Source: Patulibacter minatonensis DSM 18081 (GTDB lineage Bacteria; Actinomycetota; Thermoleophilia; Solirubrobacterales; Solirubrobacteraceae). From it: 64,000 nucleotides of DNA. Position 1 is the first letter of the stretch. Each line of letters opens with the position of its first letter. The stretch is from assembly GCF_000519325.1 (NCBI RefSeq), contig NZ_KI912613.1, forward strand, positions 2,581,415-2,645,414, written 5' to 3'. The position numbers were made by a program, and so were the translations under genes. Positions 1-64,000 of the stretch are shown here, one piece after another. A model generated the notes under the pieces. It did no database searches. It worked only from the letters and a program-made list of their open reading frames with translations, and was not told where the DNA came from.

Positions 1-470
1 CCGGGGCGGAGCTCGCCGCGGTCCGCCATCGCGCGGAAGCCGTCGGCCAGCGGGCGCTCCCAGGCGTCGAAGGCCTCGGCCAGCACGGCGCGGGCCTCGT
101 CGTCGTGCTCGGAGAGCTGCGCCACCAGACCGCCGAGCGGACAGCCGCGGCGGCCGTGGGGGCCCGCCTGGGCGTCGACGATGTCGTCGCACCACGCCTC
201 GAAGCGCTCGACCTGCCCGAAGCCCTGCTCGACGTGGCCGTCCTGCGCGCCGAGGACGAGGCACGCCGTGTTCCTGGCCACCGCCCGCAGCAGCTCGCGG
301 CGGCCCGGGAAGTACAGGTAGAGCTGGCTCTTGCTCGTCCGCGAGCGCTCGCGGACGTCGTCCAGGGCCACCGCCGCGACGCCGCGCTCGGCGATCAGCT
401 CGGTGGCGCTGTCGAGGATCCGCCGACGGGTGGCCCGGCCGTTGGCGGTTCGCGGGAGGAGCTCGGGCAC
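1..470 (-). CDS. TetR/AcrR family transcriptional regulator (3' end cut by window)
   Basis: Read on the minus strand from a GTG at 470, the frame stays open to the window edge (about 156 residues). Residues 14-60 form a TetR-type helix-turn-helix: ATRRRILDSATELIAERG, then a recognition-helix region ending in SKSQLYLYFPGRRELL. The C-terminal part contains GCPLGGL, as in YxaF/LmrA-like TetR proteins. The C-terminus lies beyond base 1. The gene diverges from the methyltransferase/molybdoenzyme operon, and an inverted repeat lies in the promoter gap, so local and self repression is the simplest guess. The ligand is unknown. Confidence 0.85.
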   Translation of the reverse strand, partial: MPELLPRTANGRATRRRILDSATELIAERGVAAVALDDVRERSRTSKSQLYLYFPGRRELLRAVARNTACLVLGAQDGHVEQGFGQVERFEAWCDDIVDAQAGPHGRRGCPLGGLVAQLSEHDDEARAVLAEAFDAWERPLADGFRAMADRGELRP

Positions 471-484
471 GACCGCCAGCGTAG

Positions 485-506
485 TGGACCTGGACCATGA
501 GGTCCA
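485..506. promoter_or_regulatory. Inverted-repeat operator between the divergent TetR gene and operon
   Basis: TGGACCT (485-491) is matched by AGGTCCA (500-506) across an 8-base spacer, and a second TGGACC half-site (491-496) pairs with GGTCCA (501-506). The site lies 15 bases upstream of the TetR GTG and about 80 bases upstream of the methyltransferase ATG. It is a natural target for the divergently encoded TetR protein. Binding is inferred from position and symmetry only. Confidence 0.55.
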
Positions 507-588
507 AGTTCGTGGGTGACGGTGTAACGCCCGGCCGTGACGGTGGACCGACGGGGAACGCCCGCAGTCCGAAGGAGCAGCAAGAGCG

Positions 589-1326
589 ATGCCGAGCAGC
601 ACCCAGACGCGCGTCCCCCGGGACGCCCCGCAGCCCGCACCGCCCGCCACGACCGGCGGGCTGCGCGTCGTCGGCCGCACGGACGCCGTGGACCCCATCG
701 CCCTCTTCGGGGACCTCCTCGACGCCGCGCCGAGCAGCGCGACGCTCCGGACGATCGACGGCGGGGTCCGCGAGATCGGGATCCGGCGGTGGCTCGGGCC
801 GGCGTGCCCGATCGACGAGCGGGTCCTCGATCGGGCCGACGGCCCGGTGCTCGACGTGGGCTGCGGACCCGGGCGCCACCTCCACGCGCTGGCGCGCCGC
901 GGCGCGGTCGGCGTCGGCGTCGAGGTCTCCCCGGCCGCCGTCCGGCACGCCCGGGCCGGCGGGGCGGTCGTCCTGCAGCGCTCGATCTTCGACGTGCCCG
1001 CGACGCGACGGTGGCGGAGCGCGCTGCTCCTGGACGGCAACGTCGGGATCGGCGGCGACCCGGTCGCGCTCCTCGCCCGTGTCGGCGAGCTCCTGCATCC
1101 CGGCGGCCGGATCCTCGTGGAGCTCGAGCCGTCGGGCGGCGCGTGGCCGCCCGGTCCGGGGCCGACGATGGTCCGCATCGAGTCGGACGCCGAGGTCAGC
1201 CGGTGGTTCCCGTGGGCCTGGGTGACCTCCGCCGGCGTCGACGCCGTCGCCGCCGGGGCGGGCCTCACCGTGGCCGAGCGCTGGGCCGACGGCGGCCGCG
1301 AGTTCTGCGCGCTGGAGCGCTCGTGA
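589..1326 (+). CDS. Class I SAM-dependent methyltransferase
   Basis: A 245-residue protein with the Rossmann-type S-adenosylmethionine motif VLDVGCGPGRHLHAL near residue 85, followed by an acidic strand end (VGVEVS) and a post-motif GGDPVALLARVGELLHPGG typical of small-molecule methyltransferases. The start is the ATG at 589 preceded by AAGGAG (572-577). The stop overlaps the GTG of the next gene (GTGA), so translation is likely coupled to the molybdoenzyme. The substrate cannot be read from the sequence. No membrane segments. Confidence 0.85.
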   Translation: MPSSTQTRVPRDAPQPAPPATTGGLRVVGRTDAVDPIALFGDLLDAAPSSATLRTIDGGVREIGIRRWLGPACPIDERVLDRADGPVLDVGCGPGRHLHALARRGAVGVGVEVSPAAVRHARAGGAVVLQRSIFDVPATRRWRSALLLDGNVGIGGDPVALLARVGELLHPGGRILVELEPSGGAWPPGPGPTMVRIESDAEVSRWFPWAWVTSAGVDAVAAGAGLTVAERWADGGREFCALERS

Positions 1327-2621
1327 GGCTGCCGCGCTTGGTGCCGAAGGATCCGCCGCCGGGTCCCGCACGCCCGGACTTCTGGCGCTCCCCGGTCCGG
1401 GGCCCGTGGCTGACCGCCATGTTGGGGATCGTGCTGCTGATCGGGTTCCCGATCGTGTTCGTGACCGGGGTGCTCTCGCACGCCGCGTACATGCCGCAGC
1501 TGGGCAACAACGACGTGTTGCCCAGGGATCTGGACCTGCAGTTCATCACGTTCGACTGGCCCACCAACCCCGTCTGGCTCTACGCGCTGAACCAGGGCGC
1601 GCACGTCACGATCGGGATCCTGCTCGTCCCGGTCCTGATCGCGAAGCTGTGGTCGGTGATCCCGAAGCTGTTCGCGTGGCCTCCGGCTCCGAACGCCGCG
1701 GAGGTGCTGACGAAGCTCGCGAACCTGCTGCTCGTCGGCTCCGCGTTCTTCCAGCTGGCGACGGGGATCGCGAACATCCAGCTCTGGTACCCGTGGCAGT
1801 TCAACTTCGTGGTGGCGCACTTCTACGGCGGCTGGGTCCTGATCTTCTCGATCCTGCTGCACGTCGCGATCCGGATGCCGAAGGTCCGCGCCGCGATGCG
1901 CACCAACAAGGACCTCAAGCCGCTCCGCACCAACCTGCAGAACACGCGGCCGGAGCCGTACGAACCGCACGGCCTCGTCTCGCCCAACCCCGCACCGGCG
2001 ACGATCTCGCGGCGCGGCGTCGTCGGGCTGGTCGGTGCCGCGTCCGGCGCGCTGCTGGTGACGACCGTCGGCCAGTCCGTCGGCGGACCGCTCCGCAGCC
2101 TCGCCGTCCTCGCGCCCCGCGGCAACGGGATCGCGAAGGACGGCCCGAACGGGTTCCCCATCAACAAGACTGCCCACGTCGCGAACATCACGAGCGCGAT
2201 GGTCGACGGGACGTGGGCGCTCCAGCTGTCGGCCGACGGCGAGGAGCTCGAGCTGGACCGGCAGGCGCTGCTCTCCGGGAAGCTCGTCCCATTGCGCACC
2301 TACGACCTGCCGATCGCGTGCGTCGAGGGCTGGTCCACCACCCAGTCGTGGACCGGCGTGCGGCTCTCGGACCTCTCGCGTCTGGTCGGTGCTGACCCCG
2401 GACACGTCCTGCACGTGGAGTCGCTGCAGCCGCGCGGGGCGTTCCGGCAGACGACGCTCTCGAAGAACCAGGCGCACGCGGACAGGTCGCTCCTGGCGCT
2501 CCGCGTCAACGGGGTCGACCTGTCGATGGACCACGGGTTCCCGGCACGCATCATCGTCCCGGCTCTGCCCGGGGTGCACTGCACGAAATGGGTCTCCGGA
2601 CTGGAGTGGTCGCACGCATGA
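1323..2621 (+). CDS. Membrane cytochrome b / molybdopterin-dependent oxidoreductase fusion
   Basis: A 432-residue protein starting at the GTG overlapping the preceding stop. Residues 20-205 contain about four membrane helices with histidines (GVLSHAAY, GAHVTIG, VVAHFYGGW, ILLHVAIRM) suited to bis-His haem b, as in b561-type subunits. Then come SRRGVVG (residues 229-235) and a hydrophobic stretch resembling a Tat signal/anchor, followed by a sulfite-oxidase-fold molybdopterin domain. C333 in IACVEGWS is at the position of the Mo-ligating Cys of MsrP (YedY). The soluble catalytic and membrane haem partners, separate in MsrPQ, appear joined here. The likely reaction is reduction or oxidation of a small oxo-substrate in the cell envelope, but the substrate is unknown. 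Confidence 0.8.
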   Translation: MRLPRLVPKDPPPGPARPDFWRSPVRGPWLTAMLGIVLLIGFPIVFVTGVLSHAAYMPQLGNNDVLPRDLDLQFITFDWPTNPVWLYALNQGAHVTIGILLVPVLIAKLWSVIPKLFAWPPAPNAAEVLTKLANLLLVGSAFFQLATGIANIQLWYPWQFNFVVAHFYGGWVLIFSILLHVAIRMPKVRAAMRTNKDLKPLRTNLQNTRPEPYEPHGLVSPNPAPATISRRGVVGLVGAASGALLVTTVGQSVGGPLRSLAVLAPRGNGIAKDGPNGFPINKTAHVANITSAMVDGTWALQLSADGEELELDRQALLSGKLVPLRTYDLPIACVEGWSTTQSWTGVRLSDLSRLVGADPGHVLHVESLQPRGAFRQTTLSKNQAHADRSLLALRVNGVDLSMDHGFPARIIVPALPGVHCTKWVSGLEWSHA

Positions 2622-3253
2622 GCGACGAACGGGCCGCCGACGACGAGGCGACAGGGGTGCCGGACGGCGAGGGCCTTCCGGGTGGCGGCTCGGGCGATCG
2701 TGACCGCGGCTCGTCGCACCCCGTCATGAACCTGTGGCGCCGCTCCTACGGTGCCTCGCCCGCCCACCTGCTCCTCCACCTCGGAGGCATCGCCCTGGCG
2801 GCCTGGGCGCTGTCGCAGTCCTTCGACGGCCGCTACTCGGCGGCGTACGGGAACCTCGTGGTCTGGATGGTCGGCGGAGCGATCCTCAACGACTTCGTCG
2901 CGCTCCCGCTGTACGTCGGCGCGGACAAGGCCGCGCGGTTCGTGTGGGGTCTCGTCCGTGGTGCGCGGCCCGGCGTCGCCGTCGCCGCGCCGCCGCGCTC
3001 CGCACCGCCCCGGGTCCTCGGCAACGGCCACGTCCGCGTCCCGCTCGTGATGTCGGCAGTGCTCCTGCTCGTGTACTTCCCGAACGTCGCGCACAAGGCG
3101 CCGCTGAACCACACGCTCGCGACCGGGCTGGCCGAGCAGCCCGACTACGCCGGCCGCTGGCTCGCGATCACCGCGGGCCTCATGATCGTGTCGGCACTCC
3201 TCTACCTCGCGCGCCTGGCGCGCGCCCGGACCCGGACGGCGACCACCACATGA
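2618..3253 (+). CDS. Multi-spanning membrane protein of the molybdoenzyme operon
   Basis: A 211-residue protein whose ATG overlaps the stop of the fusion gene (ATGA). The N-terminal ~35 residues are acidic and Gly-rich. Hydrophobic segments lie at about residues 50-66, 75-100, 140-158 and 175-195. It carries no catalytic motif I recognise. Overlaps at both ends place it in the same transcript as the haem/molybdenum protein, so an accessory or quinone-interaction role at the membrane is possible but unproven. An in-frame ATG at 2588 exists but lies inside the upstream gene and has no ribosome site. Confidence 0.75.
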   Translation: MSDERAADDEATGVPDGEGLPGGGSGDRDRGSSHPVMNLWRRSYGASPAHLLLHLGGIALAAWALSQSFDGRYSAAYGNLVVWMVGGAILNDFVALPLYVGADKAARFVWGLVRGARPGVAVAAPPRSAPPRVLGNGHVRVPLVMSAVLLLVYFPNVAHKAPLNHTLATGLAEQPDYAGRWLAITAGLMIVSALLYLARLARARTRTATTT

Positions 3254-4017
3254 GCACGTACCCGCAGCCGATCACGCCCGTCGACCACGTCGAGCCCGTT
3301 CCGCGGCGCATCCGCGCCACGCTGGCGGGCCGCACCGTGCTCGACACGATCCGCGCGCAGTACCTGTGGGAGTGGCCGTTCTACCCGCAGTTCCAGATCC
3401 CGATGGAGGACATCGACCCGGACGTCCTCGTCGACGAGGAGCACGAGCACCGCGTGAAGCGCGGGACCGTCGCGCGCTACGGGCTGCGCGTCGGCGACGA
3501 GCACCGGCCCGGCGCGGTGCGCCGGTACCTCGAGTCGACCGTCCCCGGGATCGCCGGGACCGCCCGCCTGCACTGGGACGCGCTGGACGCCTGGTTCGAG
3601 GAGGACGAGCAGGTCTTCGTCCATCCCCGCAACCCGTACGTCCGGGTCGACGCGCTCCGCTCGACCCGCCACGTGCGCGTCGAGCTCGACGGCGTGCTGC
3701 TCGCCGAGTCGACCGCGCCGGTCCTCGTCTTCGAGACCGGGCTGCCGACCCGCTACTACCTCGACCGCAGCGCGGTCGACCTGTCGCGGCTGGTCCCGAC
3801 CGACACCGTCACGCCCTGCCCGTACAAGGGCCGGACGAGCTCCTGGTGGTCGGTCGACACGGGGAGCGAGGTGCACCGCGACCTGGCGTGGTCCTACGAC
3901 TTCCCGACCCGCCAGCTCCTGCCGATCTCCGGCCTGATCGCCTTCTACGACGAGCAGGTCGACGTGACGGTCGACGGCGTCGCGCAGGAGCGGCCGGTCA
4001 CGCACTTCCGCAGCTGA
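3250..4017 (+). CDS. DUF427 domain-containing protein
   Basis: A 255-residue soluble protein starting at an ATG that overlaps the previous stop. Residues 120-250 match the DUF427 pattern: VRVELDGVLLAESTAP, TRYYLDRSAVDLSRLVPTD, a conserved CPYKG, and a C-terminal FYDEQVDVTVDGV. DUF427 proteins are small beta-rich folds of unknown activity, common in actinobacteria and fungi. The N-terminal ~100 residues are an extra partial copy-like region. It is the last gene of the 589-4017 operon. Confidence 0.8.
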   Translation: MSTYPQPITPVDHVEPVPRRIRATLAGRTVLDTIRAQYLWEWPFYPQFQIPMEDIDPDVLVDEEHEHRVKRGTVARYGLRVGDEHRPGAVRRYLESTVPGIAGTARLHWDALDAWFEEDEQVFVHPRNPYVRVDALRSTRHVRVELDGVLLAESTAPVLVFETGLPTRYYLDRSAVDLSRLVPTDTVTPCPYKGRTSSWWSVDTGSEVHRDLAWSYDFPTRQLLPISGLIAFYDEQVDVTVDGVAQERPVTHFRS

Positions 4018-4030
4018 GCCGGCCGGGCTC
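4016..4030. terminator. Small hairpin between convergent genes
   Basis: GAGCC (4016-4020) and GGCTC (4026-4030) flank a 5-base loop right at the DUF427 stop codon and 12 bases before the convergent desaturase stop. There is no T-tract, as is usual at this GC content. It is weak evidence for a bidirectional terminator. Confidence 0.3.
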
Positions 4031-4041
4031 GCGACGGCGTC

Positions 4042-5103
4042 CTACCGCGGCACGGCCGCGGCCTGGCGCCACGTCACGAGCCGGCCCTGCCGCGGGTCCC
4101 AGAGCTTCAGCCGCAGCGCCTTGACGCCGTCCCAGGCGGTCAGGACGGGCACCTCGCGCAGGATCGTCGTGTTGTCGTGCGCGGCCTGCAGGCGGTAGTT
4201 CGGCACCTTCGCCGACAGGTGGTGCACGTGGTGCAGCCCGATGTTGCCGGAGAAGAACTGCAGCACCCGCGGCAGCTTGAGGAACGAGCTGCCCTGCAGT
4301 GCGGCCTCGGCGTAGTCCCACGTGCCGGAGTTCTCCCAGTACGCGTCCTCGTACTGGTGCTGCACGTAGAAGAGCCAGATCCCGGCGGCGCCGGCGAGCC
4401 AGGTGATCGGGACCTGCACGAGCAGGAACTGCACCGGGCCCATGATCCAGCAGAGGACCGCGACGATGACGGCGAGCGCGACGTTCGTCCCGATGACGCT
4501 GCGCTTGATGCGCGTGCGGTCGGTGCGCTTCCAGATGCGCGTCTGGATCAGGAGCTCCCAGACCGGGCCGAGCGTGAGCATCACGGCCGGGCTGCGGCCG
4601 AAGCGGTAGAGCAGGCGCCGGTGCCACGGGAGCGCGCGGTACTCGTCGACGGTCAGCGTGGCCACGTCGCCCTCGCCACGGCGGTCGAGGTCCCCCGCGG
4701 TCGCGTGGTGGACGGCGTGGTGGTGCCGCCAGGCGGCGAACGGCGTGAAGACGATCAGCGCGGTGACCACGCCGACGACGTGGTTGGCCCGCTTGGACGG
4801 CAGGAAGCTGCCGTGCGCGCAGTCGTGGAAGACGATGTAGGTGCGGACCGCGAAGCCGGCGGTCGGGACCGCCACGAGCAGCGTCAGCCAGTACGAGACG
4901 TCGAGCAGGAGCGCCATCGCGGTCGAGAGCGCCAGGTACGGGACGACCGACGTCAGCAGGCCGGCGACGGCGCGCGGCGTGCTGGGCACGGTGTACGGGG
5001 CGAGGTCGGCCCTCCAGCCGCGCTTCGGCCTCGGGGCTGCTGCCGCGGCGGGGGCCTCGTGGCCGTCCACCGCCGGGGCGGGGTGCTGCAGGGTCGCGGA
5101 CAT
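4042..5103 (-). CDS. Membrane fatty acid desaturase
   Basis: A 353-residue integral membrane di-iron desaturase. The three histidine boxes are visible: HDCAHG, HHHAVHH and, near the C-terminus, HHVHH, separated by four or more hydrophobic helices (TAMALLLDVSYWLTLLVAVP, VVGVVTALIVFTPFAAW, VALAVIVAVLCWIMG). This is the acyl-lipid/acyl-CoA desaturase family, which inserts a cis double bond using O2 and an electron donor. The start at 5103 is preceded by GGAGGT six bases upstream. A longer frame to 5232 is open but lacks a ribosome site. The regiospecificity cannot be told. Confidence 0.9.
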   Translation of the reverse strand: MSATLQHPAPAVDGHEAPAAAAAPRPKRGWRADLAPYTVPSTPRAVAGLLTSVVPYLALSTAMALLLDVSYWLTLLVAVPTAGFAVRTYIVFHDCAHGSFLPSKRANHVVGVVTALIVFTPFAAWRHHHAVHHATAGDLDRRGEGDVATLTVDEYRALPWHRRLLYRFGRSPAVMLTLGPVWELLIQTRIWKRTDRTRIKRSVIGTNVALAVIVAVLCWIMGPVQFLLVQVPITWLAGAAGIWLFYVQHQYEDAYWENSGTWDYAEAALQGSSFLKLPRVLQFFSGNIGLHHVHHLSAKVPNYRLQAAHDNTTILREVPVLTAWDGVKALRLKLWDPRQGRLVTWRQAAAVPR

Positions 5104-5307
5104 GGGACCTCCGGGATCGTCGCGCGGGGTGCGACACCGGACGTCACGCCGAGGTGTCGGCCGTCGGTCGGGGACCGTCGGACTGCGTGCTCCCCACGCT
5201 AGTCGCGTCCGCGAGGCGTCTCGCTGGGGCATGCCCCCGACCGGCGCTCCACGTGGTGGGGCATGCCCCCGGAAGCCGTTCCCGGGCCGCCCCCGGTCGC
5301 CGTCGGG

Positions 5308-5541
5308 TCAGCCGACCCTGCGGGTCCGGGCGCGACCACGCAGCACGACGTTGTAGGCGATGGCGAACGCGGCCATGAACGCGCCGAAGATCGCGCCCTC
5401 CGCGAGGCCGTGGGAGACGTCCTTGGAGGCGGCCATGACGATCCCGAAGATCACGCCGGCCAGCAGGCCCTGCAGGAGGCTGCGCAGCACGAGCGCAGAG
5501 GTGGGGGCGTCGGGGGCGACGCGGATGGTCCAACGATGCAT
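5308..5541 (-). CDS. Small two-helix membrane protein
   Basis: A 77-residue protein from the ATG at 5541 (an upstream in-frame ATG at 5634 would add 31 unlikely residues). It has two hydrophobic helices: LLQGLLAGVIFGIVMAAS and EGAIFGAFMAAFAIAYNVVL, ending in a basic tail RGRARTRR. No family is recognised. It sits between the desaturase and the wax ester synthase on the same strand, but with gaps of 80-200 bases, so co-transcription is uncertain. Confidence 0.6.
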   Translation of the reverse strand: MHRWTIRVAPDAPTSALVLRSLLQGLLAGVIFGIVMAASKDVSHGLAEGAIFGAFMAAFAIAYNVVLRGRARTRRVG

Positions 5542-5656
5542 GCATGACCTGTACCCCGTATGCGCGCCCGTTTGCGCGACTCGGGACCTCCTCATCGCCT
5601 GGCCCTCGGGCGACAGGACGATGAACGTCGTCACGGCGATCCCGCCGCTGTGGCGC

Positions 5657-7054
5657 TCAGTCGCGGAGGGTCGTCCGGCTCCCGGTCGGCGCCAGGGCGA
5701 GGATCTCGTCGAACGCCTCGACCAGGCAGCGACGGAACGTGTCCGGCTCGGCGATCGCCGCCGCGTCGTGGTTGATCGTCACGCAGCACGTCGCGCCGTG
5801 GCTCATGAGGACGATCATCGCCGCGACGCCCGGCAGGGGCCCGAAGCCGTAGAGCCGCAGCACCTGGGCGCCGGCGACGAAGACCTCGGCGTCGCGGATC
5901 CCGGGGATGTTGCTGGCCTGCACGTCGCTGGTGGACGTCATCTGCCGGACGGCGCGCGCGAGGACCGGGGTCGGCAGGCGGGCGAGCGCGGGGGAGAGCC
6001 CGTCGAGGGCCTCGATCGCGGGCTCGTCGCGGATCGACCGCACGACCGACCGGATCGCGAGCATCCGCTCCGTCGGGTCGGCGATCCCGGTCGGGGCGCT
6101 CAGCCGCGCGGCGGCGAAGCGGTTGCCACCGCTCGTCTCCTCCGGCCGGCGGATCGAGATCGGGATCGAGAGCGGGAGCTCGTCGACCGGGCTCCCGACG
6201 GCCTCGTGGTAGCGGGCGAAGGCGCCGGACACGGCGGCGAGGTACGCGTCGTTGAGCGACGCGCCGGCCTGCTTCGCGGCGGCGGAGAGCCCGGGGAGCG
6301 GGACGTCCAGGGCGACGAACCGCCACGTCCCGCTGCGGTTCGCGAGCTCCGGGGACGGGGAGGCCGAGACCGGCCCGAGCACGCGCCGGAGCGACGCGAG
6401 GTAGCGCGCGGTCCGCGCGGGCCGGAGGGCCACGCTCCCGGTGGAGCGGAGCAGGCCGACGCCCTTGCCGGCCAGCGCGAGCTCCCGACGCACCGCCGAC
6501 CGCAGCACGGCCGGCCGTCGCGGCTCGGGCGGGGCGGGCTGCGGCTTGTCCGCGGAGTGCTCGCGCTGCCGAGAGTGCAGCCCGGCGAACAGCTGCACGC
6601 CCGCCGCGCCGTCCAGCGTCGCGTGGTGCATCTTCAGGACATAGGCCGCCCGGCCGCCCTGCAGGCCGGTGAGGAGCAGGGCCTCCCACGGCGGTCGGGA
6701 CGGGTCGAACGACGACTGCGCGACGGTCGCCGCGCGGTCGAGGACGTCCTGCCAGGAGGCTCCGGGCATCGCGGAGCGGAAGACGTGGTGCTCCAGCGAG
6801 AAGTCGCGGTCGTCGACCCACGCGGGGTAGCCGAGCGGACCGTCGACGACCCGCTGACGAAATCGGGGGACCATGCGGCTGCCCCAGTCGTGGGCCGTGA
6901 AGAACCGGTCCCAGTCCGGGGCCTGGTCGAGCTCCTCGACGGCCATGATCGTCGAGCTCAGCGCAGGGTCGGACTCGGCCTTCCACATGACCGCCTCGAT
7001 GGCGTTGAACCCGGGGCTCCCCCACTGCATCGGTGCATCGGTGCGCTCAGGCAT
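5657..7054 (-). CDS. Wax ester synthase/diacylglycerol acyltransferase (WS/DGAT) family protein
   Basis: A 465-residue protein with the catalytic HHxxxDG motif MHHATLDG at residues 142-149, the N-terminal WS/DGAT signature region (PPWEALLLTGLQGG), and the C-terminal SNIPG and NHD segments of the family. These enzymes move an acyl chain from acyl-CoA to a long-chain alcohol or diacylglycerol, making storage wax or triacylglycerol at the inner membrane. Length matches the family (about 450-480). It lies near the desaturase, consistent with lipid storage and modification. The start ATG at 7054 has only a weak GAGAG upstream. Confidence 0.9.
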   Translation of the reverse strand: MPERTDAPMQWGSPGFNAIEAVMWKAESDPALSSTIMAVEELDQAPDWDRFFTAHDWGSRMVPRFRQRVVDGPLGYPAWVDDRDFSLEHHVFRSAMPGASWQDVLDRAATVAQSSFDPSRPPWEALLLTGLQGGRAAYVLKMHHATLDGAAGVQLFAGLHSRQREHSADKPQPAPPEPRRPAVLRSAVRRELALAGKGVGLLRSTGSVALRPARTARYLASLRRVLGPVSASPSPELANRSGTWRFVALDVPLPGLSAAAKQAGASLNDAYLAAVSGAFARYHEAVGSPVDELPLSIPISIRRPEETSGGNRFAAARLSAPTGIADPTERMLAIRSVVRSIRDEPAIEALDGLSPALARLPTPVLARAVRQMTSTSDVQASNIPGIRDAEVFVAGAQVLRLYGFGPLPGVAAMIVLMSHGATCCVTINHDAAAIAEPDTFRRCLVEAFDEILALAPTGSRTTLRD

Positions 7055-7162
7055 GCGGTTCCGGCTCTCCTCGGGTGTCCGTCGTCGTGTCGCGAGCCTA
7101 CGGCAGGCGCGGTCGGCCGAGGACGTGCGGAGAGCCGCGTCGGAGGGCGTCGCGATGTGGCG

Positions 7163-7312
7163 TCAGACGGCCGCGGCGATGATCCGCTCGAGGGCCGTGC
7201 GGGCCGCGGCGTCGTCGATCTGACCGTGCGCCATGGCGCGAGCGACGCCGTCGGCGGCCCCGAGGACCGCGTGCATCGTGGCGTCGGTGATCGTGCCGCC
7301 GGTCGCGAACGG
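7163..7312 (-). pseudogene. C-terminal remnant of a TetR-like regulator
   Basis: The last ~50 codons on the minus strand (ATMHAVLGAADGVARAMAHG, then DDAAARTALERIIAAAV) look like the final two helices of a TetR-family regulator. Upstream of about 7312 the frame turns into antisense of the quinone-oxidoreductase remnant, and no DNA-binding domain is present. It therefore appears truncated by a deletion that also removed the start of the divergent neighbour. The exact junction is an estimate (about 7305-7325). Confidence 0.5.
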
Positions 7313-7708
7313 TGCGAGGAGCGGATCGAGCGGGCGGACGCCCTCGTGCTCGTCCTCCCGGTCTACTGGTGGCACGCCCCGGCCCTGCTCAAGGGCTGGA
7401 TCGACCGCGTCTTCCAGTACGGCTGGGCGTACGGCGACGAGGGCGGGGGCCCGGTCCGGGGCGAGGCGATCGCCGCGCTGGACGTCCACCTCGTCGGGCT
7501 CGCCCAGGCCGACGCCGGCGTCTACGGGCGCCACGGCTACGCCGACTCCCTGCGCGTCGGGATCGAGCACGGGATCTTCGAGTGCTGCGGCGGTCGCGTG
7601 AGCTCCTCGCGCCTCGTCCACTGGGCGGACGGCGACGCGGGGCGGGCCGCGGACGAGGCCGCCGCCGCGGTCGTCGCGGAGGTCGGGCGGGCGCGGGCGG
7701 CGACCTAG
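7310..7708 (+). pseudogene. C-terminal remnant of NAD(P)H dehydrogenase (quinone), flavodoxin fold
   Basis: The sequence begins abruptly at the middle of the fold: RIERADALVLVLPVYWWHAP, followed by LLKGWIDRVFQYGWAYG, the strongly conserved MdaB/YwrO/NQO core, then an intact C-terminus to the stop at 7708. The N-terminal flavin-phosphate-binding strand and loop (about the first 70 residues) and any start codon are missing. The remaining frame is undamaged. Together with the TetR fragment on the other strand, this is what a deletion across a divergent promoter would leave. Confidence 0.65.
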
Positions 7709-7711
7709 GCC

Positions 7712-8050
7712 TCAGGCCGCCGCGGCCTCGTGCCCGAGCTCGAGGAACCGCCGGGCGTCGTGGACGATCTCGTGCCGCTCGATGCGCGGCTCGGTGCGCC
7801 ACCCCTTCGGCCGGTACTCGAGGGAGGCGTAGGCCTCCTCGGTCTCGCGGTCGTGCCGCCGCATGCGGTCCTCGTCGTCCCAGAGCGAGACGGTCGTGAC
7901 CGCTCCGGCGTCCCAGTCGACGAGGACGAACGCGTTCAGGCACCCGAACGTGTCGAGGGTCGACGGGATGGCGTTGCGCTCGAGGTCGTCGATCGTCGGC
8001 TGCATCCGGGCGGGCTCCAGGCCGGCGAAACGATGGAACGTGGCGAACAT
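7712..8050 (-). CDS. Small antibiotic-biosynthesis-monooxygenase-like protein
   Basis: A 112-residue protein with the compact alpha+beta pattern of dimeric ABM-type proteins: MFATFHRFAGLEP, TFGCLNAFVLVDWDAGAVTTVSLWDDEDRMRRHD. Start ATG 8050 is preceded by AAGAAGGAGT at good distance. No catalytic residues can be assigned. The stop is 4 bases from the convergent quinone-oxidoreductase remnant stop. Family assignment is by overall look only. Confidence 0.6.
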   Translation of the reverse strand: MFATFHRFAGLEPARMQPTIDDLERNAIPSTLDTFGCLNAFVLVDWDAGAVTTVSLWDDEDRMRRHDRETEEAYASLEYRPKGWRTEPRIERHEIVHDARRFLELGHEAAAA

Positions 8051-8180
8051 GGGGAACTCCTTCTTCGGTCCCTCGACGATACGCCGAAAATGGTCCGATC
8101 GGGGAATCTTCGTAGGGGCGCGAACGTGGCCGGGGAACGGTTCGCCGCCGCCGCCCGGGCGCGGCGACGGTGCCCCGGCG

Positions 8181-8996
8181 TCAGCCCCGCCGCACCGACG
8201 CGGCCACGGCCGCGTCCTCCGCGACCGGCAGCCCCGGGAGGGGGTCGGAGGTCGGCGGGTGCACCGGCCCCGACGCCGCCCGCAGCGCGCCGCCGGGCCG
8301 GCCGGCGCGGACGGCGACGATCTCGGCCACGATCGACAGTGCGGTCTCCGCGGGCGACGCGCCGCCGATGTCCAGGCCGCAGGGCCCGTGGATGCGGGCC
8401 CGGTCCTCGGCGCGCATCCCGGCCTCGTCGAGTCGGGCGGCCCGGCGGGACTGCGTGCGTCGGGAGCCGAGGGCCCCGACGTAGAAGGCGGGGGACCGCG
8501 TCGCCTCGACCAGGGCGGGGACGTCGAAGCGCAGGTCGTGGGTGAGGACGAGGATCGCGGCGTCGGTGTCGAGGCCGGCCTGCGGCAGCGCCTCCTGCGG
8601 CCATCCGAGGACGAGGCGGTCGGCCGACGGGACGCGCTCCTGCGTCAGGAACGTCTCGCGGGCGTCGACGACCGTCGAGCGCCATCCCATCCGCCGGGCG
8701 AGGAAGCAGAGCTCCTCGCCGATGTCGTAGGCCCCGACGACGACGAGGTGGACCGGGGGGCCGAAGAGCTCGGCGAGCACGCGGAGCCCGTCGTGCTCGA
8801 TCGTGGTCGAGCGCCCGACGATCCGGACCTCGTCCACGGCGCCGGCGAGGGCGGCCGGCGCCGACCCGCTGACGGCGCCGGTCTCGAGGTCCACCACGAG
8901 CTTGCGACCGATGGCGGGGCCCTCGAGCACGGTGAACGCCACGCCGCGGTGCCCCGACGCCGCGAGCGCCGCGACGTCGTCGCTCTCGGTGCTCAC
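8181..8996 (-). CDS. XdhC C-terminal (Rossmann) domain protein
   Basis: A 271-residue protein with the XdhC Rossmann domain: VHLVVVGAYDIGEELCFLAR, a WRSTVVDARETFL strand, VLTHDLRFDVPAL, FYVGALGSRRTQSRR and HGPCGLDIGGASPAETALSI. XdhC-type proteins bind molybdenum cofactor, help its sulfuration and load it into xanthine-dehydrogenase-family enzymes. Here the N-terminal XdhC_CoxI half is a separate gene just upstream with a GTGA overlap, so the two halves are probably made together. Start GTG 8996. Confidence 0.85.
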   Translation of the reverse strand: MSTESDDVAALAASGHRGVAFTVLEGPAIGRKLVVDLETGAVSGSAPAALAGAVDEVRIVGRSTTIEHDGLRVLAELFGPPVHLVVVGAYDIGEELCFLARRMGWRSTVVDARETFLTQERVPSADRLVLGWPQEALPQAGLDTDAAILVLTHDLRFDVPALVEATRSPAFYVGALGSRRTQSRRAARLDEAGMRAEDRARIHGPCGLDIGGASPAETALSIVAEIVAVRAGRPGGALRAASGPVHPPTSDPLPGLPVAEDAAVAASVRRG

Positions 8997-9331
8997 AGCG
9001 CCTCCACGAAGATGTCGATCTCGCCCCCGCACGGCAGGCCGATCTCGAAGGCCTCGTCGTCGGCGATGCCGTAGGTCACGAGGCGCGGGGTCCCGGCGAG
9101 GAGGACCTCCTGCGCGACGCGGCAGACGTCCGCCTCGACGCAGCCCCCGGAGACCGAGCCCGCGACGGCGTCGTCGGCCCGCACGACCATCCGGGTCCCG
9201 ACGGGGCGCGGGGCGGAGCGCCGCGTCGCGACGACCACGGCCGACGCGACCGGGTGGCCCTGCGCCTTCCAGCCGTGACCGACCGCGAGGGGATCGGTCG
9301 CCGCCGCGCCGGCGACCGCGGTCGTGCTCAC
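8993..9331 (-). CDS. XdhC/CoxI N-terminal domain protein
   Basis: A 112-residue protein with the XdhC_CoxI signature: VVVATRRSAPRPVGTRMVV, DAVAGSVSGGCVEADVCRVA, and the GLPCGGEIDIFVEAL ending that carries the conserved cysteines. GTG at 9331 overlaps the stop of the 2Fe-2S subunit gene, and its own stop overlaps the GTG of the XdhC C-terminal half. The order large subunit, small subunit, XdhC-N, XdhC-C forms one coupled maturation and enzyme operon. Confidence 0.85.
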   Translation of the reverse strand: MSTTAVAGAAATDPLAVGHGWKAQGHPVASAVVVATRRSAPRPVGTRMVVRADDAVAGSVSGGCVEADVCRVAQEVLLAGTPRLVTYGIADDEAFEIGLPCGGEIDIFVEAL

Positions 9332-9909
9332 TCGGTGGACCCGGTGATCTCGGCGCCGCTCTTGCTCGGCTTCCGCGCCGCCGGCTTCTTCTTCTTCGCC
9401 TTGCGCTTCTTCGGCTTGGTGACCTTCAGGACCGGCATCGCGGCCTCGCCCTGCCGGATGGCCTGACGGATGCGCGGGTAGGTCCCGCAGCGGCAGACGT
9501 TGCGGATCTGGTCGAGGTCGTCGTCGGTGACCTTGCGCTTCTGCCGCTGCGCCGTCTTGACGACGTCGACGGCGGCCATGATCTGGCCGGGCTGGCAGTA
9601 CCCGCACTGCGCGACGTCGACGTCGAGCCAGGCCTGCTGCATCGGGTGGATCGCCTTGCCGACCGACGGCGCGAGCCCCTCGATCGTCGTCACCTCGTCC
9701 GTCGGCAGGATGTCCTTCACCGGCGTGACGCAGGGGTTGAACGCCTTGCCGTTGAGGTGGCAGGTGCAGGCACGGCAGACCCCGATGCCGCAGCCGTACT
9801 TCGGGCCGTGGATCTTCAGGACGTCCCGCAGCACCCAGAGCAGGCGGACGTCGTCCTCGACGTCGACCGAGACCTTCTTGCCGTTGACGATGAACGTGTG
9901 GTTCGGCAT
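9328..9909 (-). CDS. (2Fe-2S) subunit of isoquinoline-1-oxidoreductase-type molybdenum hydroxylase
   Basis: A 193-residue protein. Residues 1-75 form the plant-ferredoxin-type cluster with CGIGVCRACTC and a later C; residues 80-150 form the second four-helix cluster domain with CGYCQPGQ and CRCGTY. This electron-transfer subunit belongs to the CoxS/IorA family. Its C-terminus is odd: from about residue 165 it is a very Lys/Arg-rich tail (KPKKRKAKKKKPAARK) not needed for either cluster. The large subunit carries a similar tail. The stop overlaps the next gene's GTG. Confidence 0.92.
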   Translation of the reverse strand: MPNHTFIVNGKKVSVDVEDDVRLLWVLRDVLKIHGPKYGCGIGVCRACTCHLNGKAFNPCVTPVKDILPTDEVTTIEGLAPSVGKAIHPMQQAWLDVDVAQCGYCQPGQIMAAVDVVKTAQRQKRKVTDDDLDQIRNVCRCGTYPRIRQAIRQGEAAMPVLKVTKPKKRKAKKKKPAARKPSKSGAEITGSTE

Positions 9910-9918
9910 CGGGGTCCC

Positions 9919-12414
9919 CTACTTGCTCGTCGTGCTGGTGGACGTCCTGGTGGCGGGCTTCTTCGCCGCCGGGCGCTTCTTCTTCCGCGCCGCGCGCTTC
10001 TTCTTCGTGGTCTTGCGCTTGATGCCGGCGCGCTCGAGGCCGTCGGAGGGGACCTCCGGGACCGGGGGCGACGCCGGGTAGGGCGTGAAGTGCAGGGGCG
10101 AGTTGTGATTGATCGGGAACTCGGTCGGCATCTTCCCGGTGGCCCGCGCGTAGGCGCAGGCCACGGCGGCCATCGTCGTACCGACCGACGCCTCACCGGC
10201 GCCGCCGGCGACCTCGGAGGTCTGCGGCATGACGATGATCTCGACCACCGGCGGCACGTTCCACTGCCGCGTGTAGGCCGAGTTGTCCCAGCTCGCCTCG
10301 ATGAAGTTCCCGTCCTTCAGGTGGTGGCTGTAGGTCAGCGCCTGCGCGATGCCGTCCATGCAACCACCCATCACCTGCGCCTTCAGCCCGAGCGGGTTGA
10401 TCGGCAGGCCCACGTCGATGGCGAAGACGATCTTCGTGACGCGCGGGCCGGTGACGGCCTGACGGATCTTGCGGTTGACCGTCGGCGGCGTGCAGTCGAT
10501 CTCGACGAGGCAGGCGGTCCGGCCCTTGTACTCGTTGCGCATGGCGATGCCCTGCGCGGTGTTCGGGACCATCTTCCGGCCCCAGTTGCCTGCCTTCTTC
10601 ACCGCGTTGAGAACGCCCTTCATGCGCTCGTCCTTCGCGAACGCCAGGCGGAACTCCATCGGGTCCCGGCCGAACTCCTTCGCGACCCGGTCGACCATGA
10701 GCTCCGTCGCCGTCGCGACGTCCGGGCTGTAGACGTTGCGGACGCTCGACGTGTTGAACGTGTTGAACGCGTCGATCTCGTTGAGCAGCTGCGTGACGAC
10801 GCCGAAGTTGTACGGCACGTTCGCGGTCGTCGTGAACACGGTCTCGGAGAACTGCGCGAAGTTCTGCAGCGGCAGGCGCGTCTCGGCCGCGGTCAGGTAG
10901 TCGCCGAGACCCTGGGTGAAGTCCGTGGGGACGGCCGTGTGGCGCTGGTCGTACTGGAGGACCGCCCCGCCCCCGGTCGTGATCCGGACCTTCGAGGTCG
11001 TCAGCGGGTGGTGGCGGCCGTGGCGCGCGTCGTCGGCCCGGTGCCACATGAGCTTCACCGGCTGCCCGATCGAGCGCGAGATGACCGCGGCCTCGAAGGC
11101 CCCGTCGCAGAACAGCCGGCGTCCGAAGGAGCCGCCTCCGTCCATGACGTTGACCTTCACGGACTCGACGTTGAGCTTCAGGAGCTCGGCGATCTTGCCC
11201 TGCGCCCACTGCGGCGACTTCAGCGGCGCCCAGATCTCCGCGCGGTCCTTCCGGACGTCGGCGACGGCGCAGTTCGTCTCCAGCGCGGAGCCGGAGCGGA
11301 AGTTGAAGGTGAAGGTCTCCTCGATGACCTTGCCGAGCGCCGGGGTCATCGGCAGCTCGGCCTTCGCGAGGTCCTGCTTGATCGACTGCTCGGTGCGCCC
11401 GGCGATCGGGCCCTTCGTCCAGCTGACCTTGAGCGCCCGGATCGCCTCGATGCACTGCCCGAAGGTCCGCGCGACGACGGCGACGCCGCCCTGGACGTCG
11501 TCGGAGTGCGGCACGAGGAGCACGTGCGTGACCCCGGGCATCTTCAGGACGGCGGCCTTGTTCTGGATCGCCGTGGCCGCCGCGTTGAGCGTCGGCGGGC
11601 GACAGATCATCGTCGGGCTGGCGTCCTTCGGCTGGAGATCCATCGTGAACGTCTTGCGGCCCATCACGATGTCGAGCGCGTCGACGCGCTTCTGCTCGGT
11701 GCCGATGAGCTTCTGGGCCGACGCCTTCTTCAGCTTCGGCTCGAACTCGATCATCCGCTTGACCGCGGCCTTCTCGGTCAGGGCGCCGAAGTCGATGCTG
11801 CCGCCGTGGCTCGCCGTGAAGACGCCGTCCTTCAGCGTCAGGTCGCGGCCGGGGACGCCGAGCTCGCGGGCGGCGGTCCGCTGCAGCTGGGTCCGGGCGA
11901 CGGCGGCCGCGCGGCGGACGGGCTCGTAGAGCGTGAACACGCTGCTGGACCCGGCCGTCAGCTGATTGAACAGGAGCTTCGGCTCCGCCGGCATCAAGGT
12001 CACCTTGACCTTGCTCATCGGCAGGTCCATCTCGTCCGCGATGATCATCGTGAACGTCGTGGTGATGCCCTGACCGTTCTCGGAGCGGGGCAGTTGGAAG
12101 TGCGCGTTGCCCTGCTTGTCGATCGTGATCGCCAGGAGCCCGTAGGTCGGCGCGGCGACGACGTTGAGGACATCGGAGAGGTCGAAGAACTCCGGGATCG
12201 TCGGTCCCGGGAGGCCCTCGGCGGCCGCCGGCTCCGGGTCCATGAAGCGGGCGGCGGCGACGAGCGTCGGCGCGGCGAGGAGGTAGCCGACCATCCGCCG
12301 CCGGGAGATCCGCCTCTCGGTGGCATCGGGCAGCGACGACCCTTCGGGCGCGTCAGCGGCGTCCGGGCGGCGTGCCGCGGGACCCCCGTTCGTGGAACGG
12401 TCGGGGTCGGGCAT
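9919..12414 (-). CDS. Molybdopterin-binding large subunit, isoquinoline-1-oxidoreductase type
   Basis: An 831-residue protein of the xanthine dehydrogenase family, IorB-like. A Tat-type leader RRISRRRMVG (residues 34-43) precedes a hydrophobic stretch, so the enzyme is probably exported folded with its small subunit. Cofactor-binding segments include GGSFGRRLFCDGAF and the C-terminal GGAGEASVGTTMAA, whose Glu is at the catalytic base position. The last ~35 residues are Lys/Arg/Thr-rich. Such enzymes hydroxylate N-heterocycles or oxidise aldehydes with water as oxygen donor. Start ATG 12414 has AAGGAG upstream. The substrate is unknown. Confidence 0.9.
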   Translation of the reverse strand: MPDPDRSTNGGPAARRPDAADAPEGSSLPDATERRISRRRMVGYLLAAPTLVAAARFMDPEPAAAEGLPGPTIPEFFDLSDVLNVVAAPTYGLLAITIDKQGNAHFQLPRSENGQGITTTFTMIIADEMDLPMSKVKVTLMPAEPKLLFNQLTAGSSSVFTLYEPVRRAAAVARTQLQRTAARELGVPGRDLTLKDGVFTASHGGSIDFGALTEKAAVKRMIEFEPKLKKASAQKLIGTEQKRVDALDIVMGRKTFTMDLQPKDASPTMICRPPTLNAAATAIQNKAAVLKMPGVTHVLLVPHSDDVQGGVAVVARTFGQCIEAIRALKVSWTKGPIAGRTEQSIKQDLAKAELPMTPALGKVIEETFTFNFRSGSALETNCAVADVRKDRAEIWAPLKSPQWAQGKIAELLKLNVESVKVNVMDGGGSFGRRLFCDGAFEAAVISRSIGQPVKLMWHRADDARHGRHHPLTTSKVRITTGGGAVLQYDQRHTAVPTDFTQGLGDYLTAAETRLPLQNFAQFSETVFTTTANVPYNFGVVTQLLNEIDAFNTFNTSSVRNVYSPDVATATELMVDRVAKEFGRDPMEFRLAFAKDERMKGVLNAVKKAGNWGRKMVPNTAQGIAMRNEYKGRTACLVEIDCTPPTVNRKIRQAVTGPRVTKIVFAIDVGLPINPLGLKAQVMGGCMDGIAQALTYSHHLKDGNFIEASWDNSAYTRQWNVPPVVEIIVMPQTSEVAGGAGEASVGTTMAAVACAYARATGKMPTEFPINHNSPLHFTPYPASPPVPEVPSDGLERAGIKRKTTKKKRAARKKKRPAAKKPATRTSTSTTSK

Positions 12415-12657
12415 GTTCGTGCTCCTTCGTGAGGGACCGGGGGAGTCCGGGTCGTGCTGCCGGTTGACCGTGCAACGACCGCGTTCCTGCGAGCTTCCTC
12501 GCGTCTGGGGACCCGATTCGGCAGTCCCGCCTTTTGGTGGTGTCGTGCCGGGGCACTGCTTGGGCACCGTGCAGCTCCGCGGTCCCGGGAGGGCGGCACG
12601 CGGTCGGCCGCGAACGCGACCTGCGGTAGCGACGGCCCGTTCGGGTACCGGAGAAGC

Positions 12658-13461
12658 GTGAACACGGGCACACACGGCCTGGTCCGGGAGAACGCGCCCG
12701 GCGAGCCGGCGACCACGGCGGACCGGTCGCCTTCCGACCCGTCCGCCGACGACCCGACCGGATCCGCGTCACCTGCTCCGACGTCCCGGGGCGGGGCGCG
12801 CGTCCGCGGGTTGCACGGTCTGGTCATCGACGACCAGGGCGTCGCCCGGCGAGGGATGCTGTCGCTCGCGTGCGAGGCCTTCGCGGACGCGGCGTCGTGG
12901 ATCGGGGCGGAGTCCGGTGCCGCGGGCCTCGAGCTCGCCCGGCGGCAGCAGCCCGACGTCGTCCTGATGGACATGCACCCGCCGGACGTCCCCAGCGGGC
13001 CCGCCCTGCTCGGGCAGCTGCGGACGGTCGTGCCGGCGGCGCAGATCGTCGTGATGTCCGGTGGGACCCCCGGCGACGCGGTCAAGCAGTGCCTCGAGTC
13101 GGGCGCGGACGGCGCGCTCTGGAAGGGCTCTCCCGAGCAGGAGATCACCCTCCTCCTCCGGCAGGTCGCCGCCGGGGACCGGATCATCGACACCCGGGTC
13201 GCCGCGGCGCTGGCGGCGCGGGAGGAGGGCCGTCGCCGGGCCGCCGTGGCCCTGACCGACCGCGAACGCGCGGTGCTGGGGCTCCTCGCGGAGGGGTGCT
13301 CGAACCGCGAGATCGGGCGCCGGCTGCTCCTCTCGCCGGCCACGATCAAGGACCACGTCCGTCACCTGCTCCAGAAGCTCGACGCCTCGTCCCGGCTGCA
13401 GGCCCTGGTGAAGGCGTTCAACGCCGGCCTCCTCGACGACGGCAGCCGGTGGGTCCCGTAG
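12658..13461 (+). CDS. LuxR/NarL-family response regulator
   Basis: A 267-residue protein from the GTG at 12658. Residues 55-170 are a receiver domain: acidic pair in LVIDDQG, phosphoacceptor Asp in VVLMDMHPP, and conserved Lys in ALWKGSP. The C-terminal 65 residues are a LuxR helix-turn-helix: LTDRERAVLGLLAEGCSNREIGRRLLLSPATIKDHVRHLLQKL. An acidic, Pro-rich N-terminal extension of about 50 residues is unusual. No histidine kinase gene lies nearby. The gene diverges from the molybdenum hydroxylase large subunit and overlaps the MocA gene, so control of that enzyme is a reasonable guess. Confidence 0.88.
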   Translation: MNTGTHGLVRENAPGEPATTADRSPSDPSADDPTGSASPAPTSRGGARVRGLHGLVIDDQGVARRGMLSLACEAFADAASWIGAESGAAGLELARRQQPDVVLMDMHPPDVPSGPALLGQLRTVVPAAQIVVMSGGTPGDAVKQCLESGADGALWKGSPEQEITLLLRQVAAGDRIIDTRVAAALAAREEGRRRAAVALTDRERAVLGLLAEGCSNREIGRRLLLSPATIKDHVRHLLQKLDASSRLQALVKAFNAGLLDDGSRWVP

Positions 13462-14135
13462 TGGGTCGGACCAGGTCGGGGGCGGGCGACGCTCGATCGA
13501 CGGGTCCGGACGGCGCACCGCCGCGAGCACGGCGGTTCGCGGTCGTCCTCGCCGCGGGGGAGGGCCGGCGCTTCGGCGCCGCCAAGCAGCTCGCGCAGCT
13601 CGACGGTCGGCCGCTCCTCCGTCACGCGATCGACGCGGTCGCCCCGCGCTCCGACGTCGACGGCACGGTCGTCGTCCTCGGGGCGCACGCCCCGGCGATC
13701 GTCGACGCGGTGGACCTCGACGACGTGTCGGTCGTGCATTGCGAGGCGTGGCGGTCCGGCCCGTCGGCGAGCCTCGCGACCGGCCTGGACGCTGCGCTCC
13801 GCCTCGGTGCGACCGAGGTCCTGATCACGCTCGGGGACCAGCCCCTCCTGCGCGCCGCGACGGTCGACCGCGTGCTCTCGCGACCCGGCGCCGTGGTCCG
13901 CGCCGTCCACGACGACCGGCCGGGACACCCCGTGCTGCTGCGCGGCGCCGCGATCGGGCGCGTCGCCGCGCTCGGCGACGACGACCGGCGGGCGTTCCTG
14001 GCCCGCTCGGCGGTGCGGGTCCCGGTCGGCGACGTCGACGCCGGGACCGACGTCGACCGACCGGGCGACCTCGCGGCGCTCGAGCGGACGTCCGCGGAGG
14101 GGCCCCGGGGAGGCGAGCGCGCGCCCCGACCGTGA
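13461..14135 (+). CDS. MocA-like molybdenum cofactor nucleotidyltransferase
   Basis: A 224-residue protein of the MobA/MocA NTP-transferase fold: nucleotide-binding VVLAAGEGRRFGAAKQLAQL near residue 30, DQPLL, and RPGHPVLL near the C-terminal third. MocA adds CMP to molybdopterin to make the dinucleotide cofactor used by xanthine-dehydrogenase-family enzymes. This matches the neighbouring large subunit and XdhC proteins. Its GTG shares one base with the TAG of the response-regulator gene, so the two are co-transcribed. Confidence 0.85.
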   Translation: MGRTRSGAGDARSTGPDGAPPRARRFAVVLAAGEGRRFGAAKQLAQLDGRPLLRHAIDAVAPRSDVDGTVVVLGAHAPAIVDAVDLDDVSVVHCEAWRSGPSASLATGLDAALRLGATEVLITLGDQPLLRAATVDRVLSRPGAVVRAVHDDRPGHPVLLRGAAIGRVAALGDDDRRAFLARSAVRVPVGDVDAGTDVDRPGDLAALERTSAEGPRGGERAPRP

Positions 14136-14204
14136 CGCACGCGCGAGTGCCGGCGGATTCGGCCCCCGCCGAGGATCGGGCGCCGGCCGGCACCGGGGTG
14201 ATTC

Positions 14205-15299
14205 GTGCTCCGGGGTCTGGCGGGCCCGCGAGGTGGTCGGTACGGTCGCGTGGTGCGCGCGGGGGCAGCCATCGCGGATCGTGGTTTCGGGGCTCGGGCG
14301 CGCCGGGCGCGACGGCTCGCCCGTGACATCCACCGCGGGCACGTCGACCGTTCCGGCGAGCCGGTGATCGACCACGTCGTCCGCGTCGCGCTCGAGGTCC
14401 CCGCCGACGCCCGCGTCGTCGCGCTGGTGCACGAGGTGTGCGCGTTCTCGGCGGACCCGCCGTCCGAGGTCGCGTACCTCCTCGATCTCGATCGCCACGA
14501 ACGCGAGGCGCTCGAGCTGCTGACGCCGGCGCCCCGGGAGTCGCTGACCGCGCACGCCCGCCGGATCGCGGGAGCGCCCGCCGGCTCGGGCAGGCGGATG
14601 GCGCTCGCCGTCCACGAGGTCGATCTCCGCGATCATCAGGCCCACGACCCGAGGAGCGCGTCCAGGTACGCCGAGGCGCGAGCGGCGCTCAGCGTGGAGG
14701 CCCTTGCGACGGCCGTTCCCGCTGCCGCCGAGGCGGCCGAACCACCGTCCGCCCGTCCGGCACCGGACCGGTCGGCGGACCCCGCGGTACCGCAGGTGGA
14801 GGAGGGACGGTCCGTGGCGGCGGCGGGCGAGGACCTCGAGCCCGGGGCGAACGAGTACGTTCCCGTACAGCGGGCCGTGGTCCGGCCCGGGATCCGGACG
14901 TCGGTGCAGGGGGATGCGGTGCGGTCGATGGTGCGCGGGATCGTCAGGTTCGCGAGGGGTGCCCGCCGGGGGACCTCCGACGACGCCGCGACGACGGGCG
15001 CACCATGCGACGAGCACGGATCGGGACTGCCTCGCGACGTCGTGCGCGCGCTCCGGCACGAGACGCTGGCCGTCCGGACGATGCTGGAGGACGTGGCACG
15101 CGGCGACGCCCCGCTCCCGACGACGGACCTGCAGACCGCGGCGGGCCGCATCGGCCTGCTGCGACGGGAGATCCAGTCGTGGACCGAGGTGGGTGTCCCG
15201 GCCGACACGCACGACGACCTGGAAGAGGCGCGGGCGGCGATCGAGCACTCGCTCCTGCTGGTGTGGCAGATCGCCGACCGTCTCGACCGGATCGGCTGA
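14205..15299 (+). CDS. Degenerate HD-domain (RelA/SpoT hydrolase-like) protein
   Basis: A 364-residue protein (or 348 from GTG 14253). Residues 35-130 resemble the N-terminal HD hydrolase region of RelA/SpoT: ARDIHRGHVDRSGEPVIDHVVRVA followed by VVALVHEVCAFS, where the metal-binding HD pair reads HE, and then RRMALAVHEVDLRDH. The middle (about 165-260) is Ala/Pro-rich and low complexity. The C-terminal ~100 residues are helical (LRHETLAVRTMLEDVARG, GLLRREIQSWTEVG). Hydrolase activity is doubtful because of the altered metal site. No operon partner is evident. Confidence 0.6.
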   Translation: MLRGLAGPRGGRYGRVVRAGAAIADRGFGARARRARRLARDIHRGHVDRSGEPVIDHVVRVALEVPADARVVALVHEVCAFSADPPSEVAYLLDLDRHEREALELLTPAPRESLTAHARRIAGAPAGSGRRMALAVHEVDLRDHQAHDPRSASRYAEARAALSVEALATAVPAAAEAAEPPSARPAPDRSADPAVPQVEEGRSVAAAGEDLEPGANEYVPVQRAVVRPGIRTSVQGDAVRSMVRGIVRFARGARRGTSDDAATTGAPCDEHGSGLPRDVVRALRHETLAVRTMLEDVARGDAPLPTTDLQTAAGRIGLLRREIQSWTEVGVPADTHDDLEEARAAIEHSLLLVWQIADRLDRIG

Positions 15300-15656
15300 C
15301 GCCCGGCGCCGCTACTCGTCCTCGGGCGGCGGGGCGTCGCCCGGAGGGGCGTCGGTCGCGGGAGCCTTCAGCGCCCGGTCGACCGTGTCGAGCGCGTCGA
15401 CCAGCTCGTCCTTCAGGCGCGCGACGATCGTCAGGTCGTCGTCCTCGACGTCCTGACGATCGTCCCGGGGGCCGGGCGCGCCGATCACGAGCGGGTCGTC
15501 CCGCGCACACGGCAGCGCGCCGCGGGGCCTTCGGTGTCGTCCGGCGCGTGCATCCCCACTGGTCTACGTCGCCGACACGTCGATCGCGTATCGGGACCAT
15601 GGCCGTCCGGTGATCGTGCGTTCCGGATGGACGGATGAGCGAGCCTGCGCGTCCGA
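15300..15656. other. Gap between the HD-like and CYTH-CHAD genes
   Basis: Apart from the putative small acidic ORF at 15312-15488, this 357-base gap shows no RNA gene, strong hairpin or known promoter motif. The stretch 15540-15620 is slightly lower in GC than its surroundings. Confidence 0.4.
15312..15488 (-). CDS. Putative small acidic protein
   Basis: A possible 58-residue protein from GTG 15488, reading PRDDRQDVEDDDLTIVARLK followed by DELVDALDTVDRALKAP and an acidic Pro-rich tail ending DAPPPEDE. The helix-like middle and the acidic composition look protein-like, but no ribosome site is obvious and the start is uncertain. The family is unknown. Confidence 0.35.
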   Translation of the reverse strand: MIGAPGPRDDRQDVEDDDLTIVARLKDELVDALDTVDRALKAPATDAPPGDAPPPEDE

Positions 15657-17255
15657 TCAGACGGGCGTCGCGGACCCCTGCCACTCGTCGAGGCACCGTC
15701 GAAGGCGCCTCGTGTGCGCCTTCGGGGTCTCGGCGTAGACGCGGCGCCCGAGGGTGAGCGCGTCGCCGAGCAGCTCGGCGCGGCGGCGGTCGACGAGGTC
15801 GAGCAGGCCGTCGACGTCGGCCGCGGGGTCGTCGATCGGTGCGCCGGTGAGCCGGTCGCGGAGGACCGCGAGGTCGTGGTCGTCGCCGAGCAGCTCGGAG
15901 AGGTGGTGGGCCTCCTCGGCCTGCGGCTGCAGGACAGCGGGCCAGGCGTTCTGGAGCAGCAGGCCGTGATACCAGAGGTCCTTCACGCGCTTGCGCCACT
16001 CGTGCAGCTCGTCGGCGGTGGGCCGGTCCCCGTCACCGGGGAGCTGCGCGTGGCCCGCCGCGTAGGCGCGTCCCTCGCCCTGGAGGACGCTCGTCACGGT
16101 CGTCGCGTCGAGGGGCCAGGACGGGATCCGCTCCAGCACGCCGCGGACGCCCGCGATCGCGTCGTCGACGGGCACCGCGCGGTCCGCGGACGCGCTTCCG
16201 GCGAGCGCGTCCCTGACGGCCGTGAACGCCGCGGCCGGCAGCCGGCCGGCGTAGCGGTCGGCGAGGGCCTCGACGGTCTGCACCAGGACGTCGGCGTCGC
16301 GGGCCGCCGACAGGGTCGCCGCGGCCGACCGGAGCGCGGCGTTCTCGCGGCGCGCGACCTCCCGGCCGATCGCGGGGCGCGAGAGCCGCAGGAGCGCCCG
16401 CGTCTTCTTCAGCCGCTTGCGCGCGTCGTGGACCGCCTTGCCCGGCTCCTCCGCGATCCGGCGCTCGAGCGCGTCGAGCGCCCCGGTGAGCTGGTCCGAC
16501 GCGCTGCGCCGCAGGCCGTCCGCGAGCGTCTCGTGCGCCGCGACCTGGAATCCGGGGGCGGCGTCGCGCCGCGGCGCGGGCGCGCTCGCGGACCGCGCCT
16601 CGTCCCCGGCCGCCGCTCGGGCAGACCGGGGTTCGGCCGGCGGCCGCCCGGCACCGGCGAGCGCCGCATTGCGGTAGCGCCGGTCGGCGGTCACCTCGAC
16701 GCGCAGGAACGGGGGAGGGACGAACGCGGCCGAGGCGTCCTCGCCGTCGAACTCGACCTCGGCCAGGACGAGGCCCGCGAGCGGTCCGCCGAAGCGGTCG
16801 ACGGTGCAGAGCGGCGCGTCGGGCGCGCCGCCGAGCCGGTACTCCGTCCGCAGCTTCTCGATCCGGCGGCCGTCGGTGACGACCCAGAGCTCGTCGAACT
16901 CCTCCGCGGTGATCCCGACCTCGACCTCGGTCCGGACGACGGCGTCCTCGCCGGCGCCGGGTCGCGCGGCCTTCGTCGTCAGCTGCCGGACCACGGGCGC
17001 CTCCGCCGTGCCGGTCGGCGGGGCGGGCCCCTCGGACGACTCCGCGCCGGGGGTGGGGCCCGCGGCCGGACGCGTGAGCCGCACCCGGACCTCGGGGTCC
17101 GCGCCCGGCGGCGTGACGTAGCCCTGCCGGATCTCCCACGACCGCGTCTCCGTGACGGCCGGACCCCACGTGGCGGGGTCGTCGTCGACCAGGAACTTGC
17201 GCTCGATCTCGATCCCCACCGGTCGAGCCTGCCACACCGACGACCCCCGGATCAT
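15657..17255 (-). CDS. CYTH and CHAD domain-containing protein
   Basis: A protein of 532 residues from ATG 17255 (520 from GTG 17219, which puts the CYTH motif near the start as usual). The N-terminal ~190 residues are a CYTH (triphosphate tunnel) domain with the ExExK signature EIERKFLV and RVRLTR. A basic, Ala/Pro-rich linker follows. The C-terminal ~290 residues are a CHAD helical domain with KAVHDARKRLKKTRALLRL and ELHEWRKRVKDLWYHG. CYTH enzymes act on inorganic triphosphate or nucleotides; CHAD binds polyphosphate. The protein probably works in polyphosphate metabolism. No partner gene is adjacent. Confidence 0.9.
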   Translation of the reverse strand: MIRGSSVWQARPVGIEIERKFLVDDDPATWGPAVTETRSWEIRQGYVTPPGADPEVRVRLTRPAAGPTPGAESSEGPAPPTGTAEAPVVRQLTTKAARPGAGEDAVVRTEVEVGITAEEFDELWVVTDGRRIEKLRTEYRLGGAPDAPLCTVDRFGGPLAGLVLAEVEFDGEDASAAFVPPPFLRVEVTADRRYRNAALAGAGRPPAEPRSARAAAGDEARSASAPAPRRDAAPGFQVAAHETLADGLRRSASDQLTGALDALERRIAEEPGKAVHDARKRLKKTRALLRLSRPAIGREVARRENAALRSAAATLSAARDADVLVQTVEALADRYAGRLPAAAFTAVRDALAGSASADRAVPVDDAIAGVRGVLERIPSWPLDATTVTSVLQGEGRAYAAGHAQLPGDGDRPTADELHEWRKRVKDLWYHGLLLQNAWPAVLQPQAEEAHHLSELLGDDHDLAVLRDRLTGAPIDDPAADVDGLLDLVDRRRAELLGDALTLGRRVYAETPKAHTRRLRRCLDEWQGSATPV

Positions 17256-17813
17256 CCGGTCTCCACGTCGCGCGCCTCTGGCACCAGGGCGCCATGTCGA
17301 CCGACCACGAGAAGCCGCTCGTCCGACGAGCTACGGGATCGGTGCGCGGTCGTCCGGTCCGCCCGCGTCCCGCCCGTGCTCGTCCAGGACCTCGATCCAG
17401 TCGTCCAGCTGGTGGAGCAGCGACGCGAGGCGCTGGTGCAGCTGCTGCGTGGCGCGGTGCAGGCGCTCCGCGTCGGCGGGCCGCGGCGCAGGGCGTTCGG
17501 GGTCCGGTACGGGACCGGGGAGCGACGACGGGCAAGGCAACGGTCAAACCTCAGGATGGGGCTCGGGGCGGCGCGCGAGCAGGGGAGGCCTCGGTGATCC
17601 CGGGGGAGGAGGGTCCCCGGGGCCGCCGGACGAGGGCGAGGGATCCGGCCACCGGAGCACGGAGACCGACGATCACCTCCTAGAACGCAGCCGCGGCCCG
17701 TGCGGTTGCCATGGCGTGCACCGCGCGCCGAGCTGCCCCGGCCGGAACCGGGGCGCGGTCCCGTGCGCGGTGCTCCGCCTTCGGGTCGGCCGACGTCGCC
17801 GGTCCGTCTGCGC
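17256..17813. other. 558-base gap with a possible small ORF and a hairpin
   Basis: Contains the candidate small protein at 17331-17540 and, at 17599-17621, a hairpin with CCCGGGG and CCCCGGG arms. The rest (17541-17813) has no convincing frame on either strand and no recognisable RNA. Confidence 0.4.
17331..17540 (-). CDS. Putative small helical protein
   Basis: A 69-residue frame from a TTG at 17540. Its middle (RLHRATQQLHQRLASLLHQL, then DDWIEVLDEHG) has heptad-like Leu spacing and looks like an amphipathic coiled coil. The ends are Pro/Asp-rich. There is no clear ribosome site and the start codon is rare, so this may be a chance frame. No family recognised. Confidence 0.35.
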   Translation of the reverse strand: MPCPSSLPGPVPDPERPAPRPADAERLHRATQQLHQRLASLLHQLDDWIEVLDEHGRDAGGPDDRAPIP

Positions 17814-18779
17814 CTAGAGCGGGCCGTCGACCGCGCGGCGGAACGACACGCGGTTCGCGCGGGCGAGGTCGCGGATCGCCCGGTGCGCGATCGGGTGGTA
17901 GCGCAGCACCGGCGGCAGGACGCCGTTGAGCCCGCGGATGCCGGTCCGCAGGACCGCCAGGAGCTGCTCGTCGCGGTCGCGCCAGCGCACGCCGAGCGTC
18001 TCCCGCGCGCTGGGCGGCAGCGCGCCGATGCCGACCCAGAGCCATGCGCCGAGGAGCGGACGCTGCACGAGCCGCCAGACGCCGTCGGGAAGCCCCGGCA
18101 CCGGGCACGGGACCCCGTTGCGCGCCGCGTCGAGGATGCCCTGGGACGTCGCGTTGCGCTCGAGGACCTCGGCGCACATGTGCTCGAACCACGCTTCGAG
18201 AGCGGCGCGGTCGGCCGGGACGGCGGAGTCGTCGGCGCCGTACCGGCGGTACCAGAGCAGCGCCTCCGCCCAGAGCTGGTCGAGCTCCTCGTCGGTGAGC
18301 GGGACCCCGAGCCGCTCGGTGCCGGCGACGATGCCGTGGACGAACGTGACGTGCGCCCAGAAGAAGGTCTCGCCGTCCAGGGCGTCGTAGTCGCGACCTT
18401 GATCATCCGTGCCCCGGATCGTGCGGTGGAAGCCCCGCACGAGCTCGCCGGCGTCGGTCGGGCCGGGTGCTGCGTGGGGATCGGCGTAGACCACCCGCAT
18501 GATGTGGGGGACCGAGCGCATGATCCGGTCGAGCGGGTCGTCGAAGAAGTTCGAGTGCTGGACGAGCGAGGCCCCGATCGCGGGGTGCATCGTCTGCAGC
18601 AGCCCGACGGAGCCCGCGGTCAGCGCCATGTAGGACTCCCCGAACAGGCGCCACGTCAGGGAGCCGGGCCCGAGACCGAGCGGCGGGCCGTCCCCCGGCG
18701 GGACCGACGGCTCCGAGCTCGGCTCCGGCGATCGGGGGCCGCCGATGCGCGGGAGCCGGACGGGGAGCGGGATCCGCAT
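17814..18779 (-). CDS. Oxygenase MpaB family protein (DUF2236)
   Basis: A 321-residue protein with the DUF2236/MpaB pattern: SLTWRLFGESYMALTAGSVGLLQTMHPAIGASLVQHSNFF, GFHRTIRGTD and FFWAHVTFVHGIV, the His-rich segments proposed to bind haem in this family. MpaB and latex-clearing-protein relatives cleave C-C double bonds with O2. The C-terminal part is hydrophobic. Start is ATG 18779 because the family similarity begins right after; the frame continues upstream without a ribosome site. Substrate unknown. Confidence 0.85.
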   Translation of the reverse strand: MRIPLPVRLPRIGGPRSPEPSSEPSVPPGDGPPLGLGPGSLTWRLFGESYMALTAGSVGLLQTMHPAIGASLVQHSNFFDDPLDRIMRSVPHIMRVVYADPHAAPGPTDAGELVRGFHRTIRGTDDQGRDYDALDGETFFWAHVTFVHGIVAGTERLGVPLTDEELDQLWAEALLWYRRYGADDSAVPADRAALEAWFEHMCAEVLERNATSQGILDAARNGVPCPVPGLPDGVWRLVQRPLLGAWLWVGIGALPPSARETLGVRWRDRDEQLLAVLRTGIRGLNGVLPPVLRYHPIAHRAIRDLARANRVSFRRAVDGPL

Positions 18780-18922
18780 GGCGACGCTACGTGCGGCGGC
18801 GCCCGGCGGACGTCGGCCGTCGCCGCACCCGCGCCCCGGCATCGCGGGCGCCGACCGGAGCCGGCCGGGGAACGCTCGGACACTCGGGCTGGCCCGCCCG
18901 GCCCGCCCGGGCAGGACACCCC

Positions 18923-18964
18923 CTGATCGGGTGGTCGGTCGGGCGCTTTGGCGCATCGACGGTC
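18923..18964 (+). promoter_or_regulatory. Conserved non-coding element, copy A
   Basis: CTGATCGGG (18923-18931), exactly 16 bases, TTGGCGCATCG (18948-18958), one variable base, CGGTC (18960-18964). The same blocks with identical spacing occur at 24537-24578. The arrangement resembles a promoter or a two-half-site regulator target upstream of the glutaredoxin-like/secreted-enzyme genes. I do not recognise it. Confidence 0.5.
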
Positions 18965-19073
18965 GCCCTCCCGTGCTTCGAGGGGGCAGGATCGCGACGG
19001 CGGCCGCCGGGCCATGCATCGACCACACGGGACATTCTCCGTCGTGGGCGGCCGTCACGGTGGCGCCGTCGTG

Positions 19074-19095
19074 CGTGCCTTACGCGGTACGGCAC
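19074..19095 (-). promoter_or_regulatory. Conserved GTGCCnTACCGCGTAA motif, copy A (reverse)
   Basis: On the minus strand this site reads GTGCCGTACCGCGTAAGG. A copy at 24257-24276 on the plus strand reads GTGCCTTACCGCGTAATGG. Sixteen of the first seventeen bases after alignment agree. It lies about 80 bases upstream of the GTG of the glutaredoxin-like gene. Confidence 0.45.
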
Positions 19096-19170
19096 GGTGC
19101 CGGCGACCGTCGGTCGTCCCGTGCGCCCGTCGCGGACGCCTGCGCCGGACCACCCCCGACCTCCACCCTC

Positions 19171-19623
19171 GTGCTGCACCTCACCATCTTCACCGCGCCA
19201 GGCGACGAGCGATGCCGCCGGGCCCTTCGCACCCTCGGCAGGCACGGCGTGCCCTACGCCGAGGTGGCGGCCGACCGCGACCCGGACTTCCACCGACGAC
19301 TGCGGAGGCTCACGGACGACCAGGCGCTGCCCCAGGTCGTCGTCGACGGGACGCACGTCGGCGGCCTGGAGGCGCTGTGGCGCCTGGACCGGCTGGGCAT
19401 CCTGCGCGCGCTCGCCGACGGACGCGCGGACCCGGTGGTCCGCGTCCGTCGGACCGGGCACCTCGTCGGCGGCCGGACGTGGACGGCCGAGCGGTACGGC
19501 CTCGACGGTCGACGCATCGGCCGGGTCTTCGGCGCCACCGAGGCGGACGCCCGGGCCGCGCTGAACGCCGCGCCCCCGGCTCGCCGTCCCGCGATGCCGC
19601 CGCGCCCCACGACGCGACCCTGA
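19171..19623 (+). CDS. Glutaredoxin-like protein
   Basis: A 150-residue protein from GTG 19171. Residues 1-75 match a glutaredoxin/thioredoxin-fold pattern: LTIFTAPGDERCRRALRTL (a single Cys at the second position of the usual CxxC), VPYAEVAADRDPDF, then the cis-Pro region ALPQVVVDGTHVGGLEAL. The remaining half, VRRTGHLVGGRTWTAERYGL and onward, is not part of a standard glutaredoxin. A monothiol redox or regulatory role is possible. Start is uncertain because the frame is open further upstream. It lies 44 bases before the secreted enzyme gene. Confidence 0.65.
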   Translation: MLHLTIFTAPGDERCRRALRTLGRHGVPYAEVAADRDPDFHRRLRRLTDDQALPQVVVDGTHVGGLEALWRLDRLGILRALADGRADPVVRVRRTGHLVGGRTWTAERYGLDGRRIGRVFGATEADARAALNAAPPARRPAMPPRPTTRP

Positions 19624-19667
19624 CCTTCACCCGTCCCGACACGCCCCCTCCGACCGAAGGACCAGAG

Positions 19668-20702
19668 ATGGACGACCACGCCCCGAAGCACCGCACGAGC
19701 CGCAGGCTCCTGGCCATCGCCGCCGTCGCGCTCGCCGGCGTCGGCTCGACGGCGCCCGCACACGCTTCGACCACTTGGGGGATCGCCGACCAGAAGCCCG
19801 CGACGTTCACCGACCCGGCGTTCCTGAAGCTCCGTGTCGCCGGCATGAGGACGGCGCGCTACACGGTCCGGTACGACGCCCTCCGGTACCGCAGCAGCTC
19901 CCGTCTCGGGTACCACGCGCAGAACCTCGACGCGTGGCTCACGGCCGCGCGGGCGGCGGGCGTCCGCCCGCTGGTGACCTTCTGGGTGACCGCCTCGGGC
20001 TCGCGGTCGCTGAAGCGCCGGATCTCCACGACCCGTTTCCGGACCGAGTTCCGGCACTTCCGCAGGGCCTACCCGTGGGTCCGGGACTTCTCGCTCTTCA
20101 ACGAGCCGAACCTCACCGGTCCGTACAAGCGGGATCCCGCGGCGCTCGGCCGGCTCTATCGGACGATCAGCAGGGACCTGCGCGGCTGCCGCAGCTGCCG
20201 GTTGCTCGCCGGCGACCTCCACCTGACCTCCGGTCGCTCGGCCGCGTCGTACGCCCTGAAGGTCCGTCGCGCGGCCAGGATGCCGGTCCGGATCTGGGGC
20301 CTCAACAACTACAACGACGTCAACGACCGCCGCTCCACGCAGACGTCGAGGTTCCTCCGCTCCTCCGCGGTGAAGCACGCGAAGGTGTGGATCACCGAAT
20401 CCGGTGGCGTGTACAGCCGGAAGGCATCGTCGGAGCGGAAGAACCCGTTCCTCGCGCAGCGCCGGAAGGCGACGGGGGACGCCGCGCGGGAGCGGTACCA
20501 GTACGACGCCACGCGCTACCTCAGGACGATCGCCAGGCGCTGCCGGCGGCAGATCCAGCGCGGCTACGTCTACCAGCTTCGGTCCGAGCCCGACCCGTCC
20601 TGGGTGCCCGGCACGCGCAACGCCTCGTGGGACTCCGGGCTGCTGGACCCGCGGGGCGAGGAGCGCCGGTCCTACGGCTACGTGCTGCGGCACCTGCTGT
20701 AG
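19668..20702 (+). CDS. Secreted glycoside hydrolase-like (TIM-barrel) protein
   Basis: A 344-residue protein with a signal peptide (basic start, LLAIAAVALAGVGSTAPAHA). The mature part follows the clan GH-A plan: GIADQKPATF at strand 1, RYTVRYDAL, then DFSLFNEPN with the acid/base Glu at strand 4, and VWITESGG with the nucleophile Glu near strand 7. Such proteins hydrolyse polysaccharide glycosidic bonds outside the cell; the specific family cannot be fixed here. Start ATG 19668. A strong hairpin follows the stop. Confidence 0.78.
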   Translation: MDDHAPKHRTSRRLLAIAAVALAGVGSTAPAHASTTWGIADQKPATFTDPAFLKLRVAGMRTARYTVRYDALRYRSSSRLGYHAQNLDAWLTAARAAGVRPLVTFWVTASGSRSLKRRISTTRFRTEFRHFRRAYPWVRDFSLFNEPNLTGPYKRDPAALGRLYRTISRDLRGCRSCRLLAGDLHLTSGRSAASYALKVRRAARMPVRIWGLNNYNDVNDRRSTQTSRFLRSSAVKHAKVWITESGGVYSRKASSERKNPFLAQRRKATGDAARERYQYDATRYLRTIARRCRRQIQRGYVYQLRSEPDPSWVPGTRNASWDSGLLDPRGEERRSYGYVLRHLL

Positions 20703-20720
20703 CCCCCGCCGGTGGACGCG

Positions 20721-20756
20721 GAACGGGACCGGCGGTCGCAGACGCCGGTCCCGTTC
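20721..20756. terminator. Perfect 14-bp hairpin, likely bidirectional terminator
   Basis: Arms 20721-20734 and 20743-20756 are perfect complements (GAACGGGACCGGCG and its reverse complement) around an 8-base loop. It lies 19 bases after the secreted-enzyme stop and 52 bases before the convergent ferritin-like gene stop. Confidence 0.75.
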
Positions 20757-20808
20757 GTCGGCCGCAGGCCGTCTTCCCGTCCGGTCCCCTTCCGGAGCGG
20801 GAGGAGTC

Positions 20809-21624
20809 CTACGAGGGCTTGATCGTGTTGACCCCCGCGATCGTCGGCGTGCGGGCGGAGACCTCGCCGTACTTGTACGCCGTGCCCGGCTTGCTGCCCG
20901 GCTTGCCGAACCCGAACCCGGCCGACTCGAGGACCGTGACCGCGTCACCGATCACGTAGAAGCCCGGGGTCCCGGTGGTGGCCAGGCCCTGGGTCTGCTC
21001 GCGCTGGGCGAACTTCGAGTACGCGCGGTCGTTGCCGAGCTGCCCCAGCGACTGCAGCGCGAGCGCGCGGTGCACGGCCTCGACGCCCATGATCTCCGCG
21101 GCGTAGCGCGCGAGGCGGGAGCCCTGGAGGGTGCCCATCCGCGCGAACACCGTGGTGCCGAGCAGGTAGGCGTTGATGAACACCTGGTCGCCGACGGCGA
21201 GGGTGCGCAGCAGGTTCTCCGGCGAGGCGAAGACCTCGTCGGGCACGTAGATGGTGTCGGTGACGGCCTTGCCGCCCACGGCCGGGGAGGTCAGGACCTC
21301 GTAGTGGTTCTTCTCCTGCTGCGCGGCGGCCTGCACGTTGCGGAGGGTGACCGGGTCGAGCTGGCCCTTGAGCTTCTCCGCGCCGACCGTGTTGACGATC
21401 GTCGCGAGGACCTCGGCCGTCGCGGCGACCGCGGCGATGTTCTCGACCTTGTTCGCATCGGCGGTGTTGACCTTCGCCTCGGCGGTGCCGGTCGCGAGCC
21501 CCATGAGGCCGAGCGAGCCGAGCGCGACCGCGGTGCCCTTGACCAGGTTGCGGCGGGTCGCCGCGGGCTGGTCGGCGTTCTGCCGGTCGATGGTCTCGTA
21601 GAGGTGGTTGGTGACGTCCGTCAT
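20809..21624 (-). CDS. Tat-exported ferritin-like domain protein
   Basis: A 271-residue protein with an N-terminal Tat-type leader (TRRNLVKGTAVALGSLGL, then an AEA cleavage-like site near residue 50). The mature protein is helical with repeated Glu/His placement typical of ferritin-like bundles: ATAEVLATIVN, QQEKNHYEVL, YAAEIMGVEAVHRALAL. It may bind a di-metal centre in the cell envelope and is annotated elsewhere as desiccation-related or ferritin-like. Start ATG 21624 has AAGGAG upstream. The role is not established. Confidence 0.78.
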   Translation of the reverse strand: MTDVTNHLYETIDRQNADQPAATRRNLVKGTAVALGSLGLMGLATGTAEAKVNTADANKVENIAAVAATAEVLATIVNTVGAEKLKGQLDPVTLRNVQAAAQQEKNHYEVLTSPAVGGKAVTDTIYVPDEVFASPENLLRTLAVGDQVFINAYLLGTTVFARMGTLQGSRLARYAAEIMGVEAVHRALALQSLGQLGNDRAYSKFAQREQTQGLATTGTPGFYVIGDAVTVLESAGFGFGKPGSKPGTAYKYGEVSARTPTIAGVNTIKPS

Positions 21625-21823
21625 GCGGACTCCTTCGTCGTGATGGGAGCTCCCGAGTGCGAGATGCGGGTCCGGGTCACGGACCTGGTCGACCGCCGCG
21701 GGCGGCGACCTCGGACGACGCGCACGACCGGATCGCGAGGGGGCGTCGACGGAGAGCTCGGTGGCAGGAGCGGGGCATGGTGCGGAGGGCGCGCCGGGGC
21801 GGGGTCCCCCCCGTCGACATCCT

Positions 21824-21844
21824 GACTCTTACAACGTAAGAGTC
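21824..21844. promoter_or_regulatory. TetR-type operator, distal copy
   Basis: GACTCTTAC and GTAAGAGTC form a perfect 9-bp inverted repeat around AAC. The core CTTACAACGTAAG (21828-21840) is the exact reverse complement of the site at 22079-22091. It is probably bound by the TetR protein encoded at 23554. Confidence 0.65.
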
Positions 21845-22045
21845 GATCCGTCGGATGCATCCATCCCGCCCGGTCGTGCGGCGTCTCATCGCGCGTCTGG
21901 CGCTGCGGCGCTCGAGATCGACCCGCCGGACGGGTGGTTATCGACGGCGGGCATGCTCCGCCGGGGTCGTCGTCGGCGGCCCCGGGAGGGCCGCCGTCGT
22001 CGGCGTGGGTCGGCGGCGCCGCGCGGTGGCGTGCTCGGGCCACGT

Positions 22046-22064
22046 CACAGGTCCGTCACCTGTG
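22046..22064. promoter_or_regulatory. Inverted repeat upstream of the ClC gene
   Basis: CACAGGT and ACCTGTG flank a 5-base centre, 37 bases before the ClC start codon. It could be a second regulator site. No known motif is assigned. Confidence 0.35.
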
Positions 22065-22078
22065 CCGAGGCTCACGAT

Positions 22079-22091
22079 CTTACGTTGTAAG
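22079..22091. promoter_or_regulatory. TetR-type operator, proximal copy
   Basis: CTTACGTTGTAAG, two 5-bp arms around GTT, ends 9 bases before the ClC start codon GTG at 22101. Binding here would block translation-start-proximal transcription. It equals the 21828-21840 core read on the other strand. Confidence 0.65.
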
Positions 22092-22100
22092 GTTCGTCCG

Positions 22101-23543
22101 GTGACCGTCCCACCCGGCCGTGCCGAGACTCCGAGAACGCTCCGTCGGACCGTCCTGGGGGAGTGGGAGGCCCACCGCGGGCTCGTCGTGCTCGCGATCC
22201 TGATCGGCCTCGGGGGCGGCCTCGGCGCGATCGCGTTCCGGGAGCTGATCGTCGGCATCACCCACCTGGCGACCGGGCACGACGACTACGCCGGGCTCGG
22301 ACGGGTCGCCCACCCGCAGCTCCCCTGGCTCGGTCCGTGGTTCCTGCTGGTCGTGCCGGTGCTCGGCGGGCTGGTGTACGGGCCGCTCCTGGCGTTCTTC
22401 GCCCCCGAGGCGCGGGGCCACGGCGTCCCCGAGGTCATGCTCGCCGTCGCGCGTGACGGCGGACGGATCCGGCCGCGGGTCGCGATCGTCAAGGCCCTGG
22501 CCTCCGCCGCCTGCATCGGGACGGGCGGCTCGGTCGGGCGCGAAGGGCCGATCGTGCAGATCGGCTCGGCGCTGGGCTCGACCCTCGGGCAGCTCTCGCG
22601 ACGCTCGGGCGACGAGCTGCGGCTCCTCGTCGGTTGCGGCGCCGCGGCGGGGATCTCGGCCACCTTCGACACGCCGATCGCCGGCGTGTTCTTCGCGATG
22701 GAGGTCATCCTCCGGCGCGTGGACGCGGCGTCGTTCGCGCTTCCCGTCCTCTCCTCGGTCGTCGCCGCCGCGGTCGGTCGCGCCGTCTTCGGCGACGAGC
22801 CGTTCCTCGCGCTCCCGCACGTGACGCTCTCGTCCGCCGCGGACTACCCGCTGTTCGTGGGCCTCGGGGTCGTGGCGGCGATCGTCGGCACCGGGTTCGT
22901 GCGCACGCTCTACGGAGTCGAGGACCTCGCCGACCGCCTCTGGCGCGGACCGGCCTGGGCCCGCCCGGTGGCCGGCGGGGTGCTGCTCGGCGCGATGCTG
23001 CTCGCCCTCCCGGAGCTCTACGGCGTCGGCTACCCCGTGCTCACGAGCGTCGTGGAGGGACACCACGCGCTCGGGCTCGTCCTGCTGCTCCTCGTCGCCA
23101 AGGCGGTCGCGACGAGCACGACGATCGCCATCGGCGGGTCCGGGGGTGTGTTCGCCCCGTCGCTCTTCCTCGGCGCGATGCTCGGGTCCGCGTTCGGACG
23201 GGTCGGGCACCTCGTCCTCGGGGGCGCGATGGCCGCGTCGAGCGCCTACGGCGTGATCGGGATGGGCGCGGTGTTCGCCGCCTGCTCGAGGGCCCCGATG
23301 ACCGCGGTGCTGATCCTCTTCGAGCTCACGGGCGACTCCGGCGTGATCCTCCCCGCGATGCTGGCGATCGTCGTCGCCGTGGCGACCGCCCGGGCGCTGG
23401 GCCACGACGACATCTACACGCTGAAGCTCCGCCGACGGGGCATCGACATCGACGCGCCACGACCACCCGCCGAGGACGACGCGTCGACGGCGACCGACGG
23501 CGCCGGGATCCGTCGACCCACCCCCGGATACGGCGTTCCCTAG
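22101..23543 (+). CDS. ClC-family chloride channel/transporter
   Basis: A 480-residue membrane protein with the selectivity-filter motifs of ClC proteins: GTGGSVGREGP (E148 gating Glu), GGSGGVFAPSLFLGA, and MTAVLILFELTG. About ten or more hydrophobic helices are visible. At the intracellular proton-glutamate position the sequence reads FFAMEVILRR, so E203 of the E. coli exchanger is Val (V202 here), as in channel-type ClCs. No CBS domains. Start GTG 22101 follows the operator. The TetR gene starts 11 bases after the stop, indicating an autoregulated two-gene operon. Confidence 0.88.
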   Translation: MTVPPGRAETPRTLRRTVLGEWEAHRGLVVLAILIGLGGGLGAIAFRELIVGITHLATGHDDYAGLGRVAHPQLPWLGPWFLLVVPVLGGLVYGPLLAFFAPEARGHGVPEVMLAVARDGGRIRPRVAIVKALASAACIGTGGSVGREGPIVQIGSALGSTLGQLSRRSGDELRLLVGCGAAAGISATFDTPIAGVFFAMEVILRRVDAASFALPVLSSVVAAAVGRAVFGDEPFLALPHVTLSSAADYPLFVGLGVVAAIVGTGFVRTLYGVEDLADRLWRGPAWARPVAGGVLLGAMLLALPELYGVGYPVLTSVVEGHHALGLVLLLLVAKAVATSTTIAIGGSGGVFAPSLFLGAMLGSAFGRVGHLVLGGAMAASSAYGVIGMGAVFAACSRAPMTAVLILFELTGDSGVILPAMLAIVVAVATARALGHDDIYTLKLRRRGIDIDAPRPPAEDDASTATDGAGIRRPTPGYGVP

Positions 23544-23553
23544 TGTCTCCCGC

Positions 23554-24207
23554 ATGCCCGTCGCAGAGGACCGGTCGCGCCGCGACGGACCACTCAGTCG
23601 CACGGCCGTGCTCGATGCGGCGATCGCCCTGGTGGAGCGCGACGGCGCGAACGCGCTGACGATGCGCCGCCTGGGGGCCGAGCTCGGCGTCGAGGCCATG
23701 TCGCTGTACCACCACGTGCCCAACCGCGACGCGGTCCTCTCGGGCATGGCGGAGCGGCTGATGTCGCAGCTGCAGCCGCCGCCGAAGGGGGCGGGGTGGC
23801 AGGACGCGGGCGAGTGGTTCGCGAGGCAGCTGCGGATCGTCGCGACCAGCTCACCCCAGACGTTCGCCCTGACCGCGATGCGACCGCTCCTGGAGACGCG
23901 TGCCCTCGAGCCCGTCGAGGCGCTGCTGGCCGCGCTGGTCCGGGCCGGGGCGTCTCCGGCCGACGCGCTGATGGCCTACCGGGCCCTCGCGAGCTACGCG
24001 CGCGGCTACGCGCTCGCCGAGGTGGCCGGGTTCACGGTCGACGCGACGTCCGCCGACGGCGAGGGCGCGCTCGGGGCGCTCGACACGGACGCCTTCCCGA
24101 TCCTCGCGGGTCGCCGGGACGAGCTCCGCGACGTCCGCGCCGACCGGGCCTTCGACGTCGGGCTGGAGGCGCTGATCGCGGGGCTCTCCGCGACGCTCGT
24201 CCGCTGA
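23554..24207 (+). CDS. TetR family regulator (TetR_C_1 type)
   Basis: A 217-residue regulator. Residues 14-65 give the DNA-binding domain (SRTAVLDAAIALVERDGANA, MRRLGAELGVEAMSLYHHVPNRDAVL). The YHHVPNRDAVL form and the C-terminal helices are like the class of TetR proper. It follows the ClC gene by 11 bases and is the obvious candidate for the two CTTAC/GTAAG operators upstream of that gene. The inducer is unknown. Start ATG 23554. Confidence 0.88.
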   Translation: MPVAEDRSRRDGPLSRTAVLDAAIALVERDGANALTMRRLGAELGVEAMSLYHHVPNRDAVLSGMAERLMSQLQPPPKGAGWQDAGEWFARQLRIVATSSPQTFALTAMRPLLETRALEPVEALLAALVRAGASPADALMAYRALASYARGYALAEVAGFTVDATSADGEGALGALDTDAFPILAGRRDELRDVRADRAFDVGLEALIAGLSATLVR

Positions 24208-24256
24208 CGCACGCGGGCCTCGCGCCATGCGCCTGACCGGGGTCGCGAGCCAGCCC

Positions 24257-24276
24257 GTGCCTTACCGCGTAATGGG
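24257..24276 (+). promoter_or_regulatory. Conserved GTGCCnTACCGCGTAA motif, copy B
   Basis: GTGCCTTACCGCGTAATGGG; its core TTACCGCGTAA is a perfect palindrome. The reverse-strand counterpart is at 19074-19095. It lies 50 bases after the TetR stop codon. Confidence 0.45.
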
Positions 24277-24536
24277 CGCGATCGGGTCGTGGTCGCGTCG
24301 GGCTCGGTCGGGCGGGAGACGGCAGGACGACGCGACCGGGGTCCCCCATGGTCCCCGGCCGCGCCGTGATCGTCCGCCCTGTGTCAGTCGCAGATTCGGG
24401 AGTGATGGGGGGACGGATCTCGGAGTGCTGATGGTGGTCGTAACCGGGCCGTCCGGTGAGAGTTGCGGTGCGCGATGTGGCGTGCTCGCCATCGTTCGGC
24501 GCGCACGGCGGTATGCCGTTTCTGGCGCTACCCCCG

Positions 24537-24578
24537 CTGATCGGGGGGTATCTGCGGCGTGTTGGCGCATCGGCGGTC
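24537..24578 (+). promoter_or_regulatory. Conserved non-coding element, copy B
   Basis: CTGATCGGG (24537-24545), 16 bases, TTGGCGCATCG (24562-24572), one base, CGGTC (24574-24578), ending 85 bases before the secreted-protein ATG. The blocks and spacing match 18923-18964. A promoter or operator for both genes is the simplest reading. Confidence 0.5.
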
Positions 24579-24663
24579 ATTGGGACGCCTTGTGACAGGT
24601 GTCCAACGACGGCCACGACCCGGACCCCGGGCGGCCGCGGATCCACGACAAGGGAGCACCCCC

Positions 24664-25620
24664 ATGCATCTCGACCACGACACGAACCAGACCACCGACA
24701 CCGAGCGCACCGGGCTCCGTCGCCTGCTGCCCCGCCGCGGCTCCGGCCGGACGCGGGCGGTGCTGCTCGGCACGGGCGTCCTGGCCTTCGGGGTCGCACC
24801 GCTGACCTACGCCGCAACCGGCGGCACGCTGACCCTCGGCGAGCGCAACGGCGCGAGCTCGGAGACCGAGATCATCTCCAACGAGGGCGCGGGGACCGGC
24901 GCCAAGGGCGGGTACTCGACCCGCCAGTCGAACCTCTCGTCCACCGGTGGCGGAGCGATCTACGGCTGCCGCTCGACGGCGCGGACGACCGCGAAGGACG
25001 AGAAGAACCCGTGCCTCCGGGCGAACAACCTGTCCAACGGTCTGGCGTTCGAGTTCCGCTCGACCCGCGGCAGCGTCGCCGGAGACATCAGCGTCGGCAA
25101 CGGCGGCGACGGGGCCAAGCCGTTCACGACCAACGCCACCGGCGTGGCGACCGGCCTGAACGCCGACCGCGTCGACGGGTTGAACGCCGAGGACATCGCC
25201 AAGGCCGCGACCGCGATCGCCGACAAGGCCGCCACCGACAAGGCCGCGGCGGCGAAGTCGCGCTGGGCCCTGGTCAACGAGAAGGGCGAGATCGAGGAGC
25301 AGTCCGGGGGCTTCAAGGTCATCGACTGCTACACGACCAACGACAACTGCTATCTGGACGCCGGTGCCACGGTCGCCGGCCACGGCGTGAGCGCGACCAT
25401 CGCGCTGCAGAACCAGGTCGACGTCGACGGCACCGCCGGCGCCGATGCGAACTTCTCGGGCGAGGTCTCCGCCGCGCGCTGCCAGGTCGCCAACGTCGTC
25501 GCCTGTGCCCCCGACGGCGCGAAGACCGAGAACGCGTTCGTCGTCAGCCCGCGCAACAGCGACGGCACGCCCACGAAGGCCGGCGCCCGCAAGCGCTTCT
25601 ACGTCGAGATCACCGGCTGA
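24664..25620 (+). CDS. Secreted hypothetical protein
   Basis: A 318-residue protein from ATG 24664 with GGGAG upstream. Residues 1-35 are basic, followed by a hydrophobic signal/anchor (AVLLGTGVLAFGVAPLTYAA). The mature part starts with GGTLTLGERN, has paired cysteines (IYGCRSTA and NPCLRA; VIDCYTTNDNCYL; ARCQVANVVACA), and a central motif NADRVDGLNAEDIAKAA followed by a Lys/Ala-rich helix. I recall similar NADRVDG-type segments in secreted proteins of Thermoleophilia, but no function is known. Probably beta-rich and extracellular. Confidence 0.7.
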   Translation: MHLDHDTNQTTDTERTGLRRLLPRRGSGRTRAVLLGTGVLAFGVAPLTYAATGGTLTLGERNGASSETEIISNEGAGTGAKGGYSTRQSNLSSTGGGAIYGCRSTARTTAKDEKNPCLRANNLSNGLAFEFRSTRGSVAGDISVGNGGDGAKPFTTNATGVATGLNADRVDGLNAEDIAKAATAIADKAATDKAAAAKSRWALVNEKGEIEEQSGGFKVIDCYTTNDNCYLDAGATVAGHGVSATIALQNQVDVDGTAGADANFSGEVSAARCQVANVVACAPDGAKTENAFVVSPRNSDGTPTKAGARKRFYVEITG

Positions 25621-26136
25621 TCGAGCCGTGACGGACCGGCGTACCCGCCGGCGCCGATCCGGCACCGGCGCCTCGGGCACCACCGTCCGCATGGTCCTCG
25701 GTGGGCTCGCCCTGGCGATCGTCGCACCCCTCGCCGCGACGATCGTCCGCCGCTGGTCGCCGCGAACGCGCGAGCGAGCGGCCGCACCGGGGAGGGCGGC
25801 GTGTCGCACGGCACCTCCGGCGACCACCACGCGGCACAGGGGGGAGACCGCCCGGACGGTCTCGCGGAGGCCGAGCGACCCGTCGTGCCAGGCCCACGCA
25901 CCGCTGGACGGCGCGGCCTGGGTCGACCCGCGCCGAGGTGTCGGCCGGGTCGAACGGCCTCGGCGCGGGCCGAGCCGGTCGCGTCGCGGACGAGATGAAC
26001 GCCGCGGAGGCGCGGGCCGTCCGCCCGCAGGCCTCCGAGCGGCCTCGAACCGCCGACCCGTCCGCGACGGCGGTCTCCGAGGGTCACGAGCCGTCGCGCC
26101 CGGTTCCGCGAGAACACGGTCGACGCTCGTGCCGGG
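25621..26136. other. 516-base gap with possible terminator; no firm gene
   Basis: Hairpins at 25636-25672 follow the secreted-protein gene. A frame from GTG 25629 contains one membrane-like stretch (MVLGGLALAIVAPLAATIV) but then becomes Arg/Pro-rich without protein-like features, so I do not call it. The remaining frames look random. Confidence 0.4.
25636..25672. terminator. Hairpin cluster after the secreted-protein gene
   Basis: CCGGCG (25636-25641) pairs with CGCCGG (25646-25651), and GGCGCCG (25650-25656) can pair with CGGCGCC (25666-25672). Overlapping GC hairpins 16 bases after the stop suggest a terminator. Confidence 0.4.
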
Positions 26137-28206
26137 TCAGCGGATGGCGCGGGCGGTGAACGTGCTCGTGAAGGTGACGGTCCTCCGGCCCTTCTGGCGG
26201 ATCGTGACGCGGATCCGGTGGCGGCCGCTGCGGGCGTCCTCCTTCGGGATCACCTCGACGCGCGGGCGGCCGGTGCGGCCGAACGTCCGGCTGCCGGAGG
26301 CGATCGTCCTGCCCCCACGGGTGATCCGCACGCTGACCGTGCGCCGGCCGCTGCCGGCGGGGGTCTCGCCGGTGATCTCGACGACGCACCGCGCGCGGCT
26401 CCGCTTGTACTGCCGCTCGCAGCGGTAGAACACCCCGAGCCCGCGCGACCCCTTGGGGCCACGGAGGCCGACGGGCCCGGTCGGCCCGGGCAGGCCCGGG
26501 GTGCCCTGGGGGCCGACGTCGCCCTTGCCGCCGGTCGCACCCGTCGGGCCGGTCGCACCCGGGGTGCCGTCGGCGCCCGGGGCTCCCATGGCGCCCGTGG
26601 GGCCGGTCCCGCCGGCGGGACCGGTCGTTCCGATCGGACCCTGCGGACCCTGAGCGCCCTGCGGACCGGGCCCGCCGGCCGGGCCGGTCGCCCCGGGTGC
26701 GCCGTCGTTCCCGGCCGGGCCGGGCGCGCCCGGGGGGCCGGCGGGGAGCTCCGCGGCGGTGCCCGTCAGCGGGACCGCGGCGTTCGAGAACGCGTCGTCC
26801 GAGACGACCGCGAGCTGGGCGGCGCGCGCAGCGGTGGCGACCGGTGCCCCGGGCGCGAAGCGCACGACGACCTCGCAGGTGCCGCCCGCCGGCAGGGACT
26901 GGCCGGTGCAGGTGTCGCCGCCGATCAGGAAGTCGTCGCGGTCGGCGCCGGTCGTCCGCACGGCGCGCACGGCCGAGGGCACGACGCCGCTGTTGGTGAC
27001 CGTCACCGGCTGCCCGGCGCTGACGGTGCCGACGGGCTGGGCCCCGAACGCCGCGGGGGCCGCGAACGTCAGCGGGCGCGGCGTGGCGTTCCGCAGCACC
27101 CCGACCGCGTTGTTGTCCGTGTTGGTCATGGCGACGTCCGGTCGTCCGTCCCCGTCCAGATCACCGATCGCCAGGGCGAGGGGGAGCGCGCCGCCCGTGT
27201 CCGTCGACTGGGCCGTGTACCCGTTGCCGGTGGCGTTCTTCGTCTGGACCGTCACCGCGTTCGCGTTCGCGTCGGACGTCGCGATGTCGGGGCGGCCGTC
27301 GCCGTTGAGGTCCCCGATCGCGACGCTGCGCGGGTAGGCGGCGGTGCGCGCGGCGACGGCGGACGAGAAGCCGCCGCCGGCACGGTTCGTCAGCACCGTC
27401 ACCGTGTCGGAGTAGCTGTCGGAGGTGGCGACGTCCGGTCGTCCGTCGCCGTTGAGGTCGCCGATGGCGACGGAGCTCGGGATGGAGCCGGTGGTGCCGA
27501 GGGTGGCGGGCGCGTAGCCGGCACCGGTCGCGTTCTTGATCAGGCCCGTGACCGTGTCGGAGCCCCCGTCGGCGGTGACGATGTCGGGTCGTCCGTCGCC
27601 GTTGAGGTCGCCGATCGCCAGTGCCTGCGGGGCGCCGCCCGTGGCCCCGGCGGTGGAGGACGTGAATCTGTCGCCGACGGCGTCCTTCGTCAGCACCGTC
27701 ACCGAGCCGGTGCCCGTGGTCGCATTCGCGGTCGCGAGGTCGGGGCGGCCGTCGCCGTTGAGGTCGCCGATCGCCACGGCGGTCGGGACCGGGCCGGTCG
27801 GCCCTGCGACGGCGGCCGTGTACCCGACGGCGTCCTTGAAGAGGACCGTCACCGTCTCGTCGTCCTGGTTCGCCGTGGCGATGTCGGGCCGGCCGTCGCC
27901 GTTGAGGTCGCCGACGGCCACGGACACCGGCTCGTCGCCGGCGGGGAAGGCGGCGCGGGTGAAGGTGCCGTCGCCGGCGTCCTGCGTCAGCACCGTCACG
28001 GTGTCCTTGTTGGCGTCGGCCGTGGCGATGTCGAGCCGCCCGTCGCCACTGAGGTCCGCGAGCGCGATCGAGACGGGACGACCACCCGTCGAGCCCGCGA
28101 CCTGCGCGGGAGCGAAGGTCGGGGGTGCGGCCGCGGCGACGGCCGGGAGCACGGCCAGCGCGGCGACGGTGAGCAGAGCGGTGCGGGCGGACCGGGAGGC
28201 GGGCAT
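26137..28206 (-). CDS. Secreted FG-GAP repeat / choice-of-anchor D / collagen-like protein (paralog 1)
   Basis: A 689-residue protein. A signal peptide (residues 1-27, ending AVAAAA) is followed by seven FG-GAP/VCBS-type repeats of about 47-51 residues (30-375), each with the calcium-binding loop DLNGDGRPD. An ASH/choice-of-anchor D domain (about 380-480) ends in CTGQSLPAGGTCEVVVRFAPG. About 33 Gly-X-Y triplets (485-590) form a collagen-like segment, and a basic beta-rich C-terminal domain with a Cys pair (FYRCERQ, ARCVVEITG) follows. The likely role is an extracellular surface or matrix protein. The ATG shares one base with the stop of the upstream paralog, so both are made together. Confidence 0.85.
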   Translation of the reverse strand: MPASRSARTALLTVAALAVLPAVAAAAPPTFAPAQVAGSTGGRPVSIALADLSGDGRLDIATADANKDTVTVLTQDAGDGTFTRAAFPAGDEPVSVAVGDLNGDGRPDIATANQDDETVTVLFKDAVGYTAAVAGPTGPVPTAVAIGDLNGDGRPDLATANATTGTGSVTVLTKDAVGDRFTSSTAGATGGAPQALAIGDLNGDGRPDIVTADGGSDTVTGLIKNATGAGYAPATLGTTGSIPSSVAIGDLNGDGRPDVATSDSYSDTVTVLTNRAGGGFSSAVAARTAAYPRSVAIGDLNGDGRPDIATSDANANAVTVQTKNATGNGYTAQSTDTGGALPLALAIGDLDGDGRPDVAMTNTDNNAVGVLRNATPRPLTFAAPAAFGAQPVGTVSAGQPVTVTNSGVVPSAVRAVRTTGADRDDFLIGGDTCTGQSLPAGGTCEVVVRFAPGAPVATAARAAQLAVVSDDAFSNAAVPLTGTAAELPAGPPGAPGPAGNDGAPGATGPAGGPGPQGAQGPQGPIGTTGPAGGTGPTGAMGAPGADGTPGATGPTGATGGKGDVGPQGTPGLPGPTGPVGLRGPKGSRGLGVFYRCERQYKRSRARCVVEITGETPAGSGRRTVSVRITRGGRTIASGSRTFGRTGRPRVEVIPKEDARSGRHRIRVTIRQKGRRTVTFTSTFTARAIR

Positions 28207-30362
28207 CAGCGGGATCCTTCGGCGACGAAGAGGCGGGTCAAGGTGGTCGCGCGGCGCCCGGGGATCCCGGTCGTGACGCGGAGGCGGTAGCGGGCGCCGG
28301 GGCGGAGCCGGGCGCCCGCGGTCGACGTGAGCGCGATGCGGTGCGGTCGCCCGGAGCGGACGGTGCGGACGCCGGTCGCCACGGTGCGGCCGTTCCGGGT
28401 GATCCGGACCGCGACCCTGCGGGCGGCCAGGCCGGCCGAGTCGCTGTAGGTCAGGTAGCACGCCCGGACGAAGCCCCCGCCGCGTCGCGCCTTGCGGCAG
28501 CGGTAGACGGCGATCGGTCCGTCCTTGCCGCGCGGACCGGTCAGCCCGATCGGTCCCGCCGGGCCGGGGACGCCCTGCGGTCCCTGGTCGCCGGTCGGGC
28601 CGGTCGCTCCGCCGGGTCCGGCCGCCCCGGTGGTCCCGGGCGTACCGGTGGTGCCGCCCGGGCCCGATGCGCCCGGTCCCCCGGGAGGACCGGTCAGGCC
28701 ATCCGGTCCGACGGTCCCGAGGACGCCGGTGGGTCCCTGGCCGCCGACGGGTCCGGCGCCGCCGGTCGGCCCTCCGCCGCCGTCGGGACCCGGCGGTCCC
28801 GCGGTCCCCGGGGCGCCCTGCGGTGCACCGCCGGCGGTCCCGCTCAGCGCCACGGTCGTGCCGAAGAGCCCCCCGCCGGTCAGGACGCGCAGCGTGCCCG
28901 TCCGGGTCGGCCGCGAGGTGTCGAGGGCGGGCAGGAAGCGCACCCCGACGGTGCAGGTCCCGCCGGCGGGGACGGTCTCGTTGGTGCAGTCGTCGCCGGA
29001 GAGCGCGAAGTCCGCGCCGTCGACCCCGCTGATCTGCAGTCGTTCGACACGTGCGGGCGTCTCGGCGGTGTTCCGGATCGTCACGCGCTGCGCGCCGCTG
29101 ACCGTGCCGCCGGCCTGCACCCCGAACGCGGCCGGGGTCGTGACCGTGACCGTCGGTGCGCTCGTGTTGGTCAACACGCTGACCGTGTCGGAGCCCCCGT
29201 CGGCGGTGGCGAGGTCGGGGCGTCCGTCGCCGTCGAGATCCGCGATCACCACCGAGTCCGGGCTGCTGCCGGTGGAGCCGGCGGTGGTGGTCGTGTACCC
29301 GGGGCCGGTGGCGTCCTTGGTCAGCACCGACACCGTGTCGGCGTCGAGGTTGGCGGTGGCGAGGTCGGGGCGTCCGTCGCCGTTGAGGTCCCCGATCGCC
29401 ACCGAGTAGGGGAAGCTGCCTGCGCCGGTGGAGCCGGCGTTGGTGGTCGTGTACCCGGGGCCGGTCGCGTCCTTGGTCAGCACCGACACCGTGTCGGTGC
29501 CCGAGTCGGCGGTGGCGAGGTCGGGGCGTCCGTCGCCGTTGAGGTCCCCGATCGCCACCGAGTACGGGCTGCTGCCGGTGGAGCCGGCGGTGGTGGTCGT
29601 GTACCCGGGGCCGGTGGCGTCCTTGGTCAGCACCGACACCGTGTCGGAGAAGCGGTCGGCGGTGGCGAGGTCTGGGCGTCCGTCACCGTTCAGATCCGCG
29701 ATCGCCACCGTGAACGGGCGACTGCCGGGGATGCCGGTGGTGGTGGTCGTGTACCCGGGGCCGGTGGCGTCCTTGGTCAGCACCGACACCGTGCTGTCGG
29801 ACTGGTTGGCGGTGGCGAGGTCGGGGCGTCCGTCGCCGTTGAGGTCCTCGATCGCCACCGAGACGGGAAACCTGCCGGTGCTCCCTGCGATGGTGGTCGT
29901 GTACCCGGGGCCGGCCGCGTCCTTGATGGACACCGACACCGTGTCGGAGAAGTAGTTGGTGCTGGCGAGGTCGGCGCGTCCGTCGCTGTTGAGGTCCCCG
30001 ATCGCCACCGACTGCGAGACGGCGCCGGTGGTCCCGGTCGCGGTGGTCGTGTACCCGGGCCCGACCGCGTCCTTGGTGAACAGCGACACCGGGCCGGGGC
30101 TCGAGGTGAAGTTGGCGGTGGCGAGGTCGGGGCGTCCGTCGCCGTTGAGATCCCCGACCGCCACCGACTGCGGGCTGCTGCCGGTGGTGCCGGCGGTCCG
30201 GGTGGGGGCGAACGTCGGCGCGCCGGCGGCCGTCCCGGTCGCTGGGACGAGGGCCAGCCCGAGCGCGGCTGTCGCACACGTCGCGCCCACCCGCCGCAGG
30301 GCCTTGCCGGGTGGCGCGGTCCCGAGGCCCGTCGCTGTCCGTCGGGCGGAGCCACGCTGCAT
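28206..30362 (-). CDS. Secreted FG-GAP repeat / choice-of-anchor D / collagen-like protein (paralog 2)
   Basis: A 718-residue protein with the same architecture as its downstream neighbour. It has a signal region (GATCATAALGLALVPATGTAAG), seven 50-residue FG-GAP repeats with DLNGDGRPDLATA, an ASH domain ending CTNETVPAGGTCTVGVRF, about 34 Gly-X-Y triplets (about 516-617), and a C-terminal beta domain (YRCRKA, RACYLTYSD, RVAVRITRNGRTV). The FG-GAP repeats are nearly identical at DNA level, unlike those of paralog 1, pointing to recent expansion. Start ATG 30362. Direct repeats lie upstream. Confidence 0.85.
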   Translation of the reverse strand: MQRGSARRTATGLGTAPPGKALRRVGATCATAALGLALVPATGTAAGAPTFAPTRTAGTTGSSPQSVAVGDLNGDGRPDLATANFTSSPGPVSLFTKDAVGPGYTTTATGTTGAVSQSVAIGDLNSDGRADLASTNYFSDTVSVSIKDAAGPGYTTTIAGSTGRFPVSVAIEDLNGDGRPDLATANQSDSTVSVLTKDATGPGYTTTTTGIPGSRPFTVAIADLNGDGRPDLATADRFSDTVSVLTKDATGPGYTTTTAGSTGSSPYSVAIGDLNGDGRPDLATADSGTDTVSVLTKDATGPGYTTTNAGSTGAGSFPYSVAIGDLNGDGRPDLATANLDADTVSVLTKDATGPGYTTTTAGSTGSSPDSVVIADLDGDGRPDLATADGGSDTVSVLTNTSAPTVTVTTPAAFGVQAGGTVSGAQRVTIRNTAETPARVERLQISGVDGADFALSGDDCTNETVPAGGTCTVGVRFLPALDTSRPTRTGTLRVLTGGGLFGTTVALSGTAGGAPQGAPGTAGPPGPDGGGGPTGGAGPVGGQGPTGVLGTVGPDGLTGPPGGPGASGPGGTTGTPGTTGAAGPGGATGPTGDQGPQGVPGPAGPIGLTGPRGKDGPIAVYRCRKARRGGGFVRACYLTYSDSAGLAARRVAVRITRNGRTVATGVRTVRSGRPHRIALTSTAGARLRPGARYRLRVTTGIPGRRATTLTRLFVAEGSR
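29190..30185 (-). repeat. Tandem 150-bp coding repeats within paralog 2
   Basis: Seven units of 150 bp (one of 156) follow each other. The string GTGTACCCGGGGCC recurs at 29293, 29449, 29599, 29749, 29899 and (one base changed) 30049. Each unit encodes one FG-GAP repeat. The spacing and identity indicate tandem duplication that can expand or shrink by recombination without a frameshift. Confidence 0.85.
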
Positions 30363-30405
30363 CGCTCCGACCCTAGGGTCCCGGACCCCTCAGCCGGGCC
30401 CGCGA

Positions 30406-30429
30406 CGGGGTGATCTACCGGGGTGATCT
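30406..30429. promoter_or_regulatory. Direct repeats upstream of the collagen-like operon
   Basis: CGGGGTGATCT occurs at 30406-30416 and 30419-30429, start-to-start 13 bases, centred about 55 bases upstream of the paralog 2 start codon. On the transcribed strand it reads AGATCACCCCG twice. It may be a response-regulator or activator site. Confidence 0.45.
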
Positions 30430-30586
30430 TCGGCGCCGCGTCCGCGTCGCGGTCTCGGCCACGCCCGGGTGGGGCGCGTCACGATCCGGATCACGGAGGA
30501 CGACGAGCGCCGGCGAGATCCCGGCGATCGTTCCCGGTCGGTGGCGCCGATCGTGTCGTCGGGGCGTCAGTGGGTAGGTCACGGCC

Positions 30587-31018
30587 ATGGCGAACTACAC
30601 CGGGACCGTCGAGAGCCCGAAGCCCCCTGCGGAGGTCTTCCCGTACATGGCGGACTTCTCCAACACGAAGCACTGGGATCCGAACATCACCGAGACCTCG
30701 GTGACCAGCACCGGGGAGCCGGTCCGGGTCGGGGCGACGTTCCACGTCGTCCAAGGCAGCGGCCTGTCGAAGGTGGAGCTCGACTACGAGACGATCGAGC
30801 TGACCGACGGCCGGAAGGTCGTCCTGCGGGCGGAGACCAGCAGCCTCGTCTCCATCGACACGATCACCGTGGAGGCCGACGGGACGGGATCCATCGTCAC
30901 CTACGACGTCGACATCACGCTCAAGGGCGCGCGGAAGCTCGCGGAGCCGGTGATGGCCCTCATGCTCAAGCGCATCGGGAACGAAGCACGCGACGGCCTG
31001 CGCGAGCGGCTGCAGTAG
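30587..31018 (+). CDS. SRPBCC-family (polyketide cyclase/dehydrase-like) protein
   Basis: A 143-residue protein with the SRPBCC (Bet v1-like) fold pattern: ESPKPPAEVFPYMADFSNTKHWDP at the start, alternating strands in the middle (KVELDYETIELTDGRKVVLRA), and a long C-terminal helix (PVMALMLKRIGNEARDGLRERL). These proteins bind hydrophobic ligands in a central cavity. No catalytic function can be assigned. It is a monocistronic-looking gene with start ATG 30587. Confidence 0.82.
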   Translation: MANYTGTVESPKPPAEVFPYMADFSNTKHWDPNITETSVTSTGEPVRVGATFHVVQGSGLSKVELDYETIELTDGRKVVLRAETSSLVSIDTITVEADGTGSIVTYDVDITLKGARKLAEPVMALMLKRIGNEARDGLRERLQ

Positions 31019-31172
31019 TCCGCCGGTCCGGGGCGGGCGGACGACCGACCCGTGCCCGCCGGTCCGGCGCGCCGATGAGGACGGGTCCGATCCGTTCGCC
31101 GTATGGGACCGGCGTCCGTGGGTAGGGACCCGCGCACCGCACCCGGACGGGTGCCGACAGAGGAGCAAGCGC

Positions 31173-31358
31173 ATGACCGATCCGAAGCGCGACGAGGAGC
31201 CCACCACCGGGGTCGTCGATCCCGACACCGGCGAAGCCCACCCCAACTCGGGGCCGCAGGGCGGACCGCAGGACAGCGACGAGGGCACCCAGGCCCGCGA
31301 CGTCGCCAAGAACGGCACCGCCGGCACCGAGGCCGACGACACCACCCCGACCGACTGA
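31173..31358 (+). CDS. Small acidic, disordered protein
   Basis: A 61-residue protein, strongly acidic and rich in Asp, Glu, Thr, Gly and Pro (MTDPKRDEEPTTGVVDPDTG ... TEADDTTPTD), with no predicted helix or membrane segment. AGAGGAGC lies before the ATG. It ends 10 bases before the VOC protein gene and the intergenic sequence supplies that gene's ribosome site (GAGGAGCAGC), so both are likely co-transcribed. Function unknown; the composition resembles stress-related hydrophilic proteins. Confidence 0.6.
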   Translation: MTDPKRDEEPTTGVVDPDTGEAHPNSGPQGGPQDSDEGTQARDVAKNGTAGTEADDTTPTD

Positions 31359-31368
31359 GGAGCAGCAC

Positions 31369-31725
31369 ATGACGAACACGATCAAGCAGATCGACGCGAT
31401 CTGGCTGCCGGTCTCCGACATGGACCGCGCCGTGGAGTTCTACCGCGACACCCTCGGGCTCGACGTCCTCGAGCACGACGGCGACTGGTCCGAGGTCACG
31501 GCCGGGGACCAGCGGATCGGCCTCAACGCCTCCGAGTCGCCGTCCGGTGACGGCGGGGCGGTCATCGCCTTCGGGGTGAACGGCGCGATCGCCGACGCGG
31601 TCGACGAGCTCAAAGAGAAGGGCGTCGAGTTCCCCGGCGGCCTCACCGAGCACCCGTGGGGCAAGATCGCACCGTTCAAGGACCCGGACGGCAACGACCT
31701 GCAGCTCTACGCGCCGCCGGCGTAG
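31369..31725 (+). CDS. VOC superfamily (glyoxalase/dioxygenase-like) protein
   Basis: A 118-residue single VOC module pair: IDAIWLPVSDMDRAVEFYRDTLGLDVLEHDG at the N-terminus and PWGKIAPFKDPDGNDLQLYA at the C-terminus, the typical metal-binding or substrate-binding halves. Candidate metal ligands are limited (Glu in LLQLY-equivalent position reads Gln), so it may be a binding protein or isomerase rather than a dioxygenase. Start ATG 31369. Confidence 0.82.
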   Translation: MTNTIKQIDAIWLPVSDMDRAVEFYRDTLGLDVLEHDGDWSEVTAGDQRIGLNASESPSGDGGAVIAFGVNGAIADAVDELKEKGVEFPGGLTEHPWGKIAPFKDPDGNDLQLYAPPA

Positions 31726-31741
31726 CCGCGTCGCGCGGTCC

Positions 31742-32104
31742 TCACGGGACCGGCAGATCGCCGCCGAGCTTGCGGTCGAGGTTCGCGGCGTGCGCGTTCG
31801 TGTCGCGCGCGATCGCCTCGGTGGAGCGCAGGAGCGAGATCCCGCGGGTCGTCAGGCGCTGCGCGGCGGGGCGGTCCGCCGTCGCCGCACGAGCCGCCGG
31901 AGTCACCGCTCCTGCCAGCGGCAGCGTCGCGCGTTCGAGGCGACCGACGGCGGTGGCGAGCCTCCCGTCGACCGTGGTCCGGGTGTCCTGGAGCTGGAGG
32001 ACCAGGATCACCAGGACGATGATCAGGGGCGCGTAGGCCAGGACGCCGACCGCGAGGACCCATCGCGGCAGGGACGGACGGACGAGCTGCGGGGCGGGCT
32101 TCAC
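31742..32104 (-). CDS. Single-pass membrane protein
   Basis: A 120-residue protein from GTG 32104. One clear membrane helix (VLAVGVLAYAPLIIVLVILVLQL) near residues 15-38 is followed by an extracytoplasmic helical part rich in Ala and Arg with heptad-like spacing. It has no recognised family. Divergent from the Rieske oxidoreductase gene (90-base gap). Confidence 0.55.
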   Translation of the reverse strand: MKPAPQLVRPSLPRWVLAVGVLAYAPLIIVLVILVLQLQDTRTTVDGRLATAVGRLERATLPLAGAVTPAARAATADRPAAQRLTTRGISLLRSTEAIARDTNAHAANLDRKLGGDLPVP

Positions 32105-32194
32105 CGATGTGCCCTACCCGGATGCCGGCTCCCGGACCGCCGGTTGGCCCCGAGGACGCCGGGTAGCGACGGCTCCCCTCACCCGGACGGCCTG

Positions 32195-33727
32195 ATGACG
32201 AACCCCGCGACGACCTCCCTCTGGCACGCCACCGCCCACCGCTCGCCGCCCCGGCGAGCGGTCCCGGACGCCACGACGCGCTTCGACGCGATCGTGATCG
32301 GAGCCGGCGTGGTCGGCCTGACGACCGCGCTGCAGCTGGGTCGCGAAGGGCGACGCGTGCTCGTGCTCGAGGCCCGCAGGGTCGGTTCCGGCGTCACCGG
32401 GTCGACCACGGGGAAGGTCACGGCCGCCCACGGCCTGCGGTACGCGCTCCTGCGGCGCGACCTCGGGGCCGAGCGGACGCGGCTCTACGCCCAGGCGAAC
32501 CAGCACGCCGTGGGGTGGATCCGGGACCTGATCGCGACCGAGGAGCTCGCGTGCGACTGGCGGGACCGCCCGGCGTTCACCTACACGAGCGACCCGTCGC
32601 AGCAGGGGACGCTCGAGGACGAGGCGCGGGCGACGATCGAGGCCGGGCTGCCCGCCCACGAGGTCCGGGCGGTCCCCGCGCCCACGCTGCTGGTCGCCGG
32701 GGTCCGCGTCGACGGCGGCGGCGAGCTGCACGGCCCGAACTACTGCCTGGGGCTCGCGGACCTCGCCGAGCGGGCCGGCGCGACGATCGTCGAGGGCGTC
32801 CGCGTGACCGGGGTGCACGAGGGCACCCCGTGTCGCGTGCGCACGGAGGCGGCCGGGACGTTCGAGGGCCAGCACGTCGTCGTCGCCACGCACGTGCCGA
32901 TCCTCGACCGGGGGCTCTACTTCGCCCGGCTGGAGCCGCAGCGGTCCTACGCGGTCGCCGCGCGCACGGGCCGGGCGCTGCCGCTCGGCAGCTTCTACGA
33001 CGTCGCCGACCCGTCGCGCTCGGTGCGGACCGCGGCCGGCCCGGACGGCGAGGAGCTCGTGATCGTCGGTGGCGAGGGGCACGGCGTCGGCAAGGTCTCC
33101 GACACCGCCGAGCGCTACGCACGACTGGAGGCGTGGTCGGCGGAGCATCTCGGGACCAGCGAGGTCACGCACCGCTGGTCGTCGCAGGATCCGCAGACCC
33201 CGGACCGCGCGCCGTACGTCGGGCCGTTGCGCCCGGGGAGCACCCGTCTCTGGACGGCGACCGGCTTCGGGAAGTGGGGCCTCTCGGCCGGAACCGCCGC
33301 GGCGCATGCGATCGCCGGGTCGGTCGCGGGCCGGGCCGACGAGTACGCGGCGCTGTGGAACCCGTCGCGGCTCGGGCAGCTGAAGCCGCGGGCCGTGGCG
33401 CGCCTCGCGGTCTGGAACACGGAGACGCCGCTCTTCCTCGTCGGCGACCGGCTGCGGCCCGCCCGCCGCGGGGGCGTCGACGCGCTCGCGCCCGGCGAGG
33501 GCCGCGTCGTCCGCCACGGTGGCCGACGGACCGCGGCGTTCCGCGACGAGGACGGCGTCGTCCACGCCCACTCCCCGCTGTGCACCCACCTGGGCTGCGA
33601 GGTCCACTTCAACGGCGCGGAGCAGAGCTGGGACTGCCCGTGCCACGCGTCGCGGTTCGACGCCCGCGACGGCAGCGTGCTCGAAGGACCGGCCGTCCGA
33701 CCGCTCGCTCCGCGCGACGCCGACTGA
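32195..33727 (+). CDS. FAD-dependent oxidoreductase with C-terminal Rieske domain
   Basis: A 510-residue protein. Residues 30-400 are a DAO-type flavoprotein: FDAIVIGAGVVGLTTALQL (dinucleotide-binding motif), VLEARRVGSGVTGSTTGKVT, and GFGKWGLSAGTAAAHAIAG. The C-terminal Rieske 2Fe-2S domain has CTHLGC (C463, H465) and CPCH (C481, H484). This combination is a known family of oxidoreductases with electron flow between FAD and the Rieske cluster, but substrates are rarely known. Start ATG 32195. A hairpin follows the stop. Confidence 0.88.
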   Translation: MTNPATTSLWHATAHRSPPRRAVPDATTRFDAIVIGAGVVGLTTALQLGREGRRVLVLEARRVGSGVTGSTTGKVTAAHGLRYALLRRDLGAERTRLYAQANQHAVGWIRDLIATEELACDWRDRPAFTYTSDPSQQGTLEDEARATIEAGLPAHEVRAVPAPTLLVAGVRVDGGGELHGPNYCLGLADLAERAGATIVEGVRVTGVHEGTPCRVRTEAAGTFEGQHVVVATHVPILDRGLYFARLEPQRSYAVAARTGRALPLGSFYDVADPSRSVRTAAGPDGEELVIVGGEGHGVGKVSDTAERYARLEAWSAEHLGTSEVTHRWSSQDPQTPDRAPYVGPLRPGSTRLWTATGFGKWGLSAGTAAAHAIAGSVAGRADEYAALWNPSRLGQLKPRAVARLAVWNTETPLFLVGDRLRPARRGGVDALAPGEGRVVRHGGRRTAAFRDEDGVVHAHSPLCTHLGCEVHFNGAEQSWDCPCHASRFDARDGSVLEGPAVRPLAPRDAD

Positions 33728-33733
33728 CCGTCC

Positions 33734-33753
33734 GCGCCGCTCAGAGGCGGCGC
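33734..33753. terminator. Hairpin after the Rieske oxidoreductase gene
   Basis: GCGCCGC (33734-33740) and GCGGCGC (33747-33753) flank a 6-base loop, starting 7 bases after the stop codon. It likely ends transcription before the P450 remnant. Confidence 0.6.
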
Positions 33754-33781
33754 AGCAGCGTGATCGATCGTGCCGCGACGG

Positions 33782-34346
33782 TCAGCGCGTGGCCCGGGGT
33801 GAAGCGTCCGTCCCCGCTCGCGATCGACGGCGCTTGACGTCCGGGTCCTCGGTGCCGAACAGCTCCTGGGTCAGCGACATCGTCTTCGGCTCGTCCTCCG
33901 GCGGCACCCCGAAGAGCCCCATGATCACGCGGAGCGGGAAGCCCTTGGCCCACCCCTCCGCGAGGTCGAACGGACCGGCGGCGGCCTTCTCGCGAAGCTC
34001 GCCCACCGCTTCGCGGGCGAACTCTGCAGCGACCCGCCGTTCATGCTCTCGGTGAACTCGTCGCCGGCCTGATCGGTCAGGGTCGGGTTGTGCGTCTCGG
34101 AGTTCGTTCCGCCGCCGGCCGGGAACACGGCGCACGTCGCTCGACGTCCATGATGTCGGCGTGCTTCGAGACCAGCCACAGCGGGTCGTACCCCTCGACC
34201 TCGACCTGCGCCAGCGGCGCGTTCTCGCGCAGCCAGCGGTAGGCCTCGAACAACTGCGCCTCGTCCCGATGACCCGTCGCCAGCACGACCCGCCGTGCGA
34301 TGTCGTCCGGAACCGCGACGGGTGCCGCGGTGATCTCTGTGCTCAT
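33782..34346 (-). pseudogene. Decayed cytochrome P450 (N-terminal part only)
   Basis: Starts as a good P450: ATG 34346 with GGAGC upstream, then [20 protein letters not shown] and [17 protein letters not shown]. The reading then shifts to another frame ([28 protein letters not shown]) near 34150. It shifts again near 34030 with about 45 residues missing (the usual PPEHT segment), continuing as [20 protein letters not shown] and [19 protein letters not shown] to DPDVK. The I-helix, ExxR and haem-Cys regions are absent. The closest look is bacterial class I P450s acting on terpenoids or steroids. It is clearly non-functional. Confidence 0.75.
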
Positions 34347-34608
34347 CTGCGCTCCTGAATCCGTTCGCCCGCTCTTCGGGTCGAACCTGAGGCCTGGAGA
34401 GCTCGAGGTCGATGTGACGCCGCAGAAGGAGCTATCGACTTTCCAAACATCAGCGCGCCGGACGTTCGTTGGCGCCCGAGATGCGAGACAGCCCGTCGAC
34501 TGGTTCGAGCTGCCACCGGAGCTCGTCCCGATATGCCGGATACCGCTTGCCGCAGCGTGCCCTGACGAGCATGGTCGACCTCCGGAGATGCGGCGTAGAG
34601 GAGCGGGG

Positions 34609-35697
34609 ATGTCGACGGTCGAGGCAGTGGTCGGGTACGAGGCGGTGACGCCGGAATGGCTCACCGAGGTGCTGACGACGAGCGGCACGCTCCGCAGCGG
34701 TGCGCGGGTGACGAACGTCGTCCGATCGCCGTGCGGGACCGGGCAGCTCGCGGACTCGTACCGCTTCGCCCTGAGCTACGACCAGCCGGACGCCGGGCCG
34801 GCGTCGGTAGTCGGGAAGTTCGCGTCCGAGGACGAGGCGAGCCGTGCGTTCGGGCAGCAGTCGGGGCAGTACCGCAACGAGATCCGCTTCTACCAGCAGC
34901 TCGCGGACGAGCTGGCGATCGCGGTCCCGGTGCCCGTCCACGCGGCGCTGGCGGAGAACGAGACCGATTTCGTGCTGCTGATGCAGGACCTCACCCCGGC
35001 GCGGGTCGTGGATCAGCTCGAGGGCTGCACGCCCGACGAGGCGGCGCTGGTGATGGATCAGCAGGCCGCGCTGCACGCGTCGTCGTGGGACGACCCGCGG
35101 CTCGCTCAACTGGAGTGGCTGCAGGGCACCGTCGCGGGCTGGGGCCAGATCACCGACGGGTTCGACGCGACGATCGCGGCGTTCCCGGAGGCGTTCGGGA
35201 GCCTCATCCCGGAGGCCGACCTCGCCGAGGCGGCGAAGCTCGTCCCGCTGCGCGACGCGTGGAAGCGCGAGCTGTCGACGCCGCGGTGCCTGTGGCACAA
35301 CGACCTGCGCGCGGACAACGTGCTCTTCGACGCGCAGGCGGGGGAGATCCCGATCGCCGTCCTGGACTGGCAGGGCGTGACGTACGGCAACGGCACGATC
35401 GACCTCGCGTACTTCCTCGCCACCAGCCTGACGACCGAGGACCGCCGCGCCCACGAGCGCGATCTCGTCGCGCGCTACCACGAGGGACTGCTGTCCCACG
35501 GCGTGTCCGACTACACGCTCGAGCAGTGCTGGGACGACTACCGCGTGCTCGCGATCCATCCGCTGCAGACCGGCGTCTTCGGCCTCGGTGCGGTCAAGCG
35601 CAGCGAGCGCGGCGACCGCATGTGGTGCAACTGGATCGACCGGTCCGCGGCGATGACCCGCGACCTCGACAGCTTCGCCCTCCTCGCAACCCGCTGA
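34609..35697 (+). CDS. Phosphotransferase/ecdysteroid-kinase-like protein
   Basis: A 362-residue protein from ATG 34609 with GAGGAGC upstream. It has a protein-kinase-like/APH fold: N-lobe [15 protein letters not shown], hinge DFVLLMQDL, catalytic loop [13 protein letters not shown], and metal-binding IAVLDWQGV. Members phosphorylate small molecules such as aminoglycosides, steroids or choline-like alcohols. Within a steroid/terpenoid-type catabolic island, an alcohol or hydroxyl-substrate kinase is conceivable. The frame is open to 34300 without a start signal. Confidence 0.82.
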
Positions 35698-35732
35698 ACG
35701 ACCGCCCACTCCGACAGAACGAGCGACCCGCC

Positions 35733-36812
35733 GTGATCTTCACCTCTCCGACCATCAGCGCCGACGAGCTGGCCGCGAGCACCGGCTGGGACGTCCAGCC
35801 GCACGGCGCCTGCAAGGGCGACGCGTGCGTCCCGCTGCCCGGCATGGACCCCGATGCGCTCGAGCTGCAGGAGCTCGCCCGTCGCCTGCGGATGACCGTC
35901 GCCGCCGACGAGACCGAGGGCCTGTGGGCGCTCGGCCCGGAGTGCGACGGGCAGACGATCTCCGACCCGCAGATCCCCGACATCGAGCTGCCCGACCGTC
36001 ACGGGAATCCGTTCCGCCTCTCGTCGTTGCGCGGCAAGAAGGTCGTGCTCGTGACGTGGGCGTCGTGGTGCGGCTGCCGGTTCGATCTGCCCGTGTGGCA
36101 GGAGCTCCGCACCGAGCTGGCGGAGAAGGGCGTCGAGATCGTCACGGTCGCGCTCGACGTCGGAGGCGCCGAGGCCGCCGGCCCGTTCATCGACGCGGCC
36201 AAGCCCGATCATCCGGCGCTGATCGACGTCGAGCACTCGCTCGACGCGCAGCTGGGCATCGTCAACGTGCCGATGTCGGTGTGGATCGACGAGGAAGGCC
36301 GCATCGTCCGCCCGCCGGAGCAGGCGTGGCCCGGCCGCGCGGTGTTCAACGAGATGCCCCGTGAGCAGTGGGACGAGCTGCTGCCCGAGGAGGCGCGGCC
36401 GTACTTCCACGAGTCGCTCGACGAGGCGCACAAGATCAAGGCCAACCCGGAGCAGTACGTCGCCGCGCTGCGCGACTGGGCCGAGCAGGGCGCAGACAGC
36501 CGGTTCGCCCTGGACGAGGACGAGGTCGCGGGTCGGTCGATGCCGCGCACCGAGGACCGTTCTCGAGCCGCCGCGCACTGGGAGATCGGCCAGCGCCTGC
36601 ACCGCGACGGGAAGTCCGAGGCCGCGGTGCCGCACTTCCGTCGCGCGCACGAGCTGCAGCCGGAGAACTGGACCTACAAGCGCGAGGCGTGGGGGACCGT
36701 CAACCCGCTGCAGGGTCCGTCGGAGCAGTACGACTCCGACTTCGTGAGCGAGATCCGGAAGGTCGGCGCCGAGAACTACTACGCCCAGTCCCCGGACCTC
36801 AGCGCCGGCTGA
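35733..36812 (+). CDS. Redoxin (TlpA-like) protein with N- and C-terminal extensions
   Basis: A 359-residue protein from GTG 35733, 35 bases after the kinase-like gene. A first ~75 residues with a Cys pair (ACKGDAC, C27/C32) precede a redoxin domain (about 80-230): IPDIELPDRHGNPFRLSSLRG, VVLVTWASWCGCRFDLP, VPMSVWIDEEGRI. The redox site is CGC (C113, C115) rather than the usual CxxC. The C-terminal ~80 residues include a TPR-like helix pair (HWEIGQRLHRDGKSEAAVPH). Likely a thiol oxidoreductase or peroxidase-like protein. No signal peptide, so cytoplasmic. Confidence 0.75.
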   Translation: MIFTSPTISADELAASTGWDVQPHGACKGDACVPLPGMDPDALELQELARRLRMTVAADETEGLWALGPECDGQTISDPQIPDIELPDRHGNPFRLSSLRGKKVVLVTWASWCGCRFDLPVWQELRTELAEKGVEIVTVALDVGGAEAAGPFIDAAKPDHPALIDVEHSLDAQLGIVNVPMSVWIDEEGRIVRPPEQAWPGRAVFNEMPREQWDELLPEEARPYFHESLDEAHKIKANPEQYVAALRDWAEQGADSRFALDEDEVAGRSMPRTEDRSRAAAHWEIGQRLHRDGKSEAAVPHFRRAHELQPENWTYKREAWGTVNPLQGPSEQYDSDFVSEIRKVGAENYYAQSPDLSAG

Positions 36813-36867
36813 CCCCGGCCCGACCCCGGACCACCCACCCCGGCCCCAGGCCGGACGAAGGACGCGC

Positions 36868-37869
36868 ATGATCACGAACGACGACACCAGGTTCCACACC
36901 CCCGACGACGTGGCCCACGACTGGGCGGAGACGTACTACTTCGACATCCTGATCCCGGAGGCCGGGCTCCACGGGTTCGTGTACTTCGTCATGCGCGCCG
37001 GCGTCGGCGCGGCCGTCTGCGACGTCCAGTTCGTCGACCGCAATTCGGCAAGCCCGCACGCGGCGCGGTACGTCGACGTGCAGCACCACCTGCCGCTCCC
37101 CGAGCGGCTGGAGTCGTTCTCGCTCCCCAACGGCGCGAGCCTGGAGGCCCGGTCGGCGACGGAGTACCGGGTCGACTACGTCGGCGTCGACGACACCGAG
37201 GTCCACCTCGACTACACCGGCCTGATGGTCCCCTACGACATCCACGACCCGGAGATCGACCCGCTCGCGCCGCCGTTGCGCGAGGACGCGATCAAGAACA
37301 GCGGGTTCGGGACCGCGTACGCCAACCACTTCGACCTGGCGTCCCGCGCCACCGGCCACGTGATCGTGCGCGGACAGCGCTACGAGGTCGACGCGCCGGT
37401 CACGATGGACCACTCCTGGGGGCCCCGTCCCGAGCGCGCGATGGCCCCGATGACCTGGATCAACGCGAACTTCGAGGACGGCCTCCTGATGCACGGCATC
37501 TGGAAGTTCACGCCCGGCGAGCCGGGGACCGAGCACGAGTTCGCGCACGGATACGCGGTCGTCGACGGCACCACCCACGGCGGCGTGGGCGGCTCGATGC
37601 GGGTGGAGCGCGACGGGCTCCTGGGCCGCACGTTCGAGATGACGATCCAGGACCGGGACGGCACCGACCACCACATCACCGGGGCGCCCGTCACGAACCA
37701 GATCTGGTTCGCGTATGGCTGCTGCCCCGCCGCCGTCGCGATGGTCGAGTGGCGCACCGGCGACGGACGCGTCGGATACGGCACGTCGATGGAGTCCTTC
37801 CCGCTGGACCGCTTCACCGGCGGCAACCTCCCCGCGGCGATCGCATTGACGCACGAGGCGGCTCGGTGA
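36868..37869 (+). CDS. CrtC/AttH-like beta-barrel protein
   Basis: A 333-residue protein with the look of the hydroxyneurosporene synthase/AttH (calycin-like) group: WAETYYFDILIPEAGLHGFVYF, SYMDHSWGPR-type segment (TMDHSWGPRPERAMAPMTW), and GLGG-like turns (THGGVGGSMRVERDG). Such proteins act on hydrophobic molecules such as carotenoids, terpenoids or steroids. It lies between the redoxin and a SnoaL-like gene with which it overlaps (GTGA). The precise activity is unknown. Confidence 0.65.
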   Translation: MITNDDTRFHTPDDVAHDWAETYYFDILIPEAGLHGFVYFVMRAGVGAAVCDVQFVDRNSASPHAARYVDVQHHLPLPERLESFSLPNGASLEARSATEYRVDYVGVDDTEVHLDYTGLMVPYDIHDPEIDPLAPPLREDAIKNSGFGTAYANHFDLASRATGHVIVRGQRYEVDAPVTMDHSWGPRPERAMAPMTWINANFEDGLLMHGIWKFTPGEPGTEHEFAHGYAVVDGTTHGGVGGSMRVERDGLLGRTFEMTIQDRDGTDHHITGAPVTNQIWFAYGCCPAAVAMVEWRTGDGRVGYGTSMESFPLDRFTGGNLPAAIALTHEAAR

Positions 37870-38273
37870 CCGGCACGCTGCCCCCGCTGATCGCGAACCT
37901 CCAGCGCGGCTGGGCCGGCGACTGCGACCTCCTCGTCGCCCAGTACGTCGAGGACTGCCGCTTCGAGGACAAGGCCTTCGGCGTCGTCCACGAGGGCCAC
38001 GCCGGCATCCGCGAGGTCTTCGACTTCTCGTTCTCCCTGATGCCGGACTTCCGCGTCGAGTACCGGCGCTGGACCCTGAACGACGACGCCGGCGCCGCCG
38101 AGTGGGTCTTCACCGGCTCGTTCCACGGCGAGCACGACGGCACGAAGCACGAAGGAACCCCCGTGCGTCTGGAAGGCCTGTCGTTCATGACCTTCCGCGA
38201 CGGCAGGATCGTCACGAACACCGACTACTCGAACATGGCGGCGCTCTCGGCCCAGCTCGGTCCGTCGCGTTAG
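37866..38273 (+). CDS. SnoaL/NTF2-like protein
   Basis: A 135-residue NTF2-fold protein: a helix at the start (LIANLQRGWAGDCDLLVAQYVEDCRFEDKAF), GHAGIREVFDFSF, and beta strands AEWVFTGSFHGEHDGTKHEG and MTFRDGRIVTNTDY. SnoaL-like proteins isomerise or hydrolyse small hydrophobic substrates or just bind them. Start GTG 37866 overlaps the previous stop, so the pair is translated together. Confidence 0.8.
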   Translation: MTGTLPPLIANLQRGWAGDCDLLVAQYVEDCRFEDKAFGVVHEGHAGIREVFDFSFSLMPDFRVEYRRWTLNDDAGAAEWVFTGSFHGEHDGTKHEGTPVRLEGLSFMTFRDGRIVTNTDYSNMAALSAQLGPSR

Positions 38274-38293
38274 GTACGGGCCGTTCGGGAATC

Positions 38294-38758
38294 TCAGCTC
38301 GTCGGCGTCGGTGAGGCGCGGCCCTCGCGCTTCCACCGGGCTTCCTCGGCGGACCACGGCGGCGGAGGCGCGAGTCCGTCGATCGCCCAGAGCGACGACG
38401 GGGTCTCGTCGGCGTGGAGCTCCCAGTGCAGCCCGCGATCGCCGGTGAACGGGGTCAGCGCCCGGATCACGCCGTCGAGCCAGGCGCGGCGGAGGTCGAG
38501 ATCCGCGTCCACCCCGAGGTGCTCGGCGGCGTCGTCGAACCTGCGGGCGATGTGGTCGACGGCGATCCGGACGACGTCGCCGCGCGCCTCGCCGCCGACG
38601 AAGAACGTGCTCGGGTCCAGCTCGTGGAACAGCACCGTCACGTAGAACGCCGGAAGCCGTGGCCCGTCGGTGTAGAGCTTCGTGATCCCGGCCGCGATCG
38701 CGGCTCGATCGTCGGCCGAATACGTCGCGGTGGGCGAGGTGATCGTCCAGAGTGGCAC
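38294..38758 (-). CDS. Tautomerase-superfamily protein (cis-CaaD-like)
   Basis: A 154-residue protein whose start is GTG 38758; removal of the first residue exposes Pro (MPLWTITSP), the catalytic N-terminal proline of the tautomerase superfamily. The length (about 150) and FHELDPSTFFVGGEARGDVVRI segment fit the fused-type cis-3-chloroacrylic acid dehalogenase-like branch. A 7-bp inverted repeat lies just 5 bases upstream of the start. It points away from the neighbouring catabolic genes, though within the island. Confidence 0.75.
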   Translation of the reverse strand: MPLWTITSPTATYSADDRAAIAAGITKLYTDGPRLPAFYVTVLFHELDPSTFFVGGEARGDVVRIAVDHIARRFDDAAEHLGVDADLDLRRAWLDGVIRALTPFTGDRGLHWELHADETPSSLWAIDGLAPPPPWSAEEARWKREGRASPTPTS

Positions 38759-38762
38759 CGGT

Positions 38763-38781
38763 GAGTCGTATCACACGACTC
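38763..38781. promoter_or_regulatory. Inverted repeat at the tautomerase start
   Basis: GAGTCGT (38763-38769) and ACGACTC (38775-38781) flank ATCAC, ending 5 bases before the GTG start at 38758 on the minus strand. It overlaps where a ribosome site would be, so it could be a transcription operator for a leaderless message or a translational hairpin. Confidence 0.5.
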
Positions 38782-38875
38782 GAGACGCGGGCCGGGCTCG
38801 GCGGCTGTGCGGGCGCACCCGAGGTCCGTCGCCCGTTCGTAAATCGGGATGGCTCCCGCATGGGGGGCCGTTGAG

Positions 38876-40030
38876 CTACGACCCCGGCCTCCCGCCCCCG
38901 GATTCACCGAGGACCTTCGATTCGAGGAGTGCGTCGATCTCGCCGGCATCGAGACCCCAGTGGAGCAGCGCCTCCCGGTTGTCGGCACCGGGGTGCACGG
39001 GGGCGCGGTCGACGCATCCCGGGGTCCGGCTGAACCGGGGGGCGGGAGCGGGTTGGACCGTGCCCCCGACGTCGATGAAGGTCGAGCGCGCGCGGTTGTG
39101 CGGGTGCGCGACGGCCTCGTCGGGGTGCAGCACGGGGGAGACGCAGGAATCGACGCCGTCGAAGGCGGCGACCCATTCGTCGCGGGTGCGGGTGCGCACG
39201 ACGCGGGCGATCCGCTCGCCGATCTCGGGCCAGCGCGTCTGGTCCCACTGCGGTGCGTCGTCGAGCTGCAGCACCCGGAGCACCTCGGCGTAGAAGTGCG
39301 GTTCGAGGGCGCCGATCGCGAGGTGCTCGCCGTCGGCGGTCTCGTAGACCTCGTACCAGGGGGCTCCGCTGTCGAGCCAGTTGCCGCCGGCCGGTGCGTC
39401 CCACATGCCGTTCGCCCGCATGCCGTGGACGAGCGCGCTGAGCAGGGCCGAGCCCTCGACCATCGCGGCGTCCACCACCTGGCCCCGGCCTGAGCCCCGG
39501 GCCTCGAGGAGGGCGCTGACGACCCCGAACGCCAGGAGCATGCCGCCGCCGCCGAAGTCGGCGACCAGGTTGAGGGGCGCCAGGGGACGGTCACCCGTGC
39601 GGCGGACCATGCCGAGCACGCCCGAGATCGCGAGGTAGTTGATGTCGTGCCCGACCTCGGCGTGCAGCGGACCGTCCTGGCCGTACCCGGTCATGCGCCC
39701 GTAGACGAGCCGCGGGTTGTCCGCCAGGAGCGCGTCCGGGCCGAGACCGAGGCGTTCCATGACCCCCGGCCGGAACCCCTCGAGCAGCGCGTCGCAGTCC
39801 TTCGAGAGGCGGGCGACGAGCGCCTGGCCGTCGGGATGCTTCAGGTCGACGGCGACGGAGCGTCGGCCGCGATTGAGGGGGTTCCAGGTGCCGGCCCCGG
39901 CGTCGGGCGGTCCGGCGCGATCGACGCGCAGGACCTCGGCGCCCATGTCGGCGAGCATCATCGCGGCGAACGGCGCCGGGCCGATGCCCGCGATCTCCAG
40001 GACGCGGATGCCCGCGAGGGGGCCGCTCAC
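38876..40030 (-). CDS. Alpha-methylacyl-CoA racemase (CoA-transferase family III)
   Basis: A 384-residue protein starting at GTG 40030, which overlaps the crotonase stop. Residues match the mycobacterial racemase at a constant offset: H128 (GHDINYL), D158 (LVADFGG) and E243 (ALEPHFY), the pair/trio used for 1,1-proton transfer. It epimerises (2R)- to (2S)-methyl-branched acyl-CoA so that beta-oxidation can proceed, as for sterol and isoprenoid side chains. Start of family similarity GPLAGIRVLEIAGIGPAPF agrees with this start. Confidence 0.88.
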   Translation of the reverse strand: MSGPLAGIRVLEIAGIGPAPFAAMMLADMGAEVLRVDRAGPPDAGAGTWNPLNRGRRSVAVDLKHPDGQALVARLSKDCDALLEGFRPGVMERLGLGPDALLADNPRLVYGRMTGYGQDGPLHAEVGHDINYLAISGVLGMVRRTGDRPLAPLNLVADFGGGGMLLAFGVVSALLEARGSGRGQVVDAAMVEGSALLSALVHGMRANGMWDAPAGGNWLDSGAPWYEVYETADGEHLAIGALEPHFYAEVLRVLQLDDAPQWDQTRWPEIGERIARVVRTRTRDEWVAAFDGVDSCVSPVLHPDEAVAHPHNRARSTFIDVGGTVQPAPAPRFSRTPGCVDRAPVHPGADNREALLHWGLDAGEIDALLESKVLGESGGGRPGS

Positions 40031-40815
40031 GGCTGGTCCGCCTGGAACTGCGGTGTCCGCCGCTCGACGAACGCGGCGACGCCCTCGTGCGGGTCGGGGG
40101 TCGTGAGGTGCATCTCGGTGAGCGCCAGCTCGTAGCGGGCGGCCATGTCCCACGTCATGTCGGCCTCGTCGTGGACCATCTGCTTCATGCGACGCAGCCC
40201 CCCGGGGCTCCCCGCCGCGAGGCCGTCGGCGAGCTCGGTGGTCGCCGTCTCGAGCTCCTCGTCGAGGACCGTGCGGTTCACGAGACCGGCGGCCTGCATC
40301 TCGGACGCGGTGTAGCGCTCGCCGGTGAAGAGCATCTCCTTCGCCTTCATCGTGCCCACGGCGCGGACGAGGTGGTGCGCACCGCCGACCGCCGGCAGCA
40401 GGCCGTACTTCGCATGACCGTCGGAGATCCGGGCGGACTCGGCTGCGACGACGAGGTCGCAGGCGAGGGCGAGCTCGAGGCCCCCGGCGACGCAGTGGCC
40501 GTTGATGGCCGCGATGACCGGCTTGCGCAGCGCCCGGAGGTCGCGCAGGACCTGGGACAGCGGCTCCAGGAACTGCGTGACGATGGCTTCGGCGTCGTGG
40601 CCGAGTCCGCGGACGAACGCGAGGTCGGCGCCGGCGCAGAAGACGGGCCCCGTCCCGGTGATCACGAGGCACCGGACCTCGGGGTCGGCGGCGACCTGGG
40701 CGATCCGGGCACCGAGGTCCGCGACGAGGTCGGGGTGCAGGGCGTTCATGCGGTCCGGGCGGGTCATGGTGATCCAGCCGACGGACCCGCGGAGCTCGTA
40801 GTCGAGAGTGCTCAC
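40027..40815 (-). CDS. Enoyl-CoA hydratase/isomerase family (crotonase) protein
   Basis: A 262-residue crotonase: GSVGWITMTRPDRMNALHP, oxyanion-hole GTGPVFCAGADLAF and NGHCVAGGLELALACDL with one conserved Glu. The second catalytic Glu of hydratases falls at His in DGHAKYGLLPAVGG, so simple water addition may not be its reaction; another crotonase activity is possible. GTG 40815 overlaps the stop of the DUF35 gene, and its stop overlaps the racemase start. Confidence 0.85.
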   Translation of the reverse strand: MSTLDYELRGSVGWITMTRPDRMNALHPDLVADLGARIAQVAADPEVRCLVITGTGPVFCAGADLAFVRGLGHDAEAIVTQFLEPLSQVLRDLRALRKPVIAAINGHCVAGGLELALACDLVVAAESARISDGHAKYGLLPAVGGAHHLVRAVGTMKAKEMLFTGERYTASEMQAAGLVNRTVLDEELETATTELADGLAAGSPGGLRRMKQMVHDEADMTWDMAARYELALTEMHLTTPDPHEGVAAFVERRTPQFQADQP

Positions 40816-41282
40816 GCGTCGAGCAGCTCGAAGCTGAAGTCGGTGATGCGGCCCTCGCGCTCCTCGGCGAACGCGACGCGGACCCGGGTTCCCGGGGCGA
40901 TGGAGGCCACCGCGGCGTCGATGTCCGAGCAGTCCACGCCGTCGACGTAGTTCGCGATCGCGGAGTCGACGCCGTCGAGTCGGACGAAGGCGATCGCCAC
41001 GGGGGTGGGGCGCTTGCCCTCGAAGCCGCGGACGACGACCGTGGAGGCCTCGATGACGCCCTCCTCGCCCGCCTCGGTCCAGCCGTCGCAGGGCTCGAAG
41101 CTGCGCTCGCAGTAGGCGCGCGGCGGGAGGTAGGCGAGGTCGGACGCCGAGCAGGTCGAGGCGAGGATCTTCCCGTCGCGCAGGCCGTCGAAGAACGTGC
41201 CGGCGACCTCGCCGATGGCGTAGTCGTAGCTGAGGGTCAGCTCCTGGTGCAGGACCGGGCGTGCGGCGGGTTCCGTGCTCAT
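40812..41282 (-). CDS. DUF35 OB-fold/zinc-ribbon protein
   Basis: A 156-residue protein of the DUF35 type: FFDGLRDGKILASTCSASDLAYLPPRAYCER-like rubredoxin-type segment (four Cys/near-Cys positions, AYCERSFEPC), then an OB-fold (ASTVVVRGFEGKRPTPVAIAFVRLDG, GTRVRVAFAE). DUF35 proteins pair with thiolase-like enzymes, for example ChsH2 with Ltp2 or in the archaeal thiolase complex, channelling acyl-CoA. Overlaps (ATGA) with the thiolase-fold gene upstream and the crotonase downstream. Confidence 0.8.
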   Translation of the reverse strand: MSTEPAARPVLHQELTLSYDYAIGEVAGTFFDGLRDGKILASTCSASDLAYLPPRAYCERSFEPCDGWTEAGEEGVIEASTVVVRGFEGKRPTPVAIAFVRLDGVDSAIANYVDGVDCSDIDAAVASIAPGTRVRVAFAEEREGRITDFSFELLDA

Positions 41283-42487
41283 CGGGTGGGCTCCTGGGTG
41301 TCGCGGTGGTCGTCGCCGAAGAGGGTGACGTTCGTGAACTGCGCCATGCCGCCGATGGCGGTGGCGATCGTGTTGCGGACGCCGGTGGCCTGCAGCTCCC
41401 CGGCGGTCCCCATGACCTGGTTGGCGGCCTCGATCGCGCGCACCAGGCCGGTGATGGCGATCGGGTTGGTGCACAACGTGCCGCCGGAGGGGTTCACCGC
41501 CACGCCCCCGCCGTGCAGGTCCCAGGTCCCTTCGGCGTCCAGGCGCGGCGCCTCTCCGCCGGCACAGAACCCGAGCTGCTCGAGCTGGAGGTAGCCGATC
41601 AGCGAGTAGGGGTCGTAGAGCTCGGCGACCTGGATCTCACCGAACGGGTCGGTGATGCCCGCCCGGCCGAAGCATTCGCGGGCGGTCACGGCCGCGATCT
41701 CCATCTCGCCGAGGTCGAGGTCGGCCTCGTCGCTCAGGCGGTCGCCGAGCCAGTAGGTGTCGCTGACGCTGCTGAACCCGTTGATGAACGCCGGCCGGGG
41801 CTGGAACGCGTCGATCGTCTCGGCGTCGCCGAGGATCATGGCGGCACTGCCCGAGGACCGGGGGCAGACGTCGTAGAGCTTCAGGGGGTGCGCGATCAGC
41901 GGCGATTCGAGGACGTCGTCGACGGTGATCTCGCCTTTCAGGTGCGCGTACGGGTTCTTCAGCGCGCTGCGGCGCTGCCGGACCGGCGCTCGCGCGAGGT
42001 CCCGCTCGGTGAGGCCGTGGCGTTGGAGGTAGCGGCTGGCCATCAGGGCCACCGACGTGTTCGTCGACAGCGGCATGTCGCGCTCGTAGAAGGCGTCGAA
42101 GGTGAGGTTCAGGATCTCCTGGGCGTCCGCGGTCTCGTTCAGCCGCTCGGCGCCGACCACCAGGACGGAGCGGAACATGCGGGAGCGCAGCAGGCCGAGG
42201 GCGGCGTGGACGGCCGACCCGCCCGTCGATCCGCCGGTGTGGATCCGGAAGAACGGCTTGCCCGCGGCGAACACGTGGTCGACGGCCCACTGGTCGGCGT
42301 CGCTGACGCCCATGAAGAACGTGGGGGCCATGCAGTAGACGACCGCGTCGATGTCGTCCGGCCGCATGCCGGCGGCGTGCAGGGCGCCCACGGCGGCCTG
42401 TTGCGCCTGCTCGACGTACGTGACGTCGGGGTGCCGGGAGCCGAACCGGGTCTGGAAGGTGGAGATGACTCCGACGGGGTCGGTCAT
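41279..42487 (-). CDS. Thiolase-fold protein lacking the catalytic Cys and GHP His (subunit B)
   Basis: A 402-residue SCP2-thiolase-like protein. At the nucleophile position the sequence reads HTGGSTGGS (Ser at 87, no Cys), and the usual GHP motif is NPSGGTLCTNPIAITG, with Asn where the general-base His is expected. A tyrosine-rich segment AELYDPYSLIGYL is where Ltp2-type retro-aldolases have catalytic Tyr residues. It is likely an aldolase or non-thiolytic C-C cleaving enzyme with DUF35. The ATG overlaps the stop of the second thiolase-fold gene. Confidence 0.75.
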   Translation of the reverse strand: MTDPVGVISTFQTRFGSRHPDVTYVEQAQQAAVGALHAAGMRPDDIDAVVYCMAPTFFMGVSDADQWAVDHVFAAGKPFFRIHTGGSTGGSAVHAALGLLRSRMFRSVLVVGAERLNETADAQEILNLTFDAFYERDMPLSTNTSVALMASRYLQRHGLTERDLARAPVRQRRSALKNPYAHLKGEITVDDVLESPLIAHPLKLYDVCPRSSGSAAMILGDAETIDAFQPRPAFINGFSSVSDTYWLGDRLSDEADLDLGEMEIAAVTARECFGRAGITDPFGEIQVAELYDPYSLIGYLQLEQLGFCAGGEAPRLDAEGTWDLHGGGVAVNPSGGTLCTNPIAITGLVRAIEAANQVMGTAGELQATGVRNTIATAIGGMAQFTNVTLFGDDHRDTQEPTR

Positions 42488-43596
42488 GCTGCGAGCCTCT
42501 CCGCGGCGTCGACGACGGTGACGACGCTGCCCTGGTGCGCGAAGCCGTTGCTGCTGTGCGCCACGGCTCGACGGACGTCGGGGACCTGGACGGGACCCGC
42601 CCGGCCACTGACCTGCAGGACCGCCTCGACGACGCCGACGAGGCCCGCCGCGGTCAGAGGGTTCTGCGCGAACGTCCCTCCCGAGGGCGAGACGCGGGCC
42701 ACGCCGATCGGCAGCACGCGTGTCAGGGCGGCCTCGTGGAAGATGGTCGGCGTCTCGAGCTCGACGACGTCGACCGGCGCATCGCCGCCCGCCATGCGCA
42801 GGGCAGCGGCCCAGGCGGCGGTCGCCGACGCGGTCGCTCCGAGCCGTTCGCGGTCGAGCCGGTAGGAGTCGGTCGACCAGCCGACCCCGGGGATCGTCGC
42901 GATCGCCCGGTGCTCGGGGTGGCCGGCCATCCAGGCGTCGGAGGCGAGGACCAGGCAGGCCGCGCCGTCGGACTGCTCGGCGACGTGCCTGCTGCGGACC
43001 GGTGTGCTGACGTGCCCCGACGACGCGATCTCCTCGGGAGAGGCCACGGGACGCTCGACCGCTCGTGGGTTCTCCCGGGCTCGACGCATCGCGTCGTGCG
43101 TCCGCTGGTGCAGCTCGTCCTCCTGCAGGTCGTGCGCTGCGGAGACGGCCTGGGCGAAGAGTCCCTCGGCGACCGCGGCGTCCAGTCCGAGATCGCGATG
43201 GAAGAACGGTTCCCACCGGGAGTTCATCACGGTCGGGACGTCCGTCTTCGACGGTTTGCACCACGAGGCCACGAGCCCCAGTCCGAAGTCCCCGGAGAGG
43301 TGACGGGCCACCGCGAGGCCGAGCGCCGTGGCGCCGGAGTTCGTCACGCGGATCTCGTCCTTCAGGTACCCACCTGATGGCGCGGCGAGCAGCATGCTCG
43401 AGATCGGGCGGCCGTCGAGCTCGTCGCTCGCGCCCAGCGTGATGTTGTCCAGCTCGTCGCGCCGCACCCCGGCGTCGTCCAGCGCGGCCCGGGCCGTGCG
43501 GTAGGCGAGTTCCTCGAGGCGGACGTCGTCCCGCCGCTGCGCGGCGTCGGCGAGGGCGACGCCCAGAACGTGCACGGTCGGTCGGGATCTCGGCAT
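42484..43596 (-). CDS. Thiolase-fold protein lacking the catalytic Cys and GHP His (subunit A)
   Basis: A 370-residue thiolase-fold protein that also lacks the nucleophile: TNSGATALGLA occupies the Cys region (Ser87), and the second motif reads SPSGGTFAQNPLTAAG (no GHP). It shares the SGGT(L/F)xxNP pattern with its downstream partner, suggesting two related subunits of one complex. ATG 43596 is the start of a five-gene overlapping operon (two thiolase-fold proteins, DUF35, crotonase, racemase). The TetR operator at 43603-43616 sits 6 bases upstream. Confidence 0.75.
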   Translation of the reverse strand: MPRSRPTVHVLGVALADAAQRRDDVRLEELAYRTARAALDDAGVRRDELDNITLGASDELDGRPISSMLLAAPSGGYLKDEIRVTNSGATALGLAVARHLSGDFGLGLVASWCKPSKTDVPTVMNSRWEPFFHRDLGLDAAVAEGLFAQAVSAAHDLQEDELHQRTHDAMRRARENPRAVERPVASPEEIASSGHVSTPVRSRHVAEQSDGAACLVLASDAWMAGHPEHRAIATIPGVGWSTDSYRLDRERLGATASATAAWAAALRMAGGDAPVDVVELETPTIFHEAALTRVLPIGVARVSPSGGTFAQNPLTAAGLVGVVEAVLQVSGRAGPVQVPDVRRAVAHSSNGFAHQGSVVTVVDAAERLAA

Positions 43597-43602
43597 GCAA
43601 TT

Positions 43603-43616
43603 ACCGTACAGTCGTT
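43603..43616. promoter_or_regulatory. Putative TetR operator, left copy
   Basis: ACCGTACAGTCGTT lies between the thiolase-fold operon start (43596) and the TetR start (43653). The right copy, ACCGTACAGCCGTT at 44261-44274, differs in one base. The surrounding sequence makes an imperfect palindrome. Confidence 0.65.
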
Positions 43617-43652
43617 CAGTAGCAGGAGGCAACCCGACTACACTGCAGCCCG

Positions 43653-44228
43653 ATGGCGACACGACAACGACTTCCGGGCGGGCAGCGACGCGAGCAGATC
43701 CTCCAGGCGGCGCTCGAGCTGTTCCGCACCCGCAGCTTCGACGCCGTCGGGATGCGCGACGTCGCTGCGGCCTGCAGCATGAGCCCGACGGGGATCTACT
43801 GGCACTTCGCGAACAAGGAGGCGCTGCTGATCGGGCTCTTCGACCGCCTCAGCGACCAGCTGCTGGACGGGGTTCGTACGGCGTCCCGGGTCGCCGATCC
43901 GCGCGCGAGGCTCGCGGGTCTCGTCGATTTCCACGTCGATCAGAGCCTGTCGGAGCCGGCGCTGATCCCCATCTACCAGCGCGAGGAGGCCGGCCTGCAG
44001 CCGACCGAGCGCGCCCGGGTGCGCCAGGTGCTCCGCGAGTACCTCGCCGCGTGGACCGATGCGCTCGTCGAGTACCGGCCCGACCTCTCGCCCGAGGCCG
44101 CCCGGACGATCGTGGTCGCGATCTTCGGGATGCTGAACTCGACCGCCTTCCACCGCAGCGACCTGTCGGGCCGACCGCTCCGAGCGCTGCTCATCGGACT
44201 CGCCGACCGGGTGATCGACCCGCCGTAG
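43653..44228 (+). CDS. TetR/AcrR family regulator of the catabolic island
   Basis: A 191-residue regulator with a standard helix-turn-helix: GQRREQILQAALELFRTRSF, MRDVAAACSMSPTGIYWHFANKEALL. The C-terminal ligand domain is like KstR2-type acyl-CoA-sensing TetR proteins in general shape, but that is only an impression. It sits between two oppositely directed gene sets with a near-identical operator at each boundary, so it probably represses both the racemase/thiolase-fold operon and the ALDH-GMC-ligase operon. Confidence 0.87.
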   Translation: MATRQRLPGGQRREQILQAALELFRTRSFDAVGMRDVAAACSMSPTGIYWHFANKEALLIGLFDRLSDQLLDGVRTASRVADPRARLAGLVDFHVDQSLSEPALIPIYQREEAGLQPTERARVRQVLREYLAAWTDALVEYRPDLSPEAARTIVVAIFGMLNSTAFHRSDLSGRPLRALLIGLADRVIDPP

Positions 44229-44260
44229 TGTGTCCGGCGCCGCACAACGTTTGCGCTTCT

Positions 44261-44274
44261 ACCGTACAGCCGTT
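44261..44274. promoter_or_regulatory. Putative TetR operator, right copy
   Basis: ACCGTACAGCCGTT, 32 bases before the aldehyde dehydrogenase ATG at 44306. With flanking bases it reads CTACCG, 6 bases, CGTTAG, an almost perfect 6-bp inverted repeat. It matches the site at 43603-43616. Confidence 0.65.
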
Positions 44275-44305
44275 AGCGTCGCGTCAAGCGAAGTCGGAGG
44301 CGACG

Positions 44306-45862
44306 ATGGCAGGGCAGGCGAGCACGGCGAGCACGACGGCGGTACCCGGGACGGCGGAGTCGATCGAGGTGCGCCGTCCGGCCGACGGCACCGTGATCGG
44401 GAACGTCCCGGTCCACACCGCGGCGGACGTGGCGGCGATGGCCGCGCAGCTCCGCGAGGCGCAGGTCGAGTGGGAGGCCATCGGCCCCCACGGCCGCAGG
44501 CTCTGGCTGCAGCGCCTCCGCGACTGGATGCTCGACAACGAGGACCGCCTGACCGAGCTGGTCGTCGCGGAGTCCGGGAAGGTCCACCAGGACGCGTCCG
44601 TCGAGGTCCCGACGTGCGTCGACATCATCAACTACTACGCCGAGCACGCCGAGGCGTTCATGGCCGATCGTCGCGAGCGTCCGCACAGCCCGGCGTACCT
44701 CACCAAGCAGCTGAAGGTCGTGCATCGGCCCCACCCGCTCGTGGGCGTCATCACGGCGTGGAACTTCCCGCTCGTGTCGCCGCTGATCGACGTGCCGCCC
44801 GCGCTGGCAGCGGGCTGTGCGGTGCTGTCGAAGCCCTCCGAGGCCGCGCCCCTGGCGTGGGGCGAGGTCGTCCGCGGGTGGCGCGAGGACCTCGCCGCAC
44901 CGCCGGTGCTCGCGTGCGCGACCGGCTTCGGCGAGACGGGCGCGGCGGTCGTCGACGCGGTCGACATGGTCCAGTTCACCGGCTCCGCGGCGACCGGCCG
45001 GCGGATCGGGATCCGCTGCGCGGAGCGCATGATCCCCGCGGGCCTCGAGCTCGGGGGCAAGGACGCCATGATCGTCCTCGCCGACGCCGACCTCGAGCGC
45101 GCGGCCAACGGGGCGGTCTGGGGTGGCTTCTTCAACGCCGGCCAGGTCTGCGTCTCGGTCGAGCGCGTCTTCGTCGAGGCCCCCGTCTACGACGCGTTCG
45201 TCGAGAAGGTCGTCGAGAAGACCCGTGCGCTCCGGCAGGGCCCGGAGCGCGGACCGTTCGGAGCGGACGTCGGTGCGCTGGTGACCGACGCGCAGCTGCA
45301 GATCGTCGCGCGGCACGTCGACGACGCGCTCGCGCGGGGCGCGAAGGCCCCCGTCGGCGGAGGCAGGCGGCCGGGGCAGTACTTCGAACCGACGGTCCTC
45401 ACCGACGTCACGGCGGACATGGAGTGCATGACCGAGGAGACCTTCGGCCCGACCCTCCCGGTGATGAAGGTGGCTGACGCCGACGAGGCGGTGCGGCTCG
45501 CCAACGCCTCGGAGTACGGCCTGTCGGCCGCGGTCTACTCCAAGGACCACGCCCGGGCGGAGGCCGTGGGTCGCCGGCTCGAGGTCGGCACCGTGAACAT
45601 CAACAACTCCGCCATCAACGTCTTCCAGCTCTCGGTCCCGATGGGCGGCTGGAAGAACTCCGGACTCGGCGCGCGCTCCGGTGGCGCGGACGGGCTGCTC
45701 AAGTACTGCCGCAGCCAGACGATCACCGTGGACCGGTTCGAGCCCGCCTCGGAGCTCATCTGGTTCCCCTACACGCAGACCAAGGGACGGATCTTCAGCA
45801 CCGTCTCGCGACTGATCGGCGGACGGGACCTCCGCCGTCGCTTCGGAATGAGGCCTCGATGA
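44306..45862 (+). CDS. Aldehyde dehydrogenase family protein
   Basis: A 518-residue NAD(P)+-dependent aldehyde dehydrogenase. Visible: VGVITAWNFPL (cofactor site), VQFTGSAATGRRI, general-base Glu in LELGGKDAMI, and catalytic Cys in FFNAGQVCVS. It oxidises an aldehyde to the acid. It has about 45 extra residues at the C-terminus (PASELIWFPYTQTKGRIFSTVSRLIG), probably a membrane-association or oligomerisation segment. ATG 44306 follows GGAGGCGA. The GMC enzyme start overlaps the stop (ATGA). Confidence 0.92.
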   Translation: MAGQASTASTTAVPGTAESIEVRRPADGTVIGNVPVHTAADVAAMAAQLREAQVEWEAIGPHGRRLWLQRLRDWMLDNEDRLTELVVAESGKVHQDASVEVPTCVDIINYYAEHAEAFMADRRERPHSPAYLTKQLKVVHRPHPLVGVITAWNFPLVSPLIDVPPALAAGCAVLSKPSEAAPLAWGEVVRGWREDLAAPPVLACATGFGETGAAVVDAVDMVQFTGSAATGRRIGIRCAERMIPAGLELGGKDAMIVLADADLERAANGAVWGGFFNAGQVCVSVERVFVEAPVYDAFVEKVVEKTRALRQGPERGPFGADVGALVTDAQLQIVARHVDDALARGAKAPVGGGRRPGQYFEPTVLTDVTADMECMTEETFGPTLPVMKVADADEAVRLANASEYGLSAAVYSKDHARAEAVGRRLEVGTVNINNSAINVFQLSVPMGGWKNSGLGARSGGADGLLKYCRSQTITVDRFEPASELIWFPYTQTKGRIFSTVSRLIGGRDLRRRFGMRPR

Positions 45863-47520
45863 GGACGCACGACTACGACTGGATCATCGTCGGCTCCGGG
45901 TTCGGGGGGAGCGTCTCGGCGCTCCGCCTGGCCCAGAAGGGCTACAAGGTGGCGCTCATCGAGTGCGGCCGCCGCTTCGAGGACGACGACTACGCCGAGC
46001 GCATGACGCAGCTGCGCCGGTACCTCTTCATGCCGAAGTTCGGGATGAAGGGCATCCTGCGGCTGACGGCGTTCAAGGACGCGTTCATCCTCAGCGGCAG
46101 CGGGGTCGGCGGGGGCAGCCTCGTGTACGCCCAGACGCTCTATCGCGCCAAGCCCAGCTTCTACGACGACTGGCGCAGGGTCAGTGGCGAGGCCGAGGAC
46201 CTGGCCGACTTCTACGAGGAGGCCGAGCGGATGCTCGGCGTCACCCCGACCCCGCGCCTGAGCGCCGGCGACGGGATCATGGCGGAGATCTCGAAGGACA
46301 TCGGGGCCGGGGACACCTTCCACCCGACGCCGGTCGGCGTGTACTTCGGCGAGCCCGGCGTGACGGTCGACGACCCGTACTTCGGCGGCGACGGCCCGGC
46401 CCGCACCGGGTGCATCCAGTGCGGGCAGTGCATGATCGGCTGCCGCAACAACGCCAAGAACACGCTGCCCAAGAACTACCTCCACCTCGCAGAACGCCTC
46501 GGGGTCGAGATCATCCCCGAGCGGCAGGTCACGTCGATCGCCCCGATCGACGGGGACTCCGGCGAGACCGGGTACCACGTCGAGACCGAGCAGACCGGCT
46601 CGTGGATCTTCAAGCGGCACCGCCGGATGTCGGCCGCGGGCGTGGTCGTCGCCGCCGGCGCACTGGGCACCAACCAGCTGCTCGGGAAGTGCAAGACGTC
46701 CGGTGCGCTGCCGAAGATCTCCGACCGCCTCGGACAGCTCGTCCGCACGAACTCGGAGTCGATCCCGGCCGTCACGTTCCCCGACGACCGCGGGTGGAGC
46801 AACACCGTCGCGATCAGCGGCAGCATCTACCCCGACGAGCGCAGCCACGTCGAGGCGACCACGTACGGACCCGGCGGCGACCTCTTCAGCCTGATGTACA
46901 CGCTGCTGACGCCCGACGGCAGTCGACTCACGCGGCCGCTCAAGCTGGTCGGCCGCATCGCGCGGCACCCGCGCGACTTCGCGAAGTCGCTGAAGGTCAA
47001 GGGCTGGTCGCGGCGGACCCTGATGCTCCCGCTCATGCAGACCGCCGAGGACTCCGTGCAGTTCGTGATGAAGACGTCGCGGCTGGGGCGCGCGAAGATG
47101 GCGACGAAGGTCAGCGAGGACAGCCCGATCAAGTCGTACCTCCCGATGGCCAACGAGGTCGCCGAGCGCGTCGCCGCGAAGACCGGAGGGCTGGCCCAGA
47201 GCACGACCGCCGAGGTCCTCGGCATGCCGATCACGGCCCACCTGCTCGGCGGTGCGGTCATCGCGGTGGACCCCTCCCGTGGCGTCGCCGACATGAACCA
47301 CCGCGTCTTCGGCTACGAGAACCTCCTGATCTGCGACGGATCCTCCGTCCCCGCGAACCTGGGCGTCAACCCGAGCCTCACGATCACGGCGATGGCGGAG
47401 CGCGCGATGGCCGCGGTCCCGCCGGCGCCGGGTGCCGACTCGGCGACGACGGAGGTCGTGACCCCGCTCGACGTCCGGCTCGCGGAGCCGCGGGACGCGG
47501 CGGCGAGGGCGGCCCGGTGA
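45859..47520 (+). CDS. GMC-family (cholesterol-oxidase-like) flavoprotein
   Basis: A 553-residue FAD enzyme: DWIIVGSGFGGSVSALRLA, GSGVGGGSLVYAQTL, and the C-terminal SSVPANLGVNPSLTITAMAERA of the GMC family. The segment GCIQCGQCMIGCRNNAKNT (four Cys) is as in ChoD-type cholesterol oxidases/sterol dehydrogenases, where the family is membrane-associated. It oxidises a secondary or primary alcohol, so it can precede the aldehyde dehydrogenase. The stop overlaps the start of the ligase gene (GTGA). Confidence 0.87.
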   Translation: MRTHDYDWIIVGSGFGGSVSALRLAQKGYKVALIECGRRFEDDDYAERMTQLRRYLFMPKFGMKGILRLTAFKDAFILSGSGVGGGSLVYAQTLYRAKPSFYDDWRRVSGEAEDLADFYEEAERMLGVTPTPRLSAGDGIMAEISKDIGAGDTFHPTPVGVYFGEPGVTVDDPYFGGDGPARTGCIQCGQCMIGCRNNAKNTLPKNYLHLAERLGVEIIPERQVTSIAPIDGDSGETGYHVETEQTGSWIFKRHRRMSAAGVVVAAGALGTNQLLGKCKTSGALPKISDRLGQLVRTNSESIPAVTFPDDRGWSNTVAISGSIYPDERSHVEATTYGPGGDLFSLMYTLLTPDGSRLTRPLKLVGRIARHPRDFAKSLKVKGWSRRTLMLPLMQTAEDSVQFVMKTSRLGRAKMATKVSEDSPIKSYLPMANEVAERVAAKTGGLAQSTTAEVLGMPITAHLLGGAVIAVDPSRGVADMNHRVFGYENLLICDGSSVPANLGVNPSLTITAMAERAMAAVPPAPGADSATTEVVTPLDVRLAEPRDAAARAAR

Positions 47521-49349
47521 GTTCCGCGGTCCTCGCGGAGGCGGCCGCCGACTGGCCGACGCTGGAGGCGCCGTCGCTCTGCGCGGCGTTCCAGCAGACC
47601 GCCGCTGCGCGGCCGGACGAGGTCGCGCTGCGGACCCCGGGCGGCGACGTCGAGATCACCTGGTCGGCGTACGCCGACCGGGTCCGGAGCATCGCCGGCG
47701 GCCTCGCGTCGCTCGGGGTGCAGGCCGGCGACATCGTGCTGCTCATGCTCACCAACCGGCCGGAGTTCCACCTCGTCGACACGGCCGTCATGCATCTCGG
47801 CGCGGTGACCGTCTCGATCTACAACACCTACCCGGAGGACGAGATCCGGGGCATCCTCAACGAGACCGGGGCGCGGGTGGTCGTGTCGGAGTCCGCGTTC
47901 GTCGACCGTGTCGCCGGTGCCGCCGGTGACGGCGTGCAGCTCGTCATGGCCGACGACGCGTCGCACCCCGGGACGATCACGCTGGGCGACCTGGAGGGCA
48001 GGGGCCCCGTGGACCCGGACTTCGACGCCACCTGGCGCGCCGTCGACGGCGACTCCGAGCTCACGCTGATCTACACGTCGGGGACCACCGGGCCTCCGAA
48101 GGCGGTCCGGTGCCTGCATCGGACGATGATGTTCCCGATGGGGTCGCTCCACCGGGTCGCCCCGATCGGACCCGACGGCCGGGTCGTGTCGTTCCTGCCC
48201 TTCGCGCACATCGCGGAGCGCTACTTCAGCCACTACGCCGCGATGGTGTTCGGCTTCTCGATCACCTGCTGCGCCGATCCCGCGCAGCTCGGTCGCGCCG
48301 TGGCGGAGGTCCACCCGACCCGGTTCTTCTCGCCCCCGCGCGTCTACGAGAAGGTCATGAGCGGGCTGCAGGCCGCCATCGCGGACCTGCCCCCGGACGA
48401 GCAGCAGACGACGCGCGCCGCGATCGAGGTCGGGTACGAGCGCGTCCGGGCCGAGCAGACCGGCGGTGGCGTGTCCGCGGAGCTCGCCGCCCGTCACGCC
48501 CGGGCCGACGACGAGGTCCTGCTCGGTCTCCGTCGACGGATCGGTCTCGACGTCGTGGAGTGGATCTCGGTCGGTGCGGCGCCGACGCCGTACCACGTGC
48601 TCGAGTTCTTCCACGCGATCGGCGTGCGCATCGCCGAGTTCTGGGGCATGTCGGAGTGCCTGCTCGCCCTCGCCAACCCGACGGCGTCCGCCCGGCTGGG
48701 CACGGTCGGCCGGGTCGTCCCGGGGGTGGAGGTGATGCTCGCCGACGACGGAGAGATCCTCGTCCGGGGCGAGAACGTGATGCCGGGATACCGCAACGCC
48801 CCCGAGAAGACCCGGGAGGCGATCGATCCCGCCGGCTGGCTGCACTCCGGCGACATCGCGACGCAGGACGAGGACGGCTACGTCTCGATCGTCGACCGCA
48901 AGAAGGAGATCATCATCAACTCGGCGGGGAAGAACATGTCCCCGTCGCGCATCGAGAGCCTCCTGAAGGGCAGCTCCGACCTCATCGGTCAGGCGGTCTG
49001 CGTCGGCGACGGCCGCAACTACAACGTGGCGCTGCTCGTCCTGGACCCCGAGGCCTCCAGGGCGTGGGCGCGGCAGAACGATCGGTCCGACGCGACCGTC
49101 GAAGAGCTCGCCACCGATCAGGCCGTCCGTGACCTCGTCGCGGAGGCGGTCGAGCGGGCGAACGGGCAGCTCGCCCGGGTCGAGCAGATCAAGTACCACG
49201 AGCTCCTGGGGACCGAATGGGTCGCAGGCGGCGAAGAGCTCACGCCGACCTCGAAGATCCGGCGCAGGACGATCAACGAGAAGTACGCGGACGTCATCGA
49301 GGGCATGTACGCCAGCGGCGAGCGATCCACCGCGGCGGGCAGGACCTGA
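47517..49349 (+). CDS. Long-chain-type AMP-forming acyl-CoA synthetase
   Basis: A 610-residue adenylate-forming enzyme (FadD/long-chain group): P-loop-like YTSGTTGPPKA, VVSFLPFAHIAERYFSHY, substrate-pocket ISVGAAPTPYHVLEFFHAIG, EFWGMSECLL, A7 GWLHSGDIA and A8 IVDRKKEIIINSAGKNMSPS. The C-terminal Lys region (LTPTSKIRRRTI) is present. It activates an acid as the CoA thioester, feeding the racemase and crotonase operon. Start GTG 47517. Confidence 0.9.
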   Translation: MSSAVLAEAAADWPTLEAPSLCAAFQQTAAARPDEVALRTPGGDVEITWSAYADRVRSIAGGLASLGVQAGDIVLLMLTNRPEFHLVDTAVMHLGAVTVSIYNTYPEDEIRGILNETGARVVVSESAFVDRVAGAAGDGVQLVMADDASHPGTITLGDLEGRGPVDPDFDATWRAVDGDSELTLIYTSGTTGPPKAVRCLHRTMMFPMGSLHRVAPIGPDGRVVSFLPFAHIAERYFSHYAAMVFGFSITCCADPAQLGRAVAEVHPTRFFSPPRVYEKVMSGLQAAIADLPPDEQQTTRAAIEVGYERVRAEQTGGGVSAELAARHARADDEVLLGLRRRIGLDVVEWISVGAAPTPYHVLEFFHAIGVRIAEFWGMSECLLALANPTASARLGTVGRVVPGVEVMLADDGEILVRGENVMPGYRNAPEKTREAIDPAGWLHSGDIATQDEDGYVSIVDRKKEIIINSAGKNMSPSRIESLLKGSSDLIGQAVCVGDGRNYNVALLVLDPEASRAWARQNDRSDATVEELATDQAVRDLVAEAVERANGQLARVEQIKYHELLGTEWVAGGEELTPTSKIRRRTINEKYADVIEGMYASGERSTAAGRT

Positions 49350-49465
49350 GCCACGTCACGGGCGTGGCACCTCCGTCCGCGACGGCAAGGCTCGCGAATC
49401 GCCTCGTGGCCTCGACGCGTACTCGGGTCCCGGCTGAGGTCGAAACCGCCCCGCCCTGGAGAACG

Positions 49466-49492
49466 CGAAAGACCCGCCGAAGCGGGCCTTTC
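49466..49492 (-). terminator. Terminator hairpin downstream of tRNA-Thr
   Basis: CGAAAG with CCCGC, loop, GCGGG with CTTTCG: a stem of about 11 pairs with one mismatch, starting 8 bases beyond the tRNA 3' end on the minus strand. It could also serve the acyl-CoA synthetase operon from the other side. Confidence 0.65.
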
Positions 49493-49499
49493 GTGAGAG

Positions 49500-49572
49500 A
49501 GCCTCCGAGCGGACTCGAACCGCTGACCCCTTCATTACGAGTGAAGTGCTCTACCAGCTGAGCTACGGAGGC
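49500..49572 (-). tRNA. tRNA-Thr (CGU anticodon)
   Basis: The reverse complement folds as a cloverleaf: acceptor GCCTCCG with CGGAGGC, D-arm TAGCTCAGCTGGTAGAGCA, anticodon stem CTTCA/TGAAG with loop CTCGTAA (anticodon CGT), and T-arm GCGGTTCGAGTCCGC. The discriminator base is T and CCA is not encoded. It reads ACG Thr codons. Downstream hairpin at 49466-49492. Confidence 0.95.
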
Positions 49573-49637
49573 CCGCGCGTCGTACGAGACGGGCGCGAGC
49601 GGGAAGAGTACCGACCCTGCCGCGATACCGTCCGCTC

Positions 49638-49910
49638 ATGGGAATCCTCGCCTGGATCGTGCTGGGTCTGATCTCCGGGACCATCGCCCGGGCGGTCGTG
49701 CCGGGGCGCACGGACCTCGGGTGCCTGACCACCACGGCGGTCGGGGTGCTCGGCGCGCTGATCGGCGGAGCGATCGCCTCGGCGGCGGACGTCGGGGAGC
49801 TCGGCTCGTTCTACGACGGCGGGACGTGGGGCCTCGCGGTCGTCGGCTCGGTGCTCCTGCTGCTGGTGCTGCAGGCGCTCGGCGGGCGCAGGGGCGGCCG
49901 GCGACGCTGA
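49638..49910 (+). CDS. GlsB/YeaQ/YmgE-type small membrane protein
   Basis: A 90-residue protein with the family pattern: MGILAWIVLGLISGTIARAVVPG, GCLTTTAVGVLGALIGGAIA, and a third helix GTWGLAVVGSVLLLLVLQALGG. This transglycosylase-associated family is linked to stress and envelope maintenance, with unclear mechanism. ATG 49638; monocistronic. Confidence 0.9.
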   Translation: MGILAWIVLGLISGTIARAVVPGRTDLGCLTTTAVGVLGALIGGAIASAADVGELGSFYDGGTWGLAVVGSVLLLLVLQALGGRRGGRRR

Positions 49911-50038
49911 GAGCACGTCCCGGTCCGGCGGGGTGCGCGCGGGTCGGGGCGCCGGCTCGATCGACGGGGTCCGCGGGTGGTCGACGGTCGCGACGACCGG
50001 TGCACCGGCGCTGATCCCGCGCCTCTAGTGTGCGGTGC

Positions 50039-50986
50039 ATGTCCTGGAGCACGTCCGACATCCCGCAGCTCGACGGCCGGCGGGCCGTCGTCACCGGCGC
50101 CAACGGCGGCCTCGGCCTGCAGACGGCCCAGGAGCTCGCCCGGCGCGGTGCCCACGTGACCCTCGCGGTGCGCGACGTCTCGAAGGGGGCGAAGGCCGTC
50201 GACCGCATCTCGAAGGAGGTCCCCGGGGCGTCGCTCGCCGTCGAGACCCTCGACCTGTCGAAGCTCGCGTCCGTCCGGGCGTTCGCCGCCCGCGAGATCA
50301 GCGGCGGTGCGCCCCTGGACCTGCTCGTCAACAACGCCGGCATCATGGCGACCCCGCCGCGGGTCACCGAGGACGGGTTCGAGCTGCAGTTCGGCACCAA
50401 CCACCTGGGCCACTTCGCGCTCACGGGGCTGCTGCTCCCGCTGCTGCAGGCCGCCGACGCGCCGCGCGTGGTGACCGTCTCGAGCGTCATGCACAAGGTC
50501 GGGACGATCGACTTCGACGACCTCAACTGGCAGCGGAGCTACGGCCCGTGGCGCGCGTACGGCCGGTCGAAGCTCTCGAACCTGCTGTTCGCCCGCGAGC
50601 TCCAGGCGCGGGCCGACGCCGCCGGCGTGCCGCTCCGGAGCCTCTCGTCGCACCCCGGGTACTCGTCGACGCACCTGCAGACCTCCGGGCCCGGCATGAG
50701 CGGCGGGATCCTCGGGAGGCTCAACGCCTGGGGCGGCCGGGTGGGCAACGCCCTGATCGCGACGAAGGACTCCTACGGCGCCCAGCCGTCGCTGTACGCC
50801 GCCACGCACCCGGAGGTCCCCGGCGGCGCGTTCGTCGGCCCGACGCGGCTGATGCAGACCCGCGGCCCGATCGGCCCGGTCCCGTCGAACGCGTCCGGGC
50901 GCGACATGGCCGTCGCGTCGCGCCTGTTCGACGTGTCCGAGGAGCTCACCGGCGTCTCGTTCGACCTGCAGCCCGCCGCCGGCTGA
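50039..50986 (+). CDS. Short-chain dehydrogenase/reductase (retinol-dehydrogenase-like)
   Basis: A 315-residue SDR: AVVTGANGGLGLQTAQELA cofactor motif, DLLVNNAG, catalytic VSSVMH and YGRSKLSN (YxxxK). Length and the C-terminal extension match the retinol/WW-domain-oxidoreductase-like group, which reduces hydrophobic ketones or oxidises alcohols with NADP(H). ATG at 50039 is preferred over 50030, which is too close to the upstream gap's weak signal. The lipoprotein gene starts 8 bases after the stop. Confidence 0.88.
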   Translation: MSWSTSDIPQLDGRRAVVTGANGGLGLQTAQELARRGAHVTLAVRDVSKGAKAVDRISKEVPGASLAVETLDLSKLASVRAFAAREISGGAPLDLLVNNAGIMATPPRVTEDGFELQFGTNHLGHFALTGLLLPLLQAADAPRVVTVSSVMHKVGTIDFDDLNWQRSYGPWRAYGRSKLSNLLFARELQARADAAGVPLRSLSSHPGYSSTHLQTSGPGMSGGILGRLNAWGGRVGNALIATKDSYGAQPSLYAATHPEVPGGAFVGPTRLMQTRGPIGPVPSNASGRDMAVASRLFDVSEELTGVSFDLQPAAG

Positions 50987-50994
50987 CCCTGGCG

Positions 50995-52353
50995 ATGCGT
51001 GTCCGTCCCCTGCGGTCGACCGGCGCCAGGATCGCCGCGACCGTCGTCCCCGTCCCCGCCCTCCTCGTCACGACCCTCGTCCTCGCCGGCTGCGGCGACG
51101 ACGGGAAGACGGACCGCGCCGACGACGGGCCGCCCCCGGCGCGCTCGGCCCGGACGATCCAGGAGCTCCGGCCGGAGCGGGTGCTCGCCCGCGTCGAGGC
51201 CCTGCGCGGCCTGAAGGTGAAGAAGGCGCCGACGTTCGTCGTCCGGACGCCGAACGAGGCCCGCAAGGACGTCGAGAAGGCGCAGGACCGCGAGGCCGGC
51301 GGGAAGGAGAGCAAGCGGGAGGAGCGCACGAACCTGCAGCTCGTCACCCTGCTCGGCCTGCTCCCGAAGGGCATCGACCTCGACGAGCTCGCCGGGCGCA
51401 TCACGTCACAGGGGACCCTTGGCTACTACGACGGCGACAAGAACGAGATGACGATCATCTCGAAGGGGCCGAGGCTCCCGATCGGCGTCGAGACGACGGT
51501 CGCGCACGAGCTGACGCACGCGATCGACGAGGAGCACTTCGGCGTCTTCGAGAAGGTCGTGGAGGACAAGGGCGACGACGACGCCCAGACCGCGTACCAG
51601 GCCGTCGTCGAGGGCAACGCCACCGACGTCGAGGAGCGGTACCGCAAGAAGTACCGGATCCCGCAGCCGGATCCGGCGGGCGACGCCGAGCAGCAGAAGC
51701 TGCTGCGCGACCTGCCGTTCGGGATCCAGCTCCAGCTCGGGTTCCCGTACGCCCTCGGGCAGGTCTTCATCGAGGCGATCCGCGGACGGGGTGGTGACGC
51801 GCTGGTGGCGAAGGCCCTCGGCAGGCGCCCTCCGCGCTCGACGGTCGAGATCCTGGACCCGTCCCGGTACCTCGAGCGGACGCCGGTGGTCAAGACCCCG
51901 CTCCGCCCGGCGTCCGCGCTCGGGCCCCGGTGGACGGAGCTCGACCGCGACTCGATCGGGGCGGCCGACGTCCTGGCGCTGCTGTCCGCGACCGAGGACG
52001 ACGCAGCGATCGCCGCCCCGATCGCCCAGAAGTGGACCGGTGGCTCGTATCGCTTCCTGCGCCGCGGTGGAGCTGCCGAGAACGGGTGCGGCGTGCCGTG
52101 CGTCAGCCGCGACGCCGTCGTCGGGAGCGTCGCGTTCGGCGCGCCCGACGACGCCGAGGCGTTCGAGGAGGCGTTCGGGTCCCTGCTGGAGAAGCGCCGG
52201 GGGGCGAAGAGCGCCGGCGACCGGCGGTGGACCGTCGCCGGCGGCGGTGCCGCGGCGCGGGAGGACGGCTACGTCGTCACGTTCGCCTACGCCCCGACCC
52301 CCGGGCTCGCGGGACGCCTCGTGACCGACGCCCCGCAGACCCCGAAGCCCTGA
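50995..52353 (+). CDS. Zinc-metalloprotease-like lipoprotein
   Basis: A 452-residue protein with a lipobox (TLVLAGCGDD) after a hydrophobic start, so it is anchored outside the membrane. A zincin motif HELTH (H171, E172, H175) is followed by DEEHFGVFEKV, consistent with a peptidase active site. Other parts (KGIDLDELAGRITSQGTLGYY, a conserved Cys pair NGCGVPCVS) do not reveal a known family. It could be a peptidase or a bulk zinc-binding protein. ATG 50995. Confidence 0.75.
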   Translation: MRVRPLRSTGARIAATVVPVPALLVTTLVLAGCGDDGKTDRADDGPPPARSARTIQELRPERVLARVEALRGLKVKKAPTFVVRTPNEARKDVEKAQDREAGGKESKREERTNLQLVTLLGLLPKGIDLDELAGRITSQGTLGYYDGDKNEMTIISKGPRLPIGVETTVAHELTHAIDEEHFGVFEKVVEDKGDDDAQTAYQAVVEGNATDVEERYRKKYRIPQPDPAGDAEQQKLLRDLPFGIQLQLGFPYALGQVFIEAIRGRGGDALVAKALGRRPPRSTVEILDPSRYLERTPVVKTPLRPASALGPRWTELDRDSIGAADVLALLSATEDDAAIAAPIAQKWTGGSYRFLRRGGAAENGCGVPCVSRDAVVGSVAFGAPDDAEAFEEAFGSLLEKRRGAKSAGDRRWTVAGGGAAAREDGYVVTFAYAPTPGLAGRLVTDAPQTPKP

Positions 52354-52360
52354 CGCGGGG

Positions 52361-53842
52361 TCAGTGCGCCATCGGCGCGACGACCCTCGGCGTGGCGTCC
52401 GCCGTCCTCCGGCGACCGGCCAGTGCGAACGCGATCACGACGTTCAGGACGGCGAGCCCGGCGGCGAGCTGGAGCCCGCGCTCGAAGCCGGCGGTCTGGG
52501 CGGCCGACGCGGCGACGCCCCGGCCGATCAGGTCGTCGACGTGGCCCGTGGCGATCGTCGTGATGATCGCCAGGCCCAGCGCCGAGCCCACCTGGTAGGC
52601 GGCCGAGAGGAGGCCGGAGGCCGACCCGGCGTCCTGGTCGGTGACGTCGGTGACCGCCCCGATCTGCGCCGGGACGCCGATCAGCGAGATCGACGCGCCG
52701 TAGAGCAGGAAGCCCGGCAGCAGGTCCGTCGCGTACGAGCCGCCGGCGGTCGCCGTGGACAGCAGCAGCAGCGAGCCGCCGCCGAGCAGGGCGCCGATCG
52801 CGATCGTGGTCCGCGCGCCGATCCGGCCGACGAGGTTCTGGGCGACGATCGCGCCGGCCACCGCGGTCACGCCCATCGGCACGAACTGCAGGCCGGTCTC
52901 GATCGCCGAGGCACCGCGGACGCCCTGGAGGAAGATCGCCGAGAGGTAGAACATCCCGATGAACGCGCTGCCGTTGAGCGCGAGCGCCAGGCCCGAGAGC
53001 GCCAGCGGGCGGGACCGGGCCAGGCGCGGCGGGACGAGCGGCGCGGCGGCGCGGGTCTCCACCAGCGCGAACAGGGCGAGCATCAGGGCCCCGCCGCCGA
53101 GCAGTGCGAGCACCTCGAAGGCGCCCCAGCCGAGCACGTCGGAGCGGATCACGCCGAGCACCAGGGCGCTGACGCCGGCGGTGCCGAGGACGGCGCCCGC
53201 CACGTCGAAGGACCGCGTGGTGGTGTCCGCGCGGCTCTCCCGGATCGTCAGCGGGATCGCGACCAGGGCGATCAGGGCGATCGGCACGTTGACGAAGAAG
53301 ACCCACTCCCAGCCGAGGGAGTCGATGAGCAGGCCGCCCGCCACGACGCCGGCGGTGCCGCCGAGTCCGGCGAGGGCGCCCCAGACGCCCAAGGCGATGC
53401 CGCGCTCACGGCCGGGCGCGAAGGTCACGGTGACGATCGAGAGCGCCGCGGGGGAGAGCAGCGCGCCGCCGACCCCCTGCAGGGCGCGGGCGGCGATCAG
53501 CGCGCCGGAGCTCGGGGCGAACCCGGCGGCGAGCGAGGCGATCGCGAAGAGCCCGAGGCCGACCGACAGCATCCGCCGCCGTCCGAGGAGGTCGGCGACG
53601 CGGCCGCCGAGGAGCAGCAGCCCGCCGAACGTGAGCGTGTAGGCGCCGACGACCCACTGCAGGTCGATGGGGGAGAAGCCGAGGTCGGTCTGGATCGCGG
53701 GCAGCGCGACGTTGGCGATCGTCACGTCGAGGACGACCATGAACTGCGCGAGCGCCAGGACGGCGAGGGCACGCCAGCGACGCGGGTCGGGCGGTGCGGC
53801 GGTCGCCGGATCGGCGACGTCGGTGGGGGGTGCGGTGGACAC
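52361..53842 (-). CDS. DHA2-family MFS drug exporter
   Basis: A 493-residue protein with about 14 membrane helices. It has the MFS motif A region (GGRVADLLGRRRMLSVG), DHA2/EmrB-like FMVVLDVTIANVALPAI at helix 1, motif C GGTAGVVAGGLL, and NVPIALIAL. Such proteins export hydrophobic drugs in exchange for protons. It starts at GTG 53842 and is divergent from a MarR regulator with AT-rich operator repeats in between. Confidence 0.9.
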   Translation of the reverse strand: MSTAPPTDVADPATAAPPDPRRWRALAVLALAQFMVVLDVTIANVALPAIQTDLGFSPIDLQWVVGAYTLTFGGLLLLGGRVADLLGRRRMLSVGLGLFAIASLAAGFAPSSGALIAARALQGVGGALLSPAALSIVTVTFAPGRERGIALGVWGALAGLGGTAGVVAGGLLIDSLGWEWVFFVNVPIALIALVAIPLTIRESRADTTTRSFDVAGAVLGTAGVSALVLGVIRSDVLGWGAFEVLALLGGGALMLALFALVETRAAAPLVPPRLARSRPLALSGLALALNGSAFIGMFYLSAIFLQGVRGASAIETGLQFVPMGVTAVAGAIVAQNLVGRIGARTTIAIGALLGGGSLLLLSTATAGGSYATDLLPGFLLYGASISLIGVPAQIGAVTDVTDQDAGSASGLLSAAYQVGSALGLAIITTIATGHVDDLIGRGVAASAAQTAGFERGLQLAAGLAVLNVVIAFALAGRRRTADATPRVVAPMAH

Positions 53843-53888
53843 GGGAGGTGCTCCGGTTCGGACGATGAACGATCCCGGTGGGAGAACG

Positions 53889-53903
53889 ATTCATCACGTG
53901 AAT
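53889..53903. promoter_or_regulatory. Palindrome in the MFS/MarR promoter region
   Basis: ATTCA (53889-53893) and TGAAT (53899-53903) flank TCACG, about 47 bases upstream of the exporter start. The region 53880-53965 is conspicuously AT-rich for this genome. Confidence 0.55.
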
Positions 53904-53936
53904 GATCTGTCGGCGAGCACGATAGGGCACGGATCG

Positions 53937-53962
53937 AAATGATTCAAGTAGAAAATGATTCA
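53937..53962. promoter_or_regulatory. Direct AAATGATTCA repeats before the MarR gene
   Basis: AAATGATTCA occurs at 53937-53946 and 53953-53962, 16 bases apart, with the second copy 17 bases before the MarR GTG (53980). The half-site matches the TGAAT/ATTCA arms at 53889-53903. The spacing suits autoregulation by a MarR dimer on the same DNA face. Confidence 0.55.
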
Positions 53963-53979
53963 CGCGCTATGCTGGTCGG

Positions 53980-54468
53980 GTGATCGAGAACGATCCTTGC
54001 CTCGACGACGGCACCGACCCCGGCCTGACGGTCCTCCCCCGAGGCGTGGCCGAGCGTCGCGGGCTGCTCGTCTACAAGCTCGCCAACGAGCTGTTCATCC
54101 GGATGACCCCGCACTTCGAGGCCCTGGGCATCGACGGCCGCGACTACGCGCTGCTCGCCGTCCTCAGCAACGACGCGCCGGGGTCGCAGGCGGAGCTCGC
54201 GCGCCTCTGCTCCTTGCTGCCCGCGCAGCTCGTGCCGGTGCTCGACGCGCTGGAGAAGGGCGGGCTGGTCGAGCGCCGCCGCGACGACCGCGACCGCCGG
54301 CGCATGATCGTGCGGATCACCGACGGCGGCCGGGAGCGCCTGGCCGCCGCGGACGAGGCCGCCCGCATCATCGAGGACGAGCTGCTCGGCCCGGTCGACG
54401 ACGAGGTCCAGGCGCGCCTGGGCGACGGCTTCCGCGCCGCGCTGCGCCAGACGACGCCCGCCGGCTGA
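53980..54468 (+). CDS. MarR family transcriptional regulator
   Basis: A 162-residue MarR regulator: winged-helix AVLSNDAPGSQAELARLCSLLPAQLVPVLDALEKGGLVERRRDDRDRRRMIVRITDGGRE, with the wing DDRDRRR. Dimerisation helices flank it. Start GTG 53980. It likely represses the divergent DHA2 exporter and itself, with the AT-rich repeats as operators. Ligand unknown. Confidence 0.88.
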   Translation: MIENDPCLDDGTDPGLTVLPRGVAERRGLLVYKLANELFIRMTPHFEALGIDGRDYALLAVLSNDAPGSQAELARLCSLLPAQLVPVLDALEKGGLVERRRDDRDRRRMIVRITDGGRERLAAADEAARIIEDELLGPVDDEVQARLGDGFRAALRQTTPAG

Positions 54469-54486
54469 ACCCTCCGGCAGCCGGGC

Positions 54487-56190
<1,704 letters not shown>

Positions 56191-56326
56191 CGGACGGGCA
56201 CGGTCGCAGACGGCGCGGTGCCGCGCGGTCCGGGGCGCCCGCCGCCGCGGTGGGGTTCGAGTACGGCGGGCGCGGGCGGCGGGCCTGCGGTGCGGGTCGC
56301 GGGCGCGCGCGTGCGACCATCGCCCC

Positions 56327-56971
56327 ATGGGACTCGCCGACATGCGCCGCAGCTACGACGGGACGCCGCTGACCGAGGCCGACCTGCACGAGGACCCGAT
56401 CGTCCAGGTCGCCCGCTGGGTCGCGGAGGCCCACGACGAGCTCAAGGACGCGACGGAGGTCAACGCGATGGCCGTCGCGACCGCCGACGCGCGGGGTCGC
56501 CCGTCGGTGCGGATGGCGCTCCTGAAGGACCTCGACGAGCGGGGCCTCGTCTTCTACACGAACCTCGACTCGCGGAAGGGCCGCGAGATCCGCGAGAACC
56601 CGTACGCGTCGCTCTGCCTGCACTGGCAGCCCGTGTACCGGCAGATCCGCGTGTCGGGGCCGGTCGTCGAGGTCTCCCGCGAGGAGGTCGACGCGTACTT
56701 CGCGGGCCGGCCGCCGGACAGCAAGCGGGGTGCGTGGGCGTCGGAGCAGAGCGCCCCGATCGCCGATCGCGCGGCGATCGAGGCTCGGATGGAGGAGCTC
56801 GGGCGGCGGTTCCCCGACGACGACGCGATCCCGACCCCGACGAACTGGGGCGGCTTCCGCGTGGAGCCGGACGAGATCGAGCTCTGGCAGGGCCGCCCCG
56901 ACCGCCTGCACGACCGCTTCCTCTGGACCCGCGAGGGGGACGGGTGGACGCGGGTGCGGCTCCAGCCGTAG
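56327..56971 (+). CDS. pdxH: Pyridoxamine 5'-phosphate oxidase
   Basis: A 214-residue FMN enzyme: NAMAVATADARGRPSVRMALLKDLDERG, VFYTNLDSRKGREIRENP, the FMN/PLP segments LHWQPVYRQIRVSG and RGAWASEQSAPI, and the C-terminal EIELWQGRPDRLHDR with the invariant RLHDR. It oxidises pyridoxamine/pyridoxine 5'-phosphate to PLP with O2. Length matches the family. ATG 56327. Confidence 0.95.
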   Translation: MGLADMRRSYDGTPLTEADLHEDPIVQVARWVAEAHDELKDATEVNAMAVATADARGRPSVRMALLKDLDERGLVFYTNLDSRKGREIRENPYASLCLHWQPVYRQIRVSGPVVEVSREEVDAYFAGRPPDSKRGAWASEQSAPIADRAAIEARMEELGRRFPDDDAIPTPTNWGGFRVEPDEIELWQGRPDRLHDRFLWTREGDGWTRVRLQP

Positions 56972-57125
56972 GGCAGCCGCCGCGCCGCGCCGGGCCTCGC
57001 CCCGGCGGGGCTTCAGGGCTGGCACCGGCGTCGGCGGAGCGGGCGGGAGGTCGCCGGATGACGCTGTTCGCACCGCGGCGACGGACCGCGGTCCGTCCGT
57101 GACGGAATGTACCTGGGAATCGGTC

Positions 57126-57139
57126 GATGCGGACGCATC
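57126..57139. promoter_or_regulatory. Inverted repeat upstream of tatA
   Basis: GATGCG and CGCATC flank GA, 104 bases before the TatA start. It lies in a gap that should hold the promoter of the tatA-sigK-rskA operon. No regulator is assigned. Confidence 0.35.
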
Positions 57140-57242
57140 CGATCGGTGGACCCGGTCGTTCTAGGGGGTGAACGGATCGCCTCCGGGTGTTCCGCAGGTC
57201 GCCTCGGTGGCCGTGCCTCGTCAAACGTCAGCAGGAGTGCCC

Positions 57243-57452
57243 GTGCCGCTCGGAATCGGACCCATGGAGATCGTCATCGTGCTGGTGATCGCGCTGGTCG
57301 TGATCGGCCCCGCGAAGCTCCCCGGCATGGCGAAGTCGCTGGGCACCGGCGTGCGGGAGTTCAAGGACTCGCTGTCCGGCGATTCCGACGATCGCGACGA
57401 GACCCCGGCGCCCCAGGCGACCGTCGGCTCCGCGCGCAGCGAGGCGGTCTAA
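57243..57452 (+). CDS. tatA: Twin-arginine translocase subunit TatA
   Basis: A 69-residue protein: one N-terminal membrane helix (GPMEIVIVLVIALVVIGPAKLPG), the conserved hinge, then an amphipathic helix (MAKSLGTGVREFKDSL) and an acidic tail. GTG 57243 with AGGAG 5 bases upstream is preferred. TatA oligomers form the translocation pore for folded proteins. It starts an operon with the sigma and anti-sigma factor genes (7 bases to sigK). Confidence 0.85.
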   Translation: MPLGIGPMEIVIVLVIALVVIGPAKLPGMAKSLGTGVREFKDSLSGDSDDRDETPAPQATVGSARSEAV

Positions 57453-57458
57453 GCTCCC

Positions 57459-58052
57459 ATGCGCATGGCGCCCCCTTCGGACCACCTGAGTTCCCTGTCC
57501 GACCGGGCGCTGATGGAACGCGTGGCGAAGATGGACGCGGAGGCCTTCGAGGTCTTCTACGACCGTCACGTCTCGTCCGCCTACGCCTTGGCCTACCGCA
57601 TCGTCGGCAGCCGGCAGCCGGCCGACGACGTCTGCCAGGAGGCCTTCCTCTCCGTGTGGCGGTCCGCCGCGCGGTACGACGCCGACCTCGGCAACGCGCG
57701 CTCCTGGATCCTGGCGGTCGTCCGCAACCGGGCGATCGACCACCTCCGTCGCGTGACCCGCACGAAGGAGCGCGAGGTCGCCGACGAGGCCCTCGCCGAG
57801 CGCCACCCCGCCCCACACGACCAGGGCACCGAGTCCTCGGCGCTGCGCAACGCGCAGGCCGGCGAGACCCGCGAGCTCATGAACGAGCTGTCCGAGGATC
57901 AGCGGCGCGTCATCGAGCTGTCCTTCTACTCGGGGTACTCGCACAGCGAGATCTCCGCGATGCTCGAGCTGCCGCTCGGCACCGTCAAGGCCCGGATGAA
58001 CCGCGGCCTCGCGCGCATGCGCAACGTCCTTTCGGCCGGAGAGACCACATGA
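57459..58052 (+). CDS. sigK: RNA polymerase sigma factor, SigK-like ECF type
   Basis: A 197-residue ECF sigma factor. Region 2 is ERVAKMDAEAFEVFYDRHVSSAYALAYRIVGSRQPADDVCQEAFLSVW; region 4 is ELSEDQRRVIELSFYSGYSHSEISAMLELPLGTVKARMNRGLARMR. It ends with an ATGA overlap into the anti-sigma gene, typical of SigK-RskA pairs. SigK assignment follows that partner; otherwise a general ECF factor. Confidence 0.88.
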   Translation: MRMAPPSDHLSSLSDRALMERVAKMDAEAFEVFYDRHVSSAYALAYRIVGSRQPADDVCQEAFLSVWRSAARYDADLGNARSWILAVVRNRAIDHLRRVTRTKEREVADEALAERHPAPHDQGTESSALRNAQAGETRELMNELSEDQRRVIELSFYSGYSHSEISAMLELPLGTVKARMNRGLARMRNVLSAGETT

Positions 58053-58882
58053 GCAGCGCAGACGCCCCGCGCGATCTGATCGGACCCTTCGTCCTCGGCG
58101 CCTGTACGGCCGAGGAGGGTGCGCAGGTCCGCGCCCACATGACCGCGTCGCCCGAGTTCCGGGCCGAGGTCGACTCCTTCGACGACGTCTACGGCGCGCT
58201 GCTCGACGTGCCCACCCCCGACGTCGGGCCCGGCCCCGACCTCAAGCGCTCGATCATGGCGCAGGTCCAGGCCGAGGCCTCGCTGTTCCAGGCGGCCGGC
58301 CCGGACGAGCGCGCGGCGCTGGTCCGCGAGCACGCCCGGGCCGCGGACGCCGCGGAGCCCCCGGTCGCCACCCCGGCGCCTGCCGTGTTCCGGGGCGAGG
58401 GCGAGCCCGGGCCCAGCCCGCGACGCAACGCGTTCCTCGACGCCCTGATGCACCCGGCTCGCGCGACCGCGCTGGCGGCGGTGCTCGTGGCGTTGATCGT
58501 CGGCGGGATCGTGCTGGGAAACGGCGGAGGCGGTGACGGCAGCGGAGGATCCTCCGGTCCGCGGGAGTACATCGGGCAGTTCACCGACCCGGCGAAGGCC
58601 AAGCAGGCGACGGTCAAGATGGTCGCCGACAAGGACACCAACCAGCTGCGCCTCCACGGGTTCATCCCGGCCGGCGAGGGCAAGAAGTACCAGGTGTGGC
58701 TGCGCTCCGGCGACGGCGACCCGAGGCCGACGAAGGTCCTCTTCGACGTCGACGGCAAGGGCAACGCCACCGCGACGGTCCCCGGGGACATGGCTGATGT
58801 CGACGACGTCCTGGTGACGGCCGAGCCCGCCTCCGGGTCGACCACGCCGACGTCGGACCCGGTCTTCCACGTCCAGATCTGA
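58049..58882 (+). CDS. rskA: Anti-sigma-K factor (RskA-like)
   Basis: A 277-residue protein: N-terminal anti-sigma domain (LIGPFVLGACTAEEGAQVRAHM), one membrane helix (TALAAVLVALIVGGIVLG) near residue 140, and a C-terminal RskA extracytoplasmic domain with MVADKDTNQLRLHGFIPAGEGKKYQVWL. It holds the sigma factor until an envelope signal triggers release. The start ATG 58049 overlaps the sigma stop. Confidence 0.9.
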   Translation: MSSADAPRDLIGPFVLGACTAEEGAQVRAHMTASPEFRAEVDSFDDVYGALLDVPTPDVGPGPDLKRSIMAQVQAEASLFQAAGPDERAALVREHARAADAAEPPVATPAPAVFRGEGEPGPSPRRNAFLDALMHPARATALAAVLVALIVGGIVLGNGGGGDGSGGSSGPREYIGQFTDPAKAKQATVKMVADKDTNQLRLHGFIPAGEGKKYQVWLRSGDGDPRPTKVLFDVDGKGNATATVPGDMADVDDVLVTAEPASGSTTPTSDPVFHVQI

Positions 58883-58913
58883 CCTGCGCCCCGCCCGTCG
58901 CGACGGGCGATGC

Positions 58914-58954
58914 AACGACGAACGCCCCGGTCCTCGACCGGGGCGTTCGTCGTT
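58914..58954. terminator. Perfect 19-bp hairpin terminator
   Basis: Arms 58914-58932 and 58936-58954 are perfect complements around a CTC loop, centred between the convergent rskA and LLM-oxidoreductase genes. A shorter hairpin, CCCGTCG/CGACGGG, precedes it at 58893-58906. Confidence 0.85.
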
Positions 58955-59010
58955 CCGGGGCTGTCGCCGCGGCGCGGTCCCGAGCGGCGGGAGCCGATCC
59001 CCCCGCCGGC

Positions 59011-60054
59011 TCAGGCCACCGACGCGCGGTGCAGCTCGCGCGGGGCGAGGTCGACCACGTCGGCGAGCAGCTCGTAGGAGCGCCGCCGCTTGTCGTGGTC
59101 GTGGATCACCGAGGTGACCATGAGCTCGTCCGCGTTCGTGCGGGCGAGGAGCTCCTCGATGCCGCGGCGGACGGTGTCGGGGCCGCCGACGATCTGCGAC
59201 GCGCGACGGGACTCCGCGAACTTCTGGGCCGACGGGTCCTTCAGGGCGCGCTGGGCCTCCTCCGGGGTCGGGAGGAGCCCCGGGTTCCCCTGGCGCAGGC
59301 GCAGGAACTGCAGGACGTTCGAGCCGTTCAGGAACTCGGCCTCCGCGTCGTCCTCGGCGGCGACCACGGCCGTCCCGAGCATCACGTACGGGCGCTGCAG
59401 GACCTCCGACGGCTTGAACGACGCGCGGTAGAGGTCGACCGCCGGCACCGTGTGCTGGGCGCTGAAGTGGTGGGCGAACGAGAACGGCAGGCCCAGCTCG
59501 CCCGCGAGCTGCGCGCTGAAGCCCGACGAGCCCAGCAGCCAGATCGCGGGCTCGTAGCCGTTGTTCGGGACCGCCTTGACGCGATGCAGCGGGTCCTCGC
59601 GCGGCAGGTCCCCGCGCAGGAACCCGCGGAGCTGCGCGAGCTGGGCGGGGAAGTCGTCCTCGTTGGAGAACGGGTCGTTCGAGCGTCGGAGGGCCGCCGC
59701 GGTCAGGCCGTCGGTGCCGGGCGCGCGGCCCAGGCCCAGGTCGATCCGGCCGGGGTGGAGCGCCTCGAGCATCCCGAACTGCTCGGCGACGACCAGCGGC
59801 GCGTGGTTGGGCAGCATCACGCCGCCGGAGCCCAGGCGGATCCGTTCGGTGCCCGCCGCCAGGTGCGCGAGCAGCACCGGCGGGGACGAGCTGGCGATGC
59901 CCGTCATGTTGTGGTGCTCGGCGACCCACACCCGGCCGTACCCGAGGGCCTCGACGTGGCGGGCCAGGTCGAGCGCGTTCGCCAGCGCCTGCGACGGCGT
60001 CGAGCCGTCCGCGACGGGGGCGAGATCCAGGACCGACAGGGCGACGTCGCTCAT
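59011..60054 (-). CDS. LLM-class flavin-dependent oxidoreductase
   Basis: A 348-residue luciferase-like protein: VEALGYGRVWVAEHHNM, IRLGSGGVMLPNHAPLVVAEQFGMLEALHPGRIDLGLGRAPG (a strongly conserved stretch of the LLM class). These enzymes use FMN or F420 for hydroxylation or desulfonation. ATG 60054; convergent with rskA. The flavin type cannot be told. Confidence 0.9.
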   Translation of the reverse strand: MSDVALSVLDLAPVADGSTPSQALANALDLARHVEALGYGRVWVAEHHNMTGIASSSPPVLLAHLAAGTERIRLGSGGVMLPNHAPLVVAEQFGMLEALHPGRIDLGLGRAPGTDGLTAAALRRSNDPFSNEDDFPAQLAQLRGFLRGDLPREDPLHRVKAVPNNGYEPAIWLLGSSGFSAQLAGELGLPFSFAHHFSAQHTVPAVDLYRASFKPSEVLQRPYVMLGTAVVAAEDDAEAEFLNGSNVLQFLRLRQGNPGLLPTPEEAQRALKDPSAQKFAESRRASQIVGGPDTVRRGIEELLARTNADELMVTSVIHDHDKRRRSYELLADVVDLAPRELHRASVA

Positions 60055-60233
60055 GCATCCATCGTGGCAGCCCGGGGCGCGGACCCCGATGCGAAGCGGG
60101 TTCCGGTCCGGTTGCCGGGCGGGGGCGGGCCGTGGGTCCCGGGGCACGTCCGCGTCGTACGTCGACGAGCACGTGCTCCCGGCGGGCCGGGCCGCCCCTG
60201 GTCGCGCCGCCCCCGCGGCAGTACGGTGGGCCG

Positions 60234-60701
60234 GTGCCGCACGACAACGTCGCCCTGATCACCCGGTTCTACGCCGCGCTGGACTCGGGCGACGCCGCCG
60301 CGATGGGGGCCTGCTACGCCCCGGACGCGACGTTCACCGACACGTTCTTCAAGGGGCTCCGCGGTCCCGAGGTCCCGGGGATGTGGGACATGCTCCTGCG
60401 CCGTGCGACCGAGATGTCCGTCGTCACGGACGAGATCGAGGCCGACGACACCACCGGGTCGGCCCACTGGGTGGCGACGTACCCGTTCGCGAAGACCGGC
60501 CGCACGGTCGTCAACGACATCCGGGCGCGGTTCCGCTTCCGGGACGGCCTGATCGTCGAGCACGTCGACCGCTTCGACGCCCGCCGCTGGGGCGCCCAGG
60601 CGTTCGGCCCGGCCGGCAACCTGCTCGTCCTGCCGCCCGCGCGGATGCTGCTGAGCCGCGCGGTGAAGAAGGACCTCGACAAGCACCTCGCTCGCGGCTG
60701 A
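60234..60701 (+). CDS. SnoaL-like nuclear transport factor 2 family protein
   Basis: A 155-residue NTF2-fold protein: LITRFYAALDSGDAAAMGACYAPDATFTDTFFKG, ARFRFRDGLIVEHVDRFDARRWG. These small proteins bind or isomerise hydrophobic substrates. GTG 60234 is the start. It converges on the winged-helix gene (9 bases between stops). Confidence 0.85.
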   Translation: MPHDNVALITRFYAALDSGDAAAMGACYAPDATFTDTFFKGLRGPEVPGMWDMLLRRATEMSVVTDEIEADDTTGSAHWVATYPFAKTGRTVVNDIRARFRFRDGLIVEHVDRFDARRWGAQAFGPAGNLLVLPPARMLLSRAVKKDLDKHLARG

Positions 60702-60710
60702 GCGGCGGGC

Positions 60711-61820
60711 TCACCCCTCCGGCCGCAGGACCTCGACCTCGCGGTCCGTCGTCCCCGGCGCGAGGAACCGGAGGAGCCGGCGGCCCTCGGCGCGGATCGA
60801 CGCCTGCGCCTTCTGCGACAGGCGGGCGAACGGTCGCACGGCGATCGACGCCCGGCCGCTCCCGACGTCCGGCAGCCACGTCGCGACCCCGAAGCCGTCG
60901 TGGAGCACCGTCCCGTGGATGTGACCGTTGACGGTGAAGACGTGCGGCCGGTGCTCGTGGTCGAGGATCCGGGAGTGGTCGACGTGCGACAGGATCGCGT
61001 TGTCGAAGCGGGGGAGGAACCGCACCGGCGCCGGCGCGTCCTCCGGCGGCCGCGGGGCGCCCTGCAGGTCGAACAGGGTGCGACCGCGCTCGTCCTCGAA
61101 GGTCACGAGGTCCGGCAGGTCGTCGAGGACCGCCCGGGTGCCCTGCAGGCCCGACCACTTCGTGACGTCGGCCGCGGTGGCGGGACCGAACGCCCCGAGG
61201 TAGCGGCGGACGAGCCCGTGCGGCGGGCCCTCCGGCGCGAGCGGCGCCGGGACCAGTCGCTCGGCCGGGGCGAACGTCGCGTTCCCCGGGAAGCCGTCGG
61301 GGTGGCCCGGCTGCGGCAGCTGGACGAGCGGCAGCAGCATCCGGGCGACGTGCGCGGCGGCGTGGCCGTCGAGCTGCGGGAAGGCGTCGTGCAGCGGCTC
61401 GCGGAGCGCGGCGATCGTCCGCGGCTCCTCCGTCAGCAGGCGATGGGCGTGGGCGAGCACGGCGTCGAGGTCGGCCTCCTCCGCGACCGCACGCAGGTGG
61501 GGCAGCTGCATCGCGGTCCGCAGCACCGGCTGCAGCGCCATCCGGTGCGCCGCGTAGTCGCCCGCGGAGAGCAGGTGGATCGTGCCGCGCATCGCGGTCG
61601 CGCGCACGATCCGGCCGTCCCCGAGCGCGTCGAGGAGGTCGTCGCGGCGGAGGTCCTCGACCCGGCTCCACAGGCCGACGAACGGCGGTGCGGGCTCCTG
61701 CGCCTGCACGCCGACGAGCCGCTCGGTCATCGCGACCACGTCGACCGCGTCACGGACCAGGAGCCCCTGGCGGGCGAGCAGCGCGCGGTTCAGCCGCCGG
61801 CGCGAGAGGACCTCGGTCAT
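60711..61820 (-). CDS. Winged-helix DNA-binding (AlkZ-like, HTH_42) protein
   Basis: A 369-residue protein of the HTH_42 superfamily that includes AlkZ/YcaQ DNA glycosylases. The N-terminal helix-turn segment (LNRALLARQGLLVRD) is followed by GVQAQEPAPPFVGLWSRVE, where Q-A-Q is the QxQ catalytic-type motif, and by IVRATAMRGTIHLL. AlkZ unhooks interstrand crosslinks and alkylated bases. Whether this branch has that activity is not established. ATG 61820; divergent from the XRE gene. Confidence 0.82.
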   Translation of the reverse strand: MTEVLSRRRLNRALLARQGLLVRDAVDVVAMTERLVGVQAQEPAPPFVGLWSRVEDLRRDDLLDALGDGRIVRATAMRGTIHLLSAGDYAAHRMALQPVLRTAMQLPHLRAVAEEADLDAVLAHAHRLLTEEPRTIAALREPLHDAFPQLDGHAAAHVARMLLPLVQLPQPGHPDGFPGNATFAPAERLVPAPLAPEGPPHGLVRRYLGAFGPATAADVTKWSGLQGTRAVLDDLPDLVTFEDERGRTLFDLQGAPRPPEDAPAPVRFLPRFDNAILSHVDHSRILDHEHRPHVFTVNGHIHGTVLHDGFGVATWLPDVGSGRASIAVRPFARLSQKAQASIRAEGRRLLRFLAPGTTDREVEVLRPEG

Positions 61821-61923
61821 GCCGGGAGCTTCGCGCGGATCGAGGACGGAGGACGTCCGCGTCGGACGCTCCATGACCTCCGAGGTAACGGACGGGCGGC
61901 ACGACGGCAGGTACCGTCGCGGC

Positions 61924-62715
61924 GTGTCCACCGTCGCCGCCCACCACGCCGGCACGCTCCTGCGGGAGTGGCGCCACCGCCGCCGGCTCTCGCAGCTGGA
62001 GCTCGCGCTCGAGACCGGCATCTCGACCCGGCACCTGTCGTTCGTCGAGACCGGCCGGTCGCGCCCGAGCCCCGAGCTGCTCCTGCGGCTCGCGGACCCG
62101 CTCGAGGTGCCGCTCCGGGAGCGCAACCAGCTGCTCCTCGCCGCCGGCCACGCACCCGTCTACGGCGAGCGGGACCTCGACGACCCCGCGATGGCCCCGG
62201 TGCGAACGGCGCTCGACCTCGTCCTCCGCGGCCACGGGCACTCGCCGGCGCTCGTCGTCGATCGGCAGTGGGGGCTCGTCGCCGCGAACGCCGCCGTCGG
62301 CCTCCTGACCGCGGGCGCGGCGCCCGAGCTGCTGGCCCCGCCCGTCAACGTGCTGCGGCTCAGCCTGCACCCCGACGGCATGGCGTCCCGGATCCGCAAC
62401 CTCGCCGAGTGGCGCGGCCACGTGCTCGGGCGCCTGGGGCGGGAGGCCGCGGCCGGGGGCGACCCGGCGCTCGCGACGCTGCTGGACGAGCTGCGTGCGC
62501 TGCCCGGCGGTCAGGCCGAGCCCGGACCGGAGCGCTACGGCGAGATCGCCGTGCCGATGATCCTCGCGCTCGAGGACGGGACGGAGCTGTCGCTGATCAG
62601 CACCGTCTCGACGTTCGGGACGGCGATCGACGTGACCCTCGCCGAGCTGTCGATCGAGGCGTTCTTCGCCGCCGACGCGGAGACCGACGCGCATCTGCGG
62701 CGCCTGGCGGAATGA
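61924..62715 (+). CDS. XRE-family regulator (MmyB-like) with ligand domain
   Basis: A 263-residue regulator. Residues 10-70 are an XRE helix-turn-helix: WRHRRRLSQLELALETGISTRHLSFVETGRSRPSPELLLRLAD. The C-terminal ~190 residues (ALVVDRQWGLVAANAAVGLL, LVNVLRLSLHPDGMASRI-type, and LISTVSTFGTAIDVTLAELS) match the MmyB-like PAS/ligand-binding domain that can bind fatty acids in related proteins. GTG 61924. Its target is unknown; the neighbouring divergent AlkZ-like gene is a candidate. Confidence 0.87.
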   Translation: MSTVAAHHAGTLLREWRHRRRLSQLELALETGISTRHLSFVETGRSRPSPELLLRLADPLEVPLRERNQLLLAAGHAPVYGERDLDDPAMAPVRTALDLVLRGHGHSPALVVDRQWGLVAANAAVGLLTAGAAPELLAPPVNVLRLSLHPDGMASRIRNLAEWRGHVLGRLGREAAAGGDPALATLLDELRALPGGQAEPGPERYGEIAVPMILALEDGTELSLISTVSTFGTAIDVTLAELSIEAFFAADAETDAHLRRLAE

Positions 62716-62797
62716 GCCGCGGACGCCGTCCGCCACCGGCGTTTCCTCCCTGGGACACGGGGTAGGCGACCTCCATGTCCCTCGAGGAGTCCTCATC

Positions 62798-63298
62798 GTG
62801 ACCGACCCGAAGTCGTATCTCGCCAGGAAGGCGGCCAAGAAGGCCGCGAAGATGACCGTCAAGCACGCCGCGCACGGCACGGCCACGAAGGCCAAGCGGC
62901 AGCCGATCCGGTCGGTGACGCTGCTCGGCCTCGGCGCGATCCTCGGCAGTGCCGTGTCGTTCGTGATCGCCCGTCGGGCGACCGCGCGCCGGGTGCTCGC
63001 CGAGAAGGTCGCCGCGGACGCCGCCGCCGTCGTGGCGGCGGACCAGGAGCGCGCCGCGGCCCGCCACGAGCGCCGCCGCGCCGAGCTCGACGACCGCACG
63101 CTGACCGATCGCGTGAAGTCCGAGATCTTCCGGCCCGCCGACTCGCCCAAGGGCGACGTCGTGGTCGACAGCGAGAACGGCGTCGTGCACCTCCGCGGCT
63201 CCGTCGCCAGCCCCGAGCTCCGCGACCGCCTCGTCGGCGACGCGAACGCGGTCGACGGGGTCAAGAAGGTCGAGGACCTGCTGCACGTCCGCTCATGA
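62798..63298 (+). CDS. BON-domain protein with N-terminal membrane helix
   Basis: A 166-residue protein from GTG 62798. A basic start ([20 protein letters not shown]) is followed by a hydrophobic helix ([19 protein letters not shown]) and a BON domain at the C-terminus ([45 protein letters not shown]). BON domains bind phospholipid or act in envelope stability. The ATG of the aldo/keto reductase gene overlaps its stop. Confidence 0.85.
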
Positions 63299-64000
63299 GC
63301 ACCTCGACCCCCATCGCCCACGACTCCGGCACCTTCGACATCGGTGGCGAGCTGACCGTCCACCGCCTCGGCTACGGCGCCATGCAGCTCACCGGCGAGG
63401 GCGTGTGGGGCCCGCCGAAGGACCACGACGAGTCGATCGCGGTGCTGCGGAAGGCCGTCGAGCTCGGCGTCGACCTCTTCGACACCGCGGACTCCTACGG
63501 CCCGTTCGTGTCCGAGGAGCTGATCCGCGAGGCCCTGCACCCCTACGCCGACGACGTCGTGATCGCGACGAAGGCCGGCCTGACGCGCCCCGGTCCCGCC
63601 GACTGGCGCCCCGTCGGGCGCGAGGGCTACCTGCGCCAGCAGCTCGAGGGCTCGCTGCGGCGCCTGGGCGTCGACGCGATCGACCTGTGGCAGCTGCACC
63701 GCATCGACCCCGACACCCCCGCCGACGAGCAGTTCTCGACGCTGAAGGCCCTGCAGGACGAGGGCAAGGTCCGGCAGCTCGGGCTCTCCGAGGTCACGGT
63801 CGACCAGCTGGACGCGGCGCTCGACGCGGGCGTGAAGGTCGCGACGGTCCAGAACAAGTTCAACCTCGTCGAGCGCGACTCCGAGGACGTCCTGGACCGC
63901 TGCGAGGAGCTCGGGATCGGCTTCATCCCGTGGTTCCCGATCGCGACCGGGCAGCTGGCGAAGGACGGCGGCCCGCTCGACGAGATCGCGAAGGAGCACG
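63295..64000 (+). CDS. Aldo/keto reductase (3' end beyond window)
   Basis: About 235 residues are visible of an [36 protein letters not shown] (catalytic Asp and Tyr), [10 protein letters not shown] (Lys), [18 protein letters not shown] (His), and [11 protein letters not shown]. It reduces aldehydes or ketones with NADPH. Start ATG 63295 overlaps the BON gene stop. The C-terminus runs past base 64000. Confidence 0.92.

What the first reader, a model, noticed from the sequence alone, without database searches (positions are those of the whole stretch)
18780..24663. Two unknown non-coding elements shared by the same two distant intergenic regions
Element 1: CTGATCGGG, exactly 16 bases, TTGGCGCATCG, one base, CGGTC at 18923-18964 and 24537-24578. 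Element 2: GTGCCnTACCGCGTAA, forward at 24257-24276 and reverse at 19074-19095. Both occur once in each of the gaps 18780-19170 and 24208-24663 and, by eye, nowhere else here. Both precede genes for exported proteins (19668 and 24664). Twenty-five fixed bases with fixed spacing are unlikely to arise by chance in two places. They may be a regulon's promoter plus operator, or ends of a degenerate mobile unit; relative order and orientation differ between copies.
Basis: partly seen in the sequence, partly recalled or inferred. Interest (0 to 1): 0.65.

Follow-up and report, generated by a model that had tools for sequence, protein, structure and literature searches.

The report
TetR-type operators beside a promoter module
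The two repeated non-coding sequences are real: one is most likely the DNA docking site of a TetR-type repressor encoded between them, with four such sites within 5 kb, and the other is most likely part of the promoter of an exported-protein gene; together they are a small local control circuit of an ordinary kind in a bacterium of the genus Patulibacter.

Summary
Both elements exist as described. Element 1 (CTGATCGGG-N16-TTGGCGCATCGNCGGTC) is found exactly twice in the 5.52-Mb genome; a third copy (23/25 letters, same spacing) lies before the orthologous exported-protein gene of another Patulibacter. Its right half occupies an invariant GCATC box about 90 bp before the start codon in the gene family's promoters. 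Several of these read GCATCC-N16-CGTT, a motif that is non-coding at 39 of 42 sites read and precedes a tatA-sigK-rskA operon in the same window. Element 1 scores poorly against that motif, so its sigma factor is inferred, not shown.

Element 2 is a palindrome (its "reversed" orientation means nothing) and a tetO-like operator. CTTACnnnGTAAG (at most one mismatch) has six sites in the genome, four within 5.2 kb here: at glutaredoxin, Ferritin_2, the clc-tetR operon, and behind tetR. The TetR encoded at 23554 is the likely binder: relatives' tetR genes carry the same TAC-N3-GTA sites.

The gene directly after copy 1 is glutaredoxin, not the exported gene at 19668. New member of known kinds. The left half of element 1 and its copy before glutaredoxin remain unexplained.

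The parts
18923..18964 (+). element 1, copy 1 (CTGATCGGG-N16-TTGGCGCATCGACGGTC), upstream of glutaredoxin
   Evidence: sequence
24537..24578 (+). element 1, copy 2, ending 85 bp before the ATG of the exported-protein gene; right half lies in the conserved promoter box
   Evidence: sequence
19076..19096 (.). tetO-like operator 1 (element 2), palindromic arms GTGCCnTACnnnGTAnGGCAC, 75 bp before the glutaredoxin start
21824..21844 (.). tetO-like operator 2, GACTCTTACAACGTAAGAGTC (perfect arms), overlapping the CGTT of the Ferritin_2 gene promoter
   Evidence: conserved in G007
22079..22091 (.). tetO-like operator 3, CTTACGTTGTAAG, overlapping a TAAGGT -10-like hexamer just before the GTG start of the clc-tetR operon
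24257..24277 (.). tetO-like operator 4 (element 2), GTGCCTTACCGCGTAATGGGC, 49 bp after the tetR stop codon
   Evidence: core also just after the tetR stop in G007 and G002
23554..24207 (+). tetR-family repressor gene (TetR_N + TetR_C_1), proposed binder of all four operators
22101..23543 (+). clc chloride-channel gene, first gene of the clc-tetR operon (GTG start inferred)
20809..21624 (-). Ferritin_2 family protein gene with Tat-like signal
21833..21858 (-). promoter-like GCATCC-N16-CGTT of the Ferritin_2 gene; its CGTT is inside operator 2
19171..19623 (+). glutaredoxin gene (GTG start inferred), the gene directly after element 1 copy 1
24664..25620 (+). gene of an exported protein of unknown function (no Pfam match), family present across Solirubrobacterales
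57135..57160 (+). best match in the window to the same promoter motif (GCATCCGATCGG-N10-CGTT), upstream of tatA-sigK-rskA
57459..58052 (+). ECF sigma factor gene, closest to SigK
58049..58882 (+). anti-sigma factor gene (RskA_C), overlapping the sigma gene

Best explanation
The region is a local TetR regulon laid over ECF-type promoters. Element 2 is the operator of the TetR repressor encoded at 23554-24207: a dimer binds 13-21-bp palindromes centred on TAC-N3-GTA at four places and, by analogy with TetR, represses glutaredoxin, the Ferritin_2 gene, its own clc-tetR operon and possibly the exported gene until an unknown ligand releases it. Element 1 is a promoter module: its right half (GCATCG) takes the place of the -35 box (GCATCC in relatives) of an ECF-type promoter about 90 bp before the exported gene, and its left half (CTGATCGGG, 27 bp upstream) is an extra upstream control site, so far seen only where tetR is linked. 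A second copy drives, or once drove, transcription toward glutaredoxin. Shown: sequences, positions, conservation, genome-wide rarity, protein families, association of TAC-N3-GTA with relatives' tetR genes. Inferred: binding, repression, ligand release, which sigma factor reads element 1, function of its left half.
For: Element 2: only 6 CTTACNNNGTAAG sites (at most 1 mismatch) in 5.52 Mb, 4 of them within 5.2 kb around tetR; no TTAC-N3-GTA in a 400-kb sample of the genome versus 4 in the window; GCCTTACGCCGTA directly after the tetR stop in G007 and G002; two CTTACGTTGTAAG sites before the 94%-identical Ferritin_2 gene of G007; one to three TAC-N3-GTA sites 29-169 bp upstream of tetR homologs in 7 of 14 other loci. 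TetR_N/TetR_C_1 match; best solved relatives are Tet repressors and ActR. The core ACTCTTACGTTGTAAGAGT has the layout of tetO (TCTATCATTGATAG, PMC9736018). Element 1: third copy with same spacing before the orthologous gene of G007, also behind a tetR ortholog; GCATC invariant in all nine promoters aligned; several family promoters read GCATCC-N16-CGTT; that motif is non-coding at 39 of 42 sites read (about 20% for random positions) and precedes tatA-sigK-rskA, Ferritin_2, CcdA, DsbA-like and OsmC genes.
Against: Element 1 scores weakly against the GCATCC-N16-CGTT matrix (4.9 and -1.8 bits versus 13-37 for the sites it was built from): its -10 slot (GCTT, CTTG, CCTT) does not match CGTT. The operator distances differ: about 260 bp upstream of element 1 in copy 2, about 110 bp downstream in copy 1, so there is no fixed promoter-operator geometry. 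Operator 4 lies in the 3' region of tetR, an odd place for repression. The raw count of GCATCC-N16-CGTT in the own genome (12) is hardly above the composition expectation of 8.9; the case rests on position and orthology. Element 1 is known from three loci in two genomes only. Seven of 14 more distant TetR loci lack TAC-N3-GTA just upstream of the gene.
Confidence: 0.66

Rival explanations
1. Element 1 is not a core promoter but a bipartite operator for a separate, unidentified regulator (possibly an activator) that controls the exported gene and glutaredoxin; the GCATC coincidence with the family's promoter box is partly accidental.
For: The left half is conserved as tightly as the right half between the two genomes, and element 1 matches the ECF promoter matrix poorly.
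Against: The right half aligns with a box invariant in nine promoters of the gene family at a near-constant distance from the start codon; no third genomic copy exists, which is unusual for a regulator with its own regulon.
Confidence: 0.22
2. Copy 1 of element 1 is a chance or non-functional remnant (for example a decayed copy of the exported-gene promoter left by a rearrangement); only copy 2 and the operators matter.
For: The 49-bp similarity is marginal for two GC-rich gaps found by searching a 64-kb window; it stops after 49 bp; the neighbouring genes have no orthologous promoter with it in relatives; the glutaredoxin has no close ortholog in relatives.
Against: All 25 letters and the 16-bp spacing are kept; expected exact hits in the genome are far below one; the same gap also carries a well-formed element 2 palindrome.
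Confidence: 0.25
3. The two elements are ends of a degenerate mobile element.
For: Two direct copies 5.6 kb apart.
Against: G007 has tetR next to a single element 1, so the right junction is ancestral; no recombinase or transposase was recognised among the genes between the copies; element 2 is a palindrome with two further copies inside the interval.
Confidence: 0.02
4. The elements belong to a structured RNA (riboswitch or leader).
For: They lie in long gaps upstream of genes.
Against: No Rfam match even at E<=1 in 18700-24700; element 2 homologs sit on either side of tetR genes, in no fixed position relative to transcripts.
Confidence: 0.03

Closest known systems
TetR/tetO (class A-H tetracycline repressors; TetR_C_1, PF02909)
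   Same: Same repressor family; 19-bp palindromic operators with the same layout (CTCT-TAC-N3-GTA-AGAG against CTCT-ATC-N3-GAT-AGAG); an operator over the promoter of its own operon.
   Different: Operator core TAC instead of ATC; the recognition-helix stretch reads VEAMSLYHHV instead of VEQPTLYWHV; targets are clc, Ferritin_2, glutaredoxin and perhaps an exported protein, not a tetracycline pump; below the NCBIfam cut-off for tetracycline TetR (75 of 265 bits).
Actinobacterial TetR_C_1 regulators such as ActR and Pip of Streptomyces coelicolor
   Same: ActR is among the best solved relatives. From memory, Pip sites read GTAC-RSC-GTAC, the same TAC-N3-GTA core; this could not be verified in the paper library.
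   Different: Those control drug export; no drug exporter is among the sites here, only a chloride channel.
SigK-RskA (ECF19) systems
   Same: ECF sigma closest to SigK (NCBIfam 148.6 bits; PDB 4nqw) with an overlapping RskA_C anti-sigma gene; apparent autoregulation through GCATCC-N16-CGTT; candidate regulon rich in exported and thiol-redox proteins.
   Different: The sigma scores below the NCBIfam SigK cut-off (226); tatA heads the operon; the link from this sigma to the motif is by position only; element 1 itself is a poor match.

Membership tests
TetR-family repressor/operator system | TetR_N DNA-binding domain and a TetR C-terminal domain | tested here: met
   PF00440 32.6 bits (cut-off 24), PF02909 42.7 bits (cut-off 21)
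TetR-family repressor/operator system | palindromic operator near the tetR gene | tested here: met
   four palindromic sites within 5.2 kb; conserved beside tetR in G007 and G002 and upstream of tetR homologs in 7 of 14 further loci
TetR-family repressor/operator system | binding of the operator and release by a ligand | not testable with these tools
   needs gel shift and ligand screen
Tetracycline-resistance TetR (NF010319) | score above curated cut-off and adjacent tetracycline exporter | tested here: not met
   75.4 bits against 265; neighbours are clc and an exported protein
GCATCC-N16-CGTT promoter class | -35 GCATCC and -10 CGTT 16 bp apart | tested here: not met
   element 1 has GCATCG and GCTT/CTTG; matrix scores 4.9 and -1.8. 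Met by the Ferritin_2 promoter and the 266-kb paralog of the exported gene
SigK/RskA (ECF19) pair | ECF sigma with RskA-type anti-sigma in one operon | tested here: met
   Sigma70_r2/r4_2 and RskA_C; SigK best NCBIfam and PDB hit, though below the SigK cut-off
Mobile element | recombinase gene, terminal repeats, empty site in a relative | tested here: not met
Known structured RNA family | match to an Rfam model | tested here: not met

The most novel reading that the evidence does not exclude
A SigK-like ECF sigma factor and a TetR-type repressor jointly control envelope and thiol-redox genes in Patulibacter: the repressor's operator is written over the -10 box of the sigma's own promoter class (at Ferritin_2), and element 1 is a diverged form of that promoter with an added upstream site specific to TetR-linked loci.
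Probability: 0.3. Interest if true: 0.5.

Novelty: new member of a known kind. Interest (0 to 1): 0.36.

Why it matters
It turns two anonymous repeats into a testable circuit: a named repressor gene, four operators and their target genes. It also gives what appears to be an ECF (SigK-like) promoter motif with a readable candidate regulon for Patulibacter; no regulatory study of this genus showed up in the paper library.

Tried and rejected
Exported gene at 19668 as the target of copy 1: its orthologs lack both elements. The divergent MPAB-family gene at 17814-18779 as target: orthologs in G002 and G007 lack both elements. TGGCNNGCATCCA-N15-CGTT as a genome-wide regulon: with 2 mismatches the hits were close to the reversed control in several genomes; the shorter GCATCC-N16-CGTT was the informative form, but its raw count is near the composition expectation. 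Copy 1 as a full duplicate of promoter plus gene start: similarity ends after 49 bp. Mobile-unit ends. Structured RNA. A published SigK promoter consensus and the Pip operator consensus were looked for in the paper library and not found, so those comparisons are from memory.

Full report
Observation. Element 1 is present exactly as described at 18923-18964 and 24537-24578. In the complete 5.52-Mb chromosome these are the only exact hits; at 3 mismatches of 18 two more appear against one in the reversed control. Element 2 is present at 24257-24272 and 19080-19095. The local alignment of the two gaps is 49 bp, 78% identical; its score of 43 exceeds all of 500 dinucleotide shuffles (maximum 40) but would be only marginal if the whole window had been searched for pairs. 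The genus is Patulibacter (class Thermoleophilia), judged from the titles of the closest records; contig lengths identify G007 as Patulibacter sp. E1_metabat.bin.19 and G004 as P. americanus DSM 16676.

Independent support for element 1. A search of 40 relatives found one good further copy, in G007, with 23 of 25 letters and the same 16-bp spacing. It lies before the ortholog (82% identity) of the exported gene 24664, and that gene again follows a tetR ortholog of about 78% identity. The footprint between the two species covers the two halves of element 1, while the 16-bp spacer is half changed.

What element 1 is. In paralogs and orthologs of the exported gene the right half aligns with TTGGCRYGCATCCA-N15-CGTT at a near-constant distance from the start codon, and GCATC is invariant in all nine promoters aligned, copy 1 included. 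GCATCC-N16-CGTT occurs 84 times in eight Patulibacter genomes. Component frequencies in a 400-kb sample predict about 8.9 where 12 hits are seen in the own genome, so the count alone shows little. Position shows more: of 42 sites read in context, 39 are called non-coding, against about 20% of random positions by the same crude test. Most lie just upstream of a gene, and the same genes recur across species: tatA, a second tatA, Ferritin_2-like proteins, a DsbA-like lipoprotein, CcdA, a methyltransferase, a tetR and a response regulator (gene names there are my reading of the translations, apart from those in the window, which were scanned). The best match in the window (57135) precedes tatA, an ECF sigma gene and an RskA-type anti-sigma gene; the tatA-sigma order and the promoter are kept in four genomes. 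The sigma is closest to SigK (NCBIfam 148.6 bits, below the cut-off of 226; PDB 4nqw). I infer that this is an ECF promoter class probably read by that sigma. Element 1 itself fails the strict test: GCATCG instead of GCATCC, no CGTT, matrix scores 4.9 and -1.8 against 13-37 for the sites the matrix was built from. It is therefore best called a diverged or related promoter, with the sigma factor open. The left half has no assignment beyond a position about 27 bp upstream of the -35 slot.

What element 2 is. The site at 19076-19096 is a palindrome, GTGCCnTACnnnGTAnGGCAC. The core CTTAC-N3-GTAAG (at most one mismatch) has six sites in the chromosome, four in this stretch: 19079, 21828, 22079 and 24261. 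The site at 21824-21844 is GACTCTTACAACGTAAGAGTC, with perfect arms, and overlaps the CGTT of the Ferritin_2 promoter. The site at 22079-22091 overlaps a TAAGGT hexamer 8-13 bp before the GTG of clc, the first gene of the clc-tetR operon. In G007 two CTTACGTTGTAAG sites precede the Ferritin_2 ortholog, and in G007 and G002 GCCTTACGCCGTA follows the tetR stop codon. Among 14 more distant tetR homologs, seven have one to three TAC-N3-GTA sites 29-169 bp upstream of the gene; in the own-genome sample the motif occurs twice in 400 kb. The encoded protein has TetR_N and TetR_C_1 domains, and Tet repressors and ActR are its closest solved relatives. The operator layout equals that of tetO with TAC for ATC (tetO sequence in PMC9736018; the full 19-bp tetO form is from memory). 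I take element 2 to be the operator of this TetR with high confidence (about 0.85); binding and ligand are untested.

Mechanism. Proposed: TetR dimers hold down clc-tetR (autoregulation), Ferritin_2, glutaredoxin and perhaps the exported gene, and a ligand releases them. ECF-type promoters provide the positive input at Ferritin_2 and the exported gene. At Ferritin_2 the two inputs meet on the same bases. Steps shown by sequence: sites, overlap, conservation. Steps inferred: binding, repression, sigma identity, ligand.

Limits. Element 1 is known from three loci in two genomes. The distance between element 1 and the operator is not fixed. Operator 4 lies behind tetR, about 260 bp upstream of element 1 copy 2, which is an unusual place. 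The glutaredoxin start codon (GTG 19171) and the clc start (GTG 22101) are inferred. No transcript data exist here.

Verdict. Real, largely explained, of known kinds. The by-product, an ECF-like promoter motif with a readable candidate regulon in Patulibacter, is worth more than the original observation.

Noticed in passing
window 57135-58882: tatA - ECF sigma (SigK-like) - RskA-type anti-sigma operon preceded by GCATCCGATCGG-N10-CGTT; promoter and tatA-sigma order kept in P. americanus, G002 and G007.
   Followed up: yes
loci L302-L341: GCATCC-N16-CGTT lies upstream of Tat components, ferritin-like proteins, CcdA, a DsbA-like lipoprotein, OsmC, a cupredoxin, a DoxX-like protein, a tetR and response regulators in several Patulibacter genomes: a probable envelope/thiol-redox ECF regulon.
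   Followed up: partly
window about 17684-17709 (-): GCAACC-N16-CGTTCTAGGAGGTG is the third best match in the window to the same promoter matrix (16.5 bits); its target gene was not examined.
   Followed up: no
L247 (G019): A distant homolog of this TetR is encoded directly beside a SigK-like sigma and anti-sigma pair (47% and 31% identity to those in the window).
   Followed up: no
window 24310-24362; L042 about 1000-1070: GC-rich inverted repeats behind tetR in the own genome, G007 and G002 that look like a transcription terminator; operator 4 lies between the stop codon and this hairpin.
   Followed up: no
window 26137-30362: Two neighbouring minus-strand genes encode repetitive exported proteins (repeated DLNGDGRPD units followed by collagen-like Gly-x-y stretches).
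   Followed up: no
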